This document shows, in pieces, positions 1 to 64,000 of a stretch of 64,000 bases of DNA. Where the stretch lies: assembly GCF_013112245.1 (NCBI RefSeq), contig NZ_WVRN01000001.1, forward strand, positions 3,290,501 through 3,354,500, given 5' to 3'. The notes below the pieces were generated by a model. That model searched no databases. It saw nothing but the letters and a program-made list of their open reading frames with translations, and had not been told where the DNA came from. Position numbers and translations under genes: made by a program. The first letter of the stretch is position 1, and every line of letters starts with the position of its first letter. Origin of the DNA: Ruegeria sp. HKCCD4315. Its GTDB lineage: Bacteria > Pseudomonadota > Alphaproteobacteria > Rhodobacterales > Rhodobacteraceae.

Positions 1-131
1 GGCGCGGACTAACCGATTTCCAGAACTTGTTCTCGACCATGGACGCGTCCGGTTACACCGGTTGGGTTAGTGCCGAATACACACCTTCGACATCGCAAAC
101 ATCCGACAGCCTTGATTGGATGCAGCCCTAG
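1..131 (+). CDS. 3' end of a hydroxypyruvate isomerase-like gene (partial)
   Basis: The frame opening at position 3 reads without a stop to TAG at 129-131 and encodes about 42 residues. The tail contains SGYTGWVSAEYTP, which resembles the C-terminus of hydroxypyruvate isomerase/TIM-barrel sugar isomerases (final strand followed by a short acidic helix and a Trp). The start lies left of the window. The family would interconvert hydroxypyruvate and tartronate semialdehyde in glyoxylate metabolism. Only the tail is visible, so another member of the xylose-isomerase-like superfamily is possible. Confidence 0.6.
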   Translation, partial: RGLTDFQNLFSTMDASGYTGWVSAEYTPSTSQTSDSLDWMQP

Positions 132-193
132 CACTGGTATTTTACAGGCAAATGTTGCAGATCAAAGGCAATACGACCTTCAGGATACCCGCC

Positions 194-424
194 ATGATAC
201 CAGCCCGCTACGCCCGCGCCGTATTCAGCCTGATCATGTCCGGCCTCATGTCCTTTATCGTGACGGGGATCGCAACAGTGAAAGCCATCGGGTTCGGCCC
301 CAGCACTTTCGGAGATTGGATGGCATCCTGGGCCTTCTGCTGGCCCATCGCCTTCACCGTCATTCTGCTGTTTGGCCCTTCCGTGCAACGTATGGTGAAC
401 CGCATGGTCGGGCCGCAGGACTGA
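194..424 (+). CDS. DUF2798 family small membrane protein
   Basis: Protein of 76 residues with two hydrophobic helices (about residues 9-28 and 44-62). The layout R-x3-FSLIMSGLMSFIVTG, then a Trp-rich loop (DWMASWAFCWPIAF), then P-S-V-Q-R-x-V is typical of the DUF2798 two-helix proteins. The frame opens further upstream at 116, but that ATG overlaps the preceding gene's end. The ATG at 194 puts the first membrane helix at the usual distance from the N-terminus. It converges on polA. Function unknown; inner-membrane location is inferred. Confidence 0.7.
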   Translation: MIPARYARAVFSLIMSGLMSFIVTGIATVKAIGFGPSTFGDWMASWAFCWPIAFTVILLFGPSVQRMVNRMVGPQD

Positions 425-466
425 CCCGCGACGAAGAGGGCCCGCCGGGCCGGATGAGGCGCGTCG

Positions 467-3265
467 CTAGTGCGCCTCGGCCCAATTCGCGCCTTGCCCG
501 GCATCCACACTTAGCTTGACGTCCAGCTTAACCGCCGGGTCCGAGGCACCCTCCATCACGTCGCGCGCCACGCCGATCACCTGATCCACGGAATCCTCGG
601 CCACTTCGAACAGCAATTCGTCATGCACCTGCAGCAGCATCTTAGCCGGTAGCCCATTGATCGCCCCAGGCATCCGCACCATGGCCCGTCGGATCACATC
701 CGCTGCAGTGCCCTGAATGGGCGCGTTGATTGCTGCTCGTTTTGAGAACCCGGCGTGAGGTCCCTTGGCGTTGATCTCGGGCGTATGAATCTTGCGCCCG
801 AACAAGGTCTGGACATAGCCGTGTTCTTTGGCAAAGGCGACGGTGTCGTCCATATAGGCTCTAATGCCCGGGAAACGTTCGAAATAGCGGTCGATGAAGC
901 CCTGGGCTTCGGCCCGCGGAATGCGTAGGCTCCGCGCCAGACCAAAACCCGAGATGCCGTATATCACACCAAAGTTGATCGCCTTGGCCTGACGGCGAAT
1001 GTCGGGCGTCATCTCATCCAGCGGCACGTCGAACATCTCGGATGCCGTCATGGCGTGAATGTCCAACCCGTCCGAGAATGCCTGTTTCAAAGTCGGAATA
1101 TCCGCAATATGCGCCAGAATCCGAAGTTCGATCTGACTGTAGTCGAGGCTCACCAGCACATTGCCCGGCTCGGCGATAAACGCCTCACGAATGCGTCGCC
1201 CTTCCTCGGTGCGCACGGGGATGTTCTGAAGGTTCGGATCGGTCGAGGCCAAACGTCCCGTATTCGCCCCGGTGATGGAATAAGACGTGTGCACACGCCC
1301 CGTATCAGGGTTGATATGGGTCTGCAGCGCATCTGTGTAGGTCGATTTCAGCTTGGACAGCTGCCGCCAATCCAGCACCCGGCGCGGTAGTTCGTGTTCG
1401 GTCGCAAGATCTTCCAGAATGTCCGCCCCGGTCGAATATTTCCCGGTCTTCCCCTTCTTGCCACCCTCAAGACCCATCTTGTCGAACAGAATCTCACCCA
1501 ACTGCGCAGGCGATCCAACATTGAAAGTCTCACCGGCCAGCTCGTGAATTTCGGCCTCTAATCCGGCCATTTTCTGCGCGAATGCGTTAGACATACGGCT
1601 CAGCACATCGCGGTCCACCTTGATGCCATGCATCTCCATCTCGGCCAAGACGGGCACCAAGGGGCGTTCCAACGTCTCGTACACCGTCGTCACTTGGACC
1701 TGATGCAGTTGAGGCTTGAACAGTTGCCAAAGACGCAAGGTGATATCCGCATCCTCAGCGGCGTAGGCCGTGGCCTCATCAATTGGAACCTTGTCGAATG
1801 TGATTGCGGATTTGCCCGATCCCAGCAGCGGCTTGATCGGGATTGGCGTATGGCTCAGATAGCGCTCGGACAATGTGTCCATCCCATGCCCATGCTCGCC
1901 GCCATGCATCGCATAAGACATCAACATCGTATCGTCGATTGGGGCAACGTTGATGCCATGGCGCGCAAAAATCTTGGCATCGTATTTCATGTTCTGCCCG
2001 ATCTTGAGTATCGACGGATCCTCGAGCATCGGTTTCAGCAAGGTTAGAGCCTCGTCCAACGGCATCTGACCCTCAGCCAATGCATCCGAGCCGAACAGAT
2101 CATCGGCAGTCCCATCGCGGTGGGTCAGCGGGATATAGCAAGCCTCACCAGCTTCAACACACAGCGAGACGCCGACCAGATCGGCGATCATCTCATTCAG
2201 TCCGGTGGTTTCGGTATCGACAGCGACCCAACCGCGCTCATAGGACTTATCGATCCACTTTTGCAGGGCCTCGGCGTCGCGCACACACTCGTATTTCGAC
2301 GCATCAAACGGAATAAGCGTTGCCTCCGGTTCTTCAGCCGCAGGCGCAGGCGCGTCAGCAATCACCGGAGCTTCGGCCCCCAGTTTATCTGCGATGCGCT
2401 TGGTGAGAGTGCGAAACTCCATCTCGGCCAGGAACCCTAGAAGGGTTTCGGCATCCGGGTCTTTGACCTCAAGATCGTCCAGAGTGAAATCCAGCGGTGT
2501 GTTTTCGTCCAATTGCACCAGCTTCTTGGACAGCTCGATCTGGTCTCGTTTTTCCATCAGCGTCTGACGGCGCTTTGGCTGTTTGATCTCTTCCGCGCGA
2601 TCCAGCAGCGTTTCCAGATCGCCATATTCATTGATCAGCAGAGCTGCTGTTTTCACGCCAATCCCAGGGGCACCCGGCACATTATCCACCGAATCCCCGG
2701 CCAAAGCCTGCACATCGACCACCCGTTCAGGGCCCACACCGAATTTCTCGATAACCCCATCCCGGTCGATGCGCTTGTTCTTCATCGCATCCAGCATCTC
2801 AACTCCGTCGCCGACCAACTGCATCAGGTCCTTGTCGGAACTTACGATAGTCACACGGCCCCCGGCCTCACGCGCCTGAACGGCCAACGTGGCGATGATG
2901 TCGTCAGCCTCGTACCCCTCAAGCTCTTTGCAAGCGATGTTGAAAGCCTTTGTCGCCTCGCGCGTTAGAGGCATCTGCGGGCGCAGATCCTCTGGCATCG
3001 CCTCGCGGTTGGCCTTGTAAAGATCGTATAGATCGTTCCGGAACGTGTGCGAACCCTTGTCGAAGATCACCGCGACATGGGTTGGCGCATCTGGTCCGGC
3101 GTTTCCCTCGACATATTTCTGCAGCATGTTGCAAAAGCCCGAGACCGCCCCGATCGGTAATCCGTCGGATTTTCGAGTCAGCGGAGGCAGCGCGTGATAA
3201 GCCCTGAAAATAAAGGCCGATCCGTCGATCAGATGCAGGTGACACCCTTTTCCAAAATTGCTCAT
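467..3265 (-). CDS. polA: DNA polymerase I
   Basis: Protein of 932 residues, the usual length for a three-domain Pol I. The 5'-nuclease domain fills about residues 1-300 (IDGSAFIFRAYHALPP near the start, GYEADDIIATLA). The 3'-5' exonuclease domain keeps its acidic residues (VAVDTETTGL, GQNMKYDAKI, YAAEDADITLRL), so proofreading is predicted to be active. The polymerase domain shows motif A (LDYSQIELRI), the O-helix motif B (RRQAKAINFGVIYG) and motif C (QVHDELLFE). It fills Okazaki gaps and repair patches. An inverted repeat (GAGGCGC/GCGCCTC, 456-478) overlaps the stop codon and may help end transcription. Confidence 0.97.
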   Translation of the reverse strand: MSNFGKGCHLHLIDGSAFIFRAYHALPPLTRKSDGLPIGAVSGFCNMLQKYVEGNAGPDAPTHVAVIFDKGSHTFRNDLYDLYKANREAMPEDLRPQMPLTREATKAFNIACKELEGYEADDIIATLAVQAREAGGRVTIVSSDKDLMQLVGDGVEMLDAMKNKRIDRDGVIEKFGVGPERVVDVQALAGDSVDNVPGAPGIGVKTAALLINEYGDLETLLDRAEEIKQPKRRQTLMEKRDQIELSKKLVQLDENTPLDFTLDDLEVKDPDAETLLGFLAEMEFRTLTKRIADKLGAEAPVIADAPAPAAEEPEATLIPFDASKYECVRDAEALQKWIDKSYERGWVAVDTETTGLNEMIADLVGVSLCVEAGEACYIPLTHRDGTADDLFGSDALAEGQMPLDEALTLLKPMLEDPSILKIGQNMKYDAKIFARHGINVAPIDDTMLMSYAMHGGEHGHGMDTLSERYLSHTPIPIKPLLGSGKSAITFDKVPIDEATAYAAEDADITLRLWQLFKPQLHQVQVTTVYETLERPLVPVLAEMEMHGIKVDRDVLSRMSNAFAQKMAGLEAEIHELAGETFNVGSPAQLGEILFDKMGLEGGKKGKTGKYSTGADILEDLATEHELPRRVLDWRQLSKLKSTYTDALQTHINPDTGRVHTSYSITGANTGRLASTDPNLQNIPVRTEEGRRIREAFIAEPGNVLVSLDYSQIELRILAHIADIPTLKQAFSDGLDIHAMTASEMFDVPLDEMTPDIRRQAKAINFGVIYGISGFGLARSLRIPRAEAQGFIDRYFERFPGIRAYMDDTVAFAKEHGYVQTLFGRKIHTPEINAKGPHAGFSKRAAINAPIQGTAADVIRRAMVRMPGAINGLPAKMLLQVHDELLFEVAEDSVDQVIGVARDVMEGASDPAVKLDVKLSVDAGQGANWAEAH

Positions 3266-3335
3266 GCACGCTCTCCCTGTCGGTCAGGGATGGTTCTGCC
3301 ACAGGGGCACGCGGGTGACCAGTCAGGAACGTGTG

Positions 3336-3815
3336 TTAGCCACCAAAGAGGCCGCCGAAAACGTCCGAGAAACTGTTCAGAAGCGCCATGATCACCAGAA
3401 CGCCGAGGAAAGCGAAGAAAGCGAAGGCGAAGAACTGGAACAGGATCGCGCCAGTTCCAATGGCCATTCCGGCGATGGCCGGGCGTCGTTTTTCGTGACG
3501 AAGAATGCCAATCACCGAGACAACAATTGCCAGCCCACCCAGCATCGCCACACCAATTTGCAAGTAATCGTCCAGGTCGCGGGTTTGGGCCACGGGTGCG
3601 GGCTGCTCAAGCCCGGCTGCGGCCCGCAAGGTGGATTTGCCAAGCTCAGCCGCCAGTTCACCCAATGAAACGCCGGCGGAGTGTTGCGGCGCAAAAGGAC
3701 CGGCCCAAAACACAAACAAAGCAGCGAATAAAGCCAATGCAGCAAGGAAAAACCCGATCCAACCAAAAACCGGGTTGGCCGTGTCAGTGGCAGTCATGTC
3801 GGTCATCACACTCAC
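3336..3815 (-). CDS. uncharacterised membrane protein
   Basis: Protein of 159 residues with four hydrophobic stretches: about 17-38, 88-106, 114-131 and 132-150. The linker between helices 1 and 2 is polar (LGELAAELGKSTLRAAAGLE), and a basic turn HEKRRPA sits between helices 2 and 3. The last 12 residues are Gly/Phe-rich (FSDVFGGLFGG). I recognise no family. It lies 70 bp upstream of polA on the same strand, so co-transcription is possible. Start at 3815 is the first of two close Met codons (second at residue 5). Confidence 0.7.
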   Translation of the reverse strand: MSVMTDMTATDTANPVFGWIGFFLAALALFAALFVFWAGPFAPQHSAGVSLGELAAELGKSTLRAAAGLEQPAPVAQTRDLDDYLQIGVAMLGGLAIVVSVIGILRHEKRRPAIAGMAIGTGAILFQFFAFAFFAFLGVLVIMALLNSFSDVFGGLFGG

Positions 3816-3888
3816 CTACGATGGTTGTACCAACGCACTACCATGAAAATCGCGGCGAGATTTGGGCGAAACCCGGTTAGGCGGGCAA

Positions 3889-4104
3889 TCAGCCCTGTTC
3901 TGTGCCCTTCAGAACATATTTGCAGTCGCAATAGGGGCACTCGACCCAGCCGGTATCTTCGGGGATTTGCAGCCACACGCGCGGATGCCCCAACGCACCT
4001 TCACCGCCATCACAGGCAACACGGGTGGTTTCGACGATCTTGGTTTCCGGCGCTTCGATGGTCACGGCTGGCGATCCTTCTTCGGTTGTCGGCCTCGCGG
4101 GCAT
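3889..4104 (-). CDS. zinc-finger domain protein, zf-CHCC family
   Basis: Protein of 71 residues. The second half carries [19 protein letters not shown] followed by [13 protein letters not shown]. The Cys-His-Cys-Cys arrangement (C...H...CxxC) is that of the small zf-CHCC proteins related to the NDUFS6/13-kDa accessory subunit of complex I. Zinc binding is inferred from these residues. A structural or assembly role near NADH dehydrogenase is known for the mitochondrial relative and is only an analogy here. Its ATG is 15 bp from that of the divergent ABC ATPase gene. Confidence 0.85.
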
Positions 4105-4119
4105 GTACTAGGTGCGTTT

Positions 4120-5142
4120 ATGAGCGATGAGCAAACCGGGGGCAAGAGCCACATGAGCGATGCGGCAATCAGGATCGAAGGGCTGCGCAAAACCTATCGC
4201 GGCGGCAAGGGCCAGCCCGAGAAACACGCGCTGAAAGGCATAGACCTGACCGTTCCGCGCGGGTCGGTGTTTGGGCTGTTGGGGCCAAACGGAGCTGGGA
4301 AATCGACCCTAATCAACATTCTCGCTGGGCTGGTTGTGAAATCCTCGGGCCATGTATCAATTTGGGGATTCGATCAGGATCAGAACCCGCGCCAGTCGCG
4401 TGCCGCCATTGGCGTGATGCCGCAAGAGCTGAACCTGGACCCGTTCTTTTCCCCACGTGGCGCGTTGGAGGTTCAGGCCGGTCTGTACGGCGTGCCAAAG
4501 GCGCAGCGCCGCAGCGATGAGATTCTGGAGCTGGTGGGTCTCAGCGACAAGGCCGAGGCGTATGCCCGCACGCTGTCGGGCGGGATGCGGCGGCGGCTTT
4601 TGCTGGCCAAGGCGCTGGTGCATCACCCGAAGATTCTGGTGTTGGATGAACCCACGGCTGGTGTGGATATTGAACTGCGTCAGATGCTCTGGACCAATGT
4701 GCGCAAACTGAATGAACAGGGCATGACCATCATCCTGACCACGCATTATCTGGAAGAAGCGCAAGAGATGTGCGACGAGATCGCCATCATCAACCATGGC
4801 GAAAAGATCGCACAGGACAGCACCGCCAACCTGCTGGGTCGGATGGACAGCCGGACGATGGTGATCGTCCCAGACAACCCTGTGGTGAATCTGCCTGTAA
4901 CCGAAGGGGTCGAAGCCGGACTGCGCGACGATGGTAGCCTTGTGCTGCAATATCAAGGCAATCAAACCAGCGCCGAGCAGGTGCTGGAAGCCGTCCGTGC
5001 CGTGGGTATCCGCATTCGCGACGTGCGTACCGAGGAAGCCGATCTTGAGGATGTGTTCCTTGCACTGACATCGTCGCGCGCCGAGGAACCTGCAGACGAT
5101 CAGGATCAGCCGCGCCGGGGAATGCACCGGGTCAAGCTTTAG
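4120..5142 (+). CDS. ABC transporter ATP-binding protein
   Basis: Protein of 340 residues with a complete nucleotide-binding domain: Walker A GPNGAGKST, Q-loop in VMPQELNLD, signature LSGGMRRRL, Walker B ILVLDEPTAGVD and H-loop TTH. The domain type (DrrA/YadG-like, with a C-terminal regulatory extension) normally pairs with a separate ABC-2 permease. None lies next to it: the zinc-finger gene diverges upstream and a DUF1203 gene converges, overlapping by 4 bp. Two Met starts are possible, 4120 and 4153. I prefer 4120, although the second also has a purine-rich stretch upstream. Substrate unknown. Confidence 0.9.
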   Translation: MSDEQTGGKSHMSDAAIRIEGLRKTYRGGKGQPEKHALKGIDLTVPRGSVFGLLGPNGAGKSTLINILAGLVVKSSGHVSIWGFDQDQNPRQSRAAIGVMPQELNLDPFFSPRGALEVQAGLYGVPKAQRRSDEILELVGLSDKAEAYARTLSGGMRRRLLLAKALVHHPKILVLDEPTAGVDIELRQMLWTNVRKLNEQGMTIILTTHYLEEAQEMCDEIAIINHGEKIAQDSTANLLGRMDSRTMVIVPDNPVVNLPVTEGVEAGLRDDGSLVLQYQGNQTSAEQVLEAVRAVGIRIRDVRTEEADLEDVFLALTSSRAEEPADDQDQPRRGMHRVKL

Positions 5143-5603
5143 GCGCGGTCGATCCGCGCCTGATAGCAGTTGTTTCTGGCCGAGCGGACATGGATATAAG
5201 CGATATCCGGTCGAGCAAAGATGCCCTTCACCGCTGCGCCGATCTGCTCCATGGGCGTGATCGCCCCGGTGCCATAGACGATCCTGTCATCCGCACCATA
5301 GCCCTTGATCAGGTAGTCAGGAGAGGTGGTCAGAATCTCGGGCATCTCTTCCCCCTCATACCGCTCGCACGGTGCGGCACACAGAAAGATCGGGCCGGTT
5401 TCCGCATACGGATGTGTCTCTAAAAAAGGACGATGGGCCAATATCATCATCTCTTCGCCTTCGGGAATGTTCTGTAGGCAGTGGCGGCAAGGGTTGCCTG
5501 TACCCGTCGAAACGGTGCGCTCGGGCGTAGCGCCATAAGCGTCCGACGCTCCAGCTTGAAGGGCGCGAACTTCGGATGTGGGCAGTGCGGTTATCTTGAA
5601 CAT
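5139..5603 (-). CDS. DUF1203 domain-containing protein
   Basis: Protein of 154 residues. It shows the family hallmarks: a CRHCL pair early on (residues about 39-43), RPF..THPYAETGPIFLC in the middle and the tail YIHVRSARNNCYQARIDR. No signal peptide or membrane segment is visible, so it is probably cytoplasmic. The frame is open far upstream, but the ATG at 5603 follows GGAGACCCG-type purines, and the longer version would overlap dnaE2. Biochemical function of the family is unknown. Confidence 0.88.
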   Translation of the reverse strand: MFKITALPTSEVRALQAGASDAYGATPERTVSTGTGNPCRHCLQNIPEGEEMMILAHRPFLETHPYAETGPIFLCAAPCERYEGEEMPEILTTSPDYLIKGYGADDRIVYGTGAITPMEQIGAAVKGIFARPDIAYIHVRSARNNCYQARIDRA

Positions 5604-5681
5604 ATCGGGTCTCCTTTTTGCCGACCCTGCCGATCTGATCGATCTCAAGCGACCCGTTTTCTGCGCAAAGGACTCGAAAAA

Positions 5682-5696
5682 GAACAAAACGTGAAT
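5682..5696 (+). promoter_or_regulatory. near-consensus LexA (SOS) box upstream of dnaE2
   Basis: GAAC-N7-GAAT ends 17 bp before the dnaE2 ATG. The alphaproteobacterial LexA operator is GTTC-N7-GTTC, read here on the other strand as GAAC-N7-GAAC, so only the last base departs. The box 12515-12529 before imuB has the same position relative to its start codon and shares the AGAACAAAA context. This supports damage-inducible control. Confidence 0.65.
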
Positions 5697-5712
5697 ATAA
5701 TAGTGACTCGCC

Positions 5713-8631
5713 ATGTATGCCGAGCTGTCGATCACATCGAATTTCACCTTCCTCACCGGGGCCTCGCACCCCGAGGAATACATGGAGCGCGCCGTCACCC
5801 TGGGCCTGCCCGCCATTGCGATTGCCGATGACAACTCGGTCGCCGGGATTGTCCGCGCCCACACCCAGGCGCGCGAGATTGCCCGCAAGGTCCGCGAACG
5901 GCTGGAGTGGGAAGAGCAGAACACCTCCATCGGCCCACCCTACCCTGACCACATCGCCAAACCGCCCTCGTATCCGATTCACGCCGTGCCGCGCCTGATC
6001 CCAGCCGCGCGGCTGATCTTTACCGACGCACCTACCGTCACCGCCTTGCCGCTGAACCGGCAGGGCTGGGGCAACCTATGCCGCATCCTGTCCACTGGTC
6101 GCCTGCGTGCCGAGAAAGGCGACTGCATCCTGCACCTGTCCGACCTTTTGGCGTTTTCCGACGGTCTACACCTGCTGCTCTGGCCACAGGCGGACCGATC
6201 CCAAGGCGGCGCGAGCGCGTGGAGGACACAAGCGCAACAGCTGACGCGCCGCTTTGCCGGGCGGATAAACCTGTTGATGCACCCTCGATACGATGGTGCA
6301 GACAGCGCATATTTCTCTTTGTTAGAGATTGAATCAAAGCAATTGGGCATCCCCACACTCGCCAGTGCCACACCGATGATGCATCACGGGGCCCGTCGTA
6401 AGCTGGCCGACGTTCTGACCGCCATCCGCCTGCGCCGTAAGGTGGATGATCTGGGCCGCGAAGCGCTTGCCAATGGGGAACAGCGCCTGCGATCCGAGAC
6501 CGAGATGTTGCGCATCTTCAAAGGTCACGAGGGCGCTGTTGCCCGCGCCCATGAACTCAGCACGCAACTCACATTCTCGCTCGACGAGCTGCGCTATGAA
6601 TATCCCCGCGAAGGCAGCGAACAGGAAACTCCGACCCAACGTCTGCACCGTCTGGCGCATGAGGGGCTGAAATGGCGCTATCCTGCGGGCGCGTCGGATA
6701 AGGCTCAGAAGATGTTGGCCCATGAGCTCACGCTGATCGGCAAACTGAAATATGAACCCTACTTCCTGACCGTCCGCGACATCGTCCATTTCGCCCGATC
6801 TCGGGGCATCCTGTGCCAGGGGCGCGGTTCGGCAGCCAATTCGGTGGTCTGTTTCTGCCTCGGCATCACCGAAGTCAGCCCCGAGATGGGTACGATGGTG
6901 TTCGAGCGCTTTGTCTCTGAGGCGCGTGATGAACCGCCTGACATTGACGTGGATTTTGAACACGAACGCCGCGAAGAGGTGATCCAGCACATCTATGACC
7001 GCTATGGCCGCGAACGCGCGGGGCTCTGCGCCACGGTCGTGCATTACCGCGGCAAGCGGGCCATTCGCGAGGTCGGCCGTGCTATGGGGCTGACCGAGGA
7101 CACGATCTCGGCGCTGTCCTCGCAGCTTTGGGGTTTCTTCTCGACCGTCGGGCTTGAGGCGCACCGGATGCGCGAGATCGGCCTCGATCCCGAGGACCGC
7201 CGCCTGAAACAGACTCTAATGCTGGTTTATGAGATTGACGGTTTCCCCCGTCATCTATCCCAGCACGTCGGCGGCTTTATCATAACCGAGGGGCGTTTGG
7301 ACGAACTTGTTCCTATCGAGAACGCCACGATGGAGGACCGTACGGTCATCTGCTGGGACAAGGACGACATCGACTCGCTTGGCATCCTCAAGGTCGATGT
7401 CCTCAGCCTTGGGATGCTCACCTGCATCCGCAAGGCATTCGATCTGATCGGTCAGCACCACCAGACCAGCTATACACTAGCAACCCTGCCGCCTGAGGAT
7501 CCGGTGGTCTATGACATGCTGTGCAAAGCCGACAGCATCGGCGTGTTTCAGGTGGAATCACGTGCTCAAATGAACTTCCTGCCCCGGATGCGGCCGCGCA
7601 ATTTCTATGACCTGGTGATCGAGGTCGCCATCATCCGCCCCGGCCCCATTCAGGGCGACATGGTTCACCCCTATATCCGCCGCCGGAACGGAGAGGAGGA
7701 GGTCAGCTTCCCCTCGGACGAACTGGGTGAGGTGCTGGGTAAAACGCTGGGCGTACCATTGTTTCAGGAACAGGCGATGCAGATCGCCATTGTGGGCGCG
7801 GGGTTCACCCCGGAACAGGCCGATCGGCTGCGACGGTCGCTGGCAACCTTCAAAAAGCATGGCAATGTCAGCGAATTCCGCGCGCTATTCCTGCGCGGAA
7901 TGAAGCGCAACGGGTATGATGACGACTTTGCCGAGCGGTGTTTTTCACAGATCGAAGGGTTTGGCTCATACGGTTTCCCCGAAAGCCACGCGGCCAGCTT
8001 TGCACTGCTGGTCTATGCCAGCGCCTGGATCAAATGCCACCATCCCGGTATTTTCGCCTGCGCCCTGCTGAATTCACAGCCGATGGGGTTCTATGCCCCT
8101 GCCCAGATCGTGCGCGATGCGCGGGAACATGGGGTGCAGGTGCGTCCGGTCTGCATCAATGCCAGCTTCTGGGACAACGTGATGGAGCCCGACGGCCATG
8201 GCGGGCTGGCCCTGCGGCTGGGGTTCCGCCAGATCAAGGGACTCAGCGAAGAAGACGCCAGCTGGCTGACCGCCGCGCGCGGCAACGGCTACCATCAGGT
8301 CGACGATGTGTGGCGTCGCGCGGGGCTGGGGCCGTCGGTGATCGAACGGCTGGCCGAGGCCGATGCCTTCGCCGCCTGCGACCTAACCCGGCGCGAGGCA
8401 TTGTGGCAGGCCAAAGCGATTGCAACCGCCAAGCCCTTGCCTCTGTTCTCGCAGGATCTGGAAGGTGAGGCGCTGGACGAGCCCGAAGCCTATCTGCCGC
8501 AGATGACATTGGGTGAGCAGGTGGTCGAGGATTATGTCGCCACCCGTCTTAGCCTGCGGGCGCATCCGGTGGCCTTGCTACGGCATATCCTGACGCCCGA
8601 GCCGCGCGACAAAACCACGCCTGTTGCATGA
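5713..8631 (+). CDS. dnaE2: error-prone DNA polymerase (DnaE2)
   Basis: Protein of 972 residues. It opens with a PHP-type domain (YAELSITSNFTFLTGASHPE). The C-family polymerase core follows: ILCQGRGSAANS, then the catalytic acidic cluster PPDIDVDFEHERRE near residue 410, LSQHVGGFI, and the helix-hairpin-helix-like FGSYGFPESHAASFALLVY. It performs translesion synthesis together with ImuB. The protein ends at RLSLRAHPVALLRHIL plus about 12 residues. From memory, most DnaE2 proteins run to roughly 1050-1100 residues with an OB-fold after this point, so the C-terminal OB domain appears to be absent. A LexA-like box precedes it. Confidence 0.95.
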   Translation: MYAELSITSNFTFLTGASHPEEYMERAVTLGLPAIAIADDNSVAGIVRAHTQAREIARKVRERLEWEEQNTSIGPPYPDHIAKPPSYPIHAVPRLIPAARLIFTDAPTVTALPLNRQGWGNLCRILSTGRLRAEKGDCILHLSDLLAFSDGLHLLLWPQADRSQGGASAWRTQAQQLTRRFAGRINLLMHPRYDGADSAYFSLLEIESKQLGIPTLASATPMMHHGARRKLADVLTAIRLRRKVDDLGREALANGEQRLRSETEMLRIFKGHEGAVARAHELSTQLTFSLDELRYEYPREGSEQETPTQRLHRLAHEGLKWRYPAGASDKAQKMLAHELTLIGKLKYEPYFLTVRDIVHFARSRGILCQGRGSAANSVVCFCLGITEVSPEMGTMVFERFVSEARDEPPDIDVDFEHERREEVIQHIYDRYGRERAGLCATVVHYRGKRAIREVGRAMGLTEDTISALSSQLWGFFSTVGLEAHRMREIGLDPEDRRLKQTLMLVYEIDGFPRHLSQHVGGFIITEGRLDELVPIENATMEDRTVICWDKDDIDSLGILKVDVLSLGMLTCIRKAFDLIGQHHQTSYTLATLPPEDPVVYDMLCKADSIGVFQVESRAQMNFLPRMRPRNFYDLVIEVAIIRPGPIQGDMVHPYIRRRNGEEEVSFPSDELGEVLGKTLGVPLFQEQAMQIAIVGAGFTPEQADRLRRSLATFKKHGNVSEFRALFLRGMKRNGYDDDFAERCFSQIEGFGSYGFPESHAASFALLVYASAWIKCHHPGIFACALLNSQPMGFYAPAQIVRDAREHGVQVRPVCINASFWDNVMEPDGHGGLALRLGFRQIKGLSEEDASWLTAARGNGYHQVDDVWRRAGLGPSVIERLAEADAFAACDLTRREALWQAKAIATAKPLPLFSQDLEGEALDEPEAYLPQMTLGEQVVEDYVATRLSLRAHPVALLRHILTPEPRDKTTPVA

Positions 8632-8679
8632 CGGCTGAAGGGGATACTTCCCCGGGACAGAGTCGAATTTGGTGACCTC

Positions 8680-9093
8680 ATGACCAGACCCATCCTGCCG
8701 CCGCGCTTTCCGGCGACACCCGATCAGATCAATGCGCAGGTCCACGCCTTCTATGCCCGCGTGCGTGAAGACGCTGTGCTGGGTCCGGTCTTTGCCAACC
8801 ATGTCACCGACTGGCCCGCGCATGAGGAAAAGATCGCCGCGTTCTGGCGCAACGCCATCTTGTTTGAACGCAGCTATGACGGCAATCCACAGCGGGTCCA
8901 TATCGAACGGCCTGATGTAAAACCCGAGATGTTCGCCCACTGGTTGGACCTGTTCGAAGAAATAGCCACCCAGACGCTGCCGCACGACACCGCAATCCCA
9001 TGGGTCGCGCTGGCCCGACGTATCGGCGTGGGGATGAAGGCAGGCGTGCAATCGGCCCGTCAACCCAAAGACGCGCCACCGATCCTGCGTTGA
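8680..9093 (+). CDS. group III truncated haemoglobin-like protein
   Basis: Protein of 137 residues, the size of a 2/2 globin. The order FYARVREDAVLGPVF, then W..HEEKIAAFWRNAI, Y.GNP, and a His (H74 in QRVHIER) ahead of MFAHWLDLFEE matches the group III (P) truncated haemoglobins. H74 is the likely proximal haem ligand by position. This is inferred from spacing, not tested. These proteins bind O2 or NO and are linked to nitrosative or low-oxygen stress. The start ATG at 8680 lies about 50 bp after dnaE2 and the two may be co-transcribed. Confidence 0.85.
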   Translation: MTRPILPPRFPATPDQINAQVHAFYARVREDAVLGPVFANHVTDWPAHEEKIAAFWRNAILFERSYDGNPQRVHIERPDVKPEMFAHWLDLFEEIATQTLPHDTAIPWVALARRIGVGMKAGVQSARQPKDAPPILR

Positions 9094-9237
9094 TCCCTCT
9101 GCATGGCGGCTTTGCCATGTTAGCGGTAAAATAGGGGCTATGCGGACCGCAAAAATGGGGTTACTCAGGGGCAAGACAGCCCCTCTGCGCTGCGACGACA
9201 CAGTGCCACCACACCGACATCACCTGAGGCCATATCG

Positions 9238-10176
9238 ATGAGCACTCAAAACACCACCCTCCGGGGACTTGGTTTCGCGTTCGCGGGATTTGCGGTCTTT
9301 GCCAGCCACGACGCGCTGATCAAGGTGCTGGGCGGGACTTATTCGGTGATGCAGATCATCTTTTTCGCCACGCTGTTTTCCTTTGTGCCAATGGCCGTAT
9401 CCATGCTGGCCGACCGGACGCCCAGCAACTTCCGCCCGCATCATCCCTGGCTGGTGCTGTTGCGCTCGGGCCTTGTGGTTACATCTATGGTCTGCGCCTT
9501 TTACGCCTTTTCGGTGCTACCACTGGCCGAGGTCTATTCGCTGCTGTTTTCCTTCCCGCTGATTGTGACCGTCCTGTCGATCCCCATTCTGGGAGAAGTT
9601 GTGCGCATCCAACGCTGGGCTGCAGTCGGTGTTGGCCTGATCGGCGTTCTGATAGTTCTGCGTCCGGGCGCGACAGACATCACCCTCGGCCACCTCGCCG
9701 CCCTGACAGCCGCATTTTGCAGCGCGTTTGGCTCTGTTCTTGTACGCAAGATCGGGAACGAGGAACGATCCGCCGTACTGATCCTCTATCCTATGCTACT
9801 GGCCATTCTGGTCATGAGCCTTGCGCAGCCGGCTGTGTATCAGCCGCCATCCCTGCTGCATCTGGCCATGATGGCGCTGGTCGGCGTGTTTTCGGTTATC
9901 GCCCAGCACCTGATCATCCTCGCCTATCGCGCGGCACCCGCCGGGGTTGTCGCGCCCAGCCAATACAGCCAGATCATCTGGGCCACGATTTTCGGCATGG
10001 TCTTCTTTGGGGAACACCCGGACGGCTGGGTCGCCGTCGGGGCCAGTATCATCATTGCGTCCGGTGTCTTTGTGGTCTGGAGAGAGAGTCGCTCTAACAC
10101 CACGTCTGTGAACACCCCGGTTCTGCGGGTACGGTCTCCACGATCAGATACAGGGGCGTCGCGACCGGGGAAATAA
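9238..10176 (+). CDS. DMT superfamily transporter, EamA family
   Basis: Protein of 312 residues with about ten hydrophobic helices in two EamA repeats (first to about residue 140, second from about 150 to 285). Typical features are the start F.FAGFAVFASHDALIKVLGG, the loop LAEVYSLLFSFPLIVTVLSIPILGE ahead of RIQRWAAVGVGLIGVLIVL, and a repeat-2 helix ending in a VVWRE basic turn. An inner-membrane drug/metabolite exporter is predicted; the substrate cannot be told. A second EamA gene lies at 31747-32682. Confidence 0.9.
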   Translation: MSTQNTTLRGLGFAFAGFAVFASHDALIKVLGGTYSVMQIIFFATLFSFVPMAVSMLADRTPSNFRPHHPWLVLLRSGLVVTSMVCAFYAFSVLPLAEVYSLLFSFPLIVTVLSIPILGEVVRIQRWAAVGVGLIGVLIVLRPGATDITLGHLAALTAAFCSAFGSVLVRKIGNEERSAVLILYPMLLAILVMSLAQPAVYQPPSLLHLAMMALVGVFSVIAQHLIILAYRAAPAGVVAPSQYSQIIWATIFGMVFFGEHPDGWVAVGASIIIASGVFVVWRESRSNTTSVNTPVLRVRSPRSDTGASRPGK

Positions 10177-10306
10177 TCCAAAAGCAACCCGGCGCCGATG
10201 CAACAGAACTAGCCTAATCTCCAAAATCGCAAACTATAGCGTGAGTTGTGCACACTACGCGCATAAGTAGAGCATTGATTGACCCTTGCAGTTTAGAGAA
10301 CACAAC

Positions 10307-10897
10307 ATGAGACTTGCTTTGACGCTCTTGGCCTTGGCAACTTCCACCATGTCGGCACTGGCTAATGAGGATGCAGCAACCTGAATTATCGCTGAACATG
10401 ACGAGCCTCGCTTTTTCACAAAACTCACCGTCCAGGAATGTACGCTCACAAAGGAACAATGGGAAAAACAAGAGGGTGGCGGTCGTATTCTCTGGCATTT
10501 CGCTGAGATTGACCTTGTCGGTGCGCACCTCTTTCATCCGATGGACGGGTTGAGTGAGGAAGTTAAGGCCCAGTTTGCCGCAGACGGGTATCCAATCCCA
10601 GAATCCAAGGTCTTCGATGGGCGCGACGGGGACAATCCTTTCGTATCATTCACACTCTCAGCGCGTGACGATTGGTCCGGCCAACAAGAATACTGGCATA
10701 AGCGCAAAACCGCTCAGAAACAGATTGAAATAGGTAAAGCCGTCTGGAGCGATCGCAATGGTGGCAATACGCATGTGGTCATTTCGCTAACAAATTTTTC
10801 GGTGCTGTTTCATGGCGAGGACACATACGCCAAAACAGAAGAAACCGCGCTGAGGATTAGATCCTATATCGAAGAAAACTGCGAATTTCTCGGGTAA
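10307..10897 (+). pseudogene. secreted protein gene interrupted by an in-frame TGA
   Basis: Reading from ATG 10307 gives a clean signal peptide (MRLALTLLALATSTMSALA) and ends at TGA 10382-10384, codon 26. The same frame then continues without a further stop for 171 codons to 10897, with sensible sequence on both sides (FFTKLTVQECTLTKEQWEK before, NGGNTHVVISLTNFSVLF later). A downstream ATG at 10541 gives an open frame of 118 residues, but that is only the C-terminal part and lacks the signal. Two Cys (QEC and ENCEF) could form a disulfide. I do not recognise the family. The likeliest reading is a recent nonsense mutation; sequencing error is possible. Confidence 0.7.
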
Positions 10898-10919
10898 ATT
10901 CAGAAGGAGGATTCAGGTA

Positions 10920-10941
10920 CAGGCCACCTTATGGTGGCCTG
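10920..10941. terminator. stem-loop between convergent genes
   Basis: Perfect 9-bp stem CAGGCCACC/GGTGGCCTG around a TTAT loop, placed between the interrupted secreted-protein gene (+) and adhI (-). There is no clear T-run on either strand, so it is a hairpin with probable terminator function, not a textbook intrinsic terminator. Confidence 0.55.
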
Positions 10942-10954
10942 CCAAAGTCAGCTA

Positions 10955-12067
10955 TCAGTAAACCACCACCGACCGGATGCTCTCACCCTTATGCATCAGA
11001 TCAAAGCCGTGGTTGATGTCATCCAGACCCATGGTGTGGGTGATCATCGGGTCGATCTCGATCTTCCCTTCCATATACCAGTCGACGATCTTGGGCACAT
11101 CGGTCCGGCCTCGCGCGCCGCCGAAGGCGGTGCCGCGCCATGACCGGCCGGTGACCAGCTGGAACGGGCGGGTCGAGATCTCGGCCCCAGCCGGCGCCAC
11201 GCCGATGATGATCGATTCACCCCAGCCTTTGTGCGCCGATTCCAACGCGTCCCGCATCACGCCGACATTGCCGGTGGCGTCAAAGGTATAATCCGCGCCG
11301 CCCTTGGTAAGGTTGACCAGATAGGGAACCAGGTCGCCTTCGACCTCTTTGGGGTTCACAAAATCGGTCATGCCAAACTTCGTGGCCATCTCGACTTTCG
11401 ATGGGTTCAGGTCAACGCCAACGATCTGATCTGCCCCGGCCAGACGCAGCCCCTGAATCACGTTCAGGCCGATGCCACCCAGACCAAACACGATGGCGCG
11501 GCTGCCGATCTCGACCTTGGCGGTGTTGATCACCGCGCCAATGCCAGTGGTGACGCCGCAACCGATATAGCAGATCTTGTCGAAGGGCGCGTCTTCACGC
11601 ACTTTGGCCAGCGCAATCTCGGGCAGAACTGTATGGTTCGAGAAGGTCGAGCAGCCCATATAGTGCAGGATCGGATCGCCATCCAAAGTCGAGAATCGCG
11701 AGGTCCCGTCGGGCATCAAGCCTTTGCCTTGGGTTTCCCGGATCGCCTGGCACAGGTTGGTTTTGGGATGCAGACAGTATTCACACTCGCGACATTCAGG
11801 AGTGTAAAGAGGGATCACGTGATCGCCCGGCTTCAGGCTGGTGACGCCCGGGCCGACCTCAACCACAACACCTGCGCCTTCGTGACCCAAAATGGCTGGG
11901 AACAGACCTTCGGGGTCTGCCCCGGACAGGGTGAATTCATCCGTGTGGCAGATGCCGGTGGCCTTGATCTCCACCAGAACCTCGCCCGCCTTGGGACCTT
12001 CGAGGTTCACATCCATCACTTCCAAAGGTTTGCCCGCCTGAACGGCGACGGCGGCACGGGTGCGCAT
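10955..12067 (-). CDS. adhI: S-(hydroxymethyl)glutathione dehydrogenase / class III alcohol dehydrogenase
   Basis: Protein of 370 residues, the normal class III ADH length. Catalytic zinc ligands are visible as C40 (GICHTDE) and H62 (GHEGAG). The structural zinc has four Cys at 92, 95, 98 and 106. The NAD fold carries [12 protein letters not shown]. It oxidises the spontaneous formaldehyde-glutathione adduct to S-formylglutathione and can reduce S-nitrosoglutathione. No formylglutathione hydrolase gene is adjacent. The symbol follows Rhodobacter usage; frmA and adhC name the same enzyme. Confidence 0.96.
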
Positions 12068-12196
12068 ATCACTGTCTCCCTGTCTTCTTTGACCCGACCC
12101 TGCGTCAATTGCAGGGTGTTTTCAACTGTGCTTTCATGACAGACTTGCTAATTGTTTGATATTGCAGAAACGACATTGCCGGAATGAGGAACGCCA

Positions 12197-12484
12197 ATGC
12201 ACCGATTTTTACCGATTCTGATCCTTCTGGCCGCCTGCGCCGAGACCCCGGCCCCCGAAGAAGCGCGACTTGCGCCCGAGGCCGCGCCGGTTGATCTGGC
12301 CTTTTGTCAGGGCGAAGCATTTGCCGACTCGGTGGGCCAGCCGGTTTCGACCATTCAGGCCGATTTGCCGGAACGCACCCGTGTGCTGGGACCTGATGAC
12401 ATTGCAACGCAGGATTACCGGATCGACAGACTGAACGTCTTTGTAAATGGTGCCGGTGTAATTCAGCGCCTGACCTGCGGGTAA
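12197..12484 (+). CDS. I78-family peptidase inhibitor-like lipoprotein
   Basis: Protein of 95 residues. The first 14 residues form a lipoprotein signal ending in the lipobox LLAAC, so Cys14 is the probable lipidated residue. The mature part ends ATQDYRIDRLNVFVNGAGVIQRLTCG, the conserved C-terminal core of the I78 (elastase/subtilisin) inhibitor family (DyR.DRLNv..d..G.I.R..CG). A second Cys (FCQGE) may pair with the terminal one. An outer-membrane or periplasmic anti-protease role is inferred from family membership. Confidence 0.8.
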   Translation: MHRFLPILILLAACAETPAPEEARLAPEAAPVDLAFCQGEAFADSVGQPVSTIQADLPERTRVLGPDDIATQDYRIDRLNVFVNGAGVIQRLTCG

Positions 12485-12514
12485 GCGTGGACTCGGGCGT
12501 TGATTCTCGGGTAA

Positions 12515-12529
12515 GAACAAAATGGGAAC
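12515..12529 (+). promoter_or_regulatory. consensus LexA (SOS) box upstream of imuB
   Basis: GAAC-AAAATGG-GAAC is an exact match to the reverse reading of the alphaproteobacterial LexA operator GTTC-N7-GTTC. It ends 17 bp before the imuB ATG, the same distance as the box before dnaE2. Confidence 0.85.
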
Positions 12530-12545
12530 ATTTTGATGTCTGCCG

Positions 12546-14198
12546 ATGCCAAAACGCCGAGTACTTTCACTGTGGTTTCCCCGTCTTGGGGCTGAACGGC
12601 TGATCCGCGCCGCGCGGGGGCTGCATTCCGGGCCGTTGGCTGTGGTTACTGAGCAGTCGAACATGCAGGTCATTACCTCATTGAATACTGAAGCACAGGC
12701 CGCCGGGCTGCGTGTGGGCCAGCCCGTGCGCGATGCACATGCCATGTGCGCCAGCCTGATCACACGGCACCGCAACGCCCCGGCCGAAGCCGCGTTTCTA
12801 ACCGCGCTGCGCCGCTGGGCGGGCAAGTTCAGCCCTTGGGTGGCCGAAGAAGCTCCGGATGGGCTGATCGTTGATCTGTCGGGTTGTGCGCATCTGTTTG
12901 GCGGGGAAGAGACGCTGCTGAGCGTGCTTGAAACGGACTGCGCTGATATGGGCCTCAGCGTACAAATGGGCATTGCCGACACGCTGGGCGCAGCCTGGGC
13001 TTTGGCGCGCTATGCAGGGCAAGAGGCCACATCCGACCGCAACGGCGACGCCATCAGCCAGGAAGCCCGCGCCACCCGCGCCCGGGCAGGAAAGCGGCGG
13101 CACTGGACCAAAGGCGGGACTGCACCGCAGGTGATGGCCTTGGGTGGTGGCGCGCGTATTGCAGCGCCGGGGCAATCCTATGGCGCGCTCAGCCCCCTGC
13201 CCATCGCGGCGCTGCGATTGGACGACCCGGTTGTGACGCAGTTGAACCGTCTGGGCCTGCGCCGAATCGGTGACTTGCTGGGACAGCCACGCGCGTCGCT
13301 GGCGCGGCGGTTCGGGCGGGGGTTGGTATTGCGGCTGGATCAGGCCATGGGCAGCGCGCCCGAGCCGGTTTCTCCGGCCCGCCCACCACATCATTTTGCG
13401 GTGCGGATGACGTTGCCCAACCCAATCGGCCTGATTGAGGATGTGATGGCCGCTGTCGATCGGGTGCTGCCCACCCTCTGCGCCAAGCTGGAAGAGAAAG
13501 ATCGCGGTGTCCGCACCCTGCGGCTAGAGGCGCATCGCGCCGATCAGGCGGCCGAGGTCATCGAGATTGGACTAGCCCGCCCGACCTATGACAAACATCG
13601 CATTCGTCCTTTGTTAGAGATGAAAATTGACAAGATCGATGCGGGCTATGGCATCGACATGCTGCGGCTTGAGGCGATCCAGACCGAGCCCATCCATGCC
13701 CGCACCATCACCGGTCACGCCGAGGCACGCCGCGTGGCCCGTAACCGGCTTGAGGGCAATACAGCCGTGGATGACCTGATCGGCAAGCTGGGTGCGCGGG
13801 TGGGGCTGGAGGCGATCACAAGACGGCATCCCGCCGCCTCTCATATCCCCGAGAAAACGGCACAGACGCTGGCGGCTGCATGGTCGGAACCCGCGCGCGA
13901 CTGGCCTGCACCGCCGCGCCCACGCCCCTTGCAGATGTGGCAGCCCGAGCCGGTTATGGCACCGGAAACCCCGGATGTCCCAACCGCCTTCCGCTGGCGC
14001 GGACGCGACTGGCTACTGGCCCAGGCTACTGGCCCGGAACGGATCGCGCCGGAATGGTGGTTGGACGATCCCAACTGGCGCAGCGGCGTGCGCGATTACT
14101 GGGTGGTGGTGACGGAACAGGGCGAACGCCTATGGCTGTTCTACGGGCACGGAGGCACCATGTCGGCAGGCTGGTTCTGTCAGGGGCAGTTTTGTTAG
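12546..14198 (+). CDS. imuB: ImuB, Y-family polymerase-like mutasome protein
   Basis: Protein of 550 residues. The N-terminal Y-family fold is recognisable (LSLWFPRLGAERLIRA, VVTEQSNMQVITSLNTEAQAAGL, GLIVDLSGCAHLFGGE). The first catalytic Asp of true Y-family polymerases (DMDxF) is replaced by SLWFPRL, as expected for the non-catalytic ImuB. HhH-type sequence (LNRLGLRRIGDLLGQPRASLARRFG) follows, then a long C-terminal region. ImuB recruits DnaE2 to the beta clamp in damage-induced mutagenesis. No imuA gene precedes it: the upstream neighbour is the I78 lipoprotein and the gap is 61 bp with a LexA box. Confidence 0.93.
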   Translation: MPKRRVLSLWFPRLGAERLIRAARGLHSGPLAVVTEQSNMQVITSLNTEAQAAGLRVGQPVRDAHAMCASLITRHRNAPAEAAFLTALRRWAGKFSPWVAEEAPDGLIVDLSGCAHLFGGEETLLSVLETDCADMGLSVQMGIADTLGAAWALARYAGQEATSDRNGDAISQEARATRARAGKRRHWTKGGTAPQVMALGGGARIAAPGQSYGALSPLPIAALRLDDPVVTQLNRLGLRRIGDLLGQPRASLARRFGRGLVLRLDQAMGSAPEPVSPARPPHHFAVRMTLPNPIGLIEDVMAAVDRVLPTLCAKLEEKDRGVRTLRLEAHRADQAAEVIEIGLARPTYDKHRIRPLLEMKIDKIDAGYGIDMLRLEAIQTEPIHARTITGHAEARRVARNRLEGNTAVDDLIGKLGARVGLEAITRRHPAASHIPEKTAQTLAAAWSEPARDWPAPPRPRPLQMWQPEPVMAPETPDVPTAFRWRGRDWLLAQATGPERIAPEWWLDDPNWRSGVRDYWVVVTEQGERLWLFYGHGGTMSAGWFCQGQFC

Positions 14199-14201
14199 AG
14201 T

Positions 14202-14927
14202 CTATTTTCCGCGATACACCAGCAGATCCGGCAGGTAGTCAATCAAACGAATAAACCACGAGAATGGTGCCGGGAAATCGGTACGGAACCGGCGGCGCGA
14301 CATCGCTTTGACCACGCGCTCTGCCGCGTCCTCAGCCGTCATCAGCATCGGCATTTTGAAACTGTTCTTGTCGGTCAGGCGGGTCTTGATGAAGCCAGGA
14401 TTGATAATGCGCACCGTCACACCGGTGCCCGCCAAATCATGCCGCATCGTTTCGGCCAGCGAGATCAGCGCCGCCTTGCTGGCCCCATATCCGATAGCGG
14501 CAGGCAAACCGTGATACCCGGCCAGCGACCCGATCAAAGTGATCTCTCCCTGACCTTTATGAACAAAGCCAGGAACCGTTTCACCTAACACCCGCAACGC
14601 CCCCGAATAGTTCACATCGCTGATCCTGAGCGACGCATCGGTATCCCAATCGCCCGAGCGCATGGGCTCGTAAGCGCCTGCATTGTAAACCAGCCCGTCG
14701 ATCTGACCAGCCTCGGCCACGGCACTACGCACAGAGTCTAAATCGGTCACATCACAATGAATCGCGCGTGCATTTGGAAGCTTGGAACAGATTTCATTCA
14801 AACGCGCGGCGTTGCGTGCAGACAAGATCAGATGCGCGCCCTTATGGCTCAACGCCTCGGCCAAGGCACGGCCCAAGCCTTCGCTTGCGCCGATGATCCA
14901 ATAGGTTTTTCCGTCAAAGCTGCTCAT
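14202..14927 (-). CDS. short-chain dehydrogenase/reductase
   Basis: Protein of 241 residues with a classical SDR layout: GASEGLGRALAEAL for the dinucleotide, NAG in YNAGAYEP, catalytic Ser in IGSLAG and the YGASK active site. The tail has a hydrophobic/aromatic end (PFSWFIRLIDYLPDLLVYRG) that may touch the membrane. Substrate unknown. It diverges from the flavoprotein operon and has its own TGATCC-type promoter. From memory, an SDR is part of the comparable RpoE/ChrR-controlled cluster of Rhodobacter sphaeroides. It ends 3 bp from imuB, converging. Confidence 0.92.
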   Translation of the reverse strand: MSSFDGKTYWIIGASEGLGRALAEALSHKGAHLILSARNAARLNEICSKLPNARAIHCDVTDLDSVRSAVAEAGQIDGLVYNAGAYEPMRSGDWDTDASLRISDVNYSGALRVLGETVPGFVHKGQGEITLIGSLAGYHGLPAAIGYGASKAALISLAETMRHDLAGTGVTVRIINPGFIKTRLTDKNSFKMPMLMTAEDAAERVVKAMSRRRFRTDFPAPFSWFIRLIDYLPDLLVYRGK

Positions 14928-14954
14928 ACCCGCGCCGTTTTGTTGAAGTTATCC

Positions 14955-14984
14955 TTTTTACGGCCCTGCATCCGCGGTGGATCA
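14955..14984 (-). promoter_or_regulatory. ECF (RpoE/ChrR-type) promoter for the SDR gene
   Basis: On the minus strand TGATCC (14984-14979) is followed by exactly 18 bp and then TAAAAA (14960-14955). Rhodobacter RpoE promoters have TGATCC at -35 and a TA-starting -10 about 18 bp away. The predicted transcript starts about 20 bp before the ATG at 14927. No sigma or anti-sigma gene is in the window. Confidence 0.7.
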
Positions 14985-15060
14985 TAGGGTGACGCAAGGA
15001 AGCGGGCGCTGAAACCCGAAGTCACAAGATAGTGCATCTGTTAAAAACTTCCATCCGGAT

Positions 15061-15090
15061 TGATCCAACACGCCATACCCTGCGTATCTC
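15061..15090 (+). promoter_or_regulatory. ECF (RpoE/ChrR-type) promoter for the flavoprotein operon
   Basis: TGATCC at 15061-15066, an 18-bp spacer, then TATCTC at 15085-15090. This is the same architecture and spacing as the divergent promoter 77 bp away. It lies 30 bp before the chosen ATG (15120), supporting that start over the longer frame that begins at 15060 inside the promoter. Confidence 0.7.
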
Positions 15091-15119
15091 ATTGTAAAAT
15101 GTCACATAACGAGGCTGGA

Positions 15120-16451
15120 ATGTTCGACGAAACCCGGGGTGTACGAAAGAAAATTGCGATTGTAGGTGCAGGCATTTCGGGTCTCTCTGCCGCGTATTAC
15201 CTTTCAGAAAACAACGACGTGACGGTGTATGAAGCCGAACCCAGGCTGGGTGGACATGCCCGTACGGTGATGGCTGGCAAAAACGGCGACCAGCCGGTCG
15301 ACACCGGCTTTATCGTTTTCAACTACGCGACCTACCCTTACCTGACGCAGCTTTTTGATGAGCTGAACGTACCTGTAATCAAAAGCGAAATGAGCTTTGG
15401 AGCGACCATCGACAATGGCCGCATCGAATACGGGTTGAACAATCTGCGCACCCTGACCGCACAGAAACGCAATCTGGCGCGCCCCGCCTATTACAAGATG
15501 ATTGCAGACATTCTGCGGTTCGGCAAAGAAGCGCCCGAGGCCGCCAAGGACGACGACACAACGATTGGTGAATTGGTCGATCAACTGCGTTTGGGTCACT
15601 GGTTCCGGCACAACTATCTGATGCCGATGTGTGGCGCGATCTGGTCCACCCCGGTTGAGTTCGTAGATCAGTTCCCGGCCCGGTCGCTTGTGCAGTTCTT
15701 CCGCAACCATGCCCTGCTGGCCAGTGGACGCGCCAATCAACACCAGTGGTACACGGTCAAAGGCGGCAGCATCGAATATGTCCGCCGGATCGACGCGGCC
15801 TTGCGCGCCCGTGGCTGTGACATCAGGCTGGCCGCCCCGGTTCAACACGTTCATCGCGACGACATGGGCGTCAGCGTCACCAGCCAAGGGCATACTGATC
15901 AATTCGACGAGATCATCTTGGCAACGCACTCGGACCAGTCCCTTGCCATTCTGGGCGAAGGCGCAACACCGGCCGAGGCCGCAGCTTTGGGTGCGATCCG
16001 CTACCAACCCAATACGGCAATTCTGCATTGCGACCCACGTCAGATGCCCAAGCGTCGCGCGTGCTGGTCCAGCTGGACGTATCGCTCGCAAGCCGGAGAT
16101 GTGGGCGTGACCTATTGGATGAACCGGCTTCAGAACATCCCGGACAGCGATCCGCTGTTTGTGACACTGAACGCCTCATCAGAAATTCCCGCGGACAAAA
16201 TCTATGATCAGGTCGAATTTGCCCATCCGGTGTTCGACAAAGCCGCCCTGAAAGCACAAGGGCAAATCCGCGAGATGCAGGGACAGAACCGAACTTGGTT
16301 TGCCGGCGCTTATAACCGGCACGGATTTCACGAAGACGGGATTGCCAGCGCGATGCATGTCGTTGCGCGAATAAACGGCACCCCGCAAACCATCGGAGCT
16401 GACAATGGCATTTCTGGGAACGACCCGGCCATCCCTGTGGCGGCCGAATAA
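15120..16451 (+). CDS. FAD-dependent oxidoreductase (amine-oxidase/COG2907-like)
   Basis: Protein of 443 residues. The N-terminal Rossmann motif IAIVGAGISGLSAAYYL is at residues 12-28, followed by VYEAEPRLGGHARTV, the usual FAD ribose-binding and GG motifs. Later motifs PMCGAIWSTP, YTVKGGSIEYVRRI and WFAGAYNRHGFHEDGIASAM fit the NAD/FAD-binding proteins found with cyclopropane-fatty-acid synthase genes. No CFA synthase or DUF1365 gene is here. A role in lipid modification during singlet-oxygen stress is inferred from known relatives. It overlaps the next gene by 47 bp. GAGG lies upstream of the start. Confidence 0.88.
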   Translation: MFDETRGVRKKIAIVGAGISGLSAAYYLSENNDVTVYEAEPRLGGHARTVMAGKNGDQPVDTGFIVFNYATYPYLTQLFDELNVPVIKSEMSFGATIDNGRIEYGLNNLRTLTAQKRNLARPAYYKMIADILRFGKEAPEAAKDDDTTIGELVDQLRLGHWFRHNYLMPMCGAIWSTPVEFVDQFPARSLVQFFRNHALLASGRANQHQWYTVKGGSIEYVRRIDAALRARGCDIRLAAPVQHVHRDDMGVSVTSQGHTDQFDEIILATHSDQSLAILGEGATPAEAAALGAIRYQPNTAILHCDPRQMPKRRACWSSWTYRSQAGDVGVTYWMNRLQNIPDSDPLFVTLNASSEIPADKIYDQVEFAHPVFDKAALKAQGQIREMQGQNRTWFAGAYNRHGFHEDGIASAMHVVARINGTPQTIGADNGISGNDPAIPVAAE

Positions 16452-16950
16452 GGGAATTTTGCACGCAGCGCTACTGGCAGCGGCGCTGCTGGCCCCGTCA
16501 GGGGTATTGGCATCGCCCGTAACGGACGAGTTGAAGGACGCGCAACTGCGTGGCTCAGCAACCTTTCGGTATCTGGGTCTGCCAATTTATGACGCCAAAC
16601 TTTATACCCCCGGCGGCGCGCCGTTCAGTTGGAGCGAAGATATCGGCCTGCAACTGACCTACCGCAAGAACTTCAAGAAAAAAGCGCTGGTCAACTCGAC
16701 TCTGGACGAGATGGAGCGGATCGGACGTTCCGCCCCGGTGCGCAATCAACTGGACCAGTGCTTCAAAGCTGTGACGAAGGGGGACAGCTTTCTCGCGGTG
16801 TCCGATGGGCCGAATAAGGTGAGCTTCTGGCTGAACGGGCAAAAGACCTGCACGATGTCCTATCCGGGCATCAAACGCAGTTTCATGTCTGTATTTCTGG
16901 GCGACAACACGCGGTCAGCCTCGTTTACACAGAAACTTCAGGGGCGCTGA
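16405..16950 (+). CDS. chalcone isomerase-like exported protein
   Basis: Protein of 181 residues with a signal peptide (hydrophobic stretch about 20-36, ending near VLASPV). The core ATFRYLGLPIYDAKLYTP, then LTYRKNFKKKALVNSTLDEM, then NKVSFWLNG..TC is the chalcone-isomerase-like fold domain seen in bacterial periplasmic proteins. These are thought to bind a lipid or ligand and not to isomerise chalcone. The start at 16405 has GGAG upstream and lies inside the end of the flavoprotein gene, so translational coupling is likely. The stop TGA overlaps the next ATG (TGATG). Confidence 0.82.
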   Translation: MAFLGTTRPSLWRPNKGILHAALLAAALLAPSGVLASPVTDELKDAQLRGSATFRYLGLPIYDAKLYTPGGAPFSWSEDIGLQLTYRKNFKKKALVNSTLDEMERIGRSAPVRNQLDQCFKAVTKGDSFLAVSDGPNKVSFWLNGQKTCTMSYPGIKRSFMSVFLGDNTRSASFTQKLQGR

Positions 16951-18173
16951 TGCTTTATCCTCGGGTCAGCCTGTATGCGCTGATGCTCGCTGCGGCGGGC
17001 ATTCCGCTTTATATCCACCTGCCGCGCTTTGCGGCGGTGAATCTGGGTATTGGCCTGGGGGTTATTGGAACCGTTCTGCTGGTGATCCGCCTTGTTGATC
17101 TGGTTCAGGACCCGTTGATTGGCTGGGCAATCGACAAGTGGCCAAAGGGCCAGCTTGTATTTGCTTCTCTGGCGGCGTTAGGGCTGGCGGTCGGGTTCCC
17201 TTTGCTCTTTAGCTTGCCGCAGGGCGCCAGTGTCGCCGCGCTGATCGCGATTCTGATCCTGCTGTTCTCGGCTTACAGCCTGGGCACCATCCTTTTGTAC
17301 GGGCGCAGCGCAACTTTGGCAAAACGTCCAGACCCGCAAGAGCTTATGACCTTGGCCGCCTATCGCGAAGGCGGGCAGCTGACCGGTGTGGTCATCGCCG
17401 CCAGCGCCCCGGCGCTTTTGGTTGCATTTGGCGCGCAAGCCCAAGGCTATCCCGCGTTTGGGGTATTTCTGGGGCTGCTGTCCGTTCTGACTCTGTTGCT
17501 GACTATTCCGATCTGGAGGCGTACGCCGATCACCGGCACCGGTCTGTCTTTTGCAGGGCTGGGTCAGGCCGGAGGGCTTCGCCTGCTGGCGCTTGCGCTG
17601 GTTAACAGCCTTCCCGTGGCCATCACCTCGACCCTGTTTTTGTTTTTTGTTGAAGATCGGTTGCAACTGCCGGGCAAAGCAGGCCCGCTGTTGATCCTGT
17701 TCTTCCTCAGCGCGGGCGCAAGTGTGCCGCTTTGGGCCAAGCTCAGCAACCGGATTGGCCCGAAACAGACTCTGATGATTGCCATGCCCCTCTCAATCGC
17801 GGGGTTTATCGGTGCCGCCACCCTGAGTGCTGGGAATCTAGCCGGGTTTGCCGTGATCTGCCTTGCCTCGGGCGCAGCCTTAGGTGCGGATATGGTCGTG
17901 CTGCCCGCTATGTTTTCTGTCGTCCTGACTCGGGCCGGGCTGAACGCCTCTGCCGCGTTTGGCATCTGGTCCTTCGCTGGCAAGCTGGGCCTCGCCCTGG
18001 CTGCCTTTTTCACCTTGCCACTGCTGGAACGCAGCGGCTTCACCCCCGGTCAGACCAATTCTGCTGACGCGCTAGAGACACTCAACCTTGCTTATGCGGT
18101 GCTGCCCTGCATCCTCAAGCTCGGCGCGTTTGGAATGGTCTTGACCCTGCCCACCGAGGTCACAAGCAAATGA
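16950..18173 (+). CDS. MFS transporter (MFS_2/GPH-like)
   Basis: Protein of 407 residues with about twelve hydrophobic segments. The first loop carries RLVDLVQDPLIGWAIDKWP, typical of the GPH/MFS_2 sugar:cation group (D..DP..G...D). Charged residues inside helices are few. In the comparable Rhodobacter stress cluster an MFS protein sits at the same place between the chalcone-like and DUF3833 genes. Transport of a sugar, lipid or modified fatty acid cannot be decided. Start and stop overlap both neighbours. Confidence 0.88.
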   Translation: MLYPRVSLYALMLAAAGIPLYIHLPRFAAVNLGIGLGVIGTVLLVIRLVDLVQDPLIGWAIDKWPKGQLVFASLAALGLAVGFPLLFSLPQGASVAALIAILILLFSAYSLGTILLYGRSATLAKRPDPQELMTLAAYREGGQLTGVVIAASAPALLVAFGAQAQGYPAFGVFLGLLSVLTLLLTIPIWRRTPITGTGLSFAGLGQAGGLRLLALALVNSLPVAITSTLFLFFVEDRLQLPGKAGPLLILFFLSAGASVPLWAKLSNRIGPKQTLMIAMPLSIAGFIGAATLSAGNLAGFAVICLASGAALGADMVVLPAMFSVVLTRAGLNASAAFGIWSFAGKLGLALAAFFTLPLLERSGFTPGQTNSADALETLNLAYAVLPCILKLGAFGMVLTLPTEVTSK

Positions 18174-18787
18174 ACGCTATCGCCATCATCCTGCTGGTCC
18201 TTCTGATCGCAGTTTTCATCCGCGCCCGCCTGCTGAGCTTTCGCGCACAATCTCCGTCAGACTACACAGGAACCGGACCGGCCTTTTCACTGAAAGAGCA
18301 TCTGAACGGAGAAATCCTGTCTGAAGGGCTGATCTATGGCCCCAATGGGAAGATGTCGAACAGCTTTGTCGCGCGCATGGTCGGCGAATGGAAGGGAAAC
18401 TCGGGCACGCTGTCTGAATACTTCACCTATTCCAACGGCAAACAGATGACCCGAAAGTGGTATCTGACACTGGGCACAGGCAACACGTTCACGGCAACGG
18501 CGGACGATATTGTTGGTGAGGGTCGGGGCATCATTTCGGGATCGACCGTCAAGCTGACTTATCGGATCATTCTGCCTGAAGATGCCGGCGGGCACACTTT
18601 GGACGTCACAGACTGGATGTATCTGACGGAACACGGTGTCATCATGAACCGATCCGAGATGCGCAAGTTCGGCCTCAAGGTCGCTGAGCTGGTTGCCACG
18701 ATGCGCCCTGCTCCCGATGTAAAAACCACGCATGTGCCAGGCGCAAACGGGTATGATGCGACATCCGAAGGGAAACCACTGCAATGA
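18170..18787 (+). CDS. DUF3833 family protein, membrane-anchored
   Basis: Protein of 205 residues with one N-terminal hydrophobic helix (about 3-20) that lacks a lipobox Cys, so it is probably anchored with the domain outside. Family signatures are FSLKEHLNGEILSEGLIYGPNG, VARMVGEWKGNSGTLSEYFTY, GEGRGIISGSTVKLTYRI and DWMYLTEHGVIMNRSEMRKFG. The fold is probably a lipocalin-like barrel. It overlaps the MFS gene by 4 bp (ATGA) and the second DUF3833 gene by 4 bp, so the three should be translated together. Confidence 0.87.
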   Translation: MNAIAIILLVLLIAVFIRARLLSFRAQSPSDYTGTGPAFSLKEHLNGEILSEGLIYGPNGKMSNSFVARMVGEWKGNSGTLSEYFTYSNGKQMTRKWYLTLGTGNTFTATADDIVGEGRGIISGSTVKLTYRIILPEDAGGHTLDVTDWMYLTEHGVIMNRSEMRKFGLKVAELVATMRPAPDVKTTHVPGANGYDATSEGKPLQ

Positions 18788-19326
18788 GTGTTTTCCGTTC
18801 CCTTCTCACCTTTCTTGCCATAGCAAGCCTTGCGCTTCTGACGGCCTGTTCCAGCAAGCCGAAAGTGCCCAAAACCTTCTTGTCCGACCGGCAACTGAAT
18901 CTCGAAGAGTTCTTCGAAGGCAAAACAGTGGCCTACGGTCAGTTTCAGGATATTCTGGGCAATATCCCCCGCAGATTTACGGTGGATATCGACGGGACAT
19001 GGGATGGCGAAACCCTGACGCTGGTCGAAGATTTCGTTTATGACGATGGCGCCACCGAACAGCGTATCTGGACGCTGACGAAAACCGGTGAAGATACGTG
19101 GACAGGGACTGCCCCTGGCGTTTTGGGCACGGCCAGCGGAATTGAACGCGGCGATACGTTCAACTGGAAGTACAAGATCGACCTGCCGATCAAAGAAGGC
19201 ACGATGCGTGTCAAATTCGACGACTGGATGTGGTTGTTGGATGATGATCGACTGCTGAACCGCGCCTACGTATCACGTTTTGGCGTTCGTCTGGGCGAAG
19301 TGATCCTGTTTTTTGAAAAGAAATAG
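18784..19326 (+). CDS. DUF3833 family lipoprotein
   Basis: Protein of 180 residues with a lipoprotein signal ending LLTACSS, so Cys22 is the likely lipidated residue. The mature domain resembles the preceding protein: LEEFFEGKTVAYGQFQDILG, VDIDGTWDGETLTLVEDFVY, GTASGIERGDTFNWKY and DWMWLLDDDRLLNRAYVSRFG. The two copies therefore look like a tandem duplication in which one copy is lipid-anchored and the other helix-anchored. Last gene of the operon. Confidence 0.87.
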   Translation: MSVFRSLLTFLAIASLALLTACSSKPKVPKTFLSDRQLNLEEFFEGKTVAYGQFQDILGNIPRRFTVDIDGTWDGETLTLVEDFVYDDGATEQRIWTLTKTGEDTWTGTAPGVLGTASGIERGDTFNWKYKIDLPIKEGTMRVKFDDWMWLLDDDRLLNRAYVSRFGVRLGEVILFFEKK

Positions 19327-19353
19327 GCGACGTGGGCTCACCCTTTCATTTCA

Positions 19354-19578
19354 TCAATAAAAGATGAATTCGTCGGTCGGAACCTGCAATGATCCCTTGG
19401 TCGAGCCTGCCCTCTTCGCTCTTGTTCCATCAGAAGCGGCCGCCTCGGGCGCAAGCGCGCTTTCCGCTTTGAGGCGCGCGCGCTCGATCTCGCCCCAAAG
19501 GAAAAACAGACCGTCCCTTTTGCCCATCATACGCGCAGGCACCCTGGCCCGCAAAACACGTGTTTTTGCTTGTGGCAT
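19354..19578 (-). CDS. small hypothetical protein
   Basis: Open frame of 74 residues from ATG 19578, with GAGAG 5-9 bases upstream; an earlier GTG at 19590 is an alternative. The N-terminal half is rich in Arg/Lys (TRVLRARVPARMMGKRDG) and contains LFFLWGEIERARLKAES. No family recognised. It is convergent with the DUF3833 gene. Support is the ribosome binding site and codon pattern only. Confidence 0.4.
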   Translation of the reverse strand: MPQAKTRVLRARVPARMMGKRDGLFFLWGEIERARLKAESALAPEAAASDGTRAKRAGSTKGSLQVPTDEFIFY

Positions 19579-20023
19579 CTGCTCTCTCACTGCCTCCGGT
19601 GTTGTCCACCTTTTTGGAAAGGCTACCGGTTTAGTTGCAAAAAATCAATTTTGCATAGGCAAAAACGCGCCCGCAACCAAGCGTTGTCAGGGTGAAAAGA
19701 GTATCTCGTTTAGCGTGCCTTATACCAACGCATAAAATTGCTGAAAGCGAAGTCTTATCGTGTTTCCTTGATCGGTCGCCGAAACAGATCAAACCGCGTT
19801 ATGACACGTTCAACCGGGACAACACAGCTTCCGATTGGACCATTGATGAAACGGAGGTGCCGGGCCAGCGCTGTGAAATGTCGCGCGTTTTTGCCAAGCT
19901 GTGCTGGTTTAAGCGACTAGAGCGCCCATTCTCGACGGATAAACGAAAAAAGTGTACAATGAGGCAGGTGAATTTTTGACACCTGAATTTTCCAAAAGCC
20001 CTTTTTTGTATTGGATTAAGCAA
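19579..20023. other. 445-bp stretch without a recognised gene
   Basis: Short overlapping frames exist on both strands but none has a credible ribosome binding site or recognisable sequence. Base composition is visibly more AT-rich than the flanks. It should contain the promoter of the exported protein gene at 20024. Confidence 0.5.
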
Positions 20024-21352
20024 ATGTTAGTACAAACCACGGCGGCGCTATACGCACGCCTTGCATTCCCGTTCCTGTCCCTTCTTGCGCTGCCCGTTGT
20101 GTTGTTGGCCGACGTAGAAAAACCAGAGAATTTTGGCAAACTATCGGTCAAATTTGAATACGAAGGCAAACCAGCAAACGGCAGCCTCATCGTGTCCAAC
20201 GGGACATCGCGTCAAGAATGGGTCGATGTCTCTGAAATATTCGCAGAAGTGCCATCATCTGCGACATATATCTTCGACCTGAAGCCCCCCGACGACGATC
20301 AAACGATACCCATAACGTTCCGTGACGTTATCCCAATCCTGGAGATCCCTGATTCAGGCTCTCTCGATCTGATCGTCTCAGTGCTTCCATCTGATCTTCC
20401 CAAGCCATTTGACCCAGTTATTTTCATTCGCGAAGCAGGCGTCGATGTCACGGTATCCAACCGGGCGGAGGAAGTGTCTTCCAAACCCAACCGTCTCAAA
20501 CTTACGTCTCGCATTGAAAAGTCCAAGCCGTCACTTGTTCTTTTGGATGGGATCTATTCGACCGAAGAAACAGATCCAGACAACGAACGCGACTTCACAT
20601 GTGGAGACAATTGCCCGCACCTCTTTCAGGACCTTAACTGCGACCCAATGTGTTACACATGTTCATCAACTTGTGTGTCCCGTGGCTACTGGAAAGCCAA
20701 TTACAACATGTGCGAAGGCATCCTCACATCGGAACCGCCAGAGTCTGAGTGGGAGGAACTGCCGCCAGGTATCGGCGGTTTGCAGTTGGCCGTGGCGACA
20801 ATAAATGACGGCGCGATTTACCCAAACAAGATGGAACTCAGCGGTGCAGGATACTCAGAAGTGATGGAACCGCCTTTCAAAACAAGGAGTTTCCCAGATT
20901 TCACGGCCCCTGAAGGTGACTACCTGTATTCTCTATCGTTCGATAACGCAGGGATCGACGAGACGGCCGGAACATCGAATGTCACACTTCCGCTTTCCAT
21001 TCGGGACGGTCGAATTGGCAATCTTATTGTTCGCCTGCCAGTCTCACGCGATGAACTACAAGCTCCGTTCCCCATTGCAGACAATCGAATTGGTGCTGTG
21101 CTCAGGGCGTATGAATTCAGCCCAGCTGGCAGAAGCATCTCGCTGGATGTAACCAGCCCCGACCCCGATCCCGGCGCAATCTGGTATGCGCTTGCCCTAC
21201 CGCAAGGTCTGGCAGAGGACGAAGTGAAAGTTACCAGCAATGGACACCCGGTTGAGCACAAAAGCAGATACGTTTTTGGGGTCGTAACGGACCAGCCGGT
21301 ATTAATTGTTAGAAGTGAAGGTCAGCGTGATGAGATAAGAATTACGTGGTAG
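20024..21352 (+). CDS. unrecognised exported protein with Cys-rich core
   Basis: Protein of 442 residues from ATG 20024. The frame also allows 19952, but the later start gives a normal signal peptide (about residues 10-29, FPFLSLLALPVVLLA). The N-terminal half looks beta-rich (GKLSVKFEYEGKPANGSLIV). A Cys cluster near residues 200-230 contains CGDNCPHLF, LNCDP, CYTC and STCVSRGYW, about eight Cys within 45 residues, resembling a disulfide knot or metal site. The C-terminal half is again beta-like and ends RDEIRITW. No family recognised. It is flanked by intergenic DNA and tRNA-Lys, so it may be an acquired gene. Confidence 0.75.
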   Translation: MLVQTTAALYARLAFPFLSLLALPVVLLADVEKPENFGKLSVKFEYEGKPANGSLIVSNGTSRQEWVDVSEIFAEVPSSATYIFDLKPPDDDQTIPITFRDVIPILEIPDSGSLDLIVSVLPSDLPKPFDPVIFIREAGVDVTVSNRAEEVSSKPNRLKLTSRIEKSKPSLVLLDGIYSTEETDPDNERDFTCGDNCPHLFQDLNCDPMCYTCSSTCVSRGYWKANYNMCEGILTSEPPESEWEELPPGIGGLQLAVATINDGAIYPNKMELSGAGYSEVMEPPFKTRSFPDFTAPEGDYLYSLSFDNAGIDETAGTSNVTLPLSIRDGRIGNLIVRLPVSRDELQAPFPIADNRIGAVLRAYEFSPAGRSISLDVTSPDPDPGAIWYALALPQGLAEDEVKVTSNGHPVEHKSRYVFGVVTDQPVLIVRSEGQRDEIRITW

Positions 21353-21569
21353 TACCGCGGCCTTTGTCATCAAGACGACCATCGACACATCTGTGAAACC
21401 TGCGTCGATACGCTCTTTATTCAAATGGTTTCATCGATCGAAACCAGTGTTACAGGAACACTGGACACCACCAGTGTCTGCGAATTTTGTCGGTGCAAGA
21501 CAGTCGCAAGCTGATCAAATTGCAGCGCCACATTTTGCGGCCGGAAGCGTTTGATACAGTATGAAAAAG

Positions 21570-21645
21570 TGGTGAGCCGTGCAGGATTCGAACCTGCGAC
21601 CCACTGATTAAAAGTCAGTTGCTCTACCAACTGAGCTAACGGCCC
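21570..21645 (-). tRNA. tRNA-Lys (anticodon TTT)
   Basis: Minus-strand cloverleaf with CCA encoded (21570-21572). Acceptor GGGCCGT pairs with ACGGCTC (one G-T pair). The D-arm is GCTCAGTTGGTAGAGC, the anticodon stem ACTGA/TCAGT encloses CTTTTAA with anticodon TTT, and the T-arm is GCAGG TTCGAAT CCTGC. 76 nt with CCA. Confidence 0.97.
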
Positions 21646-21866
21646 ACTCTTTTTGCTGGATCTCTTCGATCCGTGGCGCTCTTTAAGGCAATTCCCTGAT
21701 CAGGTTCAAGCCCTTATTTTGCGCCTCGTTTCACCATCACATCTTGTGTTTCCGGCGACCCGATAGGCGGCCTAATTAGGCAGGTGTCGCAGGGGGGTCA
21801 ACCCCTTTTTTCACGATTCTGCGCAACAGGGTGGATTCATGTTCTGACCAGGGTTATATCGCCGCT

Positions 21867-22700
21867 ATGCAACAGAGACTCGACACCGGTTTGCCCTTCA
21901 TGAAGATGCACGGGCTGGGAAATGACTTTGTCATCGTGGATGCGCGCGCCCGCGATTCCCGGATCACCCCGGCTCTTGCAAAGGGAATCGGCCATCGACA
22001 GTTTGGCGTGGGATTCGACCAACTGGCCGTGATTGAAAACGGACAGGCAGACGCGCATCTGATCTTCTACAATTCCGATGGATCAACCTCGGCCGCATGT
22101 GGCAATGCCACACGCTGCATCGCGCGGTTTCTGATGGATGAGACCGGAAAATCTGAACTGTCCCTGACAACTGAACGCGGCGCCCTTTTTGCGAAAGATG
22201 TCGGCGATGGTCTGACCTCGGTAAACATGGGACAGCCTCAACTGGACTGGCAGGACATACCGCTGGCAGAAGAGATGGACACGCTGGAGTTGCCAATCGA
22301 AGGCGCGCCTACGGCAACCGGTATGGGCAATCCGCATTGCACCTTCTTTGTCGAAGACGCCGAGGCAATTCCATTGACCGAGTTTGGCGCGCGTTACGAA
22401 CACCATCCACTCTACCCTGAGCGCACCAATGTTCAGGTCGCACAGTTGATCGGCCCGGATAATATCCGTATGCGCGTCTGGGAGCGTGGTGTGGGGATCA
22501 CACTGGCGTCTGGCTCATCCTCTTGTGCGACAGCAGTTGCAGCAGCACGGCGCGGTCTAACGGGGCGCAAAGTTCAGATCGAGCTGGATGGCGGCACGAT
22601 CTGGATCGACTGGCGCGAGGATGGAGTCTGGATGACCGGCCCAACAGCGCATGTCTTCTCGGGCACCCTCACCCCTGAGTTCTTGGGGTCTTTGGGATGA
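21867..22700 (+). CDS. dapF: diaminopimelate epimerase
   Basis: Protein of 277 residues. It converts LL- to meso-diaminopimelate for lysine and peptidoglycan synthesis. Both active-site Cys are present: one in the SAACGNATRC motif and one in SGSSSCATAVAA. FMKMHGLGNDFVIVD is the standard family opening. The start at 21867 is preferred over the upstream in-frame 21831 because it gives the usual short lead before the motif. It overlaps mtaB by 4 bp (ATGA). Confidence 0.96.
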   Translation: MQQRLDTGLPFMKMHGLGNDFVIVDARARDSRITPALAKGIGHRQFGVGFDQLAVIENGQADAHLIFYNSDGSTSAACGNATRCIARFLMDETGKSELSLTTERGALFAKDVGDGLTSVNMGQPQLDWQDIPLAEEMDTLELPIEGAPTATGMGNPHCTFFVEDAEAIPLTEFGARYEHHPLYPERTNVQVAQLIGPDNIRMRVWERGVGITLASGSSSCATAVAAARRGLTGRKVQIELDGGTIWIDWREDGVWMTGPTAHVFSGTLTPEFLGSLG

Positions 22701-23953
22701 ACCCGCCCAAATTCACCACTTTGGGCTGCCGCCTGAACGCCTATGAAACCGAGGCGATGAAAGAGCTGTCACAGCAGGCAGGTCTGACCGATGCTGTGGT
22801 GGTGAACACATGCGCGGTGACGGCTGAGGCAGTCCGCAAAGCCCGGCAAGAGATCCGCAAGCTGCGGCGCGAAAATCCCAACGCCCGTCTGATCGTCACC
22901 GGCTGCGCGGCGCAAACGGAACCAGAAACCTTCTCCGCCATGGCTGAAGTCGACGCAGTCATCGGCAACACCGAGAAGATGCAGCCAGACACCTGGAACG
23001 GCTTGGCCGCCGATTTCATCGGTGAAACCGAAGCAGTTCAGGTCGACGACATCATGTCCGTGACCGAAACGGCGGGCCACCTGATCGACGGCTTTGGCAC
23101 ACGCTCACGCGCCTACGTGCAGGTTCAAAACGGCTGTGATCATCGCTGCACCTTCTGCATCATTCCCTATGGCCGTGGCAACTCGCGCAGCGTGCCCGCA
23201 GGTGTGGTCGTAGACCAGATCAAGCGCCTGGTGGACAAGGGCTATAACGAAGTGGTTCTGACCGGGGTCGATCTGACCTCGTGGGGGGCCGACCTGCCCG
23301 CACAGCCCCGGCTGGGCGATCTGGTGATGCGCATCCTCAAACTGGTGCCCGACCTGCCGCGCCTTCGGATCAGTTCGATCGACTCGATCGAGGTCGACGA
23401 GAACCTGATGCAGGCCATCGCGACCGAGCCACGCCTGATGCCGCACCTGCACCTGTCGCTTCAGCACGGGGACGACCTGATTCTGAAACGGATGAAACGC
23501 CGCCACTTGCGCGACGATGCGATCCGCTTCACCGAAGACGCCCGTAAGCTGCGCCCTGACATGACATTTGGTGCCGATATTATCGCGGGATTTCCGACGG
23601 AATCCGAAGAGCATTTCGAAAACTCGCTTAGGCTGGTCAAAGACTGCAATCTCACCTGGTTGCACGTCTTCCCATACTCCAAGCGTGACGGCACGCCCGC
23701 TGCGCGGATCCCACAGCAAGTCAATGGAACGGTGATCAAAAAACGCGCGGCGCGACTGCGCGCGGCCGGTGATGCTCAGGTCGCAAAGCACCTATCGGAA
23801 CAGATCGGCAAAACCCATCATATCCTGATGGAAAACCCCCATATGGGCCGGACCGAGCAATTCACCGAAGTGTCCTTCGCCACGCCTCAGCCCGAAGGTC
23901 AGATTGTGACGGCTGCGATCACCGGACAGACTGCAGACCAACTCACCGTCTGA
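22697..23953 (+). CDS. mtaB: tRNA t6A37 methylthiotransferase MtaB
   Basis: Protein of 418 residues with the three-part methylthiotransferase plan. The N-terminal UPF0004 domain has Cys residues in TLGCRLNAYE, VNTCAVTAEA and VTGCAAQ. The radical SAM domain carries the CDHRCTFC motif (CxxxCxxC), and a short TRAM-like end follows. It adds a methylthio group to t6A at position 37 of tRNAs decoding ANN. KFTTLGCRLN points to MtaB, not MiaB or RimO. Likely one operon with dapF. Confidence 0.94.
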   Translation: MNPPKFTTLGCRLNAYETEAMKELSQQAGLTDAVVVNTCAVTAEAVRKARQEIRKLRRENPNARLIVTGCAAQTEPETFSAMAEVDAVIGNTEKMQPDTWNGLAADFIGETEAVQVDDIMSVTETAGHLIDGFGTRSRAYVQVQNGCDHRCTFCIIPYGRGNSRSVPAGVVVDQIKRLVDKGYNEVVLTGVDLTSWGADLPAQPRLGDLVMRILKLVPDLPRLRISSIDSIEVDENLMQAIATEPRLMPHLHLSLQHGDDLILKRMKRRHLRDDAIRFTEDARKLRPDMTFGADIIAGFPTESEEHFENSLRLVKDCNLTWLHVFPYSKRDGTPAARIPQQVNGTVIKKRAARLRAAGDAQVAKHLSEQIGKTHHILMENPHMGRTEQFTEVSFATPQPEGQIVTAAITGQTADQLTV

Positions 23954-24043
23954 TCCGCCCTTCATCTGGTCCAAAATACCTCGGGGTTGAATTGGCCAAA
24001 GGCCAAGAAGGGGCTGGCCCCTTGCAAGCAACCTCGCAAATAA

Positions 24044-24074
24044 AAACCCCCGCAACCGGGTGGCGCGGGGGTTT
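24044..24074. terminator. bidirectional intrinsic terminator
   Basis: Perfect 10-bp stem AAACCCCCGC/GCGGGGGTTT with an 11-nt loop, flanked by A-run and T-run. It lies between the convergent mtaB (+) and petC (-) genes and can serve both strands. Confidence 0.85.
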
Positions 24075-24097
24075 CGATTTCTAACTCCGAAAAAGGA

Positions 24098-24889
24098 TCA
24101 ATCCTCAGGACGGAGTTTGCCTTTGTGCGGCGCCCACAGGCGCTTGTTCACCAGATACAGCAGGACTGACAGAACAGACAGGAAGATGACGCCAACGAAG
24201 CCTGCATTCTTGCGGTCCATCATCTTGGGCTCAGCCGCCCACATCAGGAACGCAGAAACATCTTCGGACATCGCTTCGACACTGGCGGGGTGACCATCGG
24301 CAAACTCGACCTGATCTTCTGCCAGCGGCGGGGCCATCGAAATCCAGCCACCCGGGAAGGCGGTGTTTTCGTACAGGATGGTGCCTGCCTCTTCCTTTTC
24401 CTTGCCAGTATAGCCGTCCAGCAACGAGGCGATGTATTCCGCGCCACCCATGCCTTTGACCAGCTGGTTGATGCCCAACCCGTAAGGACCGTGGAAGCCT
24501 GCGCGGGCTTTGGCCATCAGACTCAGGTCAGGTGCGCCAACGGCTGTATTGGCCGGGAAGTGGTCGGTCGGGATCGCAGGGCGGAAATCGTCCAATTCAG
24601 GGTCAAAAACCTCAAAATTGTCCGCCGCATAGGTGATGACCTGCTCTTCGTTGTAACCCAGCGCTTCCAAATCGCGCAGAGGAACATATTGCAGGCCGTG
24701 GCAGGCTGCGCAAACCTCGGTATAGATTTGCAGACCGCGTTGCAGCTGGTTTTGATCCCAGGTGCCAAACGGACCTTCGAACGAAAAGGCGAAATCTTCG
24801 ATATGCTGATCGCCACCACCTGCCGCAAAAGATGCAGCAGGGGTCAGGGCCAGAGCAAACGCAGCGCCGATTGCAAGTTTCTTGAACAT
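24098..24889 (-). CDS. petC: cytochrome c1 of the bc1 complex
   Basis: Protein of 263 residues. A Sec signal peptide ends near ASFA-AGGG. The haem c site is [17 protein letters not shown], and the sixth haem ligand is the Met in GWISMAPPL. One C-terminal membrane anchor ([20 protein letters not shown]) is followed by a basic cytoplasmic tail, as expected for a c1 facing the periplasm. It is the third gene of petABC, 18 bp after petB. Also called fbcC. Confidence 0.97.
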
Positions 24890-24907
24890 GGTATCCGGTC
24901 CCTCTTC

Positions 24908-26239
24908 TTACTCGGCCGGCGTGGCTTCGGCGTCAGCCTTGCCATAATGCGCGTTGAAGTCTTCTTCGATGGTCTCCGGTGGGGTCAGCGGTTTTTCGAT
25001 GACACCCAGGATCGGCAGGATCACGAAGAAATAGGCGAACCAGTAGGCAGACGCGATCAGCGAGAAGGTCGCATAAGGCTCTTCCGCGGGCATCGCACCC
25101 AGCCACATCAGGGCAAAGAAGTCGATGATCAGCAGGTAGAACCACCATTTGAACATCGGACGGTATTTTCCCGAACGCACGCTCGATGTGTCCAGCCAGG
25201 GCGCCAGCGCCATGGCCAGGATCGCACCAAACATCGCAATCACACCGAAGAACTTGGCATCGATGATACCGCCGGTGATGAAGCTTGCGAATTGTACAAC
25301 CCAAACCTCGCCAGTGAAGGCCCGCAGGATCGCGTAGAAGGGCAGGAAGTACCATTCCGGAACGATGTGTGCAGGTGTGACCAGCGGGTTGGCTTCGATG
25401 TAGTTGTCCGGGTGGCCCAGGTAGTTCGGCATAAAGCCGACGATTGCCCAGAACACGACCAGGATCACGGCCAGCGCAAACAGGTCCTTGATCACGAAGT
25501 AGGGCCAGAACGGCAATGTGTCTTTCTCGGCCTCGGCTTTCGAACCACGGCGCACTTCAACGCCCGTGGGGTTGTTGTTGCCGGTGGTGTGGAAAGCCCA
25601 GATATGCACGATGACCAGCGCCGCAATGATAAACGGCAGCAGGTAGTGCAGCGAGAAGAAGCGGTTCAGCGTGGCGTTGTCCACAGCGGGCCCGCCCAAC
25701 AGCCAGGTCTGGATTGCTTCACCCACAAACGGGATCGCACCAAACAGGCCGGTGATCACGGTCGCGCCCCAGAAGGACATCTGGCCCCAAGGCAGAACGT
25801 AGCCCATGAACGCGGTACCCATCATCATCAGGTAGATAAGCATCCCGATGATCCAAGTGATTTCACGCGGGGCTTTGTACGAGCCGTAATACAGGCCGCG
25901 GAACATGTGAATGTAGACCGCAACAAAGAACAGCGAAGCACCGTTCATGTGCAGATAACGGATGAAGTAACCGCCATTCACGTTACGCATGATGTGCTCA
26001 ACACTGGCAAAGGCCAGATCGACATGCGGCGTATAGTGCATCACCAGAATGATGCCGGTAACGATTTGCAGCGCCAAGCAGAACGCCAGGACGATGCCCC
26101 AGATCCACCACCAGTTCAGGTTCTTGGGGGTCGGGATCATCAGGGTGTCATACAGCAGGCCGACGATGGGAAGGCGGCTGTTCAGCCACTTTTCGCCGTC
26201 AGACTTCGGCTCGTAATGATCGTGGGGAATTCCGGACAT
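24908..26239 (-). CDS. petB: cytochrome b of the bc1 complex
   Basis: Protein of 443 residues. The eight-helix cytochrome b plan is visible, with His haem ligands in helices B and [23 protein letters not shown], the Qo-site region [16 protein letters not shown] and the [13 protein letters not shown] motif. It carries haems bL and bH and both quinone sites. The frame opens at 26287, but the ATG at 26239 ([12 protein letters not shown]) matches relatives and leaves 14 bp after petA. Also called fbcB. Confidence 0.97.
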
Positions 26240-26253
26240 AAACTGGGTCTCCC

Positions 26254-26838
26254 TTAGCCGAGTTTGATGGTTGTTGCGTCGACCCATTCCGCAGGTGGAA
26301 CAGGCAGGTTCTCAGGCGCGGGACCTTTACGGATCCGGCCTGCCAGATCGTAGTGCGAGCCGTGGCATGGGCAGAACCAACCGCCAAAGTCGCCAGCATC
26401 ACCCAACGGCACACATCCAAGGTGCGTACAAACGCCCATCTGAACGATCCAGGCACCCTCGGCTTCGCCTTCGGGCGACGGCATGACGCGGTTGGCGTCT
26501 GTTGCAGGTGCATCTGCGTTCAGGTTGAAGTTACGCGCCAGCGGATCAGGCAAGTTGCCAACGGCTTCTTCGTCTTGTTGCTGGGCTTCGGCAATCTCGG
26601 CACCGGTGCGGTGACGGATAAACACGGGTTTACCCAGCCATTTAACTGTCAGCTGTGTGCCCGGCTCAACCCCGCTTACATCCGTGCGGATCGACGAAAG
26701 CGCCTGCACGTCTGCTGACGGGTTCATTTGGTTGATCAGGGGCCATACGGCTGCACCCGTCGCAACGACACCTGCGCCGCCAGCGACGTAATACAGGAAA
26801 TCTCTGCGGGTGCCTTCGTGGTCTTCTGCGTGGGACAC
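26254..26838 (-). CDS. petA: Rieske iron-sulfur protein of the bc1 complex
   Basis: Protein of 194 residues. The cluster-binding motifs CTHLGC and CPCHGSH are intact. The N-terminus [20 protein letters not shown] is a Tat-type uncleaved anchor typical of Rieske proteins. I choose the GTG at 26838, preceded by GGAG, because the Rhodobacter protein begins with the same SHAED sequence; an ATG 13 codons upstream is open but unlike relatives. First gene of the operon. Also called fbcF. Confidence 0.95.
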
Positions 26839-27302
26839 GAGGTTATCTCCGATTGTCTGGCGCCCGCGGACGGGCAAAAAGCTCGCGCACCGCGTGAAAG
26901 CGGCGTCTTAAACGCGCTTACTATCGGGGAGAATAGTGTTCGTCCAGCGTTCATAAACGCGCAATACGCCGCATGTGCCGCTTCATTTAGGGAACGAGAC
27001 CGTTTTTTTGGTGAATCTTGCGCTCAACTTTGTTGATCAGGTCGAATCAGGCTGCTTTGATTCGATTGCCAGCAGACACCAAAGACGACGCCCAGCAGGC
27101 GCGGAGCGTTCCAGCCATGTAACGCTGAATTGCGCCTTGAATGTTCACAATCCAACCGGCGGGAACGGGATTGTTTTCTGCAAAATCATATTCCCCAAAT
27201 AGATGATTTAAATTGCAAATTGTGCAGGTTTACCCCGTTGCACTTTTTGCGCGAATACAGGACAGCGGGCAAAACGCGCGAACTCCTGTCAGGAGACCCC
27301 CT
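26839..27302. other. petABC / cytochrome c2 divergent control region
   Basis: 464 bp without a credible gene separate the divergent petA and cytochrome c2 starts. The only notable element I see is the perfect dyad at 27042-27065. Promoters for both units must lie here. Confidence 0.6.
27042..27065. promoter_or_regulatory. candidate operator: 24-bp inverted repeat
   Basis: TCGAATCA and its exact complement TGATTCGA are separated by 8 bp near the middle of the petA/cytochrome c2 intergenic region. The arm length and spacing suit a dimeric DNA-binding protein. It has no T-run, so a terminator is unlikely. The regulator is unknown; PetR or an Fnr/RegA-type protein are only guesses. Confidence 0.4.
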
Positions 27303-27746
27303 ATGCCAAAAACCCTGTTGACCACAGCTTTATTTACGCTGGCCCTGTCCACTCAGACCCTTGCCGCAGGTGACCCCGAAAAGGGAAAGGCGATGTATAA
27401 CCGCTGCTCGTCATGCCACGCGATCATCAAAGACGGAAAAGTTCTGGTCAAAGGCGGAATCACCGGGCCGAATCTCTATGGCGTCATCGGACGGGTTGCC
27501 GGATCCGAGAATGACTACCGTTATGGCAGCGAACGCCTGCCCATCGGCATGTTCACCGACGACATGATCCGCGCCGGTGAAGAAGGTCTGGTCTGGACCG
27601 AAGAAAACATCGCCGCCTATTCCAAAGACCCGATCGGGTTCATCAAGGTTTATCTCGACGACGACACCGCCCGCCCGAACATGAGCGTCAAACTCAAGAA
27701 AGGTGCGGAAGATATCGCCGCGTATCTGGCGACGTTCAGCCAGTGA
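27303..27746 (+). CDS. cytochrome c2-like periplasmic electron carrier
   Basis: Protein of 147 residues. The signal peptide ends LSTQTLAAGD. The haem c motif is CSSCH, followed by TGPNLYGVIGR. The sixth ligand Met lies in ARPNMSVKLKK, and a C-terminal helix EDIAAYLATFSQ follows, the class I c2 plan. It would carry electrons from the bc1 complex encoded divergently next door to an oxidase or reaction centre. The start at 27303 has CAGGAGA upstream. Confidence 0.9.
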   Translation: MPKTLLTTALFTLALSTQTLAAGDPEKGKAMYNRCSSCHAIIKDGKVLVKGGITGPNLYGVIGRVAGSENDYRYGSERLPIGMFTDDMIRAGEEGLVWTEENIAAYSKDPIGFIKVYLDDDTARPNMSVKLKKGAEDIAAYLATFSQ

Positions 27747-27768
27747 CTCAGACGCGGCTGCGGATGCT

Positions 27769-28377
27769 TTAGCCCTGAGGGCGGGTGGCCACCATGCTGG
27801 GCCGCTCGCCAAACTCCGCAAACCACTTGGCAAGCGCGTCATTGCCCTTGCGCCACCCCCGCGCATCGTGGCGCAGATCCAGATAGCCCAGCGCACAGCC
27901 GACGGCGACCTGCCCCATATCCAACGGGCCCGACAAATGCGCCATCCACCGTTGGTTCAGTACAGCACAGGCCCGTTCAATCTTGACCCACTGCGATTCA
28001 ATCCAGGCATCCCACTTTTTGTCGTCGGGACGCAGGCGGTCTTCGTAAGTCATCAAAAGGGCTGCATCCAGAATGCCGTCAGCAAGCGCTTCGAGTGTCA
28101 GAACATCCCAGCGACCTGCGCCCTCGGGATAAAGCTTTCCACCAGCACGGGCATCCAGAAACGCACAGATTACCCGGCTGTCGAACAAGGTAGGCCCGTC
28201 CGGGCGCTCCAGCGCTGGAACTTTTGTCAACGGTGCTTTGCTAACCAGTGGCTCAGCCGGTGAGATCGGTGTTCCGGCCACTGTCTCCAGCTCAACATCT
28301 TCAAGCTGATCTGTTTCATGCAGCAATACCATGACTTTGCGAACATAGGGCGAGGTCAGACTGTGGTAGAGTTTCAT
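27769..28377 (-). CDS. glutathione S-transferase family protein
   Basis: Protein of 202 residues. The N-terminal thioredoxin-like domain begins MKLYHSLTSPYVRKVMVLLHE, with SPYVRK at the usual GSH/active-site position, then KVPALERPDGPTLFDSRVI including the cis-Pro and the DS(R) glutathione contact. The C-terminal helical domain has ADGILDAALL. Start at 28377 follows GGGAG; the longer frame starts at 28434. Substrate unknown. It converges with the cytochrome c2 gene. Confidence 0.92.
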   Translation of the reverse strand: MKLYHSLTSPYVRKVMVLLHETDQLEDVELETVAGTPISPAEPLVSKAPLTKVPALERPDGPTLFDSRVICAFLDARAGGKLYPEGAGRWDVLTLEALADGILDAALLMTYEDRLRPDDKKWDAWIESQWVKIERACAVLNQRWMAHLSGPLDMGQVAVGCALGYLDLRHDARGWRKGNDALAKWFAEFGERPSMVATRPQG

Positions 28378-28447
28378 CGGCAGGCTCCCTGTTTGTGCCG
28401 ACCTTACAGGAGGTCCACAAAAACGAAAGCCCACACTTCGCCGACGG

Positions 28448-29062
28448 CTAGGCGTTGCGCATCAACTCTTGCAGAACACTCAATTCGGACCCGATCCCCG
28501 ACGACGCAACCTGTTCAGACGCCCGCAAGCGCACATCATCAGGCTTGTTCTGGCTTAACTTCCATGTGCCCTGAACATCCTCGACCTGTATTCGGCACGG
28601 CACGATCATCCGCATCATTTTGGTCAGAGCCTCGTCTGACATCTTTGCCGTATCCCACGGAGGCTTTGGTTGCAGGCGCTCTTCATAGAAGGCTGATTGC
28701 CGGTTCAACAGATCCAACAGCTCCTCCTGCGGGCGCAGCTCCAGCTGCCCGGTCAAATGCACGGCCACATAATTCCAGGTTGGCACCTGATCCTCGACCT
28801 CGTACCAATCCGGCGAGATATACCCATCCGGCCCCTGCACCGCGATCTTCATCGCTTTCGGCGTTCCCAAGGCGCGCACGATGGGATTTGAGCGGACAAG
28901 ATGCAGTTCAGCCACCAGACCATCTTCGGACAGAAGAAACGGCACATGGCTCAACAGCGGGGCACCATCTGTCGACAAGGCCAAAACGCCGAATCCTCGT
29001 TCACGTGCATACGCAATATGGCGCGTGCGGTCGTCGGCGCGAAAGGCGGGGTTCGGGTGCAT
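28448..29062 (-). CDS. PaiB-like FMN-binding protein
   Basis: Protein of 204 residues. PaiB-family signatures are MHPNPAFR at the start, LSHVPFLL, HLVRSNPI, a split-barrel flavin fold with GPDGYISPDWYE, and PTWNYVAVHLTG. The C-terminal WKLSQNKP is also conserved. Members bind FMN, and the Bacillus relative was described as a negative regulator of sporulation and degradative enzymes. In proteobacteria the role is open. The start at 29062 has an AGGAGG site. It is divergent from the FMN riboswitch and ribH2. Confidence 0.9.
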   Translation of the reverse strand: MHPNPAFRADDRTRHIAYARERGFGVLALSTDGAPLLSHVPFLLSEDGLVAELHLVRSNPIVRALGTPKAMKIAVQGPDGYISPDWYEVEDQVPTWNYVAVHLTGQLELRPQEELLDLLNRQSAFYEERLQPKPPWDTAKMSDEALTKMMRMIVPCRIQVEDVQGTWKLSQNKPDDVRLRASEQVASSGIGSELSVLQELMRNA

Positions 29063-29117
29063 GGCGGTCCTCCTGCCAAATCTCTTGCAGACCAGACCCA
29101 AGATATGCAAGGTCCGT

Positions 29118-29314
29118 CTTGTTCTCAGGGCGGGGCGGAATTCCCCACCGGCGGTATGCGGGCGACGACCCGTAAGCCCGCGAGCGGCCCAGACGTGTCC
29201 ACGATCCGAAGAGCGGCAACCGGTTTTCGGACAAAGTGTGGAAGCGCCAAAGGGTGTCAAGCAGATCTGGTGAGAGGCCAGAGCCGACGGTTACAGTCCG
29301 GATGAAAGAGAACG
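29118..29314 (+). ncRNA. FMN riboswitch (RFN element)
   Basis: The hallmark conserved blocks are present in order: TGTTCTCAGGGCGGGG, then TTCCCCACCGGCGGTATG, AAGCCCGCGAGCG, CAGATCTGGTGAGAGGCCAG, then AGCCGACGGTTACAGTCCGGATGAAAGAGAACG closing P1 (given here in segments). It lies 75 bp before the ribH2 ATG and should reduce expression when FMN is high. A short hairpin between it and the start codon could be the expression platform (CGCCGGCAATCGGCG). Confidence 0.95.
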
Positions 29315-29388
29315 TGCAACACGCCGGCAATCGGCGTGCTTGCCCGTGATCGCCTTGGGTGACGTGTCTGTTGCGAAAGGAGATCATA

Positions 29389-29829
29389 ATGACACACACC
29401 CGCTATGCTTTTGTCAAAGCCAAATGGCACTCCGACATCGTCGACCGCGCGCTTGACGGCTTCCTCGAACTCATCCCCGCCGATCAGGTCGATGTCTTCG
29501 ACGTTCCCGGCGCGTTCGAAATGCCTCTGTTGGCCCGCGACTTGGCCCAAACCGGCAAATACGCCGCCGTAGCGTGCGCCGCCTTTGTTGTGGATGGCGG
29601 CATCTACCGCCACGATTTCGTCGCGCAGGCCGTGGTTGATGGCCTGATGCGCGCCGGACTGGACACAGGCGTTCCTGTCCTGTCGGTCTCGCTGACACCG
29701 CACCAGTATCAGGAAACCGACCACCACAACGCGATCTACCGCGACCATTTCGTTCAGAAAGGGCGCGAAGCGGCTCAGGCCGCACTGATGATCACGGATA
29801 CCCGCGAGAAAGTCGCGCAGGCCGCCTAA
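29389..29829 (+). CDS. ribH2: 6,7-dimethyl-8-ribityllumazine synthase, RibH2 type
   Basis: Protein of 146 residues. It condenses the butanone phosphate with the aminouracil to give lumazine, the step before riboflavin. Family features: the opening RYAFVKAKWHSDIVDRAL, VPGAFEMPLLARDL and VSLTPHQYQETDHHN. HDFVAQAVVDGLMRAGLDTGVPV is characteristic of the shorter type-II enzyme known from Brucella and Mesorhizobium. AAGGAG precedes the ATG at 29389. It is controlled by the upstream FMN riboswitch and stands apart from any ribBDE genes. Confidence 0.93.
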   Translation: MTHTRYAFVKAKWHSDIVDRALDGFLELIPADQVDVFDVPGAFEMPLLARDLAQTGKYAAVACAAFVVDGGIYRHDFVAQAVVDGLMRAGLDTGVPVLSVSLTPHQYQETDHHNAIYRDHFVQKGREAAQAALMITDTREKVAQAA

Positions 29830-29857
29830 GCTTCATCTTTTCAAAAATACTCAAATG

Positions 29858-29878
29858 CGCCGCCCACCGGGCGGCGTT
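29858..29878 (+). terminator. intrinsic-type terminator after ribH2
   Basis: 8-bp stem CGCCGCCC/GGGCGGCG with an ACC loop, followed by only two T residues. It separates ribH2 from aroC. Strong stem, weak T-tract. Confidence 0.5.
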
Positions 29879-29954
29879 CACGTCATCAAAGACCAAATCC
29901 GCTTGAGGCCGGGGGCCTTGCCCGCTAATCACAACCCGCAAAGGAGCACGCCCC

Positions 29955-31055
29955 ATGTCGATGAACAGCTTTGGACACCTCTTCCGCGTCACCACCTGGG
30001 GCGAAAGCCATGGTCCCGCATTAGGCGCGACGGTCGACGGCTGCCCTCCGGGCGTTCAAATCGACGAAGCCATGATTCAGTACTGGCTAGACAAGCGCAA
30101 ACCGGGTCAGAACAAATTCACCACTCAACGGCGGGAACCGGATCAGGTAAAGATCCTGTCCGGCGTGTTCGAAGGCCAGACCACCGGCACACCGGTGCAG
30201 TTGATGATCGAGAATACCGATCAGCGGTCAAAAGACTACGGCGATATCATGGACAAGTTCCGTCCCGGCCACGCCGATATCACCTATTGGCAGAAATACG
30301 GCATCCGCGACTATCGAGGTGGCGGGCGCAGCTCGGCGCGGGAAACCGCATCGCGTGTTGCTGCCGGAGGGCTGGCGCGAGAGGCGATCAAACAGATCGC
30401 GCCGAATGTACAAGTCACCGGTTATATGACGCAAATCGGACCGCACAAAATCAACCGTGCGAACTTTGACTGGTCTCAGATCGAAAAGAACCCGTTCTGG
30501 ACACCCGATGCGCAAGCTGCCGAAGACTGGGCCGCGTATCTGGACGATCTGCGCAAGTCCGGCAACTCGGTCGGTGCGGTCGTTGAAGTCGTCGCGCGCG
30601 GTGTTCCAGCAGGAATCGGAGCGCCCGTATACGCCAAGTTAGACACTGATCTGGCCGCTTCGATGATGTCTATCAACGCCGTCAAAGGTGTCGAAATTGG
30701 CGAAGGCATGGCGGCCGCTGAACTGACCGGCGAAGCCAACGCGGATGAGATCTTCATGGGCCAGAACGGCCCGCAATACAGCTCGAATCATGCCGGTGGC
30801 ATTCTGGGTGGTATCTCGACCGGGCAAGACATCGTTGTGCGCTTTGCCGTGAAGCCTACGTCGTCGATCCTGACCACACGCAAGACGATCACCAAGTCAG
30901 GCGAAGAGACCGAGATCATCACCAAAGGCCGCCACGACCCCTGCGTCGGCATCCGCGCCGTTCCGGTTGGCGAGGCGATGATGGCCTGCGTGATCCTCGA
31001 CCACCTGCTTCTGCATCGCGGTCAGATCGGAGAGAACCGTGGACGGATCGGCTGA
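29955..31055 (+). CDS. aroC: chorismate synthase
   Basis: Protein of 366 residues. It makes chorismate from EPSP, the last shikimate step, using reduced FMN. All three family signatures are visible: [18 protein letters not shown], then [24 protein letters not shown] and the C-terminal [23 protein letters not shown] lies upstream of ATG 29955. The next gene's GTG start lies inside its end, so the pair is coupled. Confidence 0.97.
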
Positions 31056-31701
31056 TCTGCGCACGCGCTTGCGTGCGGTGGTCGCGCATCGCATGGAAAC
31101 GGATCCGGCTCATGATCTGGCCCATCTGGATCGGGTCTGGACCAACGCTCAGGCCATCGCGGATGATCAAACCGATATGTCCGTGCTGCTGGCCGCAAGT
31201 TATCTGCATGATCTGGTAAATCTGCCAAAGGATGATCCAGACCGGCATCTGGCATCTCGCAAATCCGCAGTGGAATCAGAGCCTATTCTGAAGGGTTTGG
31301 GGTATAACTCGAACCAGGTTCGAGCCATCCAGCACGCAATTGAAGCCCATAGTTTCTCGGCCAATATTGCTCCAAAAACGGCCGAGGCACGCATCCTGCG
31401 CGATGCGGATCGGCTTGATGCTTTGGGCGCCATAGGCATCGCACGCAACTTTTCCGTTTCAGGTGCTTTGGGGCGCACTTTGTATGACGCGGCAGATCCC
31501 TTTGCCCAAAACCGGCCTTTGGACGACCTGCATTTCTCACTCGACCATTGGAAAGTCAAACTGCTGAGGCTGCCGGGCGACATGCTGACACAGACCGGCA
31601 GACAGATTGCGGAACAACGCACCGCACGTATGATCCGTTTTCTCGAAGAATTCGCCGAGGAAATCGGCGATTCTCTGCCTCAATCCTGGGTGAACGACTA
31701 A
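31039..31701 (+). CDS. HD-domain phosphohydrolase
   Basis: Protein of 220 residues beginning with GTG at 31039, 17 bp inside aroC. Metal-binding HD residues are present: H in HDLAHLDRV, the doublet in YLHDLVNLP, a later H in AIEAHSFS and D in [15 protein letters not shown]. The pattern with a [12 protein letters not shown] helix is that of the YedJ-like HD hydrolases. Substrate unknown; a phosphomonoester or nucleotide is likely for the family. Confidence 0.88.
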
Positions 31702-31746
31702 ACCCACCCGTTGATCTTTGTCCGCCAAAGGCGCAGGTTCGCGCCG

Positions 31747-32682
31747 ATGACAAAACCCTTAACATCGCATCGACCTCTGCTGGCTGTGACGCTGAAACTG
31801 GGCGCGCTGTTCCTGTTCACGTCGATGTCCGCCTTGGTCAAAGCTTTATCGGATGAATTCCCACCGGGCCAATTGGTGTTCTTCCGGTCCCTGTTCGCGA
31901 TTCCCGTCATCATCCTCTGGCTCATCGCGCGCGGTGAGTTGTCCAAGGGCTTTGTGGTCAAGAAACCCATGGGCCATTTCTGGCGCGGTGTTCTGGGCAC
32001 CAGCGCCATGGGGCTTACCTTTACCGGCCTAAGCCTGCTGCCCCTGCCCGAGGTGACGGCAATAGGCTATGCCACACCGATCTTCACCCTGATTCTGGCC
32101 GCCGTGATGCTGGGCGAACGCATTCGTCTGATCCGTATCGGCGCGGTGGCGCTTGGTCTGCTGGGGGTCCTGATCATGATTTGGCCACGCTTGGGCAGCA
32201 CCGAGATGGAGGTTGCGGCCACCATTGGTGCGCTATGCGTTTTGGGCGCTACTGTCGCGCGCGCCTTTGTTCAGATCCATATCCGACAACTGGTCAAGGT
32301 TGATCACCCAGCTGCCATCGTCTTCTATTTCTCGATGACTGCGACGCTGCTATCGGCGCTGACTGCGTTCTGGGGATGGTCGATGCCAACGCTGAATCAG
32401 GCTCTAATACTGATTATGATGGGCCTGATCGGCGGGGTTGCGCAGATTTTGGTGACGTCCTCTTATCGCTTTGGTCAGGCTTCGATGCTGGCACCTTATG
32501 ACTACGCGACCATGCTGTTTGCGATTGTGATTGGCTATGTCTGGTTCGACGAACTGCCAACGCTTGCAATCCTGATTGGGGCCGCTTTGGTCATCGCAGG
32601 CAATGTCGTTGTAATCTGGCGCGAACACCAGTTGGGGCTCGAGCGGGGCAAAGCCCGGTCGGTCACAGACCCCAAAGCGTGA
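31747..32682 (+). CDS. DMT superfamily transporter, EamA family
   Basis: Protein of 311 residues with ten predicted helices in two EamA repeats. Characteristic pieces are PPGQLVFFRSLFAIPVIILW, LPEVTAIGYATPIFTLILA ahead of GERIRLIRIGAVALGLLGVL, and in repeat 2 FDELPTLAILIGAALVIAGN. The start at 31747 is the Met that gives a short cytoplasmic lead; the frame itself opens at a TTG at 31711. Substrate unknown. It is paralogous in family to the protein at 9238-10176. Confidence 0.9.
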   Translation: MTKPLTSHRPLLAVTLKLGALFLFTSMSALVKALSDEFPPGQLVFFRSLFAIPVIILWLIARGELSKGFVVKKPMGHFWRGVLGTSAMGLTFTGLSLLPLPEVTAIGYATPIFTLILAAVMLGERIRLIRIGAVALGLLGVLIMIWPRLGSTEMEVAATIGALCVLGATVARAFVQIHIRQLVKVDHPAAIVFYFSMTATLLSALTAFWGWSMPTLNQALILIMMGLIGGVAQILVTSSYRFGQASMLAPYDYATMLFAIVIGYVWFDELPTLAILIGAALVIAGNVVVIWREHQLGLERGKARSVTDPKA

Positions 32683-32738
32683 CTTTACCTTTTGTAATCT
32701 TCCCCTAGTTTGGGCCGGACAATCAAAGAGGTTCCCCC

Positions 32739-33338
32739 ATGAGCGAAGCGCAGGATCACAAGGAAAAGATGCAGCAGGTGCAGGCCAAGCACCGCAAGAA
32801 AGTGTCCGAGGCAGTGGATCCCGGTCGCGGTCTGGTTCTGATCAACACCGGCAAGGGCAAAGGTAAATCCTCGGCCGCTTTTGGCGTGGTCATACGCGCC
32901 CTGGGCTGGGGTCAGAAAGTCGCCGTGGTGCAGTTCATCAAGGGCAAGTGGAAAACAGGCGAGCGTCGTTTCTTCGAAGAACGCGATCTGGTGACATGGC
33001 ACACGATGGGCGAAGGTTTCACCTGGGACACGCAAGATCGCGAACGCGACATCGCTGCCGCAAACGCCGCCTTCGACAAGGCGCGCGCCCTGATGTCCAG
33101 CGGCGAATACGATCTAGTCGTTCTGGACGAGATCAACATTGCCTTGCGGTACGAGTATCTATCAGTTGAGCAAGTCATCGACGGCCTGAACGCGCGTTCG
33201 GACAAAACCAGTGTATTTCTGACGGGCCGCGACGCGCCCCAAGCCCTGCGTGACTATGCCGATCTTGTGACCGAAATGACTGAGGAAAAGCACCCTTTCC
33301 AAACGGGGATCAAGGCCCAGCGCGGCGTGGATTTTTGA
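32739..33338 (+). CDS. cobO: cob(I)yrinic acid a,c-diamide adenosyltransferase
   Basis: Protein of 199 residues. P-loop NTGKGKGKSSAAFG sits near residue 38. VVLDEINIALRY and VFLTGRDAPQALRDYADLVTEM are CobO/BtuR signatures. It transfers the adenosyl group to the corrinoid cobalt during cobalamin synthesis or salvage. No other cob gene or cobalamin riboswitch is visible nearby. The N-terminal KEKMQQVQAKHRKKV segment is typical of the CobO type. Confidence 0.95.
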   Translation: MSEAQDHKEKMQQVQAKHRKKVSEAVDPGRGLVLINTGKGKGKSSAAFGVVIRALGWGQKVAVVQFIKGKWKTGERRFFEERDLVTWHTMGEGFTWDTQDRERDIAAANAAFDKARALMSSGEYDLVVLDEINIALRYEYLSVEQVIDGLNARSDKTSVFLTGRDAPQALRDYADLVTEMTEEKHPFQTGIKAQRGVDF

Positions 33339-33348
33339 CCCTTTTTTA

Positions 33349-33370
33349 ACGTAGGCCCGTTGGCCTGCGT
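33349..33370. terminator. stem-loop after cobO
   Basis: ACGTAGGCC/GGCCTGCGT pairs over 9 bp with one G-T, loop CGTT. It lies between convergent cobO and the Cys-rich small gene. No downstream T-run on either strand, so the terminator function is tentative. Confidence 0.4.
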
Positions 33371-33373
33371 CAC

Positions 33374-33592
33374 TCAGCCAAAACGGCTCAGGGTCGCTTC
33401 AACAATCTCTCGAAGCGAGGCGCGTGGGGTAAGATCGTTAGGTTTTGATCTTACAGGCTGCATCGCTTCGGTTTGTTTACGGCGCGGCTTTCGACAGTCG
33501 ACATAGGCGCAATAGTCACTGTCGCAACAAGTGCATCCACATGCAGCCAACGCATCATGGCGTGCCATAATTTCATCTAGCGACTCGCTCAT
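33374..33592 (-). CDS. small Cys-rich hypothetical protein
   Basis: Protein of 72 residues. Cys cluster CGCTCCDSDYCAYVDCRK near residues 18-34 (six Cys in 17 residues) suggests metal binding. The rest is basic then helical (LREIVEATLSRFG). GAGG lies 5-8 bases before the ATG. No family recognised. Confidence 0.6.
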   Translation of the reverse strand: MSESLDEIMARHDALAACGCTCCDSDYCAYVDCRKPRRKQTEAMQPVRSKPNDLTPRASLREIVEATLSRFG

Positions 33593-33752
33593 TTCAGCCT
33601 CGTTCTGTTTAGGCAGATTCGTTTCCGGAGCGGCGGCAAGCTATCACCAAAGTCATGCTAAACCTGCAAACCGCCCCGAAACCATAAGCTTGATGGTACA
33701 CCATCTGGCGTTGAGCATAATCTGACTATTTAAGTCGGGATTTTCAAGCCCT

Positions 33753-33779
33753 AAAACACCCCGAGGATTTCTCGGGGTG
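33753..33779 (-). terminator. intrinsic terminator of phoD
   Basis: Perfect 9-bp stem CACCCCGAG/CTCGGGGTG with a 5-nt loop. On the minus strand the stem is followed by TTTT. It lies 21 bp after the phoD stop. Confidence 0.85.
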
Positions 33780-33800
33780 CACACACGCCCTTATAAAAAA

Positions 33801-35369
33801 TCAGAGCGCGCGATTCTGCGGGTCCAACGTAACCGACCAGAGCTCGGTATCTGCCCGGTCCATCAGCCGAACCGTCATCTGTTCGGTCGCGCCGTCAATG
33901 TCCACCAGACCAAAGAACTGCAGACCTTCGCTGGGCGGAAGGTTTACCCCCTGCCCTTCGGCGGGCGCTTTGACGTATTTGACCTCAGGTCCGAAGGTGC
34001 CGTCCAGGGTGTTTGGACCAAATGTCCCTGCGTGCAGCGGGCCTGAAACAAACTCCCAAAACGGTTCAAAATCCTGGAATTGTGCTTTGTTAGGGTCATA
34101 GTAGTGCGCAGCGGTGTAGTGGACATCCGCGGTGAACCAGACCGTGTTGGTGATGCCAGCCGTTTTGATGAAACGCAGCAGGTCCGCGATCTCCAACTCA
34201 CGCCCCTTGGCCGGCCCGCTATCGCCGTTCGAAATTGCCTCTACTCCGGCCTGTTCCTTCCAGTTGTCCCAGACGATCAACCCGATTGGCATGTCCGAGG
34301 CGATCACCTTCCAGGTCGCTTGAGATCCTGCCAGCTCTTGCTTGAGCCATGCCAGTTGTTCCGCGCCCAGAATGCGGGACTGATCCGTGATTTCATCCTC
34401 CATCGACGGGCCGTTCGGTCCACGATAACTGCGCAGGTCCAGGAAGAAGACGTCCAGCATCGGACCATAGGAAATCTTGCGATACACACGACCTGGCTCT
34501 GCCGGCGTAATGCGCAACGGTGTCATTTCGTGGAAAGCACGTCCGGCGCGGGACTGAAGAACATGCACCGACTTCTCGGTATATCGGTCGTCTGAAATCA
34601 GGTCTTTCGCATCGGACCAGTTGTTCACAACCTCATGGTCATCCCACTGGAAAAAGGTCGGACAAACGGCGTTCATGGCCCGCACATGCTCGTCCATCAT
34701 GTTGTATTTCCACTGGGCACGGAACTCGTCCAGTGTTTCGGCCACCTTGCGTTTCTCGTCGATCAGGGTTGTGTTCTTCCAGATCAATTGGCCGTCTTTT
34801 TCGACCTCATCCTGCATAGGACCGTCGGCATAGACGGTGTCACCGGAATGTATGAAGAAGTCCGGCTTGTGCTGCGCCATGGTCGCGTAGGTGCGCATAC
34901 CTTCGTCATCAATACCCCATCCCTGACCGGCGGTGTCACCTGACCAGGCAAACCGAATGTTGCGGCGCGAGGTCGGTGCAGTGCGGAATTGGCCAATAAT
35001 AGGCTCTGATATTGTGTTGATGTCACTCAGATCGGCAGCAACGAACCGGTAGAAAATGTCCTGATCCGATGGCAGCCCCTCGACCAGACGTTTGACAGCA
35101 AAATCGCTGTTGGGGATGGCATCCATCGGCGGGAGTGTGCGGGCATCTGCGAAGCTTTCTGTGGTTGATACTTCCATCATCACGCGAGAGGGGCGATCCG
35201 TGCGGGTCCAGATCATGCCCGATGTCGTATCGACGTCACCGGACTGAACGCCGTGTGTGAACACGGGGCGCGATCCGGCGCGGCTGATGGCTGGCATGGC
35301 CAGTGAAGCGGCAAAGGCGGTGCTGCCCGCCAGAAACGAACGACGGTTTGGGCGTAGGATCTTGGTCAT
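33801..35369 (-). CDS. phoD: PhoD-type alkaline phosphatase/phosphodiesterase
   Basis: Protein of 522 residues with a twin-arginine signal (NRRSFLAGSTAFAASLAMPA), so export is folded, probably with its metals. PhoD family features: FTHGVQSGDVDTTSGMIWTR, FAWSGDTAGQGWG, HSGDTVYADGPM, WDDHEVVNNWS and the later VWFTADVHYTAAHYYDP. These supply Fe/Ca ligands in known PhoD proteins. It releases phosphate from mono- and diesters in the periplasm. The ATG at 35369 begins exactly at the Tat peptide. No Pho box was identified. Confidence 0.93.
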   Translation of the reverse strand: MTKILRPNRRSFLAGSTAFAASLAMPAISRAGSRPVFTHGVQSGDVDTTSGMIWTRTDRPSRVMMEVSTTESFADARTLPPMDAIPNSDFAVKRLVEGLPSDQDIFYRFVAADLSDINTISEPIIGQFRTAPTSRRNIRFAWSGDTAGQGWGIDDEGMRTYATMAQHKPDFFIHSGDTVYADGPMQDEVEKDGQLIWKNTTLIDEKRKVAETLDEFRAQWKYNMMDEHVRAMNAVCPTFFQWDDHEVVNNWSDAKDLISDDRYTEKSVHVLQSRAGRAFHEMTPLRITPAEPGRVYRKISYGPMLDVFFLDLRSYRGPNGPSMEDEITDQSRILGAEQLAWLKQELAGSQATWKVIASDMPIGLIVWDNWKEQAGVEAISNGDSGPAKGRELEIADLLRFIKTAGITNTVWFTADVHYTAAHYYDPNKAQFQDFEPFWEFVSGPLHAGTFGPNTLDGTFGPEVKYVKAPAEGQGVNLPPSEGLQFFGLVDIDGATEQMTVRLMDRADTELWSVTLDPQNRAL

Positions 35370-35506
35370 AGTGAGGCTCTCCTGTCTGGTGATCGATTCT
35401 CCGACCACGCGATTGGTGCGCCGATATGAGCCGCCAGTTTGTAAAACCCGCGGCTCAGTTTCTTGACAGTATCATGATGATACCATGACAGATGTGGATA
35501 ACGTCG

Positions 35507-35872
35507 TCAGGCAGCGACGTCCTGCTCGGGCGCGCTGAGCGAGATGACAAGCACCACAGCCGCACCGTTCAACCAGTAAAACGCCGCATCCATACCCGTG
35601 AAACCAAAGATACTGGGTGCAAACAGAAAGGTGACGCCAACCAGCAAGTCCACCGCCAGATGAAACCTGTAGGGTAGAACCCGCCAGATCCCCAGATGGT
35701 GATCGGTCAGAACTGTCAGAACAAAGGCGGCCACCCCGGTTGCAACAGACAACCACAGGGCCAGCGGATTGGACTGACCCAGCCCCAGAAGGAACGGCAA
35801 GGTCATCAGGGCAACGGCGACCGGGTAATCCAGATACGCGTGGACAGAACGTGTAACAAAACGAAGGGACAT
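35507..35872 (-). CDS. small four-helix membrane protein (SPW-repeat-like)
   Basis: Protein of 121 residues, predicted four helices: about 17-32, 36-58, 71-85 and 90-110. The order LDYPVAVALMTLPFLLGL, then TDHHLGIWRVLPYRFHLAVDLLVGVTFLFAPSIFGF and AAFYWLNGAAVVLVISL resembles SPW-repeat family membrane proteins. Function unknown. It follows the AraC regulator gene on the same strand after 111 bp and may be its target. Confidence 0.7.
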   Translation of the reverse strand: MSLRFVTRSVHAYLDYPVAVALMTLPFLLGLGQSNPLALWLSVATGVAAFVLTVLTDHHLGIWRVLPYRFHLAVDLLVGVTFLFAPSIFGFTGMDAAFYWLNGAAVVLVISLSAPEQDVAA

Positions 35873-35983
35873 AAGGTTTTCCTTTCCTCAACCAGTGATG
35901 AAAGGAAGCTAATCTGGTGATCCCGAACGCTGAATTCCTGACCGTTTCTGATTTCATGCAGATCGTTCGTAAATTTTGGTGTA

Positions 35984-36934
35984 TCAGTGCATCGCCCTGT
36001 ATGCAGCCGGTGAAAGACCAACCTGCTTTTTGAAGACTCGCGAGAACGCGGCTTCCGAGGCGTATCCGACTTCTGCTGCGGCATCAGCCACGTTCCAGCG
36101 TGCCTCGGTCAGACCATGGCAGGCGATCTGCATCCGCCAGTCTGTGAGATATTGCATCGGCGTCGTTCCCATTTTCTCGGCAAAAAGCTGAGCAAAGGCA
36201 GTGCGTGACATACCGGACTCTCGCGCCAAAGATGCGACGCTCCAATCCTCAGCCGGGGCTTGATGGAACGCGGTCAACGCCCGCGAGATGCGCAGATCGG
36301 CAAACCCGGCCAAAGCTGAATCCTGCGGACTCTGACGTTCCAGATAGACCCGAATTGCCTGCGCGAACAGCACCTCGGACAATTTCATCGCGATCAGGTC
36401 GCCGCCAATTTTCGCGCCCGAGACCTCGGAACCGATCATTCGCAGGGTCGATTCCATCCAGGCCCCGGACTCCTCTCCGTAGTTTTCGATCAGGATGTAG
36501 GGCGGCAGACGGTCGATCAGCATATGCCCAGTGCCCTGCCGTCCGGCTGGACCCGTGAAGGAAAAGTGACCGCAGATCAACTGCGTATCGCGTTCGTCGT
36601 CAGGACCGCCGTAAACCAGCACACCATCGCCTGTGTAGCCTGCCACCTCGAGCACCTGTTCCAAAGGCAACGCGTCCAATGGCTTGACCTCGGCACAGAG
36701 CAACGCGTGCGGCGCACCGTGGGGAATCAGGATCAAGTCACCCTGCCGCAGCCTAAGTGTCTCGCCAGTCGTCGAGACATGCACTTTAAGCTCACCGCGC
36801 TGCACGAAATGAAACCGCGCCACGTTTTCGTAGCCCGGCACCTGAATGCCGAAGGGCGGTGTGAACGATGTGCGGAAGTAAAACGTGCCACGCAGGGACA
36901 GACGCGTGAGAATATCGCTGAGAAGATCTAACAT
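35984..36934 (-). CDS. AraC family transcriptional regulator with cupin domain
   Basis: Protein of 316 residues. The N-terminal half is a cupin-like sensor (FHFVQRGELKVHVSTTGETLRLRQGDLILIPHGAPH, shown here only for its Gly/His pattern). The C-terminal 100 residues hold two HTHs: WSVASLARESGMSRTAFAQLF and WNVADAAAEVGYASEAAFSR. The ligand is unknown. It probably controls itself and the membrane-protein gene downstream. Confidence 0.9.
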   Translation of the reverse strand: MLDLLSDILTRLSLRGTFYFRTSFTPPFGIQVPGYENVARFHFVQRGELKVHVSTTGETLRLRQGDLILIPHGAPHALLCAEVKPLDALPLEQVLEVAGYTGDGVLVYGGPDDERDTQLICGHFSFTGPAGRQGTGHMLIDRLPPYILIENYGEESGAWMESTLRMIGSEVSGAKIGGDLIAMKLSEVLFAQAIRVYLERQSPQDSALAGFADLRISRALTAFHQAPAEDWSVASLARESGMSRTAFAQLFAEKMGTTPMQYLTDWRMQIACHGLTEARWNVADAAAEVGYASEAAFSRVFKKQVGLSPAAYRAMH

Positions 36935-37012
36935 GCGCGAAAGATACGCAACATGTGCAGATCGTCCAGCCTACAGGACGATTTGCACGAAGTTGTGCAC
37001 GTTCTGCACAGA

Positions 37013-37036
37013 AAACCCCCGCCGAAGCGGGGGTTT
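37013..37036 (-). terminator. intrinsic terminator of ilvE
   Basis: 10-bp stem AAACCCCCGC/GCGGGGGTTT with a CGAA loop, followed on the minus strand by TTTT. It begins 6 bp after the ilvE stop. The stem sequence is identical to that of the terminator at 24044-24074. Confidence 0.88.
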
Positions 37037-37042
37037 AAAAGC

Positions 37043-37909
37043 TTACGAGCGAACCAGCTTTTCGTAATCTTCCGCAATCTCGCGGGTCAGGTCGCCCACT
37101 TCGAATGTATATTCGCCGATCTGCCCCACAGGCGTCACCTCGGCTGCGGTACCGGTCAGCCAGCATTGTTCGAAATCAGCCATCTCTTCTGGCTTGATGC
37201 GGCGTTCATGCACGGTGATGCCCTTGTCTTTCAGCATCTGAATGACTGTCTGACGCGTGATACCGTTCAAAAAGCAATCGGCCAGGGGTGTGTGAACCTC
37301 TCCATCCTTGACGAAAAACACGTTCGCACCGGTTGCTTCGGCCACATACCCGCGCCAGTCCATGAACAAGGCATCCGAGCAACCTTTGGCTTCGGCTTTG
37401 TGCTTCGAGATGGTGCAGATCATGTAAAGACCTGCGGCCTTGGCGTGAACCGGAATTGTTTCAGGGCTGGGGCGTTTCCATTCGGCAATGTCCAGCTTTG
37501 CGCCCTGCATCTTGGCATCGCCGTAATAAGCGCCCCAAGGCCAAACCGCGACAGCCATGCGCACCGGGTTCTTGGCCGATGCCACGCCCATATCTTCGCC
37601 CGAGCCGCGCCAGACCAGAGCACGCACATAGGCGTCTTTCAGACCGCTGGCTTTCAGCGCTTCTTCCTTCGCAGCTTCGATTTCATCGACCGAATAGGGC
37701 ATAGGCATATCCAGCGCTTCGGCTGAAGCGATCAGACGTTCGGAATGTTCGCGGCTTTTGAATATCTTGCCGTTATAGGCGCGCTCGCCTTCGAATACGG
37801 ACGACGCATAGTGCATAGCGTGGGTCAGAATATGGACATTGGCCTCACGCCAGGGCACCAGCTTGCCATCCAACCAAATGGTGCCATCACGATCATCATA
37901 CCCCGCCAT
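37043..37909 (-). CDS. ilvE: branched-chain amino acid aminotransferase
   Basis: Protein of 288 residues, fold-type IV PLP enzyme. Landmarks: VHILTHAMHYASSVFEGERAY, the lysine-containing HAKAAGLYMICTISKHKAEA that includes the PLP Lys region, FMDWRGYVAEATGANVFFVKDG and LNGITRQTVIQMLKDKGI, with GTAAEVTPVGQIG near the end. It catalyses the final transamination to Leu, Ile and Val. AGGAGG precedes ATG 37909. Confidence 0.95.
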   Translation of the reverse strand: MAGYDDRDGTIWLDGKLVPWREANVHILTHAMHYASSVFEGERAYNGKIFKSREHSERLIASAEALDMPMPYSVDEIEAAKEEALKASGLKDAYVRALVWRGSGEDMGVASAKNPVRMAVAVWPWGAYYGDAKMQGAKLDIAEWKRPSPETIPVHAKAAGLYMICTISKHKAEAKGCSDALFMDWRGYVAEATGANVFFVKDGEVHTPLADCFLNGITRQTVIQMLKDKGITVHERRIKPEEMADFEQCWLTGTAAEVTPVGQIGEYTFEVGDLTREIAEDYEKLVRS

Positions 37910-38068
37910 GCGAAACCTCCTGAACCGGGTTGAATTTGCGATTGTTGCGCCGCTTAGGTCCGATGCGGACATAATGTTGCGCAAAAACTGCGATTCGATA
38001 CCGCTCTACCCTTGGAATGTCAATAAGGCTGACATAAACTCGGCCCAGAGTAACGAATGAGGCGTACC

Positions 38069-38581
38069 ATGTCCGACATCCGCCCTGCCCCGCGTTACGG
38101 GGGCGAGAGCCTGTTGTTTTTGACCGATGAGCAATTGAGGCAGGGGATTGAGGCCATGTTCTTCGCCTATCGCGGATTTACCGCAGATCCTGACCGCATC
38201 CTGACCGAAATGGCCTATGGCCGCGCTCATCACAGGGCGATCCATTTCATCAACCGCGCGCCGGGCACGACGGTCAACAACTTGTTAGCGATCCTTGGAG
38301 TCACAAAGCAGTCTCTAAACAGGGTTTTGCGAACCTTGATCGAAGATGGGCTGGTGGAAAGCCGCGTTGGCACAGTGGACAAACGTGAACGCCACCTATT
38401 TCTGACAGAGAAGGGACAGGCGTTGGAAACCACTCTGTCCGATGCGCAGCGCGCCCGAATGCGCGCGGCCTACAAAGATGCCGGTCCCGAAGCCGTGGCC
38501 GGATTTCGCAAAGTGCTTGAAGCAATGATGGATGCTGATATGCGTCATGCCTATACGAAACTTCGGGATACGACCTCATGA
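38069..38581 (+). CDS. petP: MarR family regulator, PetP-like
   Basis: Protein of 170 residues. The winged-helix core has APGTTVNNLLAILGVTKQSLNRVLRTLIEDGLVESRVGTVDKRERHLFLTEKG in pattern, typical of MarR. The gene is fused by a 4-bp overlap to an OmpR-type regulator. In Rhodobacter capsulatus a MarR-like PetP and a response regulator PetR form the same pair, so I use that name. The ATG at 38069 has GAGG upstream; 38057 is in frame too. Confidence 0.8.
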   Translation: MSDIRPAPRYGGESLLFLTDEQLRQGIEAMFFAYRGFTADPDRILTEMAYGRAHHRAIHFINRAPGTTVNNLLAILGVTKQSLNRVLRTLIEDGLVESRVGTVDKRERHLFLTEKGQALETTLSDAQRARMRAAYKDAGPEAVAGFRKVLEAMMDADMRHAYTKLRDTTS

Positions 38582-39279
38582 GCGATATGGACGCCCATCT
38601 GCTGATTGTTGACGACGACGAGCGCATTCGCGATCTGCTCAAGAAATTCCTGATGCGAAACGGGTTTTTGGTCACGGCGGCTCGGGACGCGGCCCATGCG
38701 CGGCGGGTCCTGTCGGGTCTGGATTTCGACATGATCATTCTGGACGTGATGATGCCGGGCGAAGATGGTGTCAGCCTGACAAAATCGCTGCGAGAGACAC
38801 ATAGCACCCCCATCCTGCTTCTGACTGCCAAAGGGGAAACCGAACACCGGATTGCAGGGCTTGAGGCCGGGGCGGATGATTATCTGGCGAAGCCGTTCGA
38901 GCCAAAGGAACTTCTGCTGCGGATCAACGCAATTCTGCGCAGGATGCCGGAAACACCTGCCGAGGAAACGGCGGCAAAGATCCTCAACCTTGGCCCGATC
39001 AGATATGACATCGAGCGGGGCGAGATGTGGCAGGGTGAAGAGCCGGTACGTCTGACTGCAACGGAAAGCCAGTTGATGAAAATCTTCTCGGCCCAGCCCG
39101 GCGAACCGATCAGCCGCGCGAAGCTGGTCGAGGATCTGGGGCGCGACAAAGGCCAGGCGCAGGAACGCGCGGTGGACGTACAGATCACGCGCCTGCGGCG
39201 CAAGATCGAGCAGGATCCGAAACAACCCAGATATCTGCAAACCGTCCGCGGCGCAGGTTATATGCTGGCACCAGATTAA
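38578..39279 (+). CDS. petR: OmpR-family response regulator, PetR-like
   Basis: Protein of 233 residues. The receiver domain has the acidic pair DDDERIRDLL, the phospho-acceptor Asp in MIILDVMMPGEDG, T in LLTAKGE and the Lys in LAKPFEPKELL. The C-terminal winged helix ends DVQITRLRRKIEQDP...YLQTVRGAGYML. No sensor kinase gene is adjacent. R. capsulatus PetR is reported to be needed for respiratory and photosynthetic growth and sits by the bc1 operon; here petABC lies 12 kb away. Confidence 0.87.
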   Translation: MSDMDAHLLIVDDDERIRDLLKKFLMRNGFLVTAARDAAHARRVLSGLDFDMIILDVMMPGEDGVSLTKSLRETHSTPILLLTAKGETEHRIAGLEAGADDYLAKPFEPKELLLRINAILRRMPETPAEETAAKILNLGPIRYDIERGEMWQGEEPVRLTATESQLMKIFSAQPGEPISRAKLVEDLGRDKGQAQERAVDVQITRLRRKIEQDPKQPRYLQTVRGAGYMLAPD

Positions 39280-39283
39280 GCGT

Positions 39284-39302
39284 GCCGCTGCGCGGCGGTT
39301 TT
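39284..39302 (+). terminator. short GC-rich terminator after petR
   Basis: GCCGC/GCGGC stem with a TGC loop followed by GGTTTT. It starts 4 bp after the petR stop. Confidence 0.5.
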
Positions 39303-39348
39303 GTGCCTTCGGCGAAGGTATTTTTAGCCAGATGAACAGGGGACCCCG

Positions 39349-40275
39349 ATGACAACTGCCCTTTTGACCCATGCCGATTGTCTGGGCCATGTGACACCTG
39401 ACGGTCACCCCGAACGAGTGGCGCGGCTGGAACATATCCTGCACGCCTTGGAAGGGTTGGACCTGAAATGGGTGACCGCTCCGTTGGCGGCAGATGACGA
39501 TCTGCTGCGGGTGCATCCGGAAGGTTACATTCGCGATATTCGATCCACGCGCCCGTCTGAGGGGTTTGCGCAGATTGACGGGGATACGTTCATGTCACCG
39601 GGCTCGGTAGACGCCGCCTATCGTGCTGCGGGCGCTGTTGTCCGGGCCGTTGATCTGGTGCTGAGCGGAGATGTGTCGAACGCGTTCTGCGCCATTCGCC
39701 CACCGGGGCACCATGCGGAAACAGATACTGCAATGGGGTTTTGCTTGTTCGGCAATGCGGCATTGGCCGCGAAACATGCGCTGGACCACCACAGGCTGAA
39801 CCGTGTCGCCGTTGTCGATTTCGATGTTCATCACGGCAATGGAACACAGGACCTGCTGTGGGATGAAGCGCGCGCGCTGGTTGTTACCAGCCAGCAGATG
39901 CCCCTCTGGCCCGGATCGGGACGCCCGGATGAGACGGGGGTTCACGATACGGTTCTGAATATCCCGCTGGCTCCGGGCAGCGGCGGGGCCGAGATGCGCG
40001 CCGCGTACGAGTCCCAGGCGTTTCCGCGCTTGCGGGCGTTCAACCCCGATCTGATTATCATTTCCGCAGGGTTTGACGCCCATCAGGACGACCCGCTGGC
40101 CAATCTGAACTGGTCCACCGGCGACTTCGCGTGGATCACAGCCGAGCTGTGCAAGATCGCTGACGAGGTTTGTGACGGTCGTATCGTCTCGACTCTGGAA
40201 GGCGGGTATGATCTGAACGCATTGGCCGCGGCCACACGCGCCCATGTGGAAGAATTGATGAAGGCAGCACGATGA
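39349..40275 (+). CDS. histone deacetylase family hydrolase
   Basis: Protein of 308 residues. Zn-hydrolase signatures of the HDAC/acetylpolyamine amidohydrolase family: AIRPPGHHAETDTAMGFCLFGN, VAVVDFDVHHGNGTQDL with metal ligands Asp and His, IISAGFDAHQDDPLANL with the third metal Asp, and STLEGGYDLNAL. Deacetylation of proteins or small acetylated amines is expected; the substrate is unknown. It overlaps xseB by 4 bp, starting the xseB-ispA-dxs operon. Confidence 0.93.
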   Translation: MTTALLTHADCLGHVTPDGHPERVARLEHILHALEGLDLKWVTAPLAADDDLLRVHPEGYIRDIRSTRPSEGFAQIDGDTFMSPGSVDAAYRAAGAVVRAVDLVLSGDVSNAFCAIRPPGHHAETDTAMGFCLFGNAALAAKHALDHHRLNRVAVVDFDVHHGNGTQDLLWDEARALVVTSQQMPLWPGSGRPDETGVHDTVLNIPLAPGSGGAEMRAAYESQAFPRLRAFNPDLIIISAGFDAHQDDPLANLNWSTGDFAWITAELCKIADEVCDGRIVSTLEGGYDLNALAAATRAHVEELMKAAR

Positions 40276-40514
40276 CCGATACCCCAGTTGAGCAGATGAC
40301 ATTCGAGCAGGCCATGAAAGAGCTTGAGGCCGTTGTGGGCCAGCTTGAACGCGGCGATGTGGCGTTGGATCAGTCGATCGCGCTGTATGAACGCGGTGCG
40401 GCCCTGAAGAAACGGTGCGAGGACGAGTTGAAGCGGGCTGAAGAGAAAGTGGCCGCCATCACTCTGGATGCCACGGGGCAGCCCACCGGGACCACGCCTG
40501 TCGACGGTCAGTAA
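40272..40514 (+). CDS. xseB: exodeoxyribonuclease VII small subunit
   Basis: Protein of 80 residues: TFEQAMKELEAVVGQLERGD, then LDQSIALYERGAALKKRCEDEL, the two-helix XseB signature. It binds the large subunit XseA to form ExoVII, which cuts single-stranded DNA to oligonucleotides. The stop is directly followed by the ispA ATG (TAAATG). Confidence 0.95.
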   Translation: MTDTPVEQMTFEQAMKELEAVVGQLERGDVALDQSIALYERGAALKKRCEDELKRAEEKVAAITLDATGQPTGTTPVDGQ

Positions 40515-41381
40515 ATGTTTCGCGAAAGACTGGCGCAGGATGCAGCGCGCATTCAGGCTCACTTTGACCTGATTCTGGGCGCGCTGGACGATATCGACGT
40601 CACGCGGGCCATGGCCTATGCAACGCAAGGCGGAAAACGGTTGCGCGGTTTTTTGGTGCAGGAAAGCGCGCGCTTGCATGATGTGGATGTGGGCAGTTCG
40701 ATCTGGCCCGCAACGGGGATCGAAGCGCTACACGCTTATTCTTTGGTCCATGATGACCTGCCCTGCATGGATGATGATGATCTGCGGCGGGGGCGGCCCA
40801 CTGTTCACGTGAAATGGAACGAAGGAACCGGGGTGTTGGCCGGCGATGCGTTGCAGACCCTGGCGTTTGAGCTGTGCACTCGACCCGAAGTCGGCGATGC
40901 GCAAATTCGTGCAGAATTGGCTCTGACTCTGGCCCAAGCCAGCGGGGCGCAAGGCATGGTTCTGGGTCAGGCGCTGGATATCGCAGCCGAAACAGCGGCT
41001 ACACCTTTGACACTGGAACAAATCACCCATCTGCAGGCAGGCAAGACAGGTGCGTTGATCGAATGGTCCGTCTGCGCAGGAGCGCGGTTGGCACAAGCCG
41101 ATCCGACCCCTCTGCGTGATTATGCCCAAGCTCTTGGACTTGCCTTTCAGATTGCTGACGACATTTTGGATGTTGAAGGTGATGCCGAAAAGGCCGGAAA
41201 ACGGCTGCAAAAGGACGCCGATGCAGGCAAAGCGACCTTTGTTTCGCTTTTGGGTCTTGAGGCGGCCAAATCCCGCGCGACAGAGCTGGTTGAAACGGCC
41301 TGTGCTGCGTTGGATGGGTACGGTGCGTCAGCAGAAACCTTGAAGGACGCCGCCCGCTTCGTTATTGCCCGGGACAGCTAA
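40515..41381 (+). CDS. ispA: polyprenyl (geranyl/farnesyl) diphosphate synthase
   Basis: Protein of 288 residues. Both Asp-rich motifs are present: the first in [17 protein letters not shown] and the second in [26 protein letters not shown], a basic substrate-binding motif, is near residue 40. The residues ahead of the first motif ([12 protein letters not shown]) suit a short-chain farnesyl-length product. Directly between xseB and dxs, a conserved neighbourhood in proteobacteria. Confidence 0.95.
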
Positions 41382-41397
41382 GCCAGGAACGCGCCAT

Positions 41398-43326
41398 ATG
41401 TCTGACCGACCCAATACGCCCTTGCTGGACCTTGTGAACCGCCCTGCGGATCTCAAGCAGTTTTCGGACGCGCAGTTGCATCAGCTGGCGCAGGAATTGC
41501 GGGCCGAGACAATCTCGGCCGTGTCCGTGACGGGCGGGCACCTTGGGGCTGGTCTTGGCGTGGTCGAACTGACAACAGCGCTGCACGCAGTGTTCGATAC
41601 GCCGCGCGACAAGATCATTTGGGACGTGGGCCATCAGTGCTATCCCCACAAAATCCTGACCGAGCGGCGCGATCGTATTCGCACATTGCGGATGAAGGAT
41701 GGGTTGAGCGGGTTCACCAAGCGCAGCGAAAGCCCTTATGACCCGTTCGGCGCAGCACATTCCAGCACTTCGATCAGTGCAGCACTTGGTTTTGCTGTGG
41801 CGCGCGATCTGGGAGGTGTCACACCCGAAGGGCTGGGCGATGCGATTGCTGTGATCGGCGATGGCTCGATGTCTGCAGGCATGGCATTTGAAGCGATGAA
41901 CAACGCAGGCCATCTGGGCAAGCGACTGATCGTCATTCTGAACGACAACGAGATGAGCATTGCGCCACCTGTGGGCGCCTTGTCCAATTATCTGTCCCGT
42001 ATCTATGCAGAAGAGCCGTTCCATGACCTGAAAGCCGCCGCAAAAGGCGCGGTTTCGCTGCTGCCCGAGCCCTTCCGCGAAGGCGCCAAACGTGCCAAGG
42101 AAATGCTGAAAGGCATGGCCGTCGGCGGCACGCTGTTCGAAGAGCTTGGTTTTTCTTACCTAGGCCCCATCGACGGGCATGATCTGGATCAGTTGCTGCC
42201 TGTGCTGCGGACCGTCAAGGCGCGGGCGACCGGTCCGATCCTGATCCATGTTCTGACCAAGAAAGGCAAAGGATACGCCCCGGCCGAGCAAGCCCGTGAC
42301 AGGGGTCACGCAACGGCCAAATTTGATGTGGTGACGGGTGAGCAGAAAAAGGCACCCTCCAACGCGCCCTCTTACACGTCCGTCTTTGGCAAAACCTTGG
42401 TGGATGAAGCTGCGCGAGACGACAAGATCGTTGCCGTGACCGCCGCCATGCCAGACGGTACCGGTCTGAACCTGTTTGCCGAACGCTACCCGTCGCGCTG
42501 TTTCGATGTTGCGATTGCCGAGCAGCATGGCGTGACATTCTCGGCTGCACTGGCCGCCGGAGGGATGAAACCATTCTGCGCCATGTATTCGACCTTTCTT
42601 CAGCGCGGTTATGATCAGGTGGTGCACGATGTTGCGATTCAGCGTCTGCCCGTCCGCTTCGCCATTGACCGCGCAGGTCTGGTGGGTGCCGACGGAGCCA
42701 CCCATGCCGGATCGTTCGATATTGCGTATTTGTCCAACCTACCGGGTATGGTCGTCATGGCAGCTGCCGACGAAGCCGAGCTGATGCATATGGTGGCCAC
42801 CGCTGTTGCGCACAACGATGGGCCGATTGCGTTCCGCTACCCGCGTGGCGAAGGCGTTGGCGTCGACCTTCCAGAGCGCGGTGAAGTGCTTGAGATCGGC
42901 AAAGGCCGCGTGATCCAGAAAGGCGCGCGCGTGGCACTGCTTTCGTTCGGTACCCGATTGTCTGAGGTGCAGAAAGCCGCCGAATCCCTTGCGGGCAAGG
43001 GCATCACCCCAACCATCGCCGACGCCCGCTTTGCCAAACCTCTGGACCGCGACCTGATCCTGGATCTGGCCGCCAACCACGAGGCTCTGATCACCATCGA
43101 AGAAGGCGCGATTGGCGGCTTTGGCAGCCATGTCGCACAGCTTTTGGCGGAGGAAGGCGTTCTTGATCAAGGGCTGAAATACCGCTCGATGGTCTTGCCC
43201 GATACGTTCATCGATCAGGCCAGCCCAGCGGACATGTATGCCGTGGCCGGCATGAACGCCGAACAGATCGAAGCCAAGGTTCTGGACGTTTTGGGCGTTG
43301 CATCAATCGGGGAAAAGCGCGCTTGA
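41398..43326 (+). CDS. dxs: 1-deoxy-D-xylulose-5-phosphate synthase
   Basis: Protein of 642 residues, normal length. It makes DXP from pyruvate and glyceraldehyde-3-phosphate with TPP, the entry to the MEP pathway. Visible: [16 protein letters not shown], the TPP motif [20 protein letters not shown]...[24 protein letters not shown], and [21 protein letters not shown] 41398 lies 16 bp after the ispA stop; an earlier in-frame ATG overlaps ispA. Confidence 0.97.
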
Positions 43327-43581
43327 GCTGCGCGCATTGGTCTGGTGACTTCCTCCGACGCAAGTGGGATGCGTGCTATGAGGATTGTGCCGATTGAAGT
43401 GTTCTTAGTGGAAGGAGTATCGGCGCTCCCAGTTCGTCGGTCGAAATTGTTTCACTGCAAATAAACAAACCTTAGCCGCTCCGTTGAACATAGGCGCTGA
43501 AAAAGCAGCTTAAACCTCTTCGTTGTCAGCAAAAAAATATGTCTGCCCCCGTTCAACTATCGGAGACGCCTTACCGTTAGA

Positions 43582-44397
43582 TCACACCTCGTCGGGCGGC
43601 ACGGCCCGCTGGTACAGGTGCCACGTGGTGTGGCCAAGGATCGGCAGAGTAAAGATCAGGCCCAAAAATGCGGGAACCAGCGATATCAGCATGGTAAACG
43701 AGATGATTGCTGCCCACGTGAGCATGACCACAGGGCTTTCCCTGACAACGCGGACAGAGGTGAGCATCGCAGAAACGAAATTGGTTTCCCGGTCCAGCAA
43801 CATCGGCATGGCGACAACGGTCACCGTGAACAGGGCTGCTGACAGAAACGCGCCGACGCAGGTGCCAATGGCCAAGAAGGTCCAACCTTGCGGCGTGAAT
43901 AACACAGTATTCAAAAACCCGTCGAAATCGGAAAAGGATGCATTCTGAAGGATGATCGCCAACCAAAGCCGCACCTGATAAACCCACACCCAAAAAATGA
44001 ACAAGGTCACAAAGGCCATCCAGCCCATTTCGCGCTTGCGTTGATCGGCCATGACCGTAAGGATTTCGGACCACCCGAAACTTTCCCCATTTTGCAAGCG
44101 GCGCGACATTTCATAAAGCCCGGCAGCGGCGAACGGCGCGACCAGCGGAAATCCTACAATTGCAGGAATGATCATCCAGATCTTGCCCAGCCAAACCAGG
44201 GCCCAAACCAACAGAAGCCCGAAAACTGTATAGAACAGGCCGAAAAAGCCGCTCATGACAGGGCGTGCCAGAAAATCGGAAAACCCAGCCTTAAGCGCTG
44301 CGGTGATGTCATCCGCTGTCACTTTGTTGACCGTGGGCATGGATTGCTGCGGTGTCAGGTTGTCTGGTGGTGTGGAACCTGCGGTCTTGGATGTCAT
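43582..44397 (-). CDS. DUF2189 family membrane protein
   Basis: Protein of 271 residues with about six hydrophobic helices. DUF2189 features: an N-terminal soluble part, then ALKAGFSDFLARPVMSGFFGLFYTVFGLLL, PAIVGFPLVAPFAAAGLYEMSRRLQNGE, and a C-terminal SVRVVRESPVVMLTWAAIIS with ILGHTTWHLYQRAV. An internal GVP/transport role is not known. GGAGG precedes ATG 44397. Confidence 0.85.
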   Translation of the reverse strand: MTSKTAGSTPPDNLTPQQSMPTVNKVTADDITAALKAGFSDFLARPVMSGFFGLFYTVFGLLLVWALVWLGKIWMIIPAIVGFPLVAPFAAAGLYEMSRRLQNGESFGWSEILTVMADQRKREMGWMAFVTLFIFWVWVYQVRLWLAIILQNASFSDFDGFLNTVLFTPQGWTFLAIGTCVGAFLSAALFTVTVVAMPMLLDRETNFVSAMLTSVRVVRESPVVMLTWAAIISFTMLISLVPAFLGLIFTLPILGHTTWHLYQRAVPPDEV

Positions 44398-44672
44398 GAC
44401 ACATTCCTCCCAAAGCAGAGCGCCGCGCTGATCCGTTGACCGACAAACCCAGCGGTGAACAGATACCAATCCTCCTAAGACAAGCATGCCTTACGCAAGG
44501 TATTGGGGCAAGGTCGGGATACGGTCGACACCCGCGTGCAGGCCGCCTGCGGGCATAGGGAAATGAACCTTTTCACAAAGAACCTTAGGTCGACGCCTTT
44601 GCAACCGAGGCTCCTCAAACGTGAAAACGAACACGAATTCAATACGGGCTCTTTTGAGAAACACGAGAAGAG

Positions 44673-44748
44673 TGGTGCCTCAAGAGGGACTCGAACCCCC
44701 GACCTTGTCCTTACGAAGGACCTGCTCTACCAGCTGAGCTATTGAGGC
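44673..44748 (-). tRNA. tRNA-Thr (anticodon CGT)
   Basis: Minus-strand cloverleaf, CCA encoded (44673-44675). Acceptor GCCTCAA/TTGAGGC pairs fully. D-arm GCTCAGCTGGTAGAGC, anticodon loop TTCGTAA with CGT, T-arm TTCGAGT. The first pair of the anticodon stem (27-43) is a G-A mismatch; the other four are paired. Confidence 0.95.
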
Positions 44749-44960
44749 AATCTTTTGCAGCCGGAACTGGTTCTGTCCAGGTGCGATGGGTCATTTAAAC
44801 CCTCACTCTGATGCCTGCAAGTCCAGATACATCCGCTTTTAACGTACCGCACCAAAGTGCTGATGGGAGGCAAGAAGAGGCCACCCATATGGTGGAAACT
44901 GCGTTCTGTGAATTTTTTGTAACGTCAGTCGGTTCAAATTGACTCACTGCTTTTATTTCA

Positions 44961-44976
44961 ATATTTCATGAAATAT
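44961..44976. promoter_or_regulatory. candidate ArsR operator
   Basis: A perfect 16-bp palindrome, ATATTTCA/TGAAATAT, ends on the first two bases of the arsRC start codon (44975). A -35-like TTGACT (44939-44944) and a TATTTC with 17-bp spacing would put the -10 inside the palindrome, so a bound repressor would block the polymerase. Confidence 0.7.
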
Positions 44977-45808
44977 GATAGAACAGATTACCGATCAACT
45001 GGCTATTCTTGGCCACCCGCAGCGTATCACCGTGTTTCGCATGTTAGTGCGACGGTTTCCTGACAGCGTGCCTGCTGGGGAACTGGCGTCTGAACTGGGG
45101 ATCAAGCCCAGCACCATGTCAAATTATCTGAACGCGCTGCAACGGTCGGGCCTTGTGACGCAAGTGCGCCTCGGAACATCCCTGCGCTATTCGATAGATA
45201 TGGCTAACGTGCAGAAAATGTTTGATTTTCTGATTGTGAACTGCTGCCGTGGCCGACCTGATCTTTGTATGCCTTCAACCAAGGGAAGTGAGACGATGAC
45301 TGACCGGAAGTTCAACGTGCTGTTCATTTGCGTGGGCAATTCCGCCCGCTCAATCTTTGCCGAATCTCTGTTGCGGGAAATTGGTGGTGACCGGTTCAAT
45401 GTCTTTTCCGCCGGAACACAGCCTTTTTCCCAGTTGAACCCGTTTGCGGTTCAGGTCCTGCAAGACAAGGGTCACGATACGTCGGTTCTGCGGTCAAAAA
45501 ATGTATCCGAGTTTTCAGGGCCGGACGCGCCTGATCTGGATTTTGTTTTCACGGTCTGCAACCAGGCCGCAAATGAGGAATGCCCCGCTTGGGAAGGTCA
45601 ACCGATCAGCGGTCACTGGGGCATGGTCGATCCGGTCAAGGCGGGCGGCACTGACGCCGAAAAAAGCCTGGCTTTTCAAAACGCTTACGGCGCGCTGAAG
45701 CGTCGGATTCAAGCCTTTACATCGCTGCCGGTCGAAAGCCTCGATCGGATCGCATTGCAATCCGCTGTCGACGACATCGGGCGAACATCCTTTGAGGACG
45801 TAAAATGA
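44975..45808 (+). CDS. ArsR repressor fused to low-molecular-weight arsenate reductase
   Basis: Protein of 277 residues in two parts. Residues 1-105 are an ArsR-type winged helix with a C-terminal metal site [10 protein letters not shown] (C90, C91, C97). The CC-N5-C spacing matches the As(III) site described for the Acidithiobacillus ArsR. Residues 112-277 are an ArsC of the phosphotyrosine-phosphatase type with P-loop CVGNSARS (C119-S126) and a second Cys pair in [10 protein letters not shown] for reduction. One protein thus senses arsenite and reduces arsenate. It overlaps the next gene by 4 bp. Confidence 0.92.
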
Positions 45809-46803
45809 CAACCTACGCACTAAACGGCCTTGGCCGGATGGGAAAGCTTGCGCTGAAGCCTTTGCTGGAACGGGGCGCAAAAATCGCGTGGATCAACGAT
45901 GCTGTTGGTGATCCCGAAATGCATGCGCATCTGTTGGAATTCGACACCGTGCATGGGCGTTGGGATGCGGAATTCAGCCACGATGCCAATAGCATCACTG
46001 TGAACGGAACGCATCTGCCATACATCGGCACCACAGACCTGACTGCTCTGCCTTTGGATGGCGTCGATGTGGTGATCGATTGCACAGGCGTGTTCAAAAC
46101 CGAGGCGAAGCTATCCCCTTACTTCGACGCTGGCGTGAAGAAAGTGGTGGTTTCCGCCCCGGTCAAGGACGGCCCGACGGCGAATATTGTCGTGGGTGTG
46201 AACGACGACACCTATGATCCTGCCGCCCACAAGATCGTGACCGCCGCATCCTGCACAACCAACTGCCTGGCACCGGTTGTCAAAGTCATTCACGAAAACC
46301 TTGGTATCCGCCATGGGTCGATGACGACGATCCACGATGTAACCAATACGCAAACCATCGTAGACCGGCCTGCCAAAGACCTGCGCCGCGCACGGTCTGC
46401 CCTGAATTCACTGATCCCAACCACCACTGGCTCGGCGACGGCGATCACGCTGATCTATCCCGAACTCAAAGGGCGTCTGAACGGCCATGCGGTGCGGGTG
46501 CCTTTGCTGAACGCATCGCTGACCGATTGCGTGTTCGAAGTCGAGCGGGAAACGACAGCCGAAGAAGTCAACGCCTTCTTCAAAGCAGCCGCCGAAGGTG
46601 AGTTGAAGGGTATTCTGGGTTACGAGACGCGCCCGTTGGTTTCGACCGACTACACCAATGATGAACGATCATCGATTGTGGATGCGCCCTCGACAATGGT
46701 GGTGAACGGGACGCAGGTGAAAATCTACGCCTGGTATGACAACGAAATGGGCTATGCGCATCGTCTGGTGGATGTGGCCTTTATGGTTGGGGCAACGCTG
46801 TGA
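45805..46803 (+). CDS. ArsJ-associated glyceraldehyde-3-phosphate dehydrogenase
   Basis: Protein of 332 residues. GAPDH features: the catalytic Cys in [14 protein letters not shown], the NAD fold at [14 protein letters not shown] and the C-terminal [14 protein letters not shown]. In operons with arsJ this enzyme is known to use arsenate in place of phosphate, forming 1-arseno-3-phosphoglycerate, which ArsJ exports. It lies between the arsR-arsC fusion and arsJ with 4-bp overlaps to both. A housekeeping role cannot be ruled out but is less likely. Confidence 0.93.
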
Positions 46804-48065
46804 CCCAACGGCCCGAAGGCATGTCGGCCTATATCGCGGTCACGGCGGCCTATTGGGCCTTTATGCTGACCGACGGGGCACTCAGGATGTTGGTGTTGTT
46901 GCACTTTCATACCTTGGGCTTCTCGCCGGTTCAGTTGGCTTATCTGTTTGTTCTTTATGAGATTGCCGGGATTGTGACCAACCTGTCCGCCGGCTGGATT
47001 GCCGCTCGGTTCGGATTGACCTCAACCCTTTACGCCGGGCTGGGCCTGCAAGTGTTGGCGCTGCTCGCCATGACGCAGCTTGATCCGAACTGGACCGTCG
47101 CCGCCTCGGTCTCCTTCGTGATGGTGGTGCAAGGGGCAAGCGGGGTGGCCAAGGATCTTGCCAAAATGTCCTCGAAATCCGCAGTGAAACTACTGGCACC
47201 GGCTGAGGGTGGAGGCTTGTTTCGTTGGGTGGCCGTTCTTACCGGGTCAAAGAACGCGGTAAAGGGCCTGGGTTTTCTGCTGGGCGCTGCGATGTTGGCA
47301 ACGCTTGGCTTCATGACCGCAATCATTGTGATGGCGGCGATTCTGGCGCTGATCCTATTGGCGGTCTTCCTTTTCATGCCACCGGGTTTGCCCAAAGGGC
47401 GCAAGGGCGCAAAATTTTCAGAAGTGTTTTCGAAATCCGCCAACGTCAACTGGCTGTCCGCCGCCCGCGTCTTCCTGTTTGGCGCGCGGGACGTTTGGTT
47501 TGTGGTTGGAATTCCGATCTATTTCTACGCTGTCCTGTCTGACGGCACAGAAGACGGCAATCGGGCCGCGTTTTTCATGATCGGCACTTTCATGGCCCTG
47601 TGGATCATCCTGTATGGCACCGTGCAGGCCAACGCGCCAAGGATATTGCGCGCCGCAGACCGTAGCGAAGGTGATCTGATAGGTGCCGCACGCAGTTGGG
47701 CCATTGCGCTCTTTTTTGTTCCAGCGGCTCTAACCTTGGCAGTTTTGCTGTCAGATGGGCCTGAAGTCTGGTTAACCGTGACGCTTGTGATCGGCCTTCT
47801 GGTTTTTGGCGCGATCTTCGCCGTCAACTCGTCACTGCATTCCTATCTGATCCTGGCTTTCACCAGATCCGAGCGTGTGACGATGGATGTGGGGTTTTAC
47901 TATATGGCCAATGCCACAGGCCGTCTGGTCGGCACCGTTTTGTCCGGTCTGACCTACCAGATCGGGGGGTTGGCCTTGGTGCTGGGCACAGCTGCCGTGA
48001 TGGTTGCCCTGGCCGCGCTGACCTCGGGCAAGCTCACGGATCAGGCGTCAGAGGCTCTGTCCTGA
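46800..48065 (+). CDS. arsJ: organoarsenical efflux MFS transporter ArsJ
   Basis: Protein of 421 residues with about twelve membrane helices. GTG start at 46800 overlaps the GAPDH stop. ArsJ signatures: [27 protein letters not shown] and a loop [42 protein letters not shown] read as a pattern. Efflux of 1-arseno-3-phosphoglycerate removes arsenic from the cell, where the compound breaks down to arsenate. Last gene of the operon. Confidence 0.93.
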
Positions 48066-48254
48066 GCCTTCTGCTGCCACGGACCTGAAATTATTTGGAC
48101 CGGCGCGGCATTCGAAGCCATCAGCGCAGCGTTGGTGTTCAGGGCGGAATCTTCCGAAACCTATCTGGTTCGGCGCAAGCCCGATGACATGAAAGGTCCG
48201 AAGACAGAGGCCACATCACTTGCACCGGTCCGTCTGCCTTTCAAAGATCCCGCT

Positions 48255-49142
48255 TTAACCGTTCAGCGCAGCCCGAAAAGCACGCGGGGTTTGTCCAGTG
48301 ACTTGCTTGAAGCTGCGGGTGAAATGCGCCTGATCCGAAAACCCACAAGCCAGCGCAATGTCCCCGAAGGGACGGCCGGGATCCTCGATCATCTTCATGG
48401 CCTGCTCGATCCGGAACGACATGACATATTGCATAGGCGTTGACCCAAGCGTTTCCTTGAAGACCCGGGCAAAATGCGACGTGCTCATTCCAGCCTCGGA
48501 CGCCAGTTGGTCAACGGTGATCGTGCGATCCAGGCGCTTTTGCACATAAGCCAAAACGCGTTGATAGTGCTGGGACGTGAACCGCGACGACAGTTCAATA
48601 TCTTCAGCGCGGCGTTTTCCGTATTTCTGCAAAAGTTTTACCAGAAACACCCGGCTCATGGCCTCGAACATAACCGCCGAGGACATGTCATCCGTCTCCA
48701 GCGCATCCCGCAACAGAACACCTGCAACGCAAAGGTCAGGGTCGGAAAATTGCGGAAGATCCCGAAACTGCTGCGGATCAAGAAGCATCCCAAGCTCAGA
48801 TTGCGCAAAACGGTCTACCTTGGCCGGGTCCAGTGTGACAACTATGACATCCGACGGCCCAAACCACCGCCAGCCTGACCGCACGCCTGCGGGCGTAACA
48901 ATGACCTCATCTTTGCAAAAGGTGAAATCCCGCAGCGTGCCATCACGCCAGTTCTGCACGCGGTGGGGGCTGTCCTGCAAGTTCAACAAAACATGGTGTT
49001 CCGCAAACACTTCTTCGGGCATCTGGTCCGGCTCTGCCTGAAAGTATCGCACAGACATCAGCGCCGCTGCTGAAGGACGATCCATAGCGTCACTGTTGAG
49101 CAGCGGTTCAGACGGGTAAATATCTGCGTATCTCAGCGGCAC
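48255..49142 (-). CDS. AraC family transcriptional regulator
   Basis: Protein of 295 residues. The C-terminal AraC domain has TVDQLASEAGMSTSHFARVFKETLGSTPMQYV and GDIALACGFSDQAHFTRSFKQVTGQTP. The N-terminal half is a cupin-like region (VFAEHHVLLNLQDSP) without a named ligand. The frame begins with GTG at 49142; ATG 49085 is an alternative with similar ribosome binding support. Ends convergent with arsJ, 189 bp apart. Confidence 0.88.
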   Translation of the reverse strand: MPLRYADIYPSEPLLNSDAMDRPSAAALMSVRYFQAEPDQMPEEVFAEHHVLLNLQDSPHRVQNWRDGTLRDFTFCKDEVIVTPAGVRSGWRWFGPSDVIVVTLDPAKVDRFAQSELGMLLDPQQFRDLPQFSDPDLCVAGVLLRDALETDDMSSAVMFEAMSRVFLVKLLQKYGKRRAEDIELSSRFTSQHYQRVLAYVQKRLDRTITVDQLASEAGMSTSHFARVFKETLGSTPMQYVMSFRIEQAMKMIEDPGRPFGDIALACGFSDQAHFTRSFKQVTGQTPRAFRAALNG

Positions 49143-49561
49143 TTTTGTGTTCCCAAAACAAGCTTGCGCAATTTACGCAGCTATCCGCCGTGCAGACAAC
49201 GCATTTGATGCACCCGCAAAGCCCGGGGGCATCGTGTTCCATCACCCGCCAATATCCGAAAGACTTGAAATAAATGGCGACCCCGGCAGGAGGGGAAGCT
49301 CCGCACGCGATAACATCTCTAAGTATATGATTTACAATGATATTTTGCCCCGTCGGGTAGTGTCCCATCTTAGTGGTGAACTTTACACCACCGGAAGTAG
49401 ACGTTGCGATTGCTTCGGTTGTCGACCGCGACCATGGGCGCTGCAAAGGCTCTAATTGCATCTGCCGCGCGGGTGGGTGATATCGGCAATACGAAAGCAA
49501 CCTATCACGGCACCTTTTGCCCGGGCTGTGACAACTTACTAGAATTTAAGGATCGAGCTAT
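49143..49561. other. 419-bp stretch without a recognised gene; start of accessory region
   Basis: Short frames exist on both strands, but none has recognisable sequence. Composition is uneven with an AT-rich patch near 49320-49345. Everything to the right looks accessory. Confidence 0.4.
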
Positions 49562-49999
49562 ATGGCCCGAATTAAGAGCATCGAACTTCCCCATACAACT
49601 GTTGAACATTGGCAGGACGCGAACCATGGCGACAGACGAACGGGAAAGATAACGTGGGCCGCCGCGAAGGAAGGCAATCTTTTGGTGCAGTTCTTCGTCG
49701 GAGCCGACGAACGCGGGCGAAAAGCTGAAATCCGCATCCCACTGTCCGATTTGCTTACCGTTTTGCCGGAATTGAACGACACGCTGCGCGAGCACACCGA
49801 ATTTCACCACGGTGAAGCGATAAATGCCGTCAAGGACGCGGTGATGGATTTCGCTCAGTTTCGGTTGGATGCCAAGTGGATAAACGACCTATGCCAGAAC
49901 GAAGACGGCTCGACCGACATCGAAAAAGAAAGCAAACTGGAAGCCGAACTGGAACAGGACATCGCGAACGCGACGGAATTGTGGTGGCCACCGCAGTAA
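49562..49999 (+). CDS. hypothetical acidic protein
   Basis: Protein of 145 residues with AGGA upstream of ATG 49562. The N-terminal half is beta-like (GKITWAAAKEGNLLVQFFVG), the C-terminal half acidic and helical (NEDGSTDIEKESKLEAELEQDIA). No signal peptide or membrane segment. Not recognised. Its size and setting suggest a small phage- or island-borne protein. Confidence 0.6.
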   Translation: MARIKSIELPHTTVEHWQDANHGDRRTGKITWAAAKEGNLLVQFFVGADERGRKAEIRIPLSDLLTVLPELNDTLREHTEFHHGEAINAVKDAVMDFAQFRLDAKWINDLCQNEDGSTDIEKESKLEAELEQDIANATELWWPPQ

Positions 50000-50160
50000 C
50001 CTCGGTCGACGCGACGGATGTGTAGGATATTGGCGACGATACCCTTGGCGATGGAATCAGGCGCACCACGTTTGGTCATTTCTTAATGAGTGCCTGGTGA
50101 GTCACTTGCATGGGTTTTCCTTTGAATGGGTGGGGCGGTTCTCTTGGGGTGCAAGCTGAG

Positions 50161-50622
50161 TCAGAGCAGGTTTGCAGCGGCCCTTGAGGCGATGGCGTCG
50201 ACTTCCTCGTTTCTGCAGTCGCCGTTGTGCCCACGCACCCATTCCCAGCGCACGTTCTTGCCTTCACAGGCTGCCAGTAGCCGAAGCCAGAGGTCTTTGT
50301 TCGCGACTTCCTTACCGCCCGCTTTACGCCAGCCGTTAGTCTGCCATTTGTGGTGCCAATCAGTCATACCTTGGATGAGCAACTTGCTGTCAGAGTAGAC
50401 GGTGATCTCGGCTTTCTCGTTTTTCTTGATCTTATTAAGGCCCTGAATGGCGGCTGTAATTTCCATCCTGTTGTTGGTGGTATGTTTGGCACCGCCATGT
50501 ATGGACCGCTTCTTGATCTCTTGGCCGCCTTCGTATCGTCGGAGAGTTGCCGCCCAGCCGCCGCGACCGGGATTGCCGAGGCAAGAGCCATCGGTGTGAA
50601 TGGTGATTTCAGTGGTTGTCAT
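50161..50622 (-). CDS. rnhA: ribonuclease HI
   Basis: Protein of 153 residues. The four catalytic acids are present: D in IHTDGSCLGNPGRGG, E in TTNNRMEITAAI, D in TVYSDSKLLIQG and D in EEVDAIAS, with the His in WVRGHNGD. It cuts RNA in RNA-DNA hybrids. It sits among orphan genes in the accessory region, so this is probably a second, horizontally acquired copy. A housekeeping rnhA outside the window cannot be checked. Confidence 0.92.
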   Translation of the reverse strand: MTTTEITIHTDGSCLGNPGRGGWAATLRRYEGGQEIKKRSIHGGAKHTTNNRMEITAAIQGLNKIKKNEKAEITVYSDSKLLIQGMTDWHHKWQTNGWRKAGGKEVANKDLWLRLLAACEGKNVRWEWVRGHNGDCRNEEVDAIASRAAANLL

Positions 50623-50673
50623 TTGATTCTTTTTCTGTCGCTATGAGGTTCTTGGGGTTCGCTTACGGCGTCG

Positions 50674-51003
50674 TTAGCAGGTGTTCTCGCTTCGGTCGGT
50701 CATGGCGATCAGGCCAAGCTCAACCAAGAATGACAGCGCTTCGCTCTGAGAGACCTCACGCTCCAATTGCTTAACCATGCGCTCACGCGCGGTGTTGACT
50801 GTGACTACCACCTCAGGGCGCACTCTCATGCTGGCCCAGTGGCTTGGTTTGTCGGCCCAAGGGGCAAGCTGGTCATCAATCTTATCGTGGCCCAGACGGG
50901 CACGTGCGGTTGACCTCAGGCGCTTCGTGAACGCTCGTCGCTTGTCGTAGCCGATACGGCGTAACCGTTTGTCGGCCACGCGGTTCTGTTCATTCAGTTC
51001 CAT
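50674..51003 (-). CDS. hypothetical basic protein
   Basis: Protein of 109 residues. Basic N-terminus (KRLRRIGYDKRRAFTKRLRSTARARLG) and helical C-terminus with ERMVKQLEREVSQSEALSFLVELG. It may bind nucleic acid. It lies 52 bp upstream of rnhA on the same strand and may be co-transcribed. Family not recognised. Confidence 0.5.
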   Translation of the reverse strand: MELNEQNRVADKRLRRIGYDKRRAFTKRLRSTARARLGHDKIDDQLAPWADKPSHWASMRVRPEVVVTVNTARERMVKQLEREVSQSEALSFLVELGLIAMTDRSENTC

Positions 51004-51081
51004 TGTGTTTCTCCAAAAAAGAATAAAGACGCCCGTTATGGACGTCCTGATCGCTGCTTAGTTCTCTAGTTTGGTTGCCCT

Positions 51082-51113
51082 ATGCATTGCTCTACCAGCT
51101 GAGCTAATGCGGC
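51082..51113 (-). pseudogene. 5' half of a tRNA-Thr-like gene
   Basis: Minus-strand residues 1-32 of a tRNA: acceptor GCCGCAT, T8-A9, D-arm GCTCAGCTGGTAGAGC and anticodon-stem ATGCA plus T32. Beyond that the sequence leaves the tRNA pattern. Its missing 3' half matches the fragment at 56106-56148. Its 5' end abuts the IS5-type remnant at the base. Confidence 0.75.
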
Positions 51114-51301
51114 TTCCAGGCCGCAAACAGCGCAAGACAACTGTCCGATACGACAAGCGCCGCTACAAACGCCGCAATCGGATTGAGATCATGTTTGGCA
51201 GATTGAAGGACTGGCGCCGTGTGGCGACGCGGTACGACAGGTGTCCCAAAGTCTTCCTCTCAGCAATCGCTCTCGCCGCTTTGGTCATCTATTGGCTATG
51301 A
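51113..51301 (+). mobile_element. IS5-family transposase remnant (3' end)
   Basis: The frame begins LPGRKQRKTTVRYDKRRYKRRN and continues NRIEIMFGRLKDWRRVATRYD..PKVFLSAIALAALVIYWL to a TGA, the C-terminal 60 or so residues of IS5-type transposases including the catalytic Glu region. The rest of the gene is absent, cut where the tRNA half begins. The following bases to about 51316 (GAGTCCTGAGCCTA) could be the inverted-repeat end. Confidence 0.8.
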
Positions 51302-51366
51302 GTCCTGAGCCTAGACGCAGCCCATTGTCGTACTTCTGGCGCTGGTTCATAGCTACCAGTTTTCTA

Positions 51367-54300
51367 TTAAGGTTTTCGGGGTGTTAGTTTTTTCTTTGAG
51401 ATGTCTTGCAAGATTTGTTTCGCGGCCGAGTTGCCAGCCTCTGCTCCATTTCGGAACAAACGTTGTGCTTCTACCGAATCCTTGTCGACACCACAGCCGG
51501 TATCGTAGCAAAGCCCTAGGTAGAACATCGCGGTGGCGTCGCCGGCTCGCGCGCTCTTTCGGTACCAGCCGACCGCCTTTGTCTGGTTTCTTTCGATGCC
51601 GTAACCGCAGTCGTAGCAGAGACCAAGATTCCTCATCGCGGCGCCGTTGCCGGTATCTGCACCCTTTCGGTACCAGTTCACGGCCTTCGCCGCGTTTTCC
51701 TCGACCCCGAAGCCGGTCTCGTAGCAGTGTCCAAGGTAGGTCATCGCGTCTGGGTGGCCTGCCTCTGCCCCTTTCCGAAACCAATTCACGGCCTCAGCCG
51801 GATTTTTCTCGACACCAATACCGGCTCCATAGCAGCGGCCTAGGCTATACATAGCAAAGCCAGCGCCTGCCTCTGCCCCCTTTCGGTACCAGTCCATGGC
51901 TTCAGCGAGGTCTTTTTCGACCCCGAAGCCGGTCTCGTAGCAGTGTCCAAGGTTGGTCATCGCGTCTGGGTGGCCTGCCTCTGCCCCTTTCCGAAACCAA
52001 TTCACGGCCTCAGCCGGATTTTTCTCGACACCAAGACCGGCCCTATAGCAGCGGCCTAGGCTATACATAGCAAAGCCAGCGCCTGCCTCTGCCCCCTTTC
52101 GGTACCAGTCCATGGCTTCAGCGAGGTCTTTTTCGACCCCGAAGCCGGTCTCGTAGCAGTGTCCAAGGTAGGTCATCGCGTCTGGGTGGCCTGCCTCTGC
52201 CCCTTTCCGAAACCAGTTCACGGCCTCAGCCGGATTTTTCTCGACACTAAGACCGGCCCTATAGCAGCGGCCAAGGCTATACATAGCAAAGCTGTGGCCT
52301 GCCTCTGCACCCTTTCGGTACCAGTCCATGGCTTGAGCGAGGTCTTTCTCGACTCCGAAGCCGGTCTCGTAACAAACGCCAAGACTGGACATAGAACTTG
52401 GACTACCAGCCACTGCCGCTTTCCGAAACCAGTTCACGGCCTCAGCCGGATTTTTCTCGACACCAAGTCCGGCTCTATAGCAGCGGCCTAGGCTATACAT
52501 AGCAAGGCCAGCGCCTGCCTCTGCACCCTTTCGGTACCAGTCCATGGCCTCAGCGAGGTCTTTTTCGACCCCTAAACCGTCCTCGTAGCAGTGTCCAAGG
52601 TTGGTCATCGCGTCTGGGTGGCCTGCCTCTGCCCCTTTCCGAAACCAATTCACGGCCTCAGCCGGATTTTTCTCGACACCAAGACCGGCCCTATAGCAGC
52701 GGCCTAGGCTATACATAGCAAAGCCAGCGCCTGCCTCTGCCCCCTTTCGGTACCAGTCCATGGCCTCAGCGAGGTCTTTTTCGACCCCTAAACCGTCCTC
52801 GTAGCAGTGTCCAAGGTTGGTCATCGCGTCTGGGTGGCCTGCCTCTGCCCCTTTCCGAAACCAATTCACGGCCTCAGCCGGATTTTTCTCGACACCAAGA
52901 CCGGCTCTATAGCAGCGGCCAAGGCTATACATAGCAAAGCCAGCGCCTGCCTCTGCACCCTTTCGGTACCAGTCCATGGCTTCAGCGAGGTCTTTTTCGA
53001 CCCCGAAGCCGGTCTCGTAGCAGTGTCCAAGGTAGGTCATCGCGTCTGGGTGGCCTGCCTCTGCCCCTTTCCGAAACCAATTCACGGCCTCAGCCGGATT
53101 TTTCTCGACACCAATACCGGCTCCATAGCAGCGGCCTAGGTCAATCATAGCAAAGCCGTTGCCTGCCTCTGCCCCCTTTCGGTACCAGTCCATGGCTTCA
53201 GCGAGGTCTTTCTCGACCCCGAAGCCGGTCTCGTAACAAAAGCCGAGACTGGACATAGCGCCGCCGAAGCCAACTTTTGCGCCTTTCCGAAACCAGTTCA
53301 CGGCCTCAGCCGGATTTTTCTCGACACCAAGACCGCTTTTGTAACAGTGTCCAAGGCTGTTCATAGATCTTGGACCACCAGCCTCTGCCCCTTTCCGAAA
53401 CCAGTTCACGGCCTCAGCCGGATTTTTCTCGACACCAATACCGCGTAGGTAACAAAGTCCAGTACCATGCATCGCGGCAGGGTTACCTGCCTCAGCGCCC
53501 TTGAGGTACCAGTATGCTGAATCACACTCGTCTTGATCGACGCCGAAGCCATGTTTCAGGCAATATCCCCACGCGTTCATTGCTTTGGCATCGCCTGCAG
53601 TGGCGGCCTGATGCAGTGCATTTACCAGACTCTTTGGCGGAATTTGATGTGCTCGAAAGAAATTTCCCATCGCTGCTTCAGAGACATTGGAGAGCGCACG
53701 GTGCGCAATGTCTGTTTGAGCTTCAACTTCGAAGAAAGCTGATGTTTTGGGAGACCGAGCAAAATCTCTTGACAACCGTTGCAAAAAGGCAGCCATTTTT
53801 TCTGGTGCGGCGTTCCACGCTGCCATGACCACGGGTTCCAAAGGCAGTCCTTTTTCGACGGAGCGTAGTACGAACCACTCCCCAAGAATATCAGGCTGTA
53901 AAGCGGGAATACTCTTTGGTGGTCCAGCCGGAGGAAGAATTCCATCTGTCACGGCACAGGCTTCCCGCCAACACGCTGGTTTTGCATCGAAAGTGTTTGT
54001 TTGCGCACCATGTTCCGAAAACTCGATACCATCCGTCATTGTTGCCAGAACCGCCAAGCGCATTGCTGGCACATCCTCACCAATCCAAGGAGTTGAGTTA
54101 CCAAAAGTAGAATGCCATCGTCTTGCACGATTTTTTTCGAGAACCTCGTCAAGCAGTTTTTCGATACTTATAAGGCCAAGGTTGGGGTTATCCTTGAGCA
54201 CTTCGCCCAAGAAACAAGCATAAAGTGGCCGGCCCTCACGGTCTATTTCGGCCAGCTGTCGCTTGATATGGTCTTGGTTGAGCAAGGGACGTTGTGCTAC

Positions 54301-55215
54301 CTCAACAGCGACCCGAGCTAAATCTTCAGGTGAAAGCCGTAGGAGTTCTATGACCCCGTTGGTACCACTCTCGTCTTGAAACCTAGTTTCTGCGATCGCC
54401 GCATCAGCTCCATCATGCCTTTCATTTAGTGCAACGAACCACTCTGCCCGATCACCTACGGCATCCTGGATGCTGCTCTGGTCCCAAGGTTTTCGCTCGA
54501 GTAGCAGAAGTCGCACTGGTTGACGCAGGTCGGTTCGCTTTGCCAATTGTTGTATGATAGGCCTAAGCTCGGATTCACGACCAACCACGTAGTCGGCAAT
54601 CATTAGTGTTGGGAGATGTGGTTGCCATTCTGCCCATCTATTGTTGAATGCGGCGACGTCGCTTGATTCCAGAAGGCCACAATGCCATGAGGTTGAGCTC
54701 TTCCGCCAAAGTTCAAGCGCAAGGCGGCTTTTCCCCTGCCCGCCCTCCCCAGCGATCTGCAGCCATCGAAAATCGCCTACTGACTCAAGAAATGATAGCA
54801 AACGTTTCTGCTGGTCGTCCCGACCGCGAACTCTCGTCGATCGACTAGCGTAATGGCTTGCACGCCGGTCTGCCGGCGGGTTGGAAAGTGTGAGCTGGTG
54901 ATTTGATGGCTTTCTCGCGTTGAGAGGTTCTCGTTCAAATTTGGTCTTGATGGTACCCGCGTCACTCTCGTAGTCCGCCAGTAAGCACTCGTACTCTCTT
55001 TCTGCTTCTTCAGATGACAGCGAACCGCTTGCCTTGATTACAGCAATAGCGTTGTAACGAGTAGGTTCGATCGTGTCGCCGTTTCGCCACTTCTCCAAAG
55101 TTTTTTTTGAAAGTCCTGCGAGTTTGGCGATGCTTTCTAGCGCCATAGATCGTTTGGTCCCAGCGCCCCTGAGATCATCAACCCGATCAATTAGAATTTG
55201 GGCAAACGTCTTCAC
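51367..55215 (-). CDS. STAND-like P-loop NTPase with HTH and Sel1 repeats
   Basis: Protein of 1282 residues. Residues 24-47 look like an HTH (LESIAKLAGLSKKTLEKWRNG). A P-loop NTPase follows: RVRGRDDQQKRLLSFL, Walker A GEGGQGKS (156-163) and Walker B LMIADYVVG (about 204). Residues about 532-1261 hold about 20 Sel1-type repeats of 36 residues, alternating a KNPAEAVNWFRKG and a KDLAEAMDWYRKG type. The plan sensor (repeats), switch (NTPase), output (HTH) is that of STAND regulators and some anti-phage proteins. It diverges from a small ORF. Function is inferred from architecture only. Confidence 0.85.
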   Translation of the reverse strand: MKTFAQILIDRVDDLRGAGTKRSMALESIAKLAGLSKKTLEKWRNGDTIEPTRYNAIAVIKASGSLSSEEAEREYECLLADYESDAGTIKTKFEREPLNARKPSNHQLTLSNPPADRRASHYASRSTRVRGRDDQQKRLLSFLESVGDFRWLQIAGEGGQGKSRLALELWRKSSTSWHCGLLESSDVAAFNNRWAEWQPHLPTLMIADYVVGRESELRPIIQQLAKRTDLRQPVRLLLLERKPWDQSSIQDAVGDRAEWFVALNERHDGADAAIAETRFQDESGTNGVIELLRLSPEDLARVAVEVAQRPLLNQDHIKRQLAEIDREGRPLYACFLGEVLKDNPNLGLISIEKLLDEVLEKNRARRWHSTFGNSTPWIGEDVPAMRLAVLATMTDGIEFSEHGAQTNTFDAKPACWREACAVTDGILPPAGPPKSIPALQPDILGEWFVLRSVEKGLPLEPVVMAAWNAAPEKMAAFLQRLSRDFARSPKTSAFFEVEAQTDIAHRALSNVSEAAMGNFFRAHQIPPKSLVNALHQAATAGDAKAMNAWGYCLKHGFGVDQDECDSAYWYLKGAEAGNPAAMHGTGLCYLRGIGVEKNPAEAVNWFRKGAEAGGPRSMNSLGHCYKSGLGVEKNPAEAVNWFRKGAKVGFGGAMSSLGFCYETGFGVEKDLAEAMDWYRKGAEAGNGFAMIDLGRCYGAGIGVEKNPAEAVNWFRKGAEAGHPDAMTYLGHCYETGFGVEKDLAEAMDWYRKGAEAGAGFAMYSLGRCYRAGLGVEKNPAEAVNWFRKGAEAGHPDAMTNLGHCYEDGLGVEKDLAEAMDWYRKGAEAGAGFAMYSLGRCYRAGLGVEKNPAEAVNWFRKGAEAGHPDAMTNLGHCYEDGLGVEKDLAEAMDWYRKGAEAGAGLAMYSLGRCYRAGLGVEKNPAEAVNWFRKAAVAGSPSSMSSLGVCYETGFGVEKDLAQAMDWYRKGAEAGHSFAMYSLGRCYRAGLSVEKNPAEAVNWFRKGAEAGHPDAMTYLGHCYETGFGVEKDLAEAMDWYRKGAEAGAGFAMYSLGRCYRAGLGVEKNPAEAVNWFRKGAEAGHPDAMTNLGHCYETGFGVEKDLAEAMDWYRKGAEAGAGFAMYSLGRCYGAGIGVEKNPAEAVNWFRKGAEAGHPDAMTYLGHCYETGFGVEENAAKAVNWYRKGADTGNGAAMRNLGLCYDCGYGIERNQTKAVGWYRKSARAGDATAMFYLGLCYDTGCGVDKDSVEAQRLFRNGAEAGNSAAKQILQDISKKKLTPRKP
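51433..53484 (-). repeat. tandem Sel1 repeat DNA, 108-bp unit in 216-bp pairs
   Basis: Nineteen consecutive 36-residue units. Adjacent pairs form a 216-bp higher-order repeat: TTTTTCGACCCCTAAACCG recurs at 52561 and 52777, and the two 216-bp blocks around it are almost identical in nucleotides. This implies recent duplication or gene conversion within the coding sequence. Confidence 0.9.
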
Positions 55216-55346
55216 TTGGTACTCCCGAAATCGAGCGAAGTCTTCGCTCCTCTTCGCTATTCTAACTATGTCAATCCGAATATTTTTTAAGTGTTCTGAA
55301 ATTCAAACACGTCGGGCCCGACGCTCAAAACTTGAAAGGAATAGTA

Positions 55347-55526
55347 ATGATAGAGCGTCTGATATTAATCCTCAAGAAAGCCGTACATGCCGCGTCGTCT
55401 CATCGCTTCAGCTATTTGGGATTGGCTTTAACGTATGGCTGTAGTTGTTTCGGATGGCTTGACAAAGATACCGTGGCGCAGATTGCCACCGTGTTCTACG
55501 TTCTGATGGCAGCTCAGAGGTGCTGA
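55347..55526 (+). CDS. small hydrophobic protein
   Basis: Frame of 59 residues with AGGA upstream of ATG 55347. It has two hydrophobic patches, one around LILILKK and one around FSYLGLALTYGCSCFGW, and ends ATVFYVLMAAQRC. A small membrane protein of phage-like kind is possible. It diverges from the Sel1 NTPase gene (131 bp apart). Not recognised. Confidence 0.4.
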   Translation: MIERLILILKKAVHAASSHRFSYLGLALTYGCSCFGWLDKDTVAQIATVFYVLMAAQRC

Positions 55527-56039
55527 GCCAAGTAGAGTTTCCGTCGTTCGGGTTCGATGCCTCGCCGGCCCACTAAATTACCAAACGACAGAAACTCGGT
55601 CATTGCAACGAGGGCCGCCGAAACCAAGCACACGTTTGAGATGGGCACATCGGAATTACATCGAACCAGCATTATGTTGGCAGCCGTCGCGCTGACCACG
55701 AACCGAAGCATGTACCCGAAGGATCTCAATCGAAGGCCGCGACAGAAAGCAGGGCGGACACGAATTGATACAGCCAACCAATCATAGTCACCAATGTTTT
55801 AGTCACCGTGCCTACGCGCAAGGCAGCCCTTTGCGCAAAGACCAACTACACAACCGAACTTTAGGAAACGGAAATCGCAAATGGGAAACTCTGAAGTTAC
55901 CAACTTTGACCGTCAAGGCGGGTAGTTAGTCCTACTGCCTTACTTGCTGCCACAAAGAAAGCGCTCCAAATCGGGGCTTTTTTTTGCTTATTGGGAACAC
56001 GAGGGAAAAGCGAGGTATCGCGACTCGAAGATGGGGCTT
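55527..56039. other. 513-bp stretch without a supported gene
   Basis: Only short frames without recognisable sequence are seen on either strand. The region links the small hydrophobic ORF to the antirepressor-like ORF. Confidence 0.4.
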
Positions 56040-56924
56040 TCAATGGGGCTCGCTGACCCATTTTTTCGGTAATCCTAATGTTTTATTAGGTTCTTCTGGA
56101 TCAAGTGGTGCCGCAGAAGGGACTCGAACCCCAGATCCATGCATTACGTAATGGTGATGCTGGTGGTGGCCGAATGGTCCCATTAGGGTCACGTTGAAAT
56201 AGTCTGCTCGGGCACCTTCACGGGACACCTTGTCCCAGACCTTTGGCCATGCTGTGGTTGGTTCAAAGTCGTCATAGACATCCAGCACATCACCACCGTT
56301 GTGGGCGTATGGTTCTATCTCCATTAGCTGGCAACGGCATGTTTTCTGACAGAGGCAAAACTGCACCTCATCACCACCTAAAGGCCGATTATCATTTGTC
56401 CATCTGTATAGACCGATGGGTGCCAAGGGGTCGCGTTCAGTGTTGTCCTGAGTTGGCTGAGGTTGTTTAGCTTCACGGAATACAGGCTCAAGACCGATTG
56501 GTTTTTGGGGAGACCAATGCTCCGCTGATTGCCCCTCCAGCACATGCTTATTCATCCATTCTACAAAGCCAAGTGTGGCGATAGGGTTTCGCCCTCTGCT
56601 GGTCTTGTGCAGCAATGCTGTGATGGCACACGGTGAGATGAGAGACCCCCTGTTCTTTCGCTTGTCATCGAATGAAAAAGGGGTTTCAGCGATCTTCACT
56701 TTATCCATGTCATGAATACGGCCAATGGTCTTGCTGTACCCGCCTGACTTAGCCTCAGGCACACCAGCAGCGGACAAGGCGTCGGGTGCATATAACCACT
56801 TTCTACCGCCTGACGTGATGACGTTGATTGGATGATTGTCGATCAGAAGATCGTTGAAGATGAGAGTGACGTGATTCAACGAATTTTCGTCGAACAATGG
56901 TCTGCCGATAGCATCGGTTCGCAT
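56040..56924 (-). CDS. antirepressor-like ORF running into a tRNA half
   Basis: Frame of 294 residues. Residues 1-150 (LDNHPINVITSGGRKWLYAPDALSAAG-type start, then SGGYSKTIGRIHDMDKVKI, AITALLHKTSRGRNPIATLGFVEWMNKHVL) resemble phage antirepressor N-terminal domains, but the match is weak. Cys/His-rich text follows (CLCQKTCRCQL). The last 30 or so residues (MHGSGVRVPSAAPLDPEEP) are a translation of the tRNA 3' half at 56106-56148, so the original end was replaced when DNA joined there. Confidence 0.55.
   Translation of the reverse strand: MRTDAIGRPLFDENSLNHVTLIFNDLLIDNHPINVITSGGRKWLYAPDALSAAGVPEAKSGGYSKTIGRIHDMDKVKIAETPFSFDDKRKNRGSLISPCAITALLHKTSRGRNPIATLGFVEWMNKHVLEGQSAEHWSPQKPIGLEPVFREAKQPQPTQDNTERDPLAPIGLYRWTNDNRPLGGDEVQFCLCQKTCRCQLMEIEPYAHNGGDVLDVYDDFEPTTAWPKVWDKVSREGARADYFNVTLMGPFGHHQHHHYVMHGSGVRVPSAAPLDPEEPNKTLGLPKKWVSEPH
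56106..56148 (-). pseudogene. 3' half of a tRNA-Thr(CGT)-like gene (candidate attachment site)
   Basis: Minus-strand residues 34-76 of a tRNA: CGTAA from the anticodon loop, anticodon-stem TGCAT, T-arm around TTCGAGT, acceptor TGCGGC, discriminator A and CCA. It completes the 5' half at 51082-51113: acceptor GCCGCA pairs with TGCGGC and ATGCA with TGCAT. A lone 3' half is the usual mark of an integrative-element att site. Confidence 0.8.
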
Positions 56925-57782
56925 GTTGATCTCCGTAGATGTTGGGGATGGGTGGTAAGAATAACTTTAAGGGCAGGGGTGGATTTTTCTGGGGTGGGTA
57001 TTCTCGGACAGCCCATCAGAGGACCCCTCACTCCACTTCCTTGCGTGCAACTTGGCATTTCAATCGATAGCGCCCTGATGCAGGGGCATGCCGGAAAGGT
57101 TTGACGGGACCTAAGCCCCGCCATCTCAAAACAATAAATTAGGGAAACACACATGATGTGCCCGATAGGTTCCACTTCAGGGAAACCCAGGGGGCAACTC
57201 ACGGGGAATGCTAGGGTGAGACGTCCAGCACACAGGACGCCCTACCACAGATGGTCCGCTGTTAGTCTTCCTGTCGGTCGGTGACAACGCCATGCTGACA
57301 TCGCCTCGCCCTTCCATGAAACGAGGCAATTCGGAAATTCTGTGTACGGCTATAGTGGGGGTGAATTGATCCTATCTGGCCGACAGGTAGGGCTATTATG
57401 AGCGATAACTTCGAGCTACTGGGCGCGTTCTGTTACGGCTTGTATGAGGGTTAACTCTGACCCAAAGGCGAGCGGTGCGTAGGGGCTATTATGGGTGATA
57501 ACTCCGACCCGCCGACGAGCATTCAGTATAGCTATAGTGTGGGTAAATTAGTTTATTCTTGTATGAGCGATGACTGTTGCTCACTGACCGCTTACTTTCT
57601 GCATGTATGGGGGTGAATTGAGTTTCGTCCTCACGTCGTCTCTTTGGCCAGCCTGTACCCCGCCGCTCTGCTGACCCAATACAGGTTGCAGGTTGCAACG
57701 TAACGTCACCGATCAAGTGGAATTGCCTTAGTCTGGTCTGCAACTTTTGACGGTGTTTTAGGCTTGCCGTGGGTTGCAAGCA
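56925..57782. other. 858-bp non-coding stretch upstream of the antirepressor-like ORF
   Basis: No frame here is convincing. A possible 43-residue frame from ATG 57152 has an AGGG-like site but no recognisable sequence. The right half holds the interspersed repeats at 57349-57623. Confidence 0.4.
57349..57623 (+). repeat. cluster of short degenerate direct repeats
   Basis: Two motif types alternate. Type 1, GCTATAGTGGGGGTGAATTGA, at 57350, 57531 (GCTATAGTGTGGGTAAATTAG) and in part 57604. Type 2, TATTATGAGCGATAACTTCGA-like, at about 57393, 57440, 57487 and 57558, each imperfect. Spacing is 40-90 bp. They lie beside the serine recombinase gene and may be binding sites. Confidence 0.6.
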
Positions 57783-58421
57783 TCACATCCCCCATTTTAC
57801 CAATGCTGCTTCAGCCTTGGCTGGGTCTTGAGCAATTCTGATCACAGCGTTCCGGTTTACGCCTGTGGCCTTTGCGATAACCGAGTGTCCTTGTCCTGCA
57901 TTCAGCATCGCCTGCACCGCATCAAAGCTGGCCCTATCGAAGTTTGGCTTTCGCCCTTTAAACTTCTCGGGAGAGGTGGCCTTGTGGTGTGCTATACCGG
58001 CCCTTTGAGTCTCTTTGTTGGCCTCTGCCTGCGCTTCCGCCATCGCCGCCATGAAGCCAATCAGCGCGTCCCTGATGGCCTTCTGAGTGGGGTCTGTGGT
58101 TTTCCCATCGAAGACCATGTTGTTGATCACGGTCTTGATCGTCACACCTCGGTTGATGAACTCCCGAATGGTGTCTGTCACGTCCTGATAGTTGCGCCCA
58201 AGACGGTCCACCCAACGGACCACCAACGTGTCCCCTTCACGCAGCATATCGAATAGCCGTTTGCCGCCTTCGCGCTCTGCCAGCTTTGTCGTGACCCCTG
58301 AGGTGCCATGATCGGTTACGACATCATCAACTTGGAAGCCTGCCTTGCGGGCCTGCTCAAGCTGGTGGTCGCTTGTCTGTTCGGTTGTGGAAACGCGGAC
58401 GTAGAGAATAGTTTTGGACAT
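57783..58421 (-). CDS. serine recombinase (resolvase/invertase family)
   Basis: Protein of 212 residues. The catalytic Ser11 is in ILYVRVSTTEQT. Further signatures: VVRWVDRLGRN and GVTIKTVINNMVFDGKTTDP..RDALIGFMAAMAEAQAEANKETQ, the long E-helix region. The C-terminal part has a Hin-type HTH (HSVIAKATGVNRNAVIRI). It could resolve cointegrates or invert a segment. The short repeats at 57349-57623 lie just downstream. Confidence 0.93.
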   Translation of the reverse strand: MSKTILYVRVSTTEQTSDHQLEQARKAGFQVDDVVTDHGTSGVTTKLAEREGGKRLFDMLREGDTLVVRWVDRLGRNYQDVTDTIREFINRGVTIKTVINNMVFDGKTTDPTQKAIRDALIGFMAAMAEAQAEANKETQRAGIAHHKATSPEKFKGRKPNFDRASFDAVQAMLNAGQGHSVIAKATGVNRNAVIRIAQDPAKAEAALVKWGM

Positions 58422-58699
58422 TGGTCACCTGTTCACAAGAGTATTGGTCACATAGGTGACCTGTTCATAAAGGCAGGTCAACCCTTATGAACGGTCCTTA
58501 TAGTCAATGTTGAGGTGTTCGCTGTGGCATACCCTAATGAGCAATTTGGTCATCACCTTCGAATAACTGGTGGAACTCAAGGCACAGGCCCTGCCAAATG
58601 AACATGTTTGTCCGAACTTCAAGCAAAATCGGCAGACAATCAAAAGCAATGCCCTCTTCGAGCATCCATGTGACATCAATCACAATGCAGAGTGCAAAT

Positions 58700-59347
58700 A
58701 TGTTCCGAGCAATTCGACTGACTTCCAAATTCATACTTACATTAGCTCTACTGATCTCACTGGCCTTCAACATCGCAACAGTGACGATAAGCGGGGTCTA
58801 CACAGCAGTTTCGTCAGTTGCTTCAGCTGTTGGCTTGAGCACTGTCGCGGCAAGAGAGGCTGGTGAAAAGCTCGCTACGAAACAAGCATCACTTGGAGTT
58901 GTGCGAAAAACGTCAAAACGTGTGTCGTCGAGAATGGCCAGAGGTGCTGCAAGGAATGTCTCTACGGCTTTCGGGGAGGCGATACCGCTCGTCGGCGTCG
59001 CCGTTATCGCGGGTGGGCTGGCACTAGAAGTTCAAGACGCCTGTGACACTGCCCGCGACATGGCTGGTTTGGAGGGCGCGATAGCAAATCCTGACGATCC
59101 AGAAACAGGACAAAAACAAGCTATGGAAGCATTTAATTGCTCCGAACTGATACCAGAGGCAGAAGACTTACCCACCAAGGAAGAAATCTGGACCGGTATG
59201 ATGGCAGCTCCGGCGGATGCTTGGGCATACGCATCCGACTATGTAAACGACTTGCCAGCGCTCGACCTATCCGGGAGGACGGAAAGTATCCTCGTCGCCG
59301 CAGGGCATCGTTTGGAAAGTCTTGCCGAGTGGATTACTGATTGGTGA
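58700..59347 (+). CDS. hypothetical membrane-associated protein
   Basis: 215 residues from ATG 58700; the frame is open from 58598 and ribosome binding support is poor for all starts. One hydrophobic helix (SKFILTLALLISLAFNIATVTI) opens the protein. A basic stretch (KTSKRVSSRMARGAARNVS) follows, then a second hydrophobic stretch (VGVAVIAGGLALEV) and an acidic C-terminal part. Not recognised. It sits just upstream of the mod gene on the same strand, so an accessory role in the same island is possible. Confidence 0.6.
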   Translation: MFRAIRLTSKFILTLALLISLAFNIATVTISGVYTAVSSVASAVGLSTVAAREAGEKLATKQASLGVVRKTSKRVSSRMARGAARNVSTAFGEAIPLVGVAVIAGGLALEVQDACDTARDMAGLEGAIANPDDPETGQKQAMEAFNCSELIPEAEDLPTKEEIWTGMMAAPADAWAYASDYVNDLPALDLSGRTESILVAAGHRLESLAEWITDW

Positions 59348-59564
59348 GTGTGACGGATGTTGACAAGAGGCCACACGGGGGGATTTCGGCTTCGTCTTTA
59401 TCTAACTGGGCCGCTCAGATTTTTCGGTTGAAACTGATTTGGTCTGTATCAGGAAATTGCAATCGACAGTTGTTGCACGATGTGCGCTGTACTGCTTTAT
59501 TGTCCTTGACGCTGATTTCTAAGCAAAAAGACATTCCAGTCCTCATTGAGCAGTAAAGGCAAAA

Positions 59565-62468
59565 ATGGCGCGAGCACCCAAAACGCCACCTCAAGTGGCT
59601 CCCTACACGCATGACGACCGACGGGTCATGAACCCTGAGGTCGGGCTTGTGAAGCCCGAGAACGACCCGGAGGTCGGCAAGACTGCATGGTCGTATGACC
59701 CGCACCTGTCGCCGGAGTTGCAGTTTGATGTTGGCCGCGCGGAGATTGAGAAGCTAATCGACGACGCGCTGGCAAGCGGCGATGAACAGGTGATGAAGAC
59801 TGCTCTACTAGAGCTTAGGCGACTGCAGGAACCATATCTAAACTGGACAGGCAAAGCCGAGCGGACATCTTTCGAGATCGACACAGTTTCGCTGCATGTG
59901 CACGAACGCGTCGACCCTGCGACCATCCTCGATGGCGTGAAGAAGAAGCTCGCCAACGGTCAGAGTATGGCGGAAGAGCAGCTGGACTTCTTCCACCCAT
60001 CCTTTGAGGAGAAGCCGCTGAGAGAGGCTCTAGGCTTCTACAAGCATGACAAGGACTGGTCGAACCGGCTTATCACTGGCGACAGCCTGTTGGTGATGAA
60101 TTCGCTGCTCCAGAAAGAGAGCATGCGGGGGCAAGTTCAGATGATCTACATCGACCCGCCCTATGGCATCAAATACGGGTCAAACTTCCAACCATTCACC
60201 AACAAACGGAAAGTCGAAGACGGAAAGGACGAAGACCTTACTCAAGAGCCCGAGATGATTAAGGCCTTTCGAGACACTTGGGAGTTAGGCCTTCATTCTT
60301 ACTTGGCCTATATGCGCGACAGGCTTCTGCTATCTCGGGAGTTGCTTAGCAAAACTGGCAGTATTTTCGTTCAGATCAGCGACGAAAACCTTCACCACAT
60401 AAGGGAACTAATGGACGAGGTATTCGGGCCCGAAAACTTCGTTGCCATCATAAACTATCGCAGCATGATGCCGCTCGAGTCTGGGCGGATCGAGTCAATC
60501 TACGACTACATTATCTGGTATTTTCGCGACTCCGCTGCGTCGCCAAAGTATCGAAACCTGCTTGTAAGGAAGAAATCAGGCGAAGGTTCGGAGTTTAAGA
60601 ATGTGGCCCTCTCTCCCACACATTTCCGTAGCACCACCAAAGAAGAGCTTGAGAACCCTGAATACGCTACCGAGATAGGGGGCGTGTTCAAAAGGTCAGA
60701 CTTGCTTTCATCAGGCTACACGGAAAGCTGCACTTTTGATTTTGAACTCTTCGGAGAGGAGCAAAAGAAACGGGCCAAGAGCTGGAGAACAACCTTTGAG
60801 GGTGTAGAAAGGCTGAAAAAGGCATCCCGTCTATACAAGCCCGGAGCCAAACCATATTTCAAGATGTTCTTCAATGATTTTGGCTATCTATCGCAAGTGA
60901 ACTCATGGCACGACACCATTGAGTTTGAGACCAAGGATTACGTGGTTCAAACAACGCGCACGGTGATCGAACGTTGCCTCCTGATGACTACTGACCCTGG
61001 GGATTTGGTCTTCGACCCTACTTGCGGTTCGGGAACCACCGCATTTGTTGCTGAAAAATGGGGACGCCGGTGGATAACTTGCGACACATCACGCGTTGCT
61101 GTGACTTTAGCAAAGCGGCGGCTAATGACGGCCAGCTTTGATTACTACACACTGCGCTATCCGCATGAGGGACTGAAAGGCGGCTTCGACTATGAAACCG
61201 TGCCGCACATCACGCTCAAGAACATCGCCAACAACCCTGACATCGACGCGATTTACGAGGAAGACCATCCGAAGATCGAGAATGCGCTCAGCCAGCTGAA
61301 CGAGGCCCTTTTGTTATCCCCTCCTAATGACCTGACGGCACCTCAAGGTGCTCGCAAAGGGAAACGTTTGAAATTCTCCGAGGGTGAAACGCTGTTTGAA
61401 TGGGAGGTCCCATTCGACTGGCCCGAGGACTGGCCAGACACCGCCAAAGAGCCGTTTGAAGCCTTCCACACCGCGCGGCGACAGATGCAGGCTCGTATGG
61501 ACGAGAGCGTCGCTTCCCATGCCGATCAGGAGACGCTCTACGACAAGCCGAAGATTGACAACACAAAGCTCCGGGTATCCGGAAAGTTCACGGTTGAGGC
61601 CGTCCCTGCGCCGATTGTCATGGGACTCGATGACGAAAAACCCGTGGAAGAACCGGACGCCTCATTGGCCCGTTCCGGAGAAACATCGCGGCAATCGCTC
61701 TGGCGCGACGAGCTTCTCAAAACAGGCATACGAGGTAAGGGCGGGCAGATGCTAACCTTTGCGGACCTTGAGGTCTTCCCTGACCTGCGGAACCTGCACG
61801 CGAGCGGCTCGCTTGCGGAGAGTGGAGATCGCGTTGTCATCAGCTTCGGCCCAGAGCACGCCGCGCTGGAACAGCGTCAAGTCGAGCTCGCCCTCCAAGA
61901 GGCCGAAAAGCTGCGCCCAACGCCCAAGGTCGTCGTCTTCTGCGCCTTCACCTTCGATCCAGAGGCAGCCAAAGACATCGACGAACTCGACTGGCCCGGC
62001 GTCACACTGCTCAAGGCCCAGATGAACACCGACCTGCTAACCGAGGATTTGAAGAAGAAGCGAGCGAGCAACCAGAGCTTCTGGCTCATGGGTCAACCTG
62101 ACGTGGACCTTAGGAAACTCAACGACGGCAAATGGGAAGTCGAGGTGAACGGCTTCGACTACTTCAACACCAAGACGGGTGAACTTGACAGCGGCGGCAA
62201 GGGCAAGATCGCCATGTGGTCACTCGATACGAATTACAACGAACGGTCCCTGTTCCCACATCAGGTCTTCTTCCCTATGGCGGGAGCGAAGGACGGTTGG
62301 AACAGGCTCAAGAAGACCCTTCGTTCGGAACTGGACGAAGACTTACTGGACCAGTTTCACGGCACCGTTTCCTTGCCTTTCGAGGCAGGTGAATACGAGA
62401 AGATCGCGGTGAAGATCGTTGATGATCGGGGCATCGAAAGCCTGAAGATCATTCCTTTGGGCGGCTGA
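59565..62468 (+). CDS. type III-like DNA adenine methyltransferase (Mod)
   Basis: Protein of 967 residues. The beta-class order is DPPY (IYIDPPYGIKYG, about residue 197), then a target-recognition region, then the SAM motif FDPTCGSGTTAFVAEKWG near residue 484. N6-adenine or N4-cytosine methylation is predicted. The protein is longer than the typical 600-700-residue Mod, with a large C-terminal part of unknown role (LKFSEGETLFEWEVPFDWPED, EVEVNGFDYFNTKTGEL). It is followed 1 bp later by the res-like gene. Confidence 0.92.
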   Translation: MARAPKTPPQVAPYTHDDRRVMNPEVGLVKPENDPEVGKTAWSYDPHLSPELQFDVGRAEIEKLIDDALASGDEQVMKTALLELRRLQEPYLNWTGKAERTSFEIDTVSLHVHERVDPATILDGVKKKLANGQSMAEEQLDFFHPSFEEKPLREALGFYKHDKDWSNRLITGDSLLVMNSLLQKESMRGQVQMIYIDPPYGIKYGSNFQPFTNKRKVEDGKDEDLTQEPEMIKAFRDTWELGLHSYLAYMRDRLLLSRELLSKTGSIFVQISDENLHHIRELMDEVFGPENFVAIINYRSMMPLESGRIESIYDYIIWYFRDSAASPKYRNLLVRKKSGEGSEFKNVALSPTHFRSTTKEELENPEYATEIGGVFKRSDLLSSGYTESCTFDFELFGEEQKKRAKSWRTTFEGVERLKKASRLYKPGAKPYFKMFFNDFGYLSQVNSWHDTIEFETKDYVVQTTRTVIERCLLMTTDPGDLVFDPTCGSGTTAFVAEKWGRRWITCDTSRVAVTLAKRRLMTASFDYYTLRYPHEGLKGGFDYETVPHITLKNIANNPDIDAIYEEDHPKIENALSQLNEALLLSPPNDLTAPQGARKGKRLKFSEGETLFEWEVPFDWPEDWPDTAKEPFEAFHTARRQMQARMDESVASHADQETLYDKPKIDNTKLRVSGKFTVEAVPAPIVMGLDDEKPVEEPDASLARSGETSRQSLWRDELLKTGIRGKGGQMLTFADLEVFPDLRNLHASGSLAESGDRVVISFGPEHAALEQRQVELALQEAEKLRPTPKVVVFCAFTFDPEAAKDIDELDWPGVTLLKAQMNTDLLTEDLKKKRASNQSFWLMGQPDVDLRKLNDGKWEVEVNGFDYFNTKTGELDSGGKGKIAMWSLDTNYNERSLFPHQVFFPMAGAKDGWNRLKKTLRSELDEDLLDQFHGTVSLPFEAGEYEKIAVKIVDDRGIESLKIIPLGG

Positions 62469-62469
62469 T

Positions 62470-64000
62470 ATGTCATTGATCATCAACAAGCCAACAGAGC
62501 GGCCAAACAAGTATTGGCACAAGGTTAACGACGGCACGCTGGAATTGCGCCATGAGCGGCGGCCCGCGAGCTACGAGATCATCAACACGCGTGACCAAAC
62601 CCGTCGGGTTGAAGAGATCGAACTGGTCAACATCATTCGCGAACGTGTCGACCAGTGGCGTGAGGCTGGATACCCCGGCATCACCATTGTGACGCGTAAG
62701 TTGCTTGAGCATTGGCACGACGAAACGGCACGGGAACTGCAGTTCTACTTCTGCCAACTAGAGGCGATTGAGACACTCATCTGGTGGGTGGAGGGAGCCG
62801 CCGAATACAAGCAAGGCATTCACATCCAAGGCGATGGTGGGCCATGGGAGCGTCTGTGTAACAAGATGGCGACCGGCTCTGGCAAGACGACTGTCATGGC
62901 TATGATCATCGCGTGGCAGGTTCTGAACGCCCTCACCTATCCCAAACGCAACAAGGACTTCAGTCGGGCCATCTTTATCGTAGCCCCGGGGTTGACCGTA
63001 AAGGGGCGACTTCAGGTTCTTATCCCAGCTGATGACAGCTACTACGACGAGTTCAATATCTGCCCAGACAACGCTATGCGGCAGAAACTCAATCAGGCCG
63101 AGGTGCTGATTGAAAACTGGCACTCACTGATGCCCGCAAAGGAGCCAGAAAGGTCCGTCGTCAAGAAGGGCCCTGAAACCGACGAGGCATTCACTCGCCG
63201 TGTTCTCGGGAAACTGGCAGAGTTCAAAGACATTGTCGTTATCAACGATGAAGCACACCATGCCTATCGGGAGAACCCGCGCGACAAGGTCGGGAAGAAC
63301 AAGGCAAAGGCCATGGGCCTCGACCCTGACGAGGCGACAAGGTGGGTCGAGGGTCTGGACCGCATCTACAAGACCCGGCGCATCTCGCGTTGTTTCGACT
63401 TGTCGGCGACACCGTTCTCGCCGTCCGGCATGGCAGCATCAGACCACGCTCTCTTCACTTGGATTATCTCAGACTTCGGTCTCAACGACGCGATTGAAGC
63501 GGGCTTGGTGAAAACACCGCGCGTGGTGGTCAGAGACGATGCAATTCCAGACGCCGCGACTCTCAGGCCAAAGCTCTATCACATCTACAGAGACAAATCA
63601 GTCTCGGAGGACCTGAACCGGAAGGCCGAGCCTCATGAACCGCTGCCTCAGCTAGTTCAGCAGGCATACACGCTCTTAGGCGCAGATTGGCGAGCGACAC
63701 TGCAGGACTGGGAGAAACAAGGCATGCATTCGCCGCCCGTTCTTCTCACCGTTTGCAACCGAACCGAAACGGCGGCTCGCATTGAATACTATTTCAATAG
63801 CGGCGACGCCTATTGGCCGGAAATGCAGGCTCCAGCGAAGACCCTCAGAGTAGACAGCAAGGTCCTCGAAAAGGCGGAGGTCGGGGATAAAGCCACCGCC
63901 GACAAACCATATGAGGAAAGGCTTCACGAAATTGTTAAAGCCGCAAGTATACCCGAGACAATCAAAAGCGATTTGCTTGAGGGCAAGAAAGAGGAGCTAC
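62470..64000 (+). CDS. type III-like restriction enzyme helicase/endonuclease subunit (Res), partial
   Basis: The frame starts at ATG 62470, 1 bp after the mod stop, and is open through the right edge, giving 510 residues. DEAD-like helicase motifs: Walker A MATGSGKTTVMA (about residues 133-144), the DEAH-type INDEAHH (about residue 260) and the SAT-like DLSATPFSP. The N-terminus ERPNKYWHKVNDGTLEL is followed by a long region before the helicase. Res subunits translocate along DNA and cut it when two unmethylated sites are met. The nuclease part lies beyond the window. Confidence 0.9.
   Translation, partial: MSLIINKPTERPNKYWHKVNDGTLELRHERRPASYEIINTRDQTRRVEEIELVNIIRERVDQWREAGYPGITIVTRKLLEHWHDETARELQFYFCQLEAIETLIWWVEGAAEYKQGIHIQGDGGPWERLCNKMATGSGKTTVMAMIIAWQVLNALTYPKRNKDFSRAIFIVAPGLTVKGRLQVLIPADDSYYDEFNICPDNAMRQKLNQAEVLIENWHSLMPAKEPERSVVKKGPETDEAFTRRVLGKLAEFKDIVVINDEAHHAYRENPRDKVGKNKAKAMGLDPDEATRWVEGLDRIYKTRRISRCFDLSATPFSPSGMAASDHALFTWIISDFGLNDAIEAGLVKTPRVVVRDDAIPDAATLRPKLYHIYRDKSVSEDLNRKAEPHEPLPQLVQQAYTLLGADWRATLQDWEKQGMHSPPVLLTVCNRTETAARIEYYFNSGDAYWPEMQAPAKTLRVDSKVLEKAEVGDKATADKPYEERLHEIVKAASIPETIKSDLLEGKKEEL

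Follow-up and report, generated by a model that had tools for sequence, protein, structure and literature searches.

Two halves of one tRNA gene lie in permuted order

How do the two halves of a single tRNA gene come to lie 5 kb apart on the chromosome of a marine bacterium, with the second half first? The window analyzed here, a stretch of 64,000 nucleotides from Ruegeria sp. HKCCD4315, carries on its minus strand bases 1 to 32 of a tRNA-Thr(CGT) at 51113-51082 and bases 34 to 76, including the CCA, at 56148-56106. Along the tRNA strand, the 3' half precedes the 5' half by about 5 kb, a permuted order. A preliminary description, made from the letters of the window alone, had recognized both the complementary halves and their order; the coordinates and strand it gave proved exact, as did its reading of T32-A33 at both breaks. 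It had also proposed that joining the ends of the segment as a circle would restore a tRNA, and the halves, joined with one base between them, indeed fold into a cloverleaf of 76 nt; ARAGORN calls it tRNA-Thr(cgt), and two of its stem pairs are mismatched (T/C at 7-66 and T/T at 49-65). In the unmodified window, neither half is called by ARAGORN, or by Rfam at the gathering score. Rfam places a Y RNA-like RNA over the 5' half at 20.3 bits, below the gathering threshold of 69 (E 1.4); we take this weak match for the shared D-arm.

Both halves match one tRNA-Thr(CGT) type that is intact in related genomes, which we call T*. With the copy from genome G022 as reference (G082 has an identical copy, and that of G177 agrees at 75/76 positions), the 5' half (51082-51113) matches T* at 31/32 positions and the 3' half (56106-56148) at 41/43. 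Over 20 mononucleotide shuffles of the window, the best matches to the two halves of T* reached 21/32 and 27/43; the real match is well above chance. The T* anticodon arm is present in 3 of 394 sampled family genomes, and no intact copy of it was found in the strain's own genome. The halves match the standard tRNA-Thr(CGT) type of the genus at 27/32 and 37/43 positions. An intact tRNA-Thr(CGT) of another sequence type, identified by ARAGORN and by comparison with T*, is resident at 44673-44748 on the minus strand, outside the segment, and matches at 26/32 and 33/43. Since the fit to T* exceeds the fit to the resident and standard types for both halves, both can be assigned on sequence grounds to one T*-type gene, and the resident gene does not explain them. 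The preliminary description had called for a search for an intact copy and had missed this one inside the window; the case that it had named against its own reading, in which such a copy would account for the 3' half and the 5' half would be unrelated, falls away, as both halves fit T* better. As tRNA, the halves look to be probably nonfunctional, because they lie about 5 kb apart, have A33, have lost two stem pairs, and coexist with an intact tRNA-Thr(CGT).

The segment is a single insertion into a stop codon

Each flank of the segment was searched separately in 54 genomes of the genus, the strain's own included; the gene on one side was matched in 3 of the 54 and the flank on the other side in 7. 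In Ruegeria atlantica HKCCD6218 (G010, contig C12), both flanks were matched and are contiguous. The joined flanks of the window align to this empty site through the stop codon and beyond, with no target bases lost: the empty site reads CAT-TA-GGG, and the window reads CAT-TA-(insert)-TA-GGG. TA is the sole sequence common to both insert ends, at 51081-51082 beside the 5' half and at 56149-56150 beside the 3' half, as given by the junction sequence. The contiguity of the flanks in G010 thus shows one insertion of 5,068 bp, counted with one TA copy (51083-56150), which interrupted a 258-codon gene at its TAG stop; aligned with G010 and its homologues, this target gene runs on the minus strand from 56924 to 56149, ending in the TA of its former stop. 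On the same strand, the downstream flank (50674-51081), contiguous with the target gene in G010, holds a hairpin, then a T-rich stretch, and then a 109-amino-acid open reading frame (50674-51003). The comparison with empty sites that the preliminary description had advised was possible in one of the congeners.

Four of five homologues of the target gene end at the point of interruption (258, 259, 259, and 255 amino acids); the fifth has a different C terminus. G043 has a distant homologue of the end of the gene, with its own stop, and no match for the downstream flank, while G027, G034, and G009 have the downstream flank and lack the target gene; the empty site is therefore known from one genome, G010. 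In G027 (L047, 4594-5324), about 730 bp of other sequence replaces the target gene between the same conserved flanks, a variable gene position. The visible effect of the insertion is the loss of the target gene's stop and a 36-codon extension: the reading frame now stays open to 56040 (294 amino acids), passing through the tRNA 3' half. The G+C content of the insert (0.538) against that of the flanks (0.559 and 0.518) is uninformative.

The insert carries a Sel1-repeat gene and insertion sequence remnants

The cargo of the insert is a gene for a Sel1-repeat protein of 1,282 amino acids (51367-55215, minus strand; Pfam Sel1 in 20 stretches, 1.4e-192), which contains 108-bp repeats. PADLOC gave no match to the protein, and NCBIfam gave one above its cutoff, AMEP412, over 16 residues of the repeats. 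Among 58 relatives of its first 520 residues, drawn from the best 7,993 word-sharing candidates scored, Sel1 repeats occur in 43, the window copy included. A C-terminal remnant of an IS5-family (IS1248-like) transposase, identified by similarity, lies at 51114-51302 on the plus strand; the similarity stops within about 3 bases of tRNA position 1, a nearly exact junction. A 140-bp piece (55625-55764) also occurs in 53 plasmid records, in some of which it adjoins an IS110 gene and an IS5 gene, and in two plasmid loci examined an IS110 gene lies between two pieces of the insert, as an IS256 gene does in a third. IS110 and IS5 were considered as movers of the segment and set aside: the ends of the insert are tRNA, not insertion sequence ends. 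A suspected tRNA-like stretch near 55540-55577 was dropped: it had no match at E 0.5 among tRNAs from 30 loci of the strain's own genome, and Rfam found nothing credible there.

Pfam searches of the Sel1 gene and ten frames of the remaining insert, leaving out small frames inside the Sel1 gene, recognized no recombinase, neither a tyrosine integrase nor a serine recombinase. A gene for a 212-amino-acid serine resolvase lies 1.6 kb outside the insert. Imperfect direct repeats at 57390-57619 and 57783-58421 adjoin it and are possibly resolvase sites; the repeat region is conserved in G009 and G010 and in part in G027. Elsewhere in the window, also outside the insert, are a 967-amino-acid DNA methylase of the type III kind (59565-62468; PADLOC MTase_III, 7e-157) and an FMN riboswitch (29117-29317, plus strand; Rfam).

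Searches for a donor, a circular form, or a second copy found none. The 341 bp beside the 3' half had no match in the other genomes of the 394-genome family set at E 1e-5, and nothing else in the strain's own genome matched them better than E 1. The N-terminal 560 residues of the Sel1 protein were found in no other of the 54 genus genomes at E 1e-20, and on no plasmid. A pattern search for the T* 5' half not followed by T33 gave no match in collections of genomes and viral contigs, from which the strain's own genome and near records may be absent.

tRNA-Thr(CGT) genes are split at the same loop in other Ruegeria strains

Among the matches listed for the standard tRNA-Thr(CGT) as probe, at least 7 of 53 congeners carry pieces of tRNA-Thr(CGT) and at least 3 of the 53 carry both halves. 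In these three (G022, G001, and G051), the halves stand in ordinary order, 5' before 3', on either side of a complete tRNA with the same anticodon; the complete tRNA of G022 is T* itself, in opposite orientation. The outer distances are 5.3 kb in G022, 35.3 kb in G001, and 1.2 kb in G051, and the stretches common to both halves are 12, 9, and 5 bp, respectively, the halves in G051 having diverged. Among the matches listed, G026 has a 5' half and a complete tRNA, and single pieces occur in G013 and G020; in G010, a complete tRNA lies 16.4 kb from a 3' half. Elsewhere in the genus, then, tRNA-Thr(CGT) genes are evidently split at this same loop, and the window differs from G022, G001, and G051 in target, core, and order.

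Several of the genes looked up in these elements are of defense or phage type. G001 has BrxL together with a restriction methylase and an NB-ARC protein; G022 has a cytosine methylase, Vsr, and the arm domain of an integrase; and G010 has a cytosine methylase and a VapE-like protein along with a tyrosine integrase. The integrase of G022 is an N-terminal arm-domain remnant only, and a motif scan of the fetched parts of G001 and G051, which cover the 35-kb G001 element in part, found no tyrosine integrase.

The resident tRNA type of the window (44673-44748) is also the tRNA beside the split standard tRNA-Thr in G026 and G051 (L094 and L095), and its alignment pattern occurs in at least 33 of the 54 genus genomes. 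Because this type adjoins split tRNAs and is widespread, a replacement tRNA brought by an element may have become the resident tRNA-Thr(CGT). Among the matches listed, the best match to the standard tRNA-Thr(CGT) in G015, G030, and G038 has an E value of 9e-11, the level of another tRNA; these strains may lack tRNA-Thr(CGT) or have a diverged one.

Proposed integration through the anticodon loop of a carried tRNA gene

The simplest reading, and the best explanation we can offer, at a probability of about 65%, is that a circle entered the chromosome by way of the anticodon loop in the tRNA gene it carried. The donor would have been a circular DNA of about 5.07 kb that carried a T*-type tRNA-Thr(CGT), the Sel1-repeat gene, and insertion sequence remnants, and that integrated once. 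The crossover would have fallen on the circle in the anticodon loop of the carried tRNA, at positions 32 to 34, and on the chromosome in the TA with which a small gene's TAG stop codon begins; it would split the tRNA and leave its 3' and 5' halves at the two ends of the insert in permuted order. A complete cognate tRNA is obtained from the insert only with its ends joined as a circle. The preliminary description had allowed that the segment might once have been circular or been moved by recombination in an anticodon loop; the single unit and the break in the loop are borne out, and we infer the circularity of the donor and the action of a site-specific recombinase.

The enzyme of first choice would be a tyrosine integrase like those that Ruegeria elements carry for the anticodon loop; its action in trans on a secondary site would fit the loop and the poor match of the target. 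A serine recombinase with a 2-bp crossover would be nearly as likely: the 2-bp core, against the 12 bp shared in G022 and the 9 bp in G001, fits such an enzyme better than it fits a tyrosine integrase, and the window agrees with a 2-bp serine-type crossover at TA if the donor had A33. The closest relatives of the G010 integrase in the strain's own genome are weak (33% over 170 amino acids and 23% over 318 amino acids), and that genome has two large serine recombinases, each adjoining a tRNA gene. A large serine integrase of a Sphingomonas plasmid (H21; L055, NZ_CP155751), whose gene runs into the 3' half of an intact tRNA-Thr(CGT), was rejected as a model: a 44-bp repeat (93%) about 46 kb away is the tRNA 3' end, and the integrase therefore does not use the anticodon loop. 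In that record, a 46-kb island with the large serine recombinase lies at the 3' end of the tRNA-Thr(CGT) and is marked by the 44-bp repeat.

Bookkeeping of the junctions allows three routes to both. A conservative exchange at TA yields them exactly if the donor had A33; from a T33 donor, they follow equally exactly if one T was lost and one target base duplicated or if TT was lost and TA duplicated. Outside this bookkeeping, a TT/TA exchange with mismatch repair would be a further possibility. All seven intact tRNA-Thr(CGT) types or copies compared, among the matches listed near the probe, have T33; an A33 in the donor must therefore be assumed, or else repair, or base loss with target duplication.

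The T33 routes belong to a different explanation, in which linear DNA, cut within the T* anticodon loop and shortened there by one or two bases, was joined into a staggered target break, with A or TA duplicated. The junctions follow exactly if T was lost and A duplicated, or if TT was lost and TA duplicated, and capture of this kind is possible; we consider it doubtful, as it gives no reason for a cut in the very loop that recombinases use in the genus and still needs both halves to come from a circle or a tandem copy. The TA repeated at both ends and the IS5-family remnant inside would also suit a transposon with a 2-bp TA target duplication. This is unlikely, since no inverted repeats bound the segment (12/40 in register, with equally good alignments in 171 of 500 shuffles), its ends are tRNA sequence, and the sole transposase is a truncated remnant. 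Misassembly is a concern of a similar, slightly lower order: the 108-bp Sel1 repeats are hard for short reads, and a 753-amino-acid form of the Sel1 protein occurs on a 191,455-base contig, but both junctions lie outside the repeats and are base-exact against the empty site, on a contig of 3.64 Mb.

Two further explanations have very little in their favor. Pieces of tRNA are common in the genus, and the preliminary description had allowed for two separate insertions, to which two unrelated tRNA remnants might be added; the empty site in G010, which shows a single precise insertion, contradicts this, both halves are of the same tRNA type, and we hold it to be highly improbable. Even less credible is a working permuted tRNA gene, spliced from a transcript with the 3' half first. 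Bacteria are not known to have the splicing endonuclease for this. In order and strand the halves resemble permuted tRNA genes, and their composite folds, but A33 stands at both breaks, two stem pairs no longer form, the window has an intact tRNA-Thr(CGT), and about 5 kb separates the halves, against 1 to 74 bp in the known cases covered by a review (PMC3978253).

Discussion

The split loci of G022, G001, and G051 look like the tRNA-dependent lysogeny described in actinobacteriophages (Guerrero-Bustamante and Hatfull 2024, PMC10865867), where, as outlined there, integration falls in the anticodon region at a short common core, the host tRNA is not rebuilt, and the element carries a cognate tRNA: in all three, a host tRNA is split at a short core with a complete tRNA of the same anticodon between the halves. 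Measured against that outline (PMC10865867), the window departs in several respects. The crossover would lie in the insert's own tRNA rather than in a separate attP, a stop codon serves as target, the core is 2 bp instead of about 10 bp, the host tRNA is intact, no integrase was recognized, and the carried tRNA is destroyed. As a point in common, the same account reports four secondary sites in protein genes, at which only a 3-bp part of the core is shared.

Genomic islands of the Islander kind, whose ends are marked by a regenerated tRNA and a displaced fragment, resemble the insert in that tRNA fragments mark the island ends, and differ, as characterized in that source, in that here two complementary, permuted halves bound it (PMC4383910). 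The ordinary pattern of islands at tRNA 3' ends, a regenerated tRNA with a displaced 3' fragment, is not seen in the window. The permuted tRNA genes of algae and archaea share with the window a 3' half that precedes the 5' half on one strand; in the review's summary they have a short intervening sequence and a splicing motif, unlike the distant and likely nonfunctional pair seen here (PMC3978253). In Caldiarchaeum, a tRNA-Thr gene is fragmented and scattered beside recombinase-coding DNA of a mobile element (PMC3293823), and a fragmented, scattered tRNA-Thr gene is common to both cases; that one is archaeal and intron-linked, and is not a permuted pair bounding one insert. Among the titles and abstract openings searched, a scope outside which most subscription papers lie, no bacterial case of permuted tRNA halves bounding an insert came up.

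A more tentative picture is that of a small mobile circle that uses its own complete tRNA gene as attachment site. If this were true, a crossover at the preferred site, the anticodon loop of the host tRNA-Thr(CGT), would produce an entire hybrid tRNA at each end and be harmless, and an off-target crossover at TA would leave permuted halves as in the window. Among the matches listed for the genus, there was no small element with a whole tRNA-Thr(CGT) gene on each side, the two in direct order.

Integration of a circle through its own tRNA gene, the reading we prefer, would mean that a DNA segment can enter a chromosome via the anticodon loop of a tRNA gene on board, producing permuted tRNA halves in a bacterium. 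It would show concretely, with an empty site for comparison, how tRNA genes can come to be split and rearranged. Together with the split loci of its congeners, the locus suggests that the Ruegeria tRNA-Thr(CGT) is a recurrent anticodon-loop target of elements that bring a replacement tRNA, beyond the actinobacteriophages.
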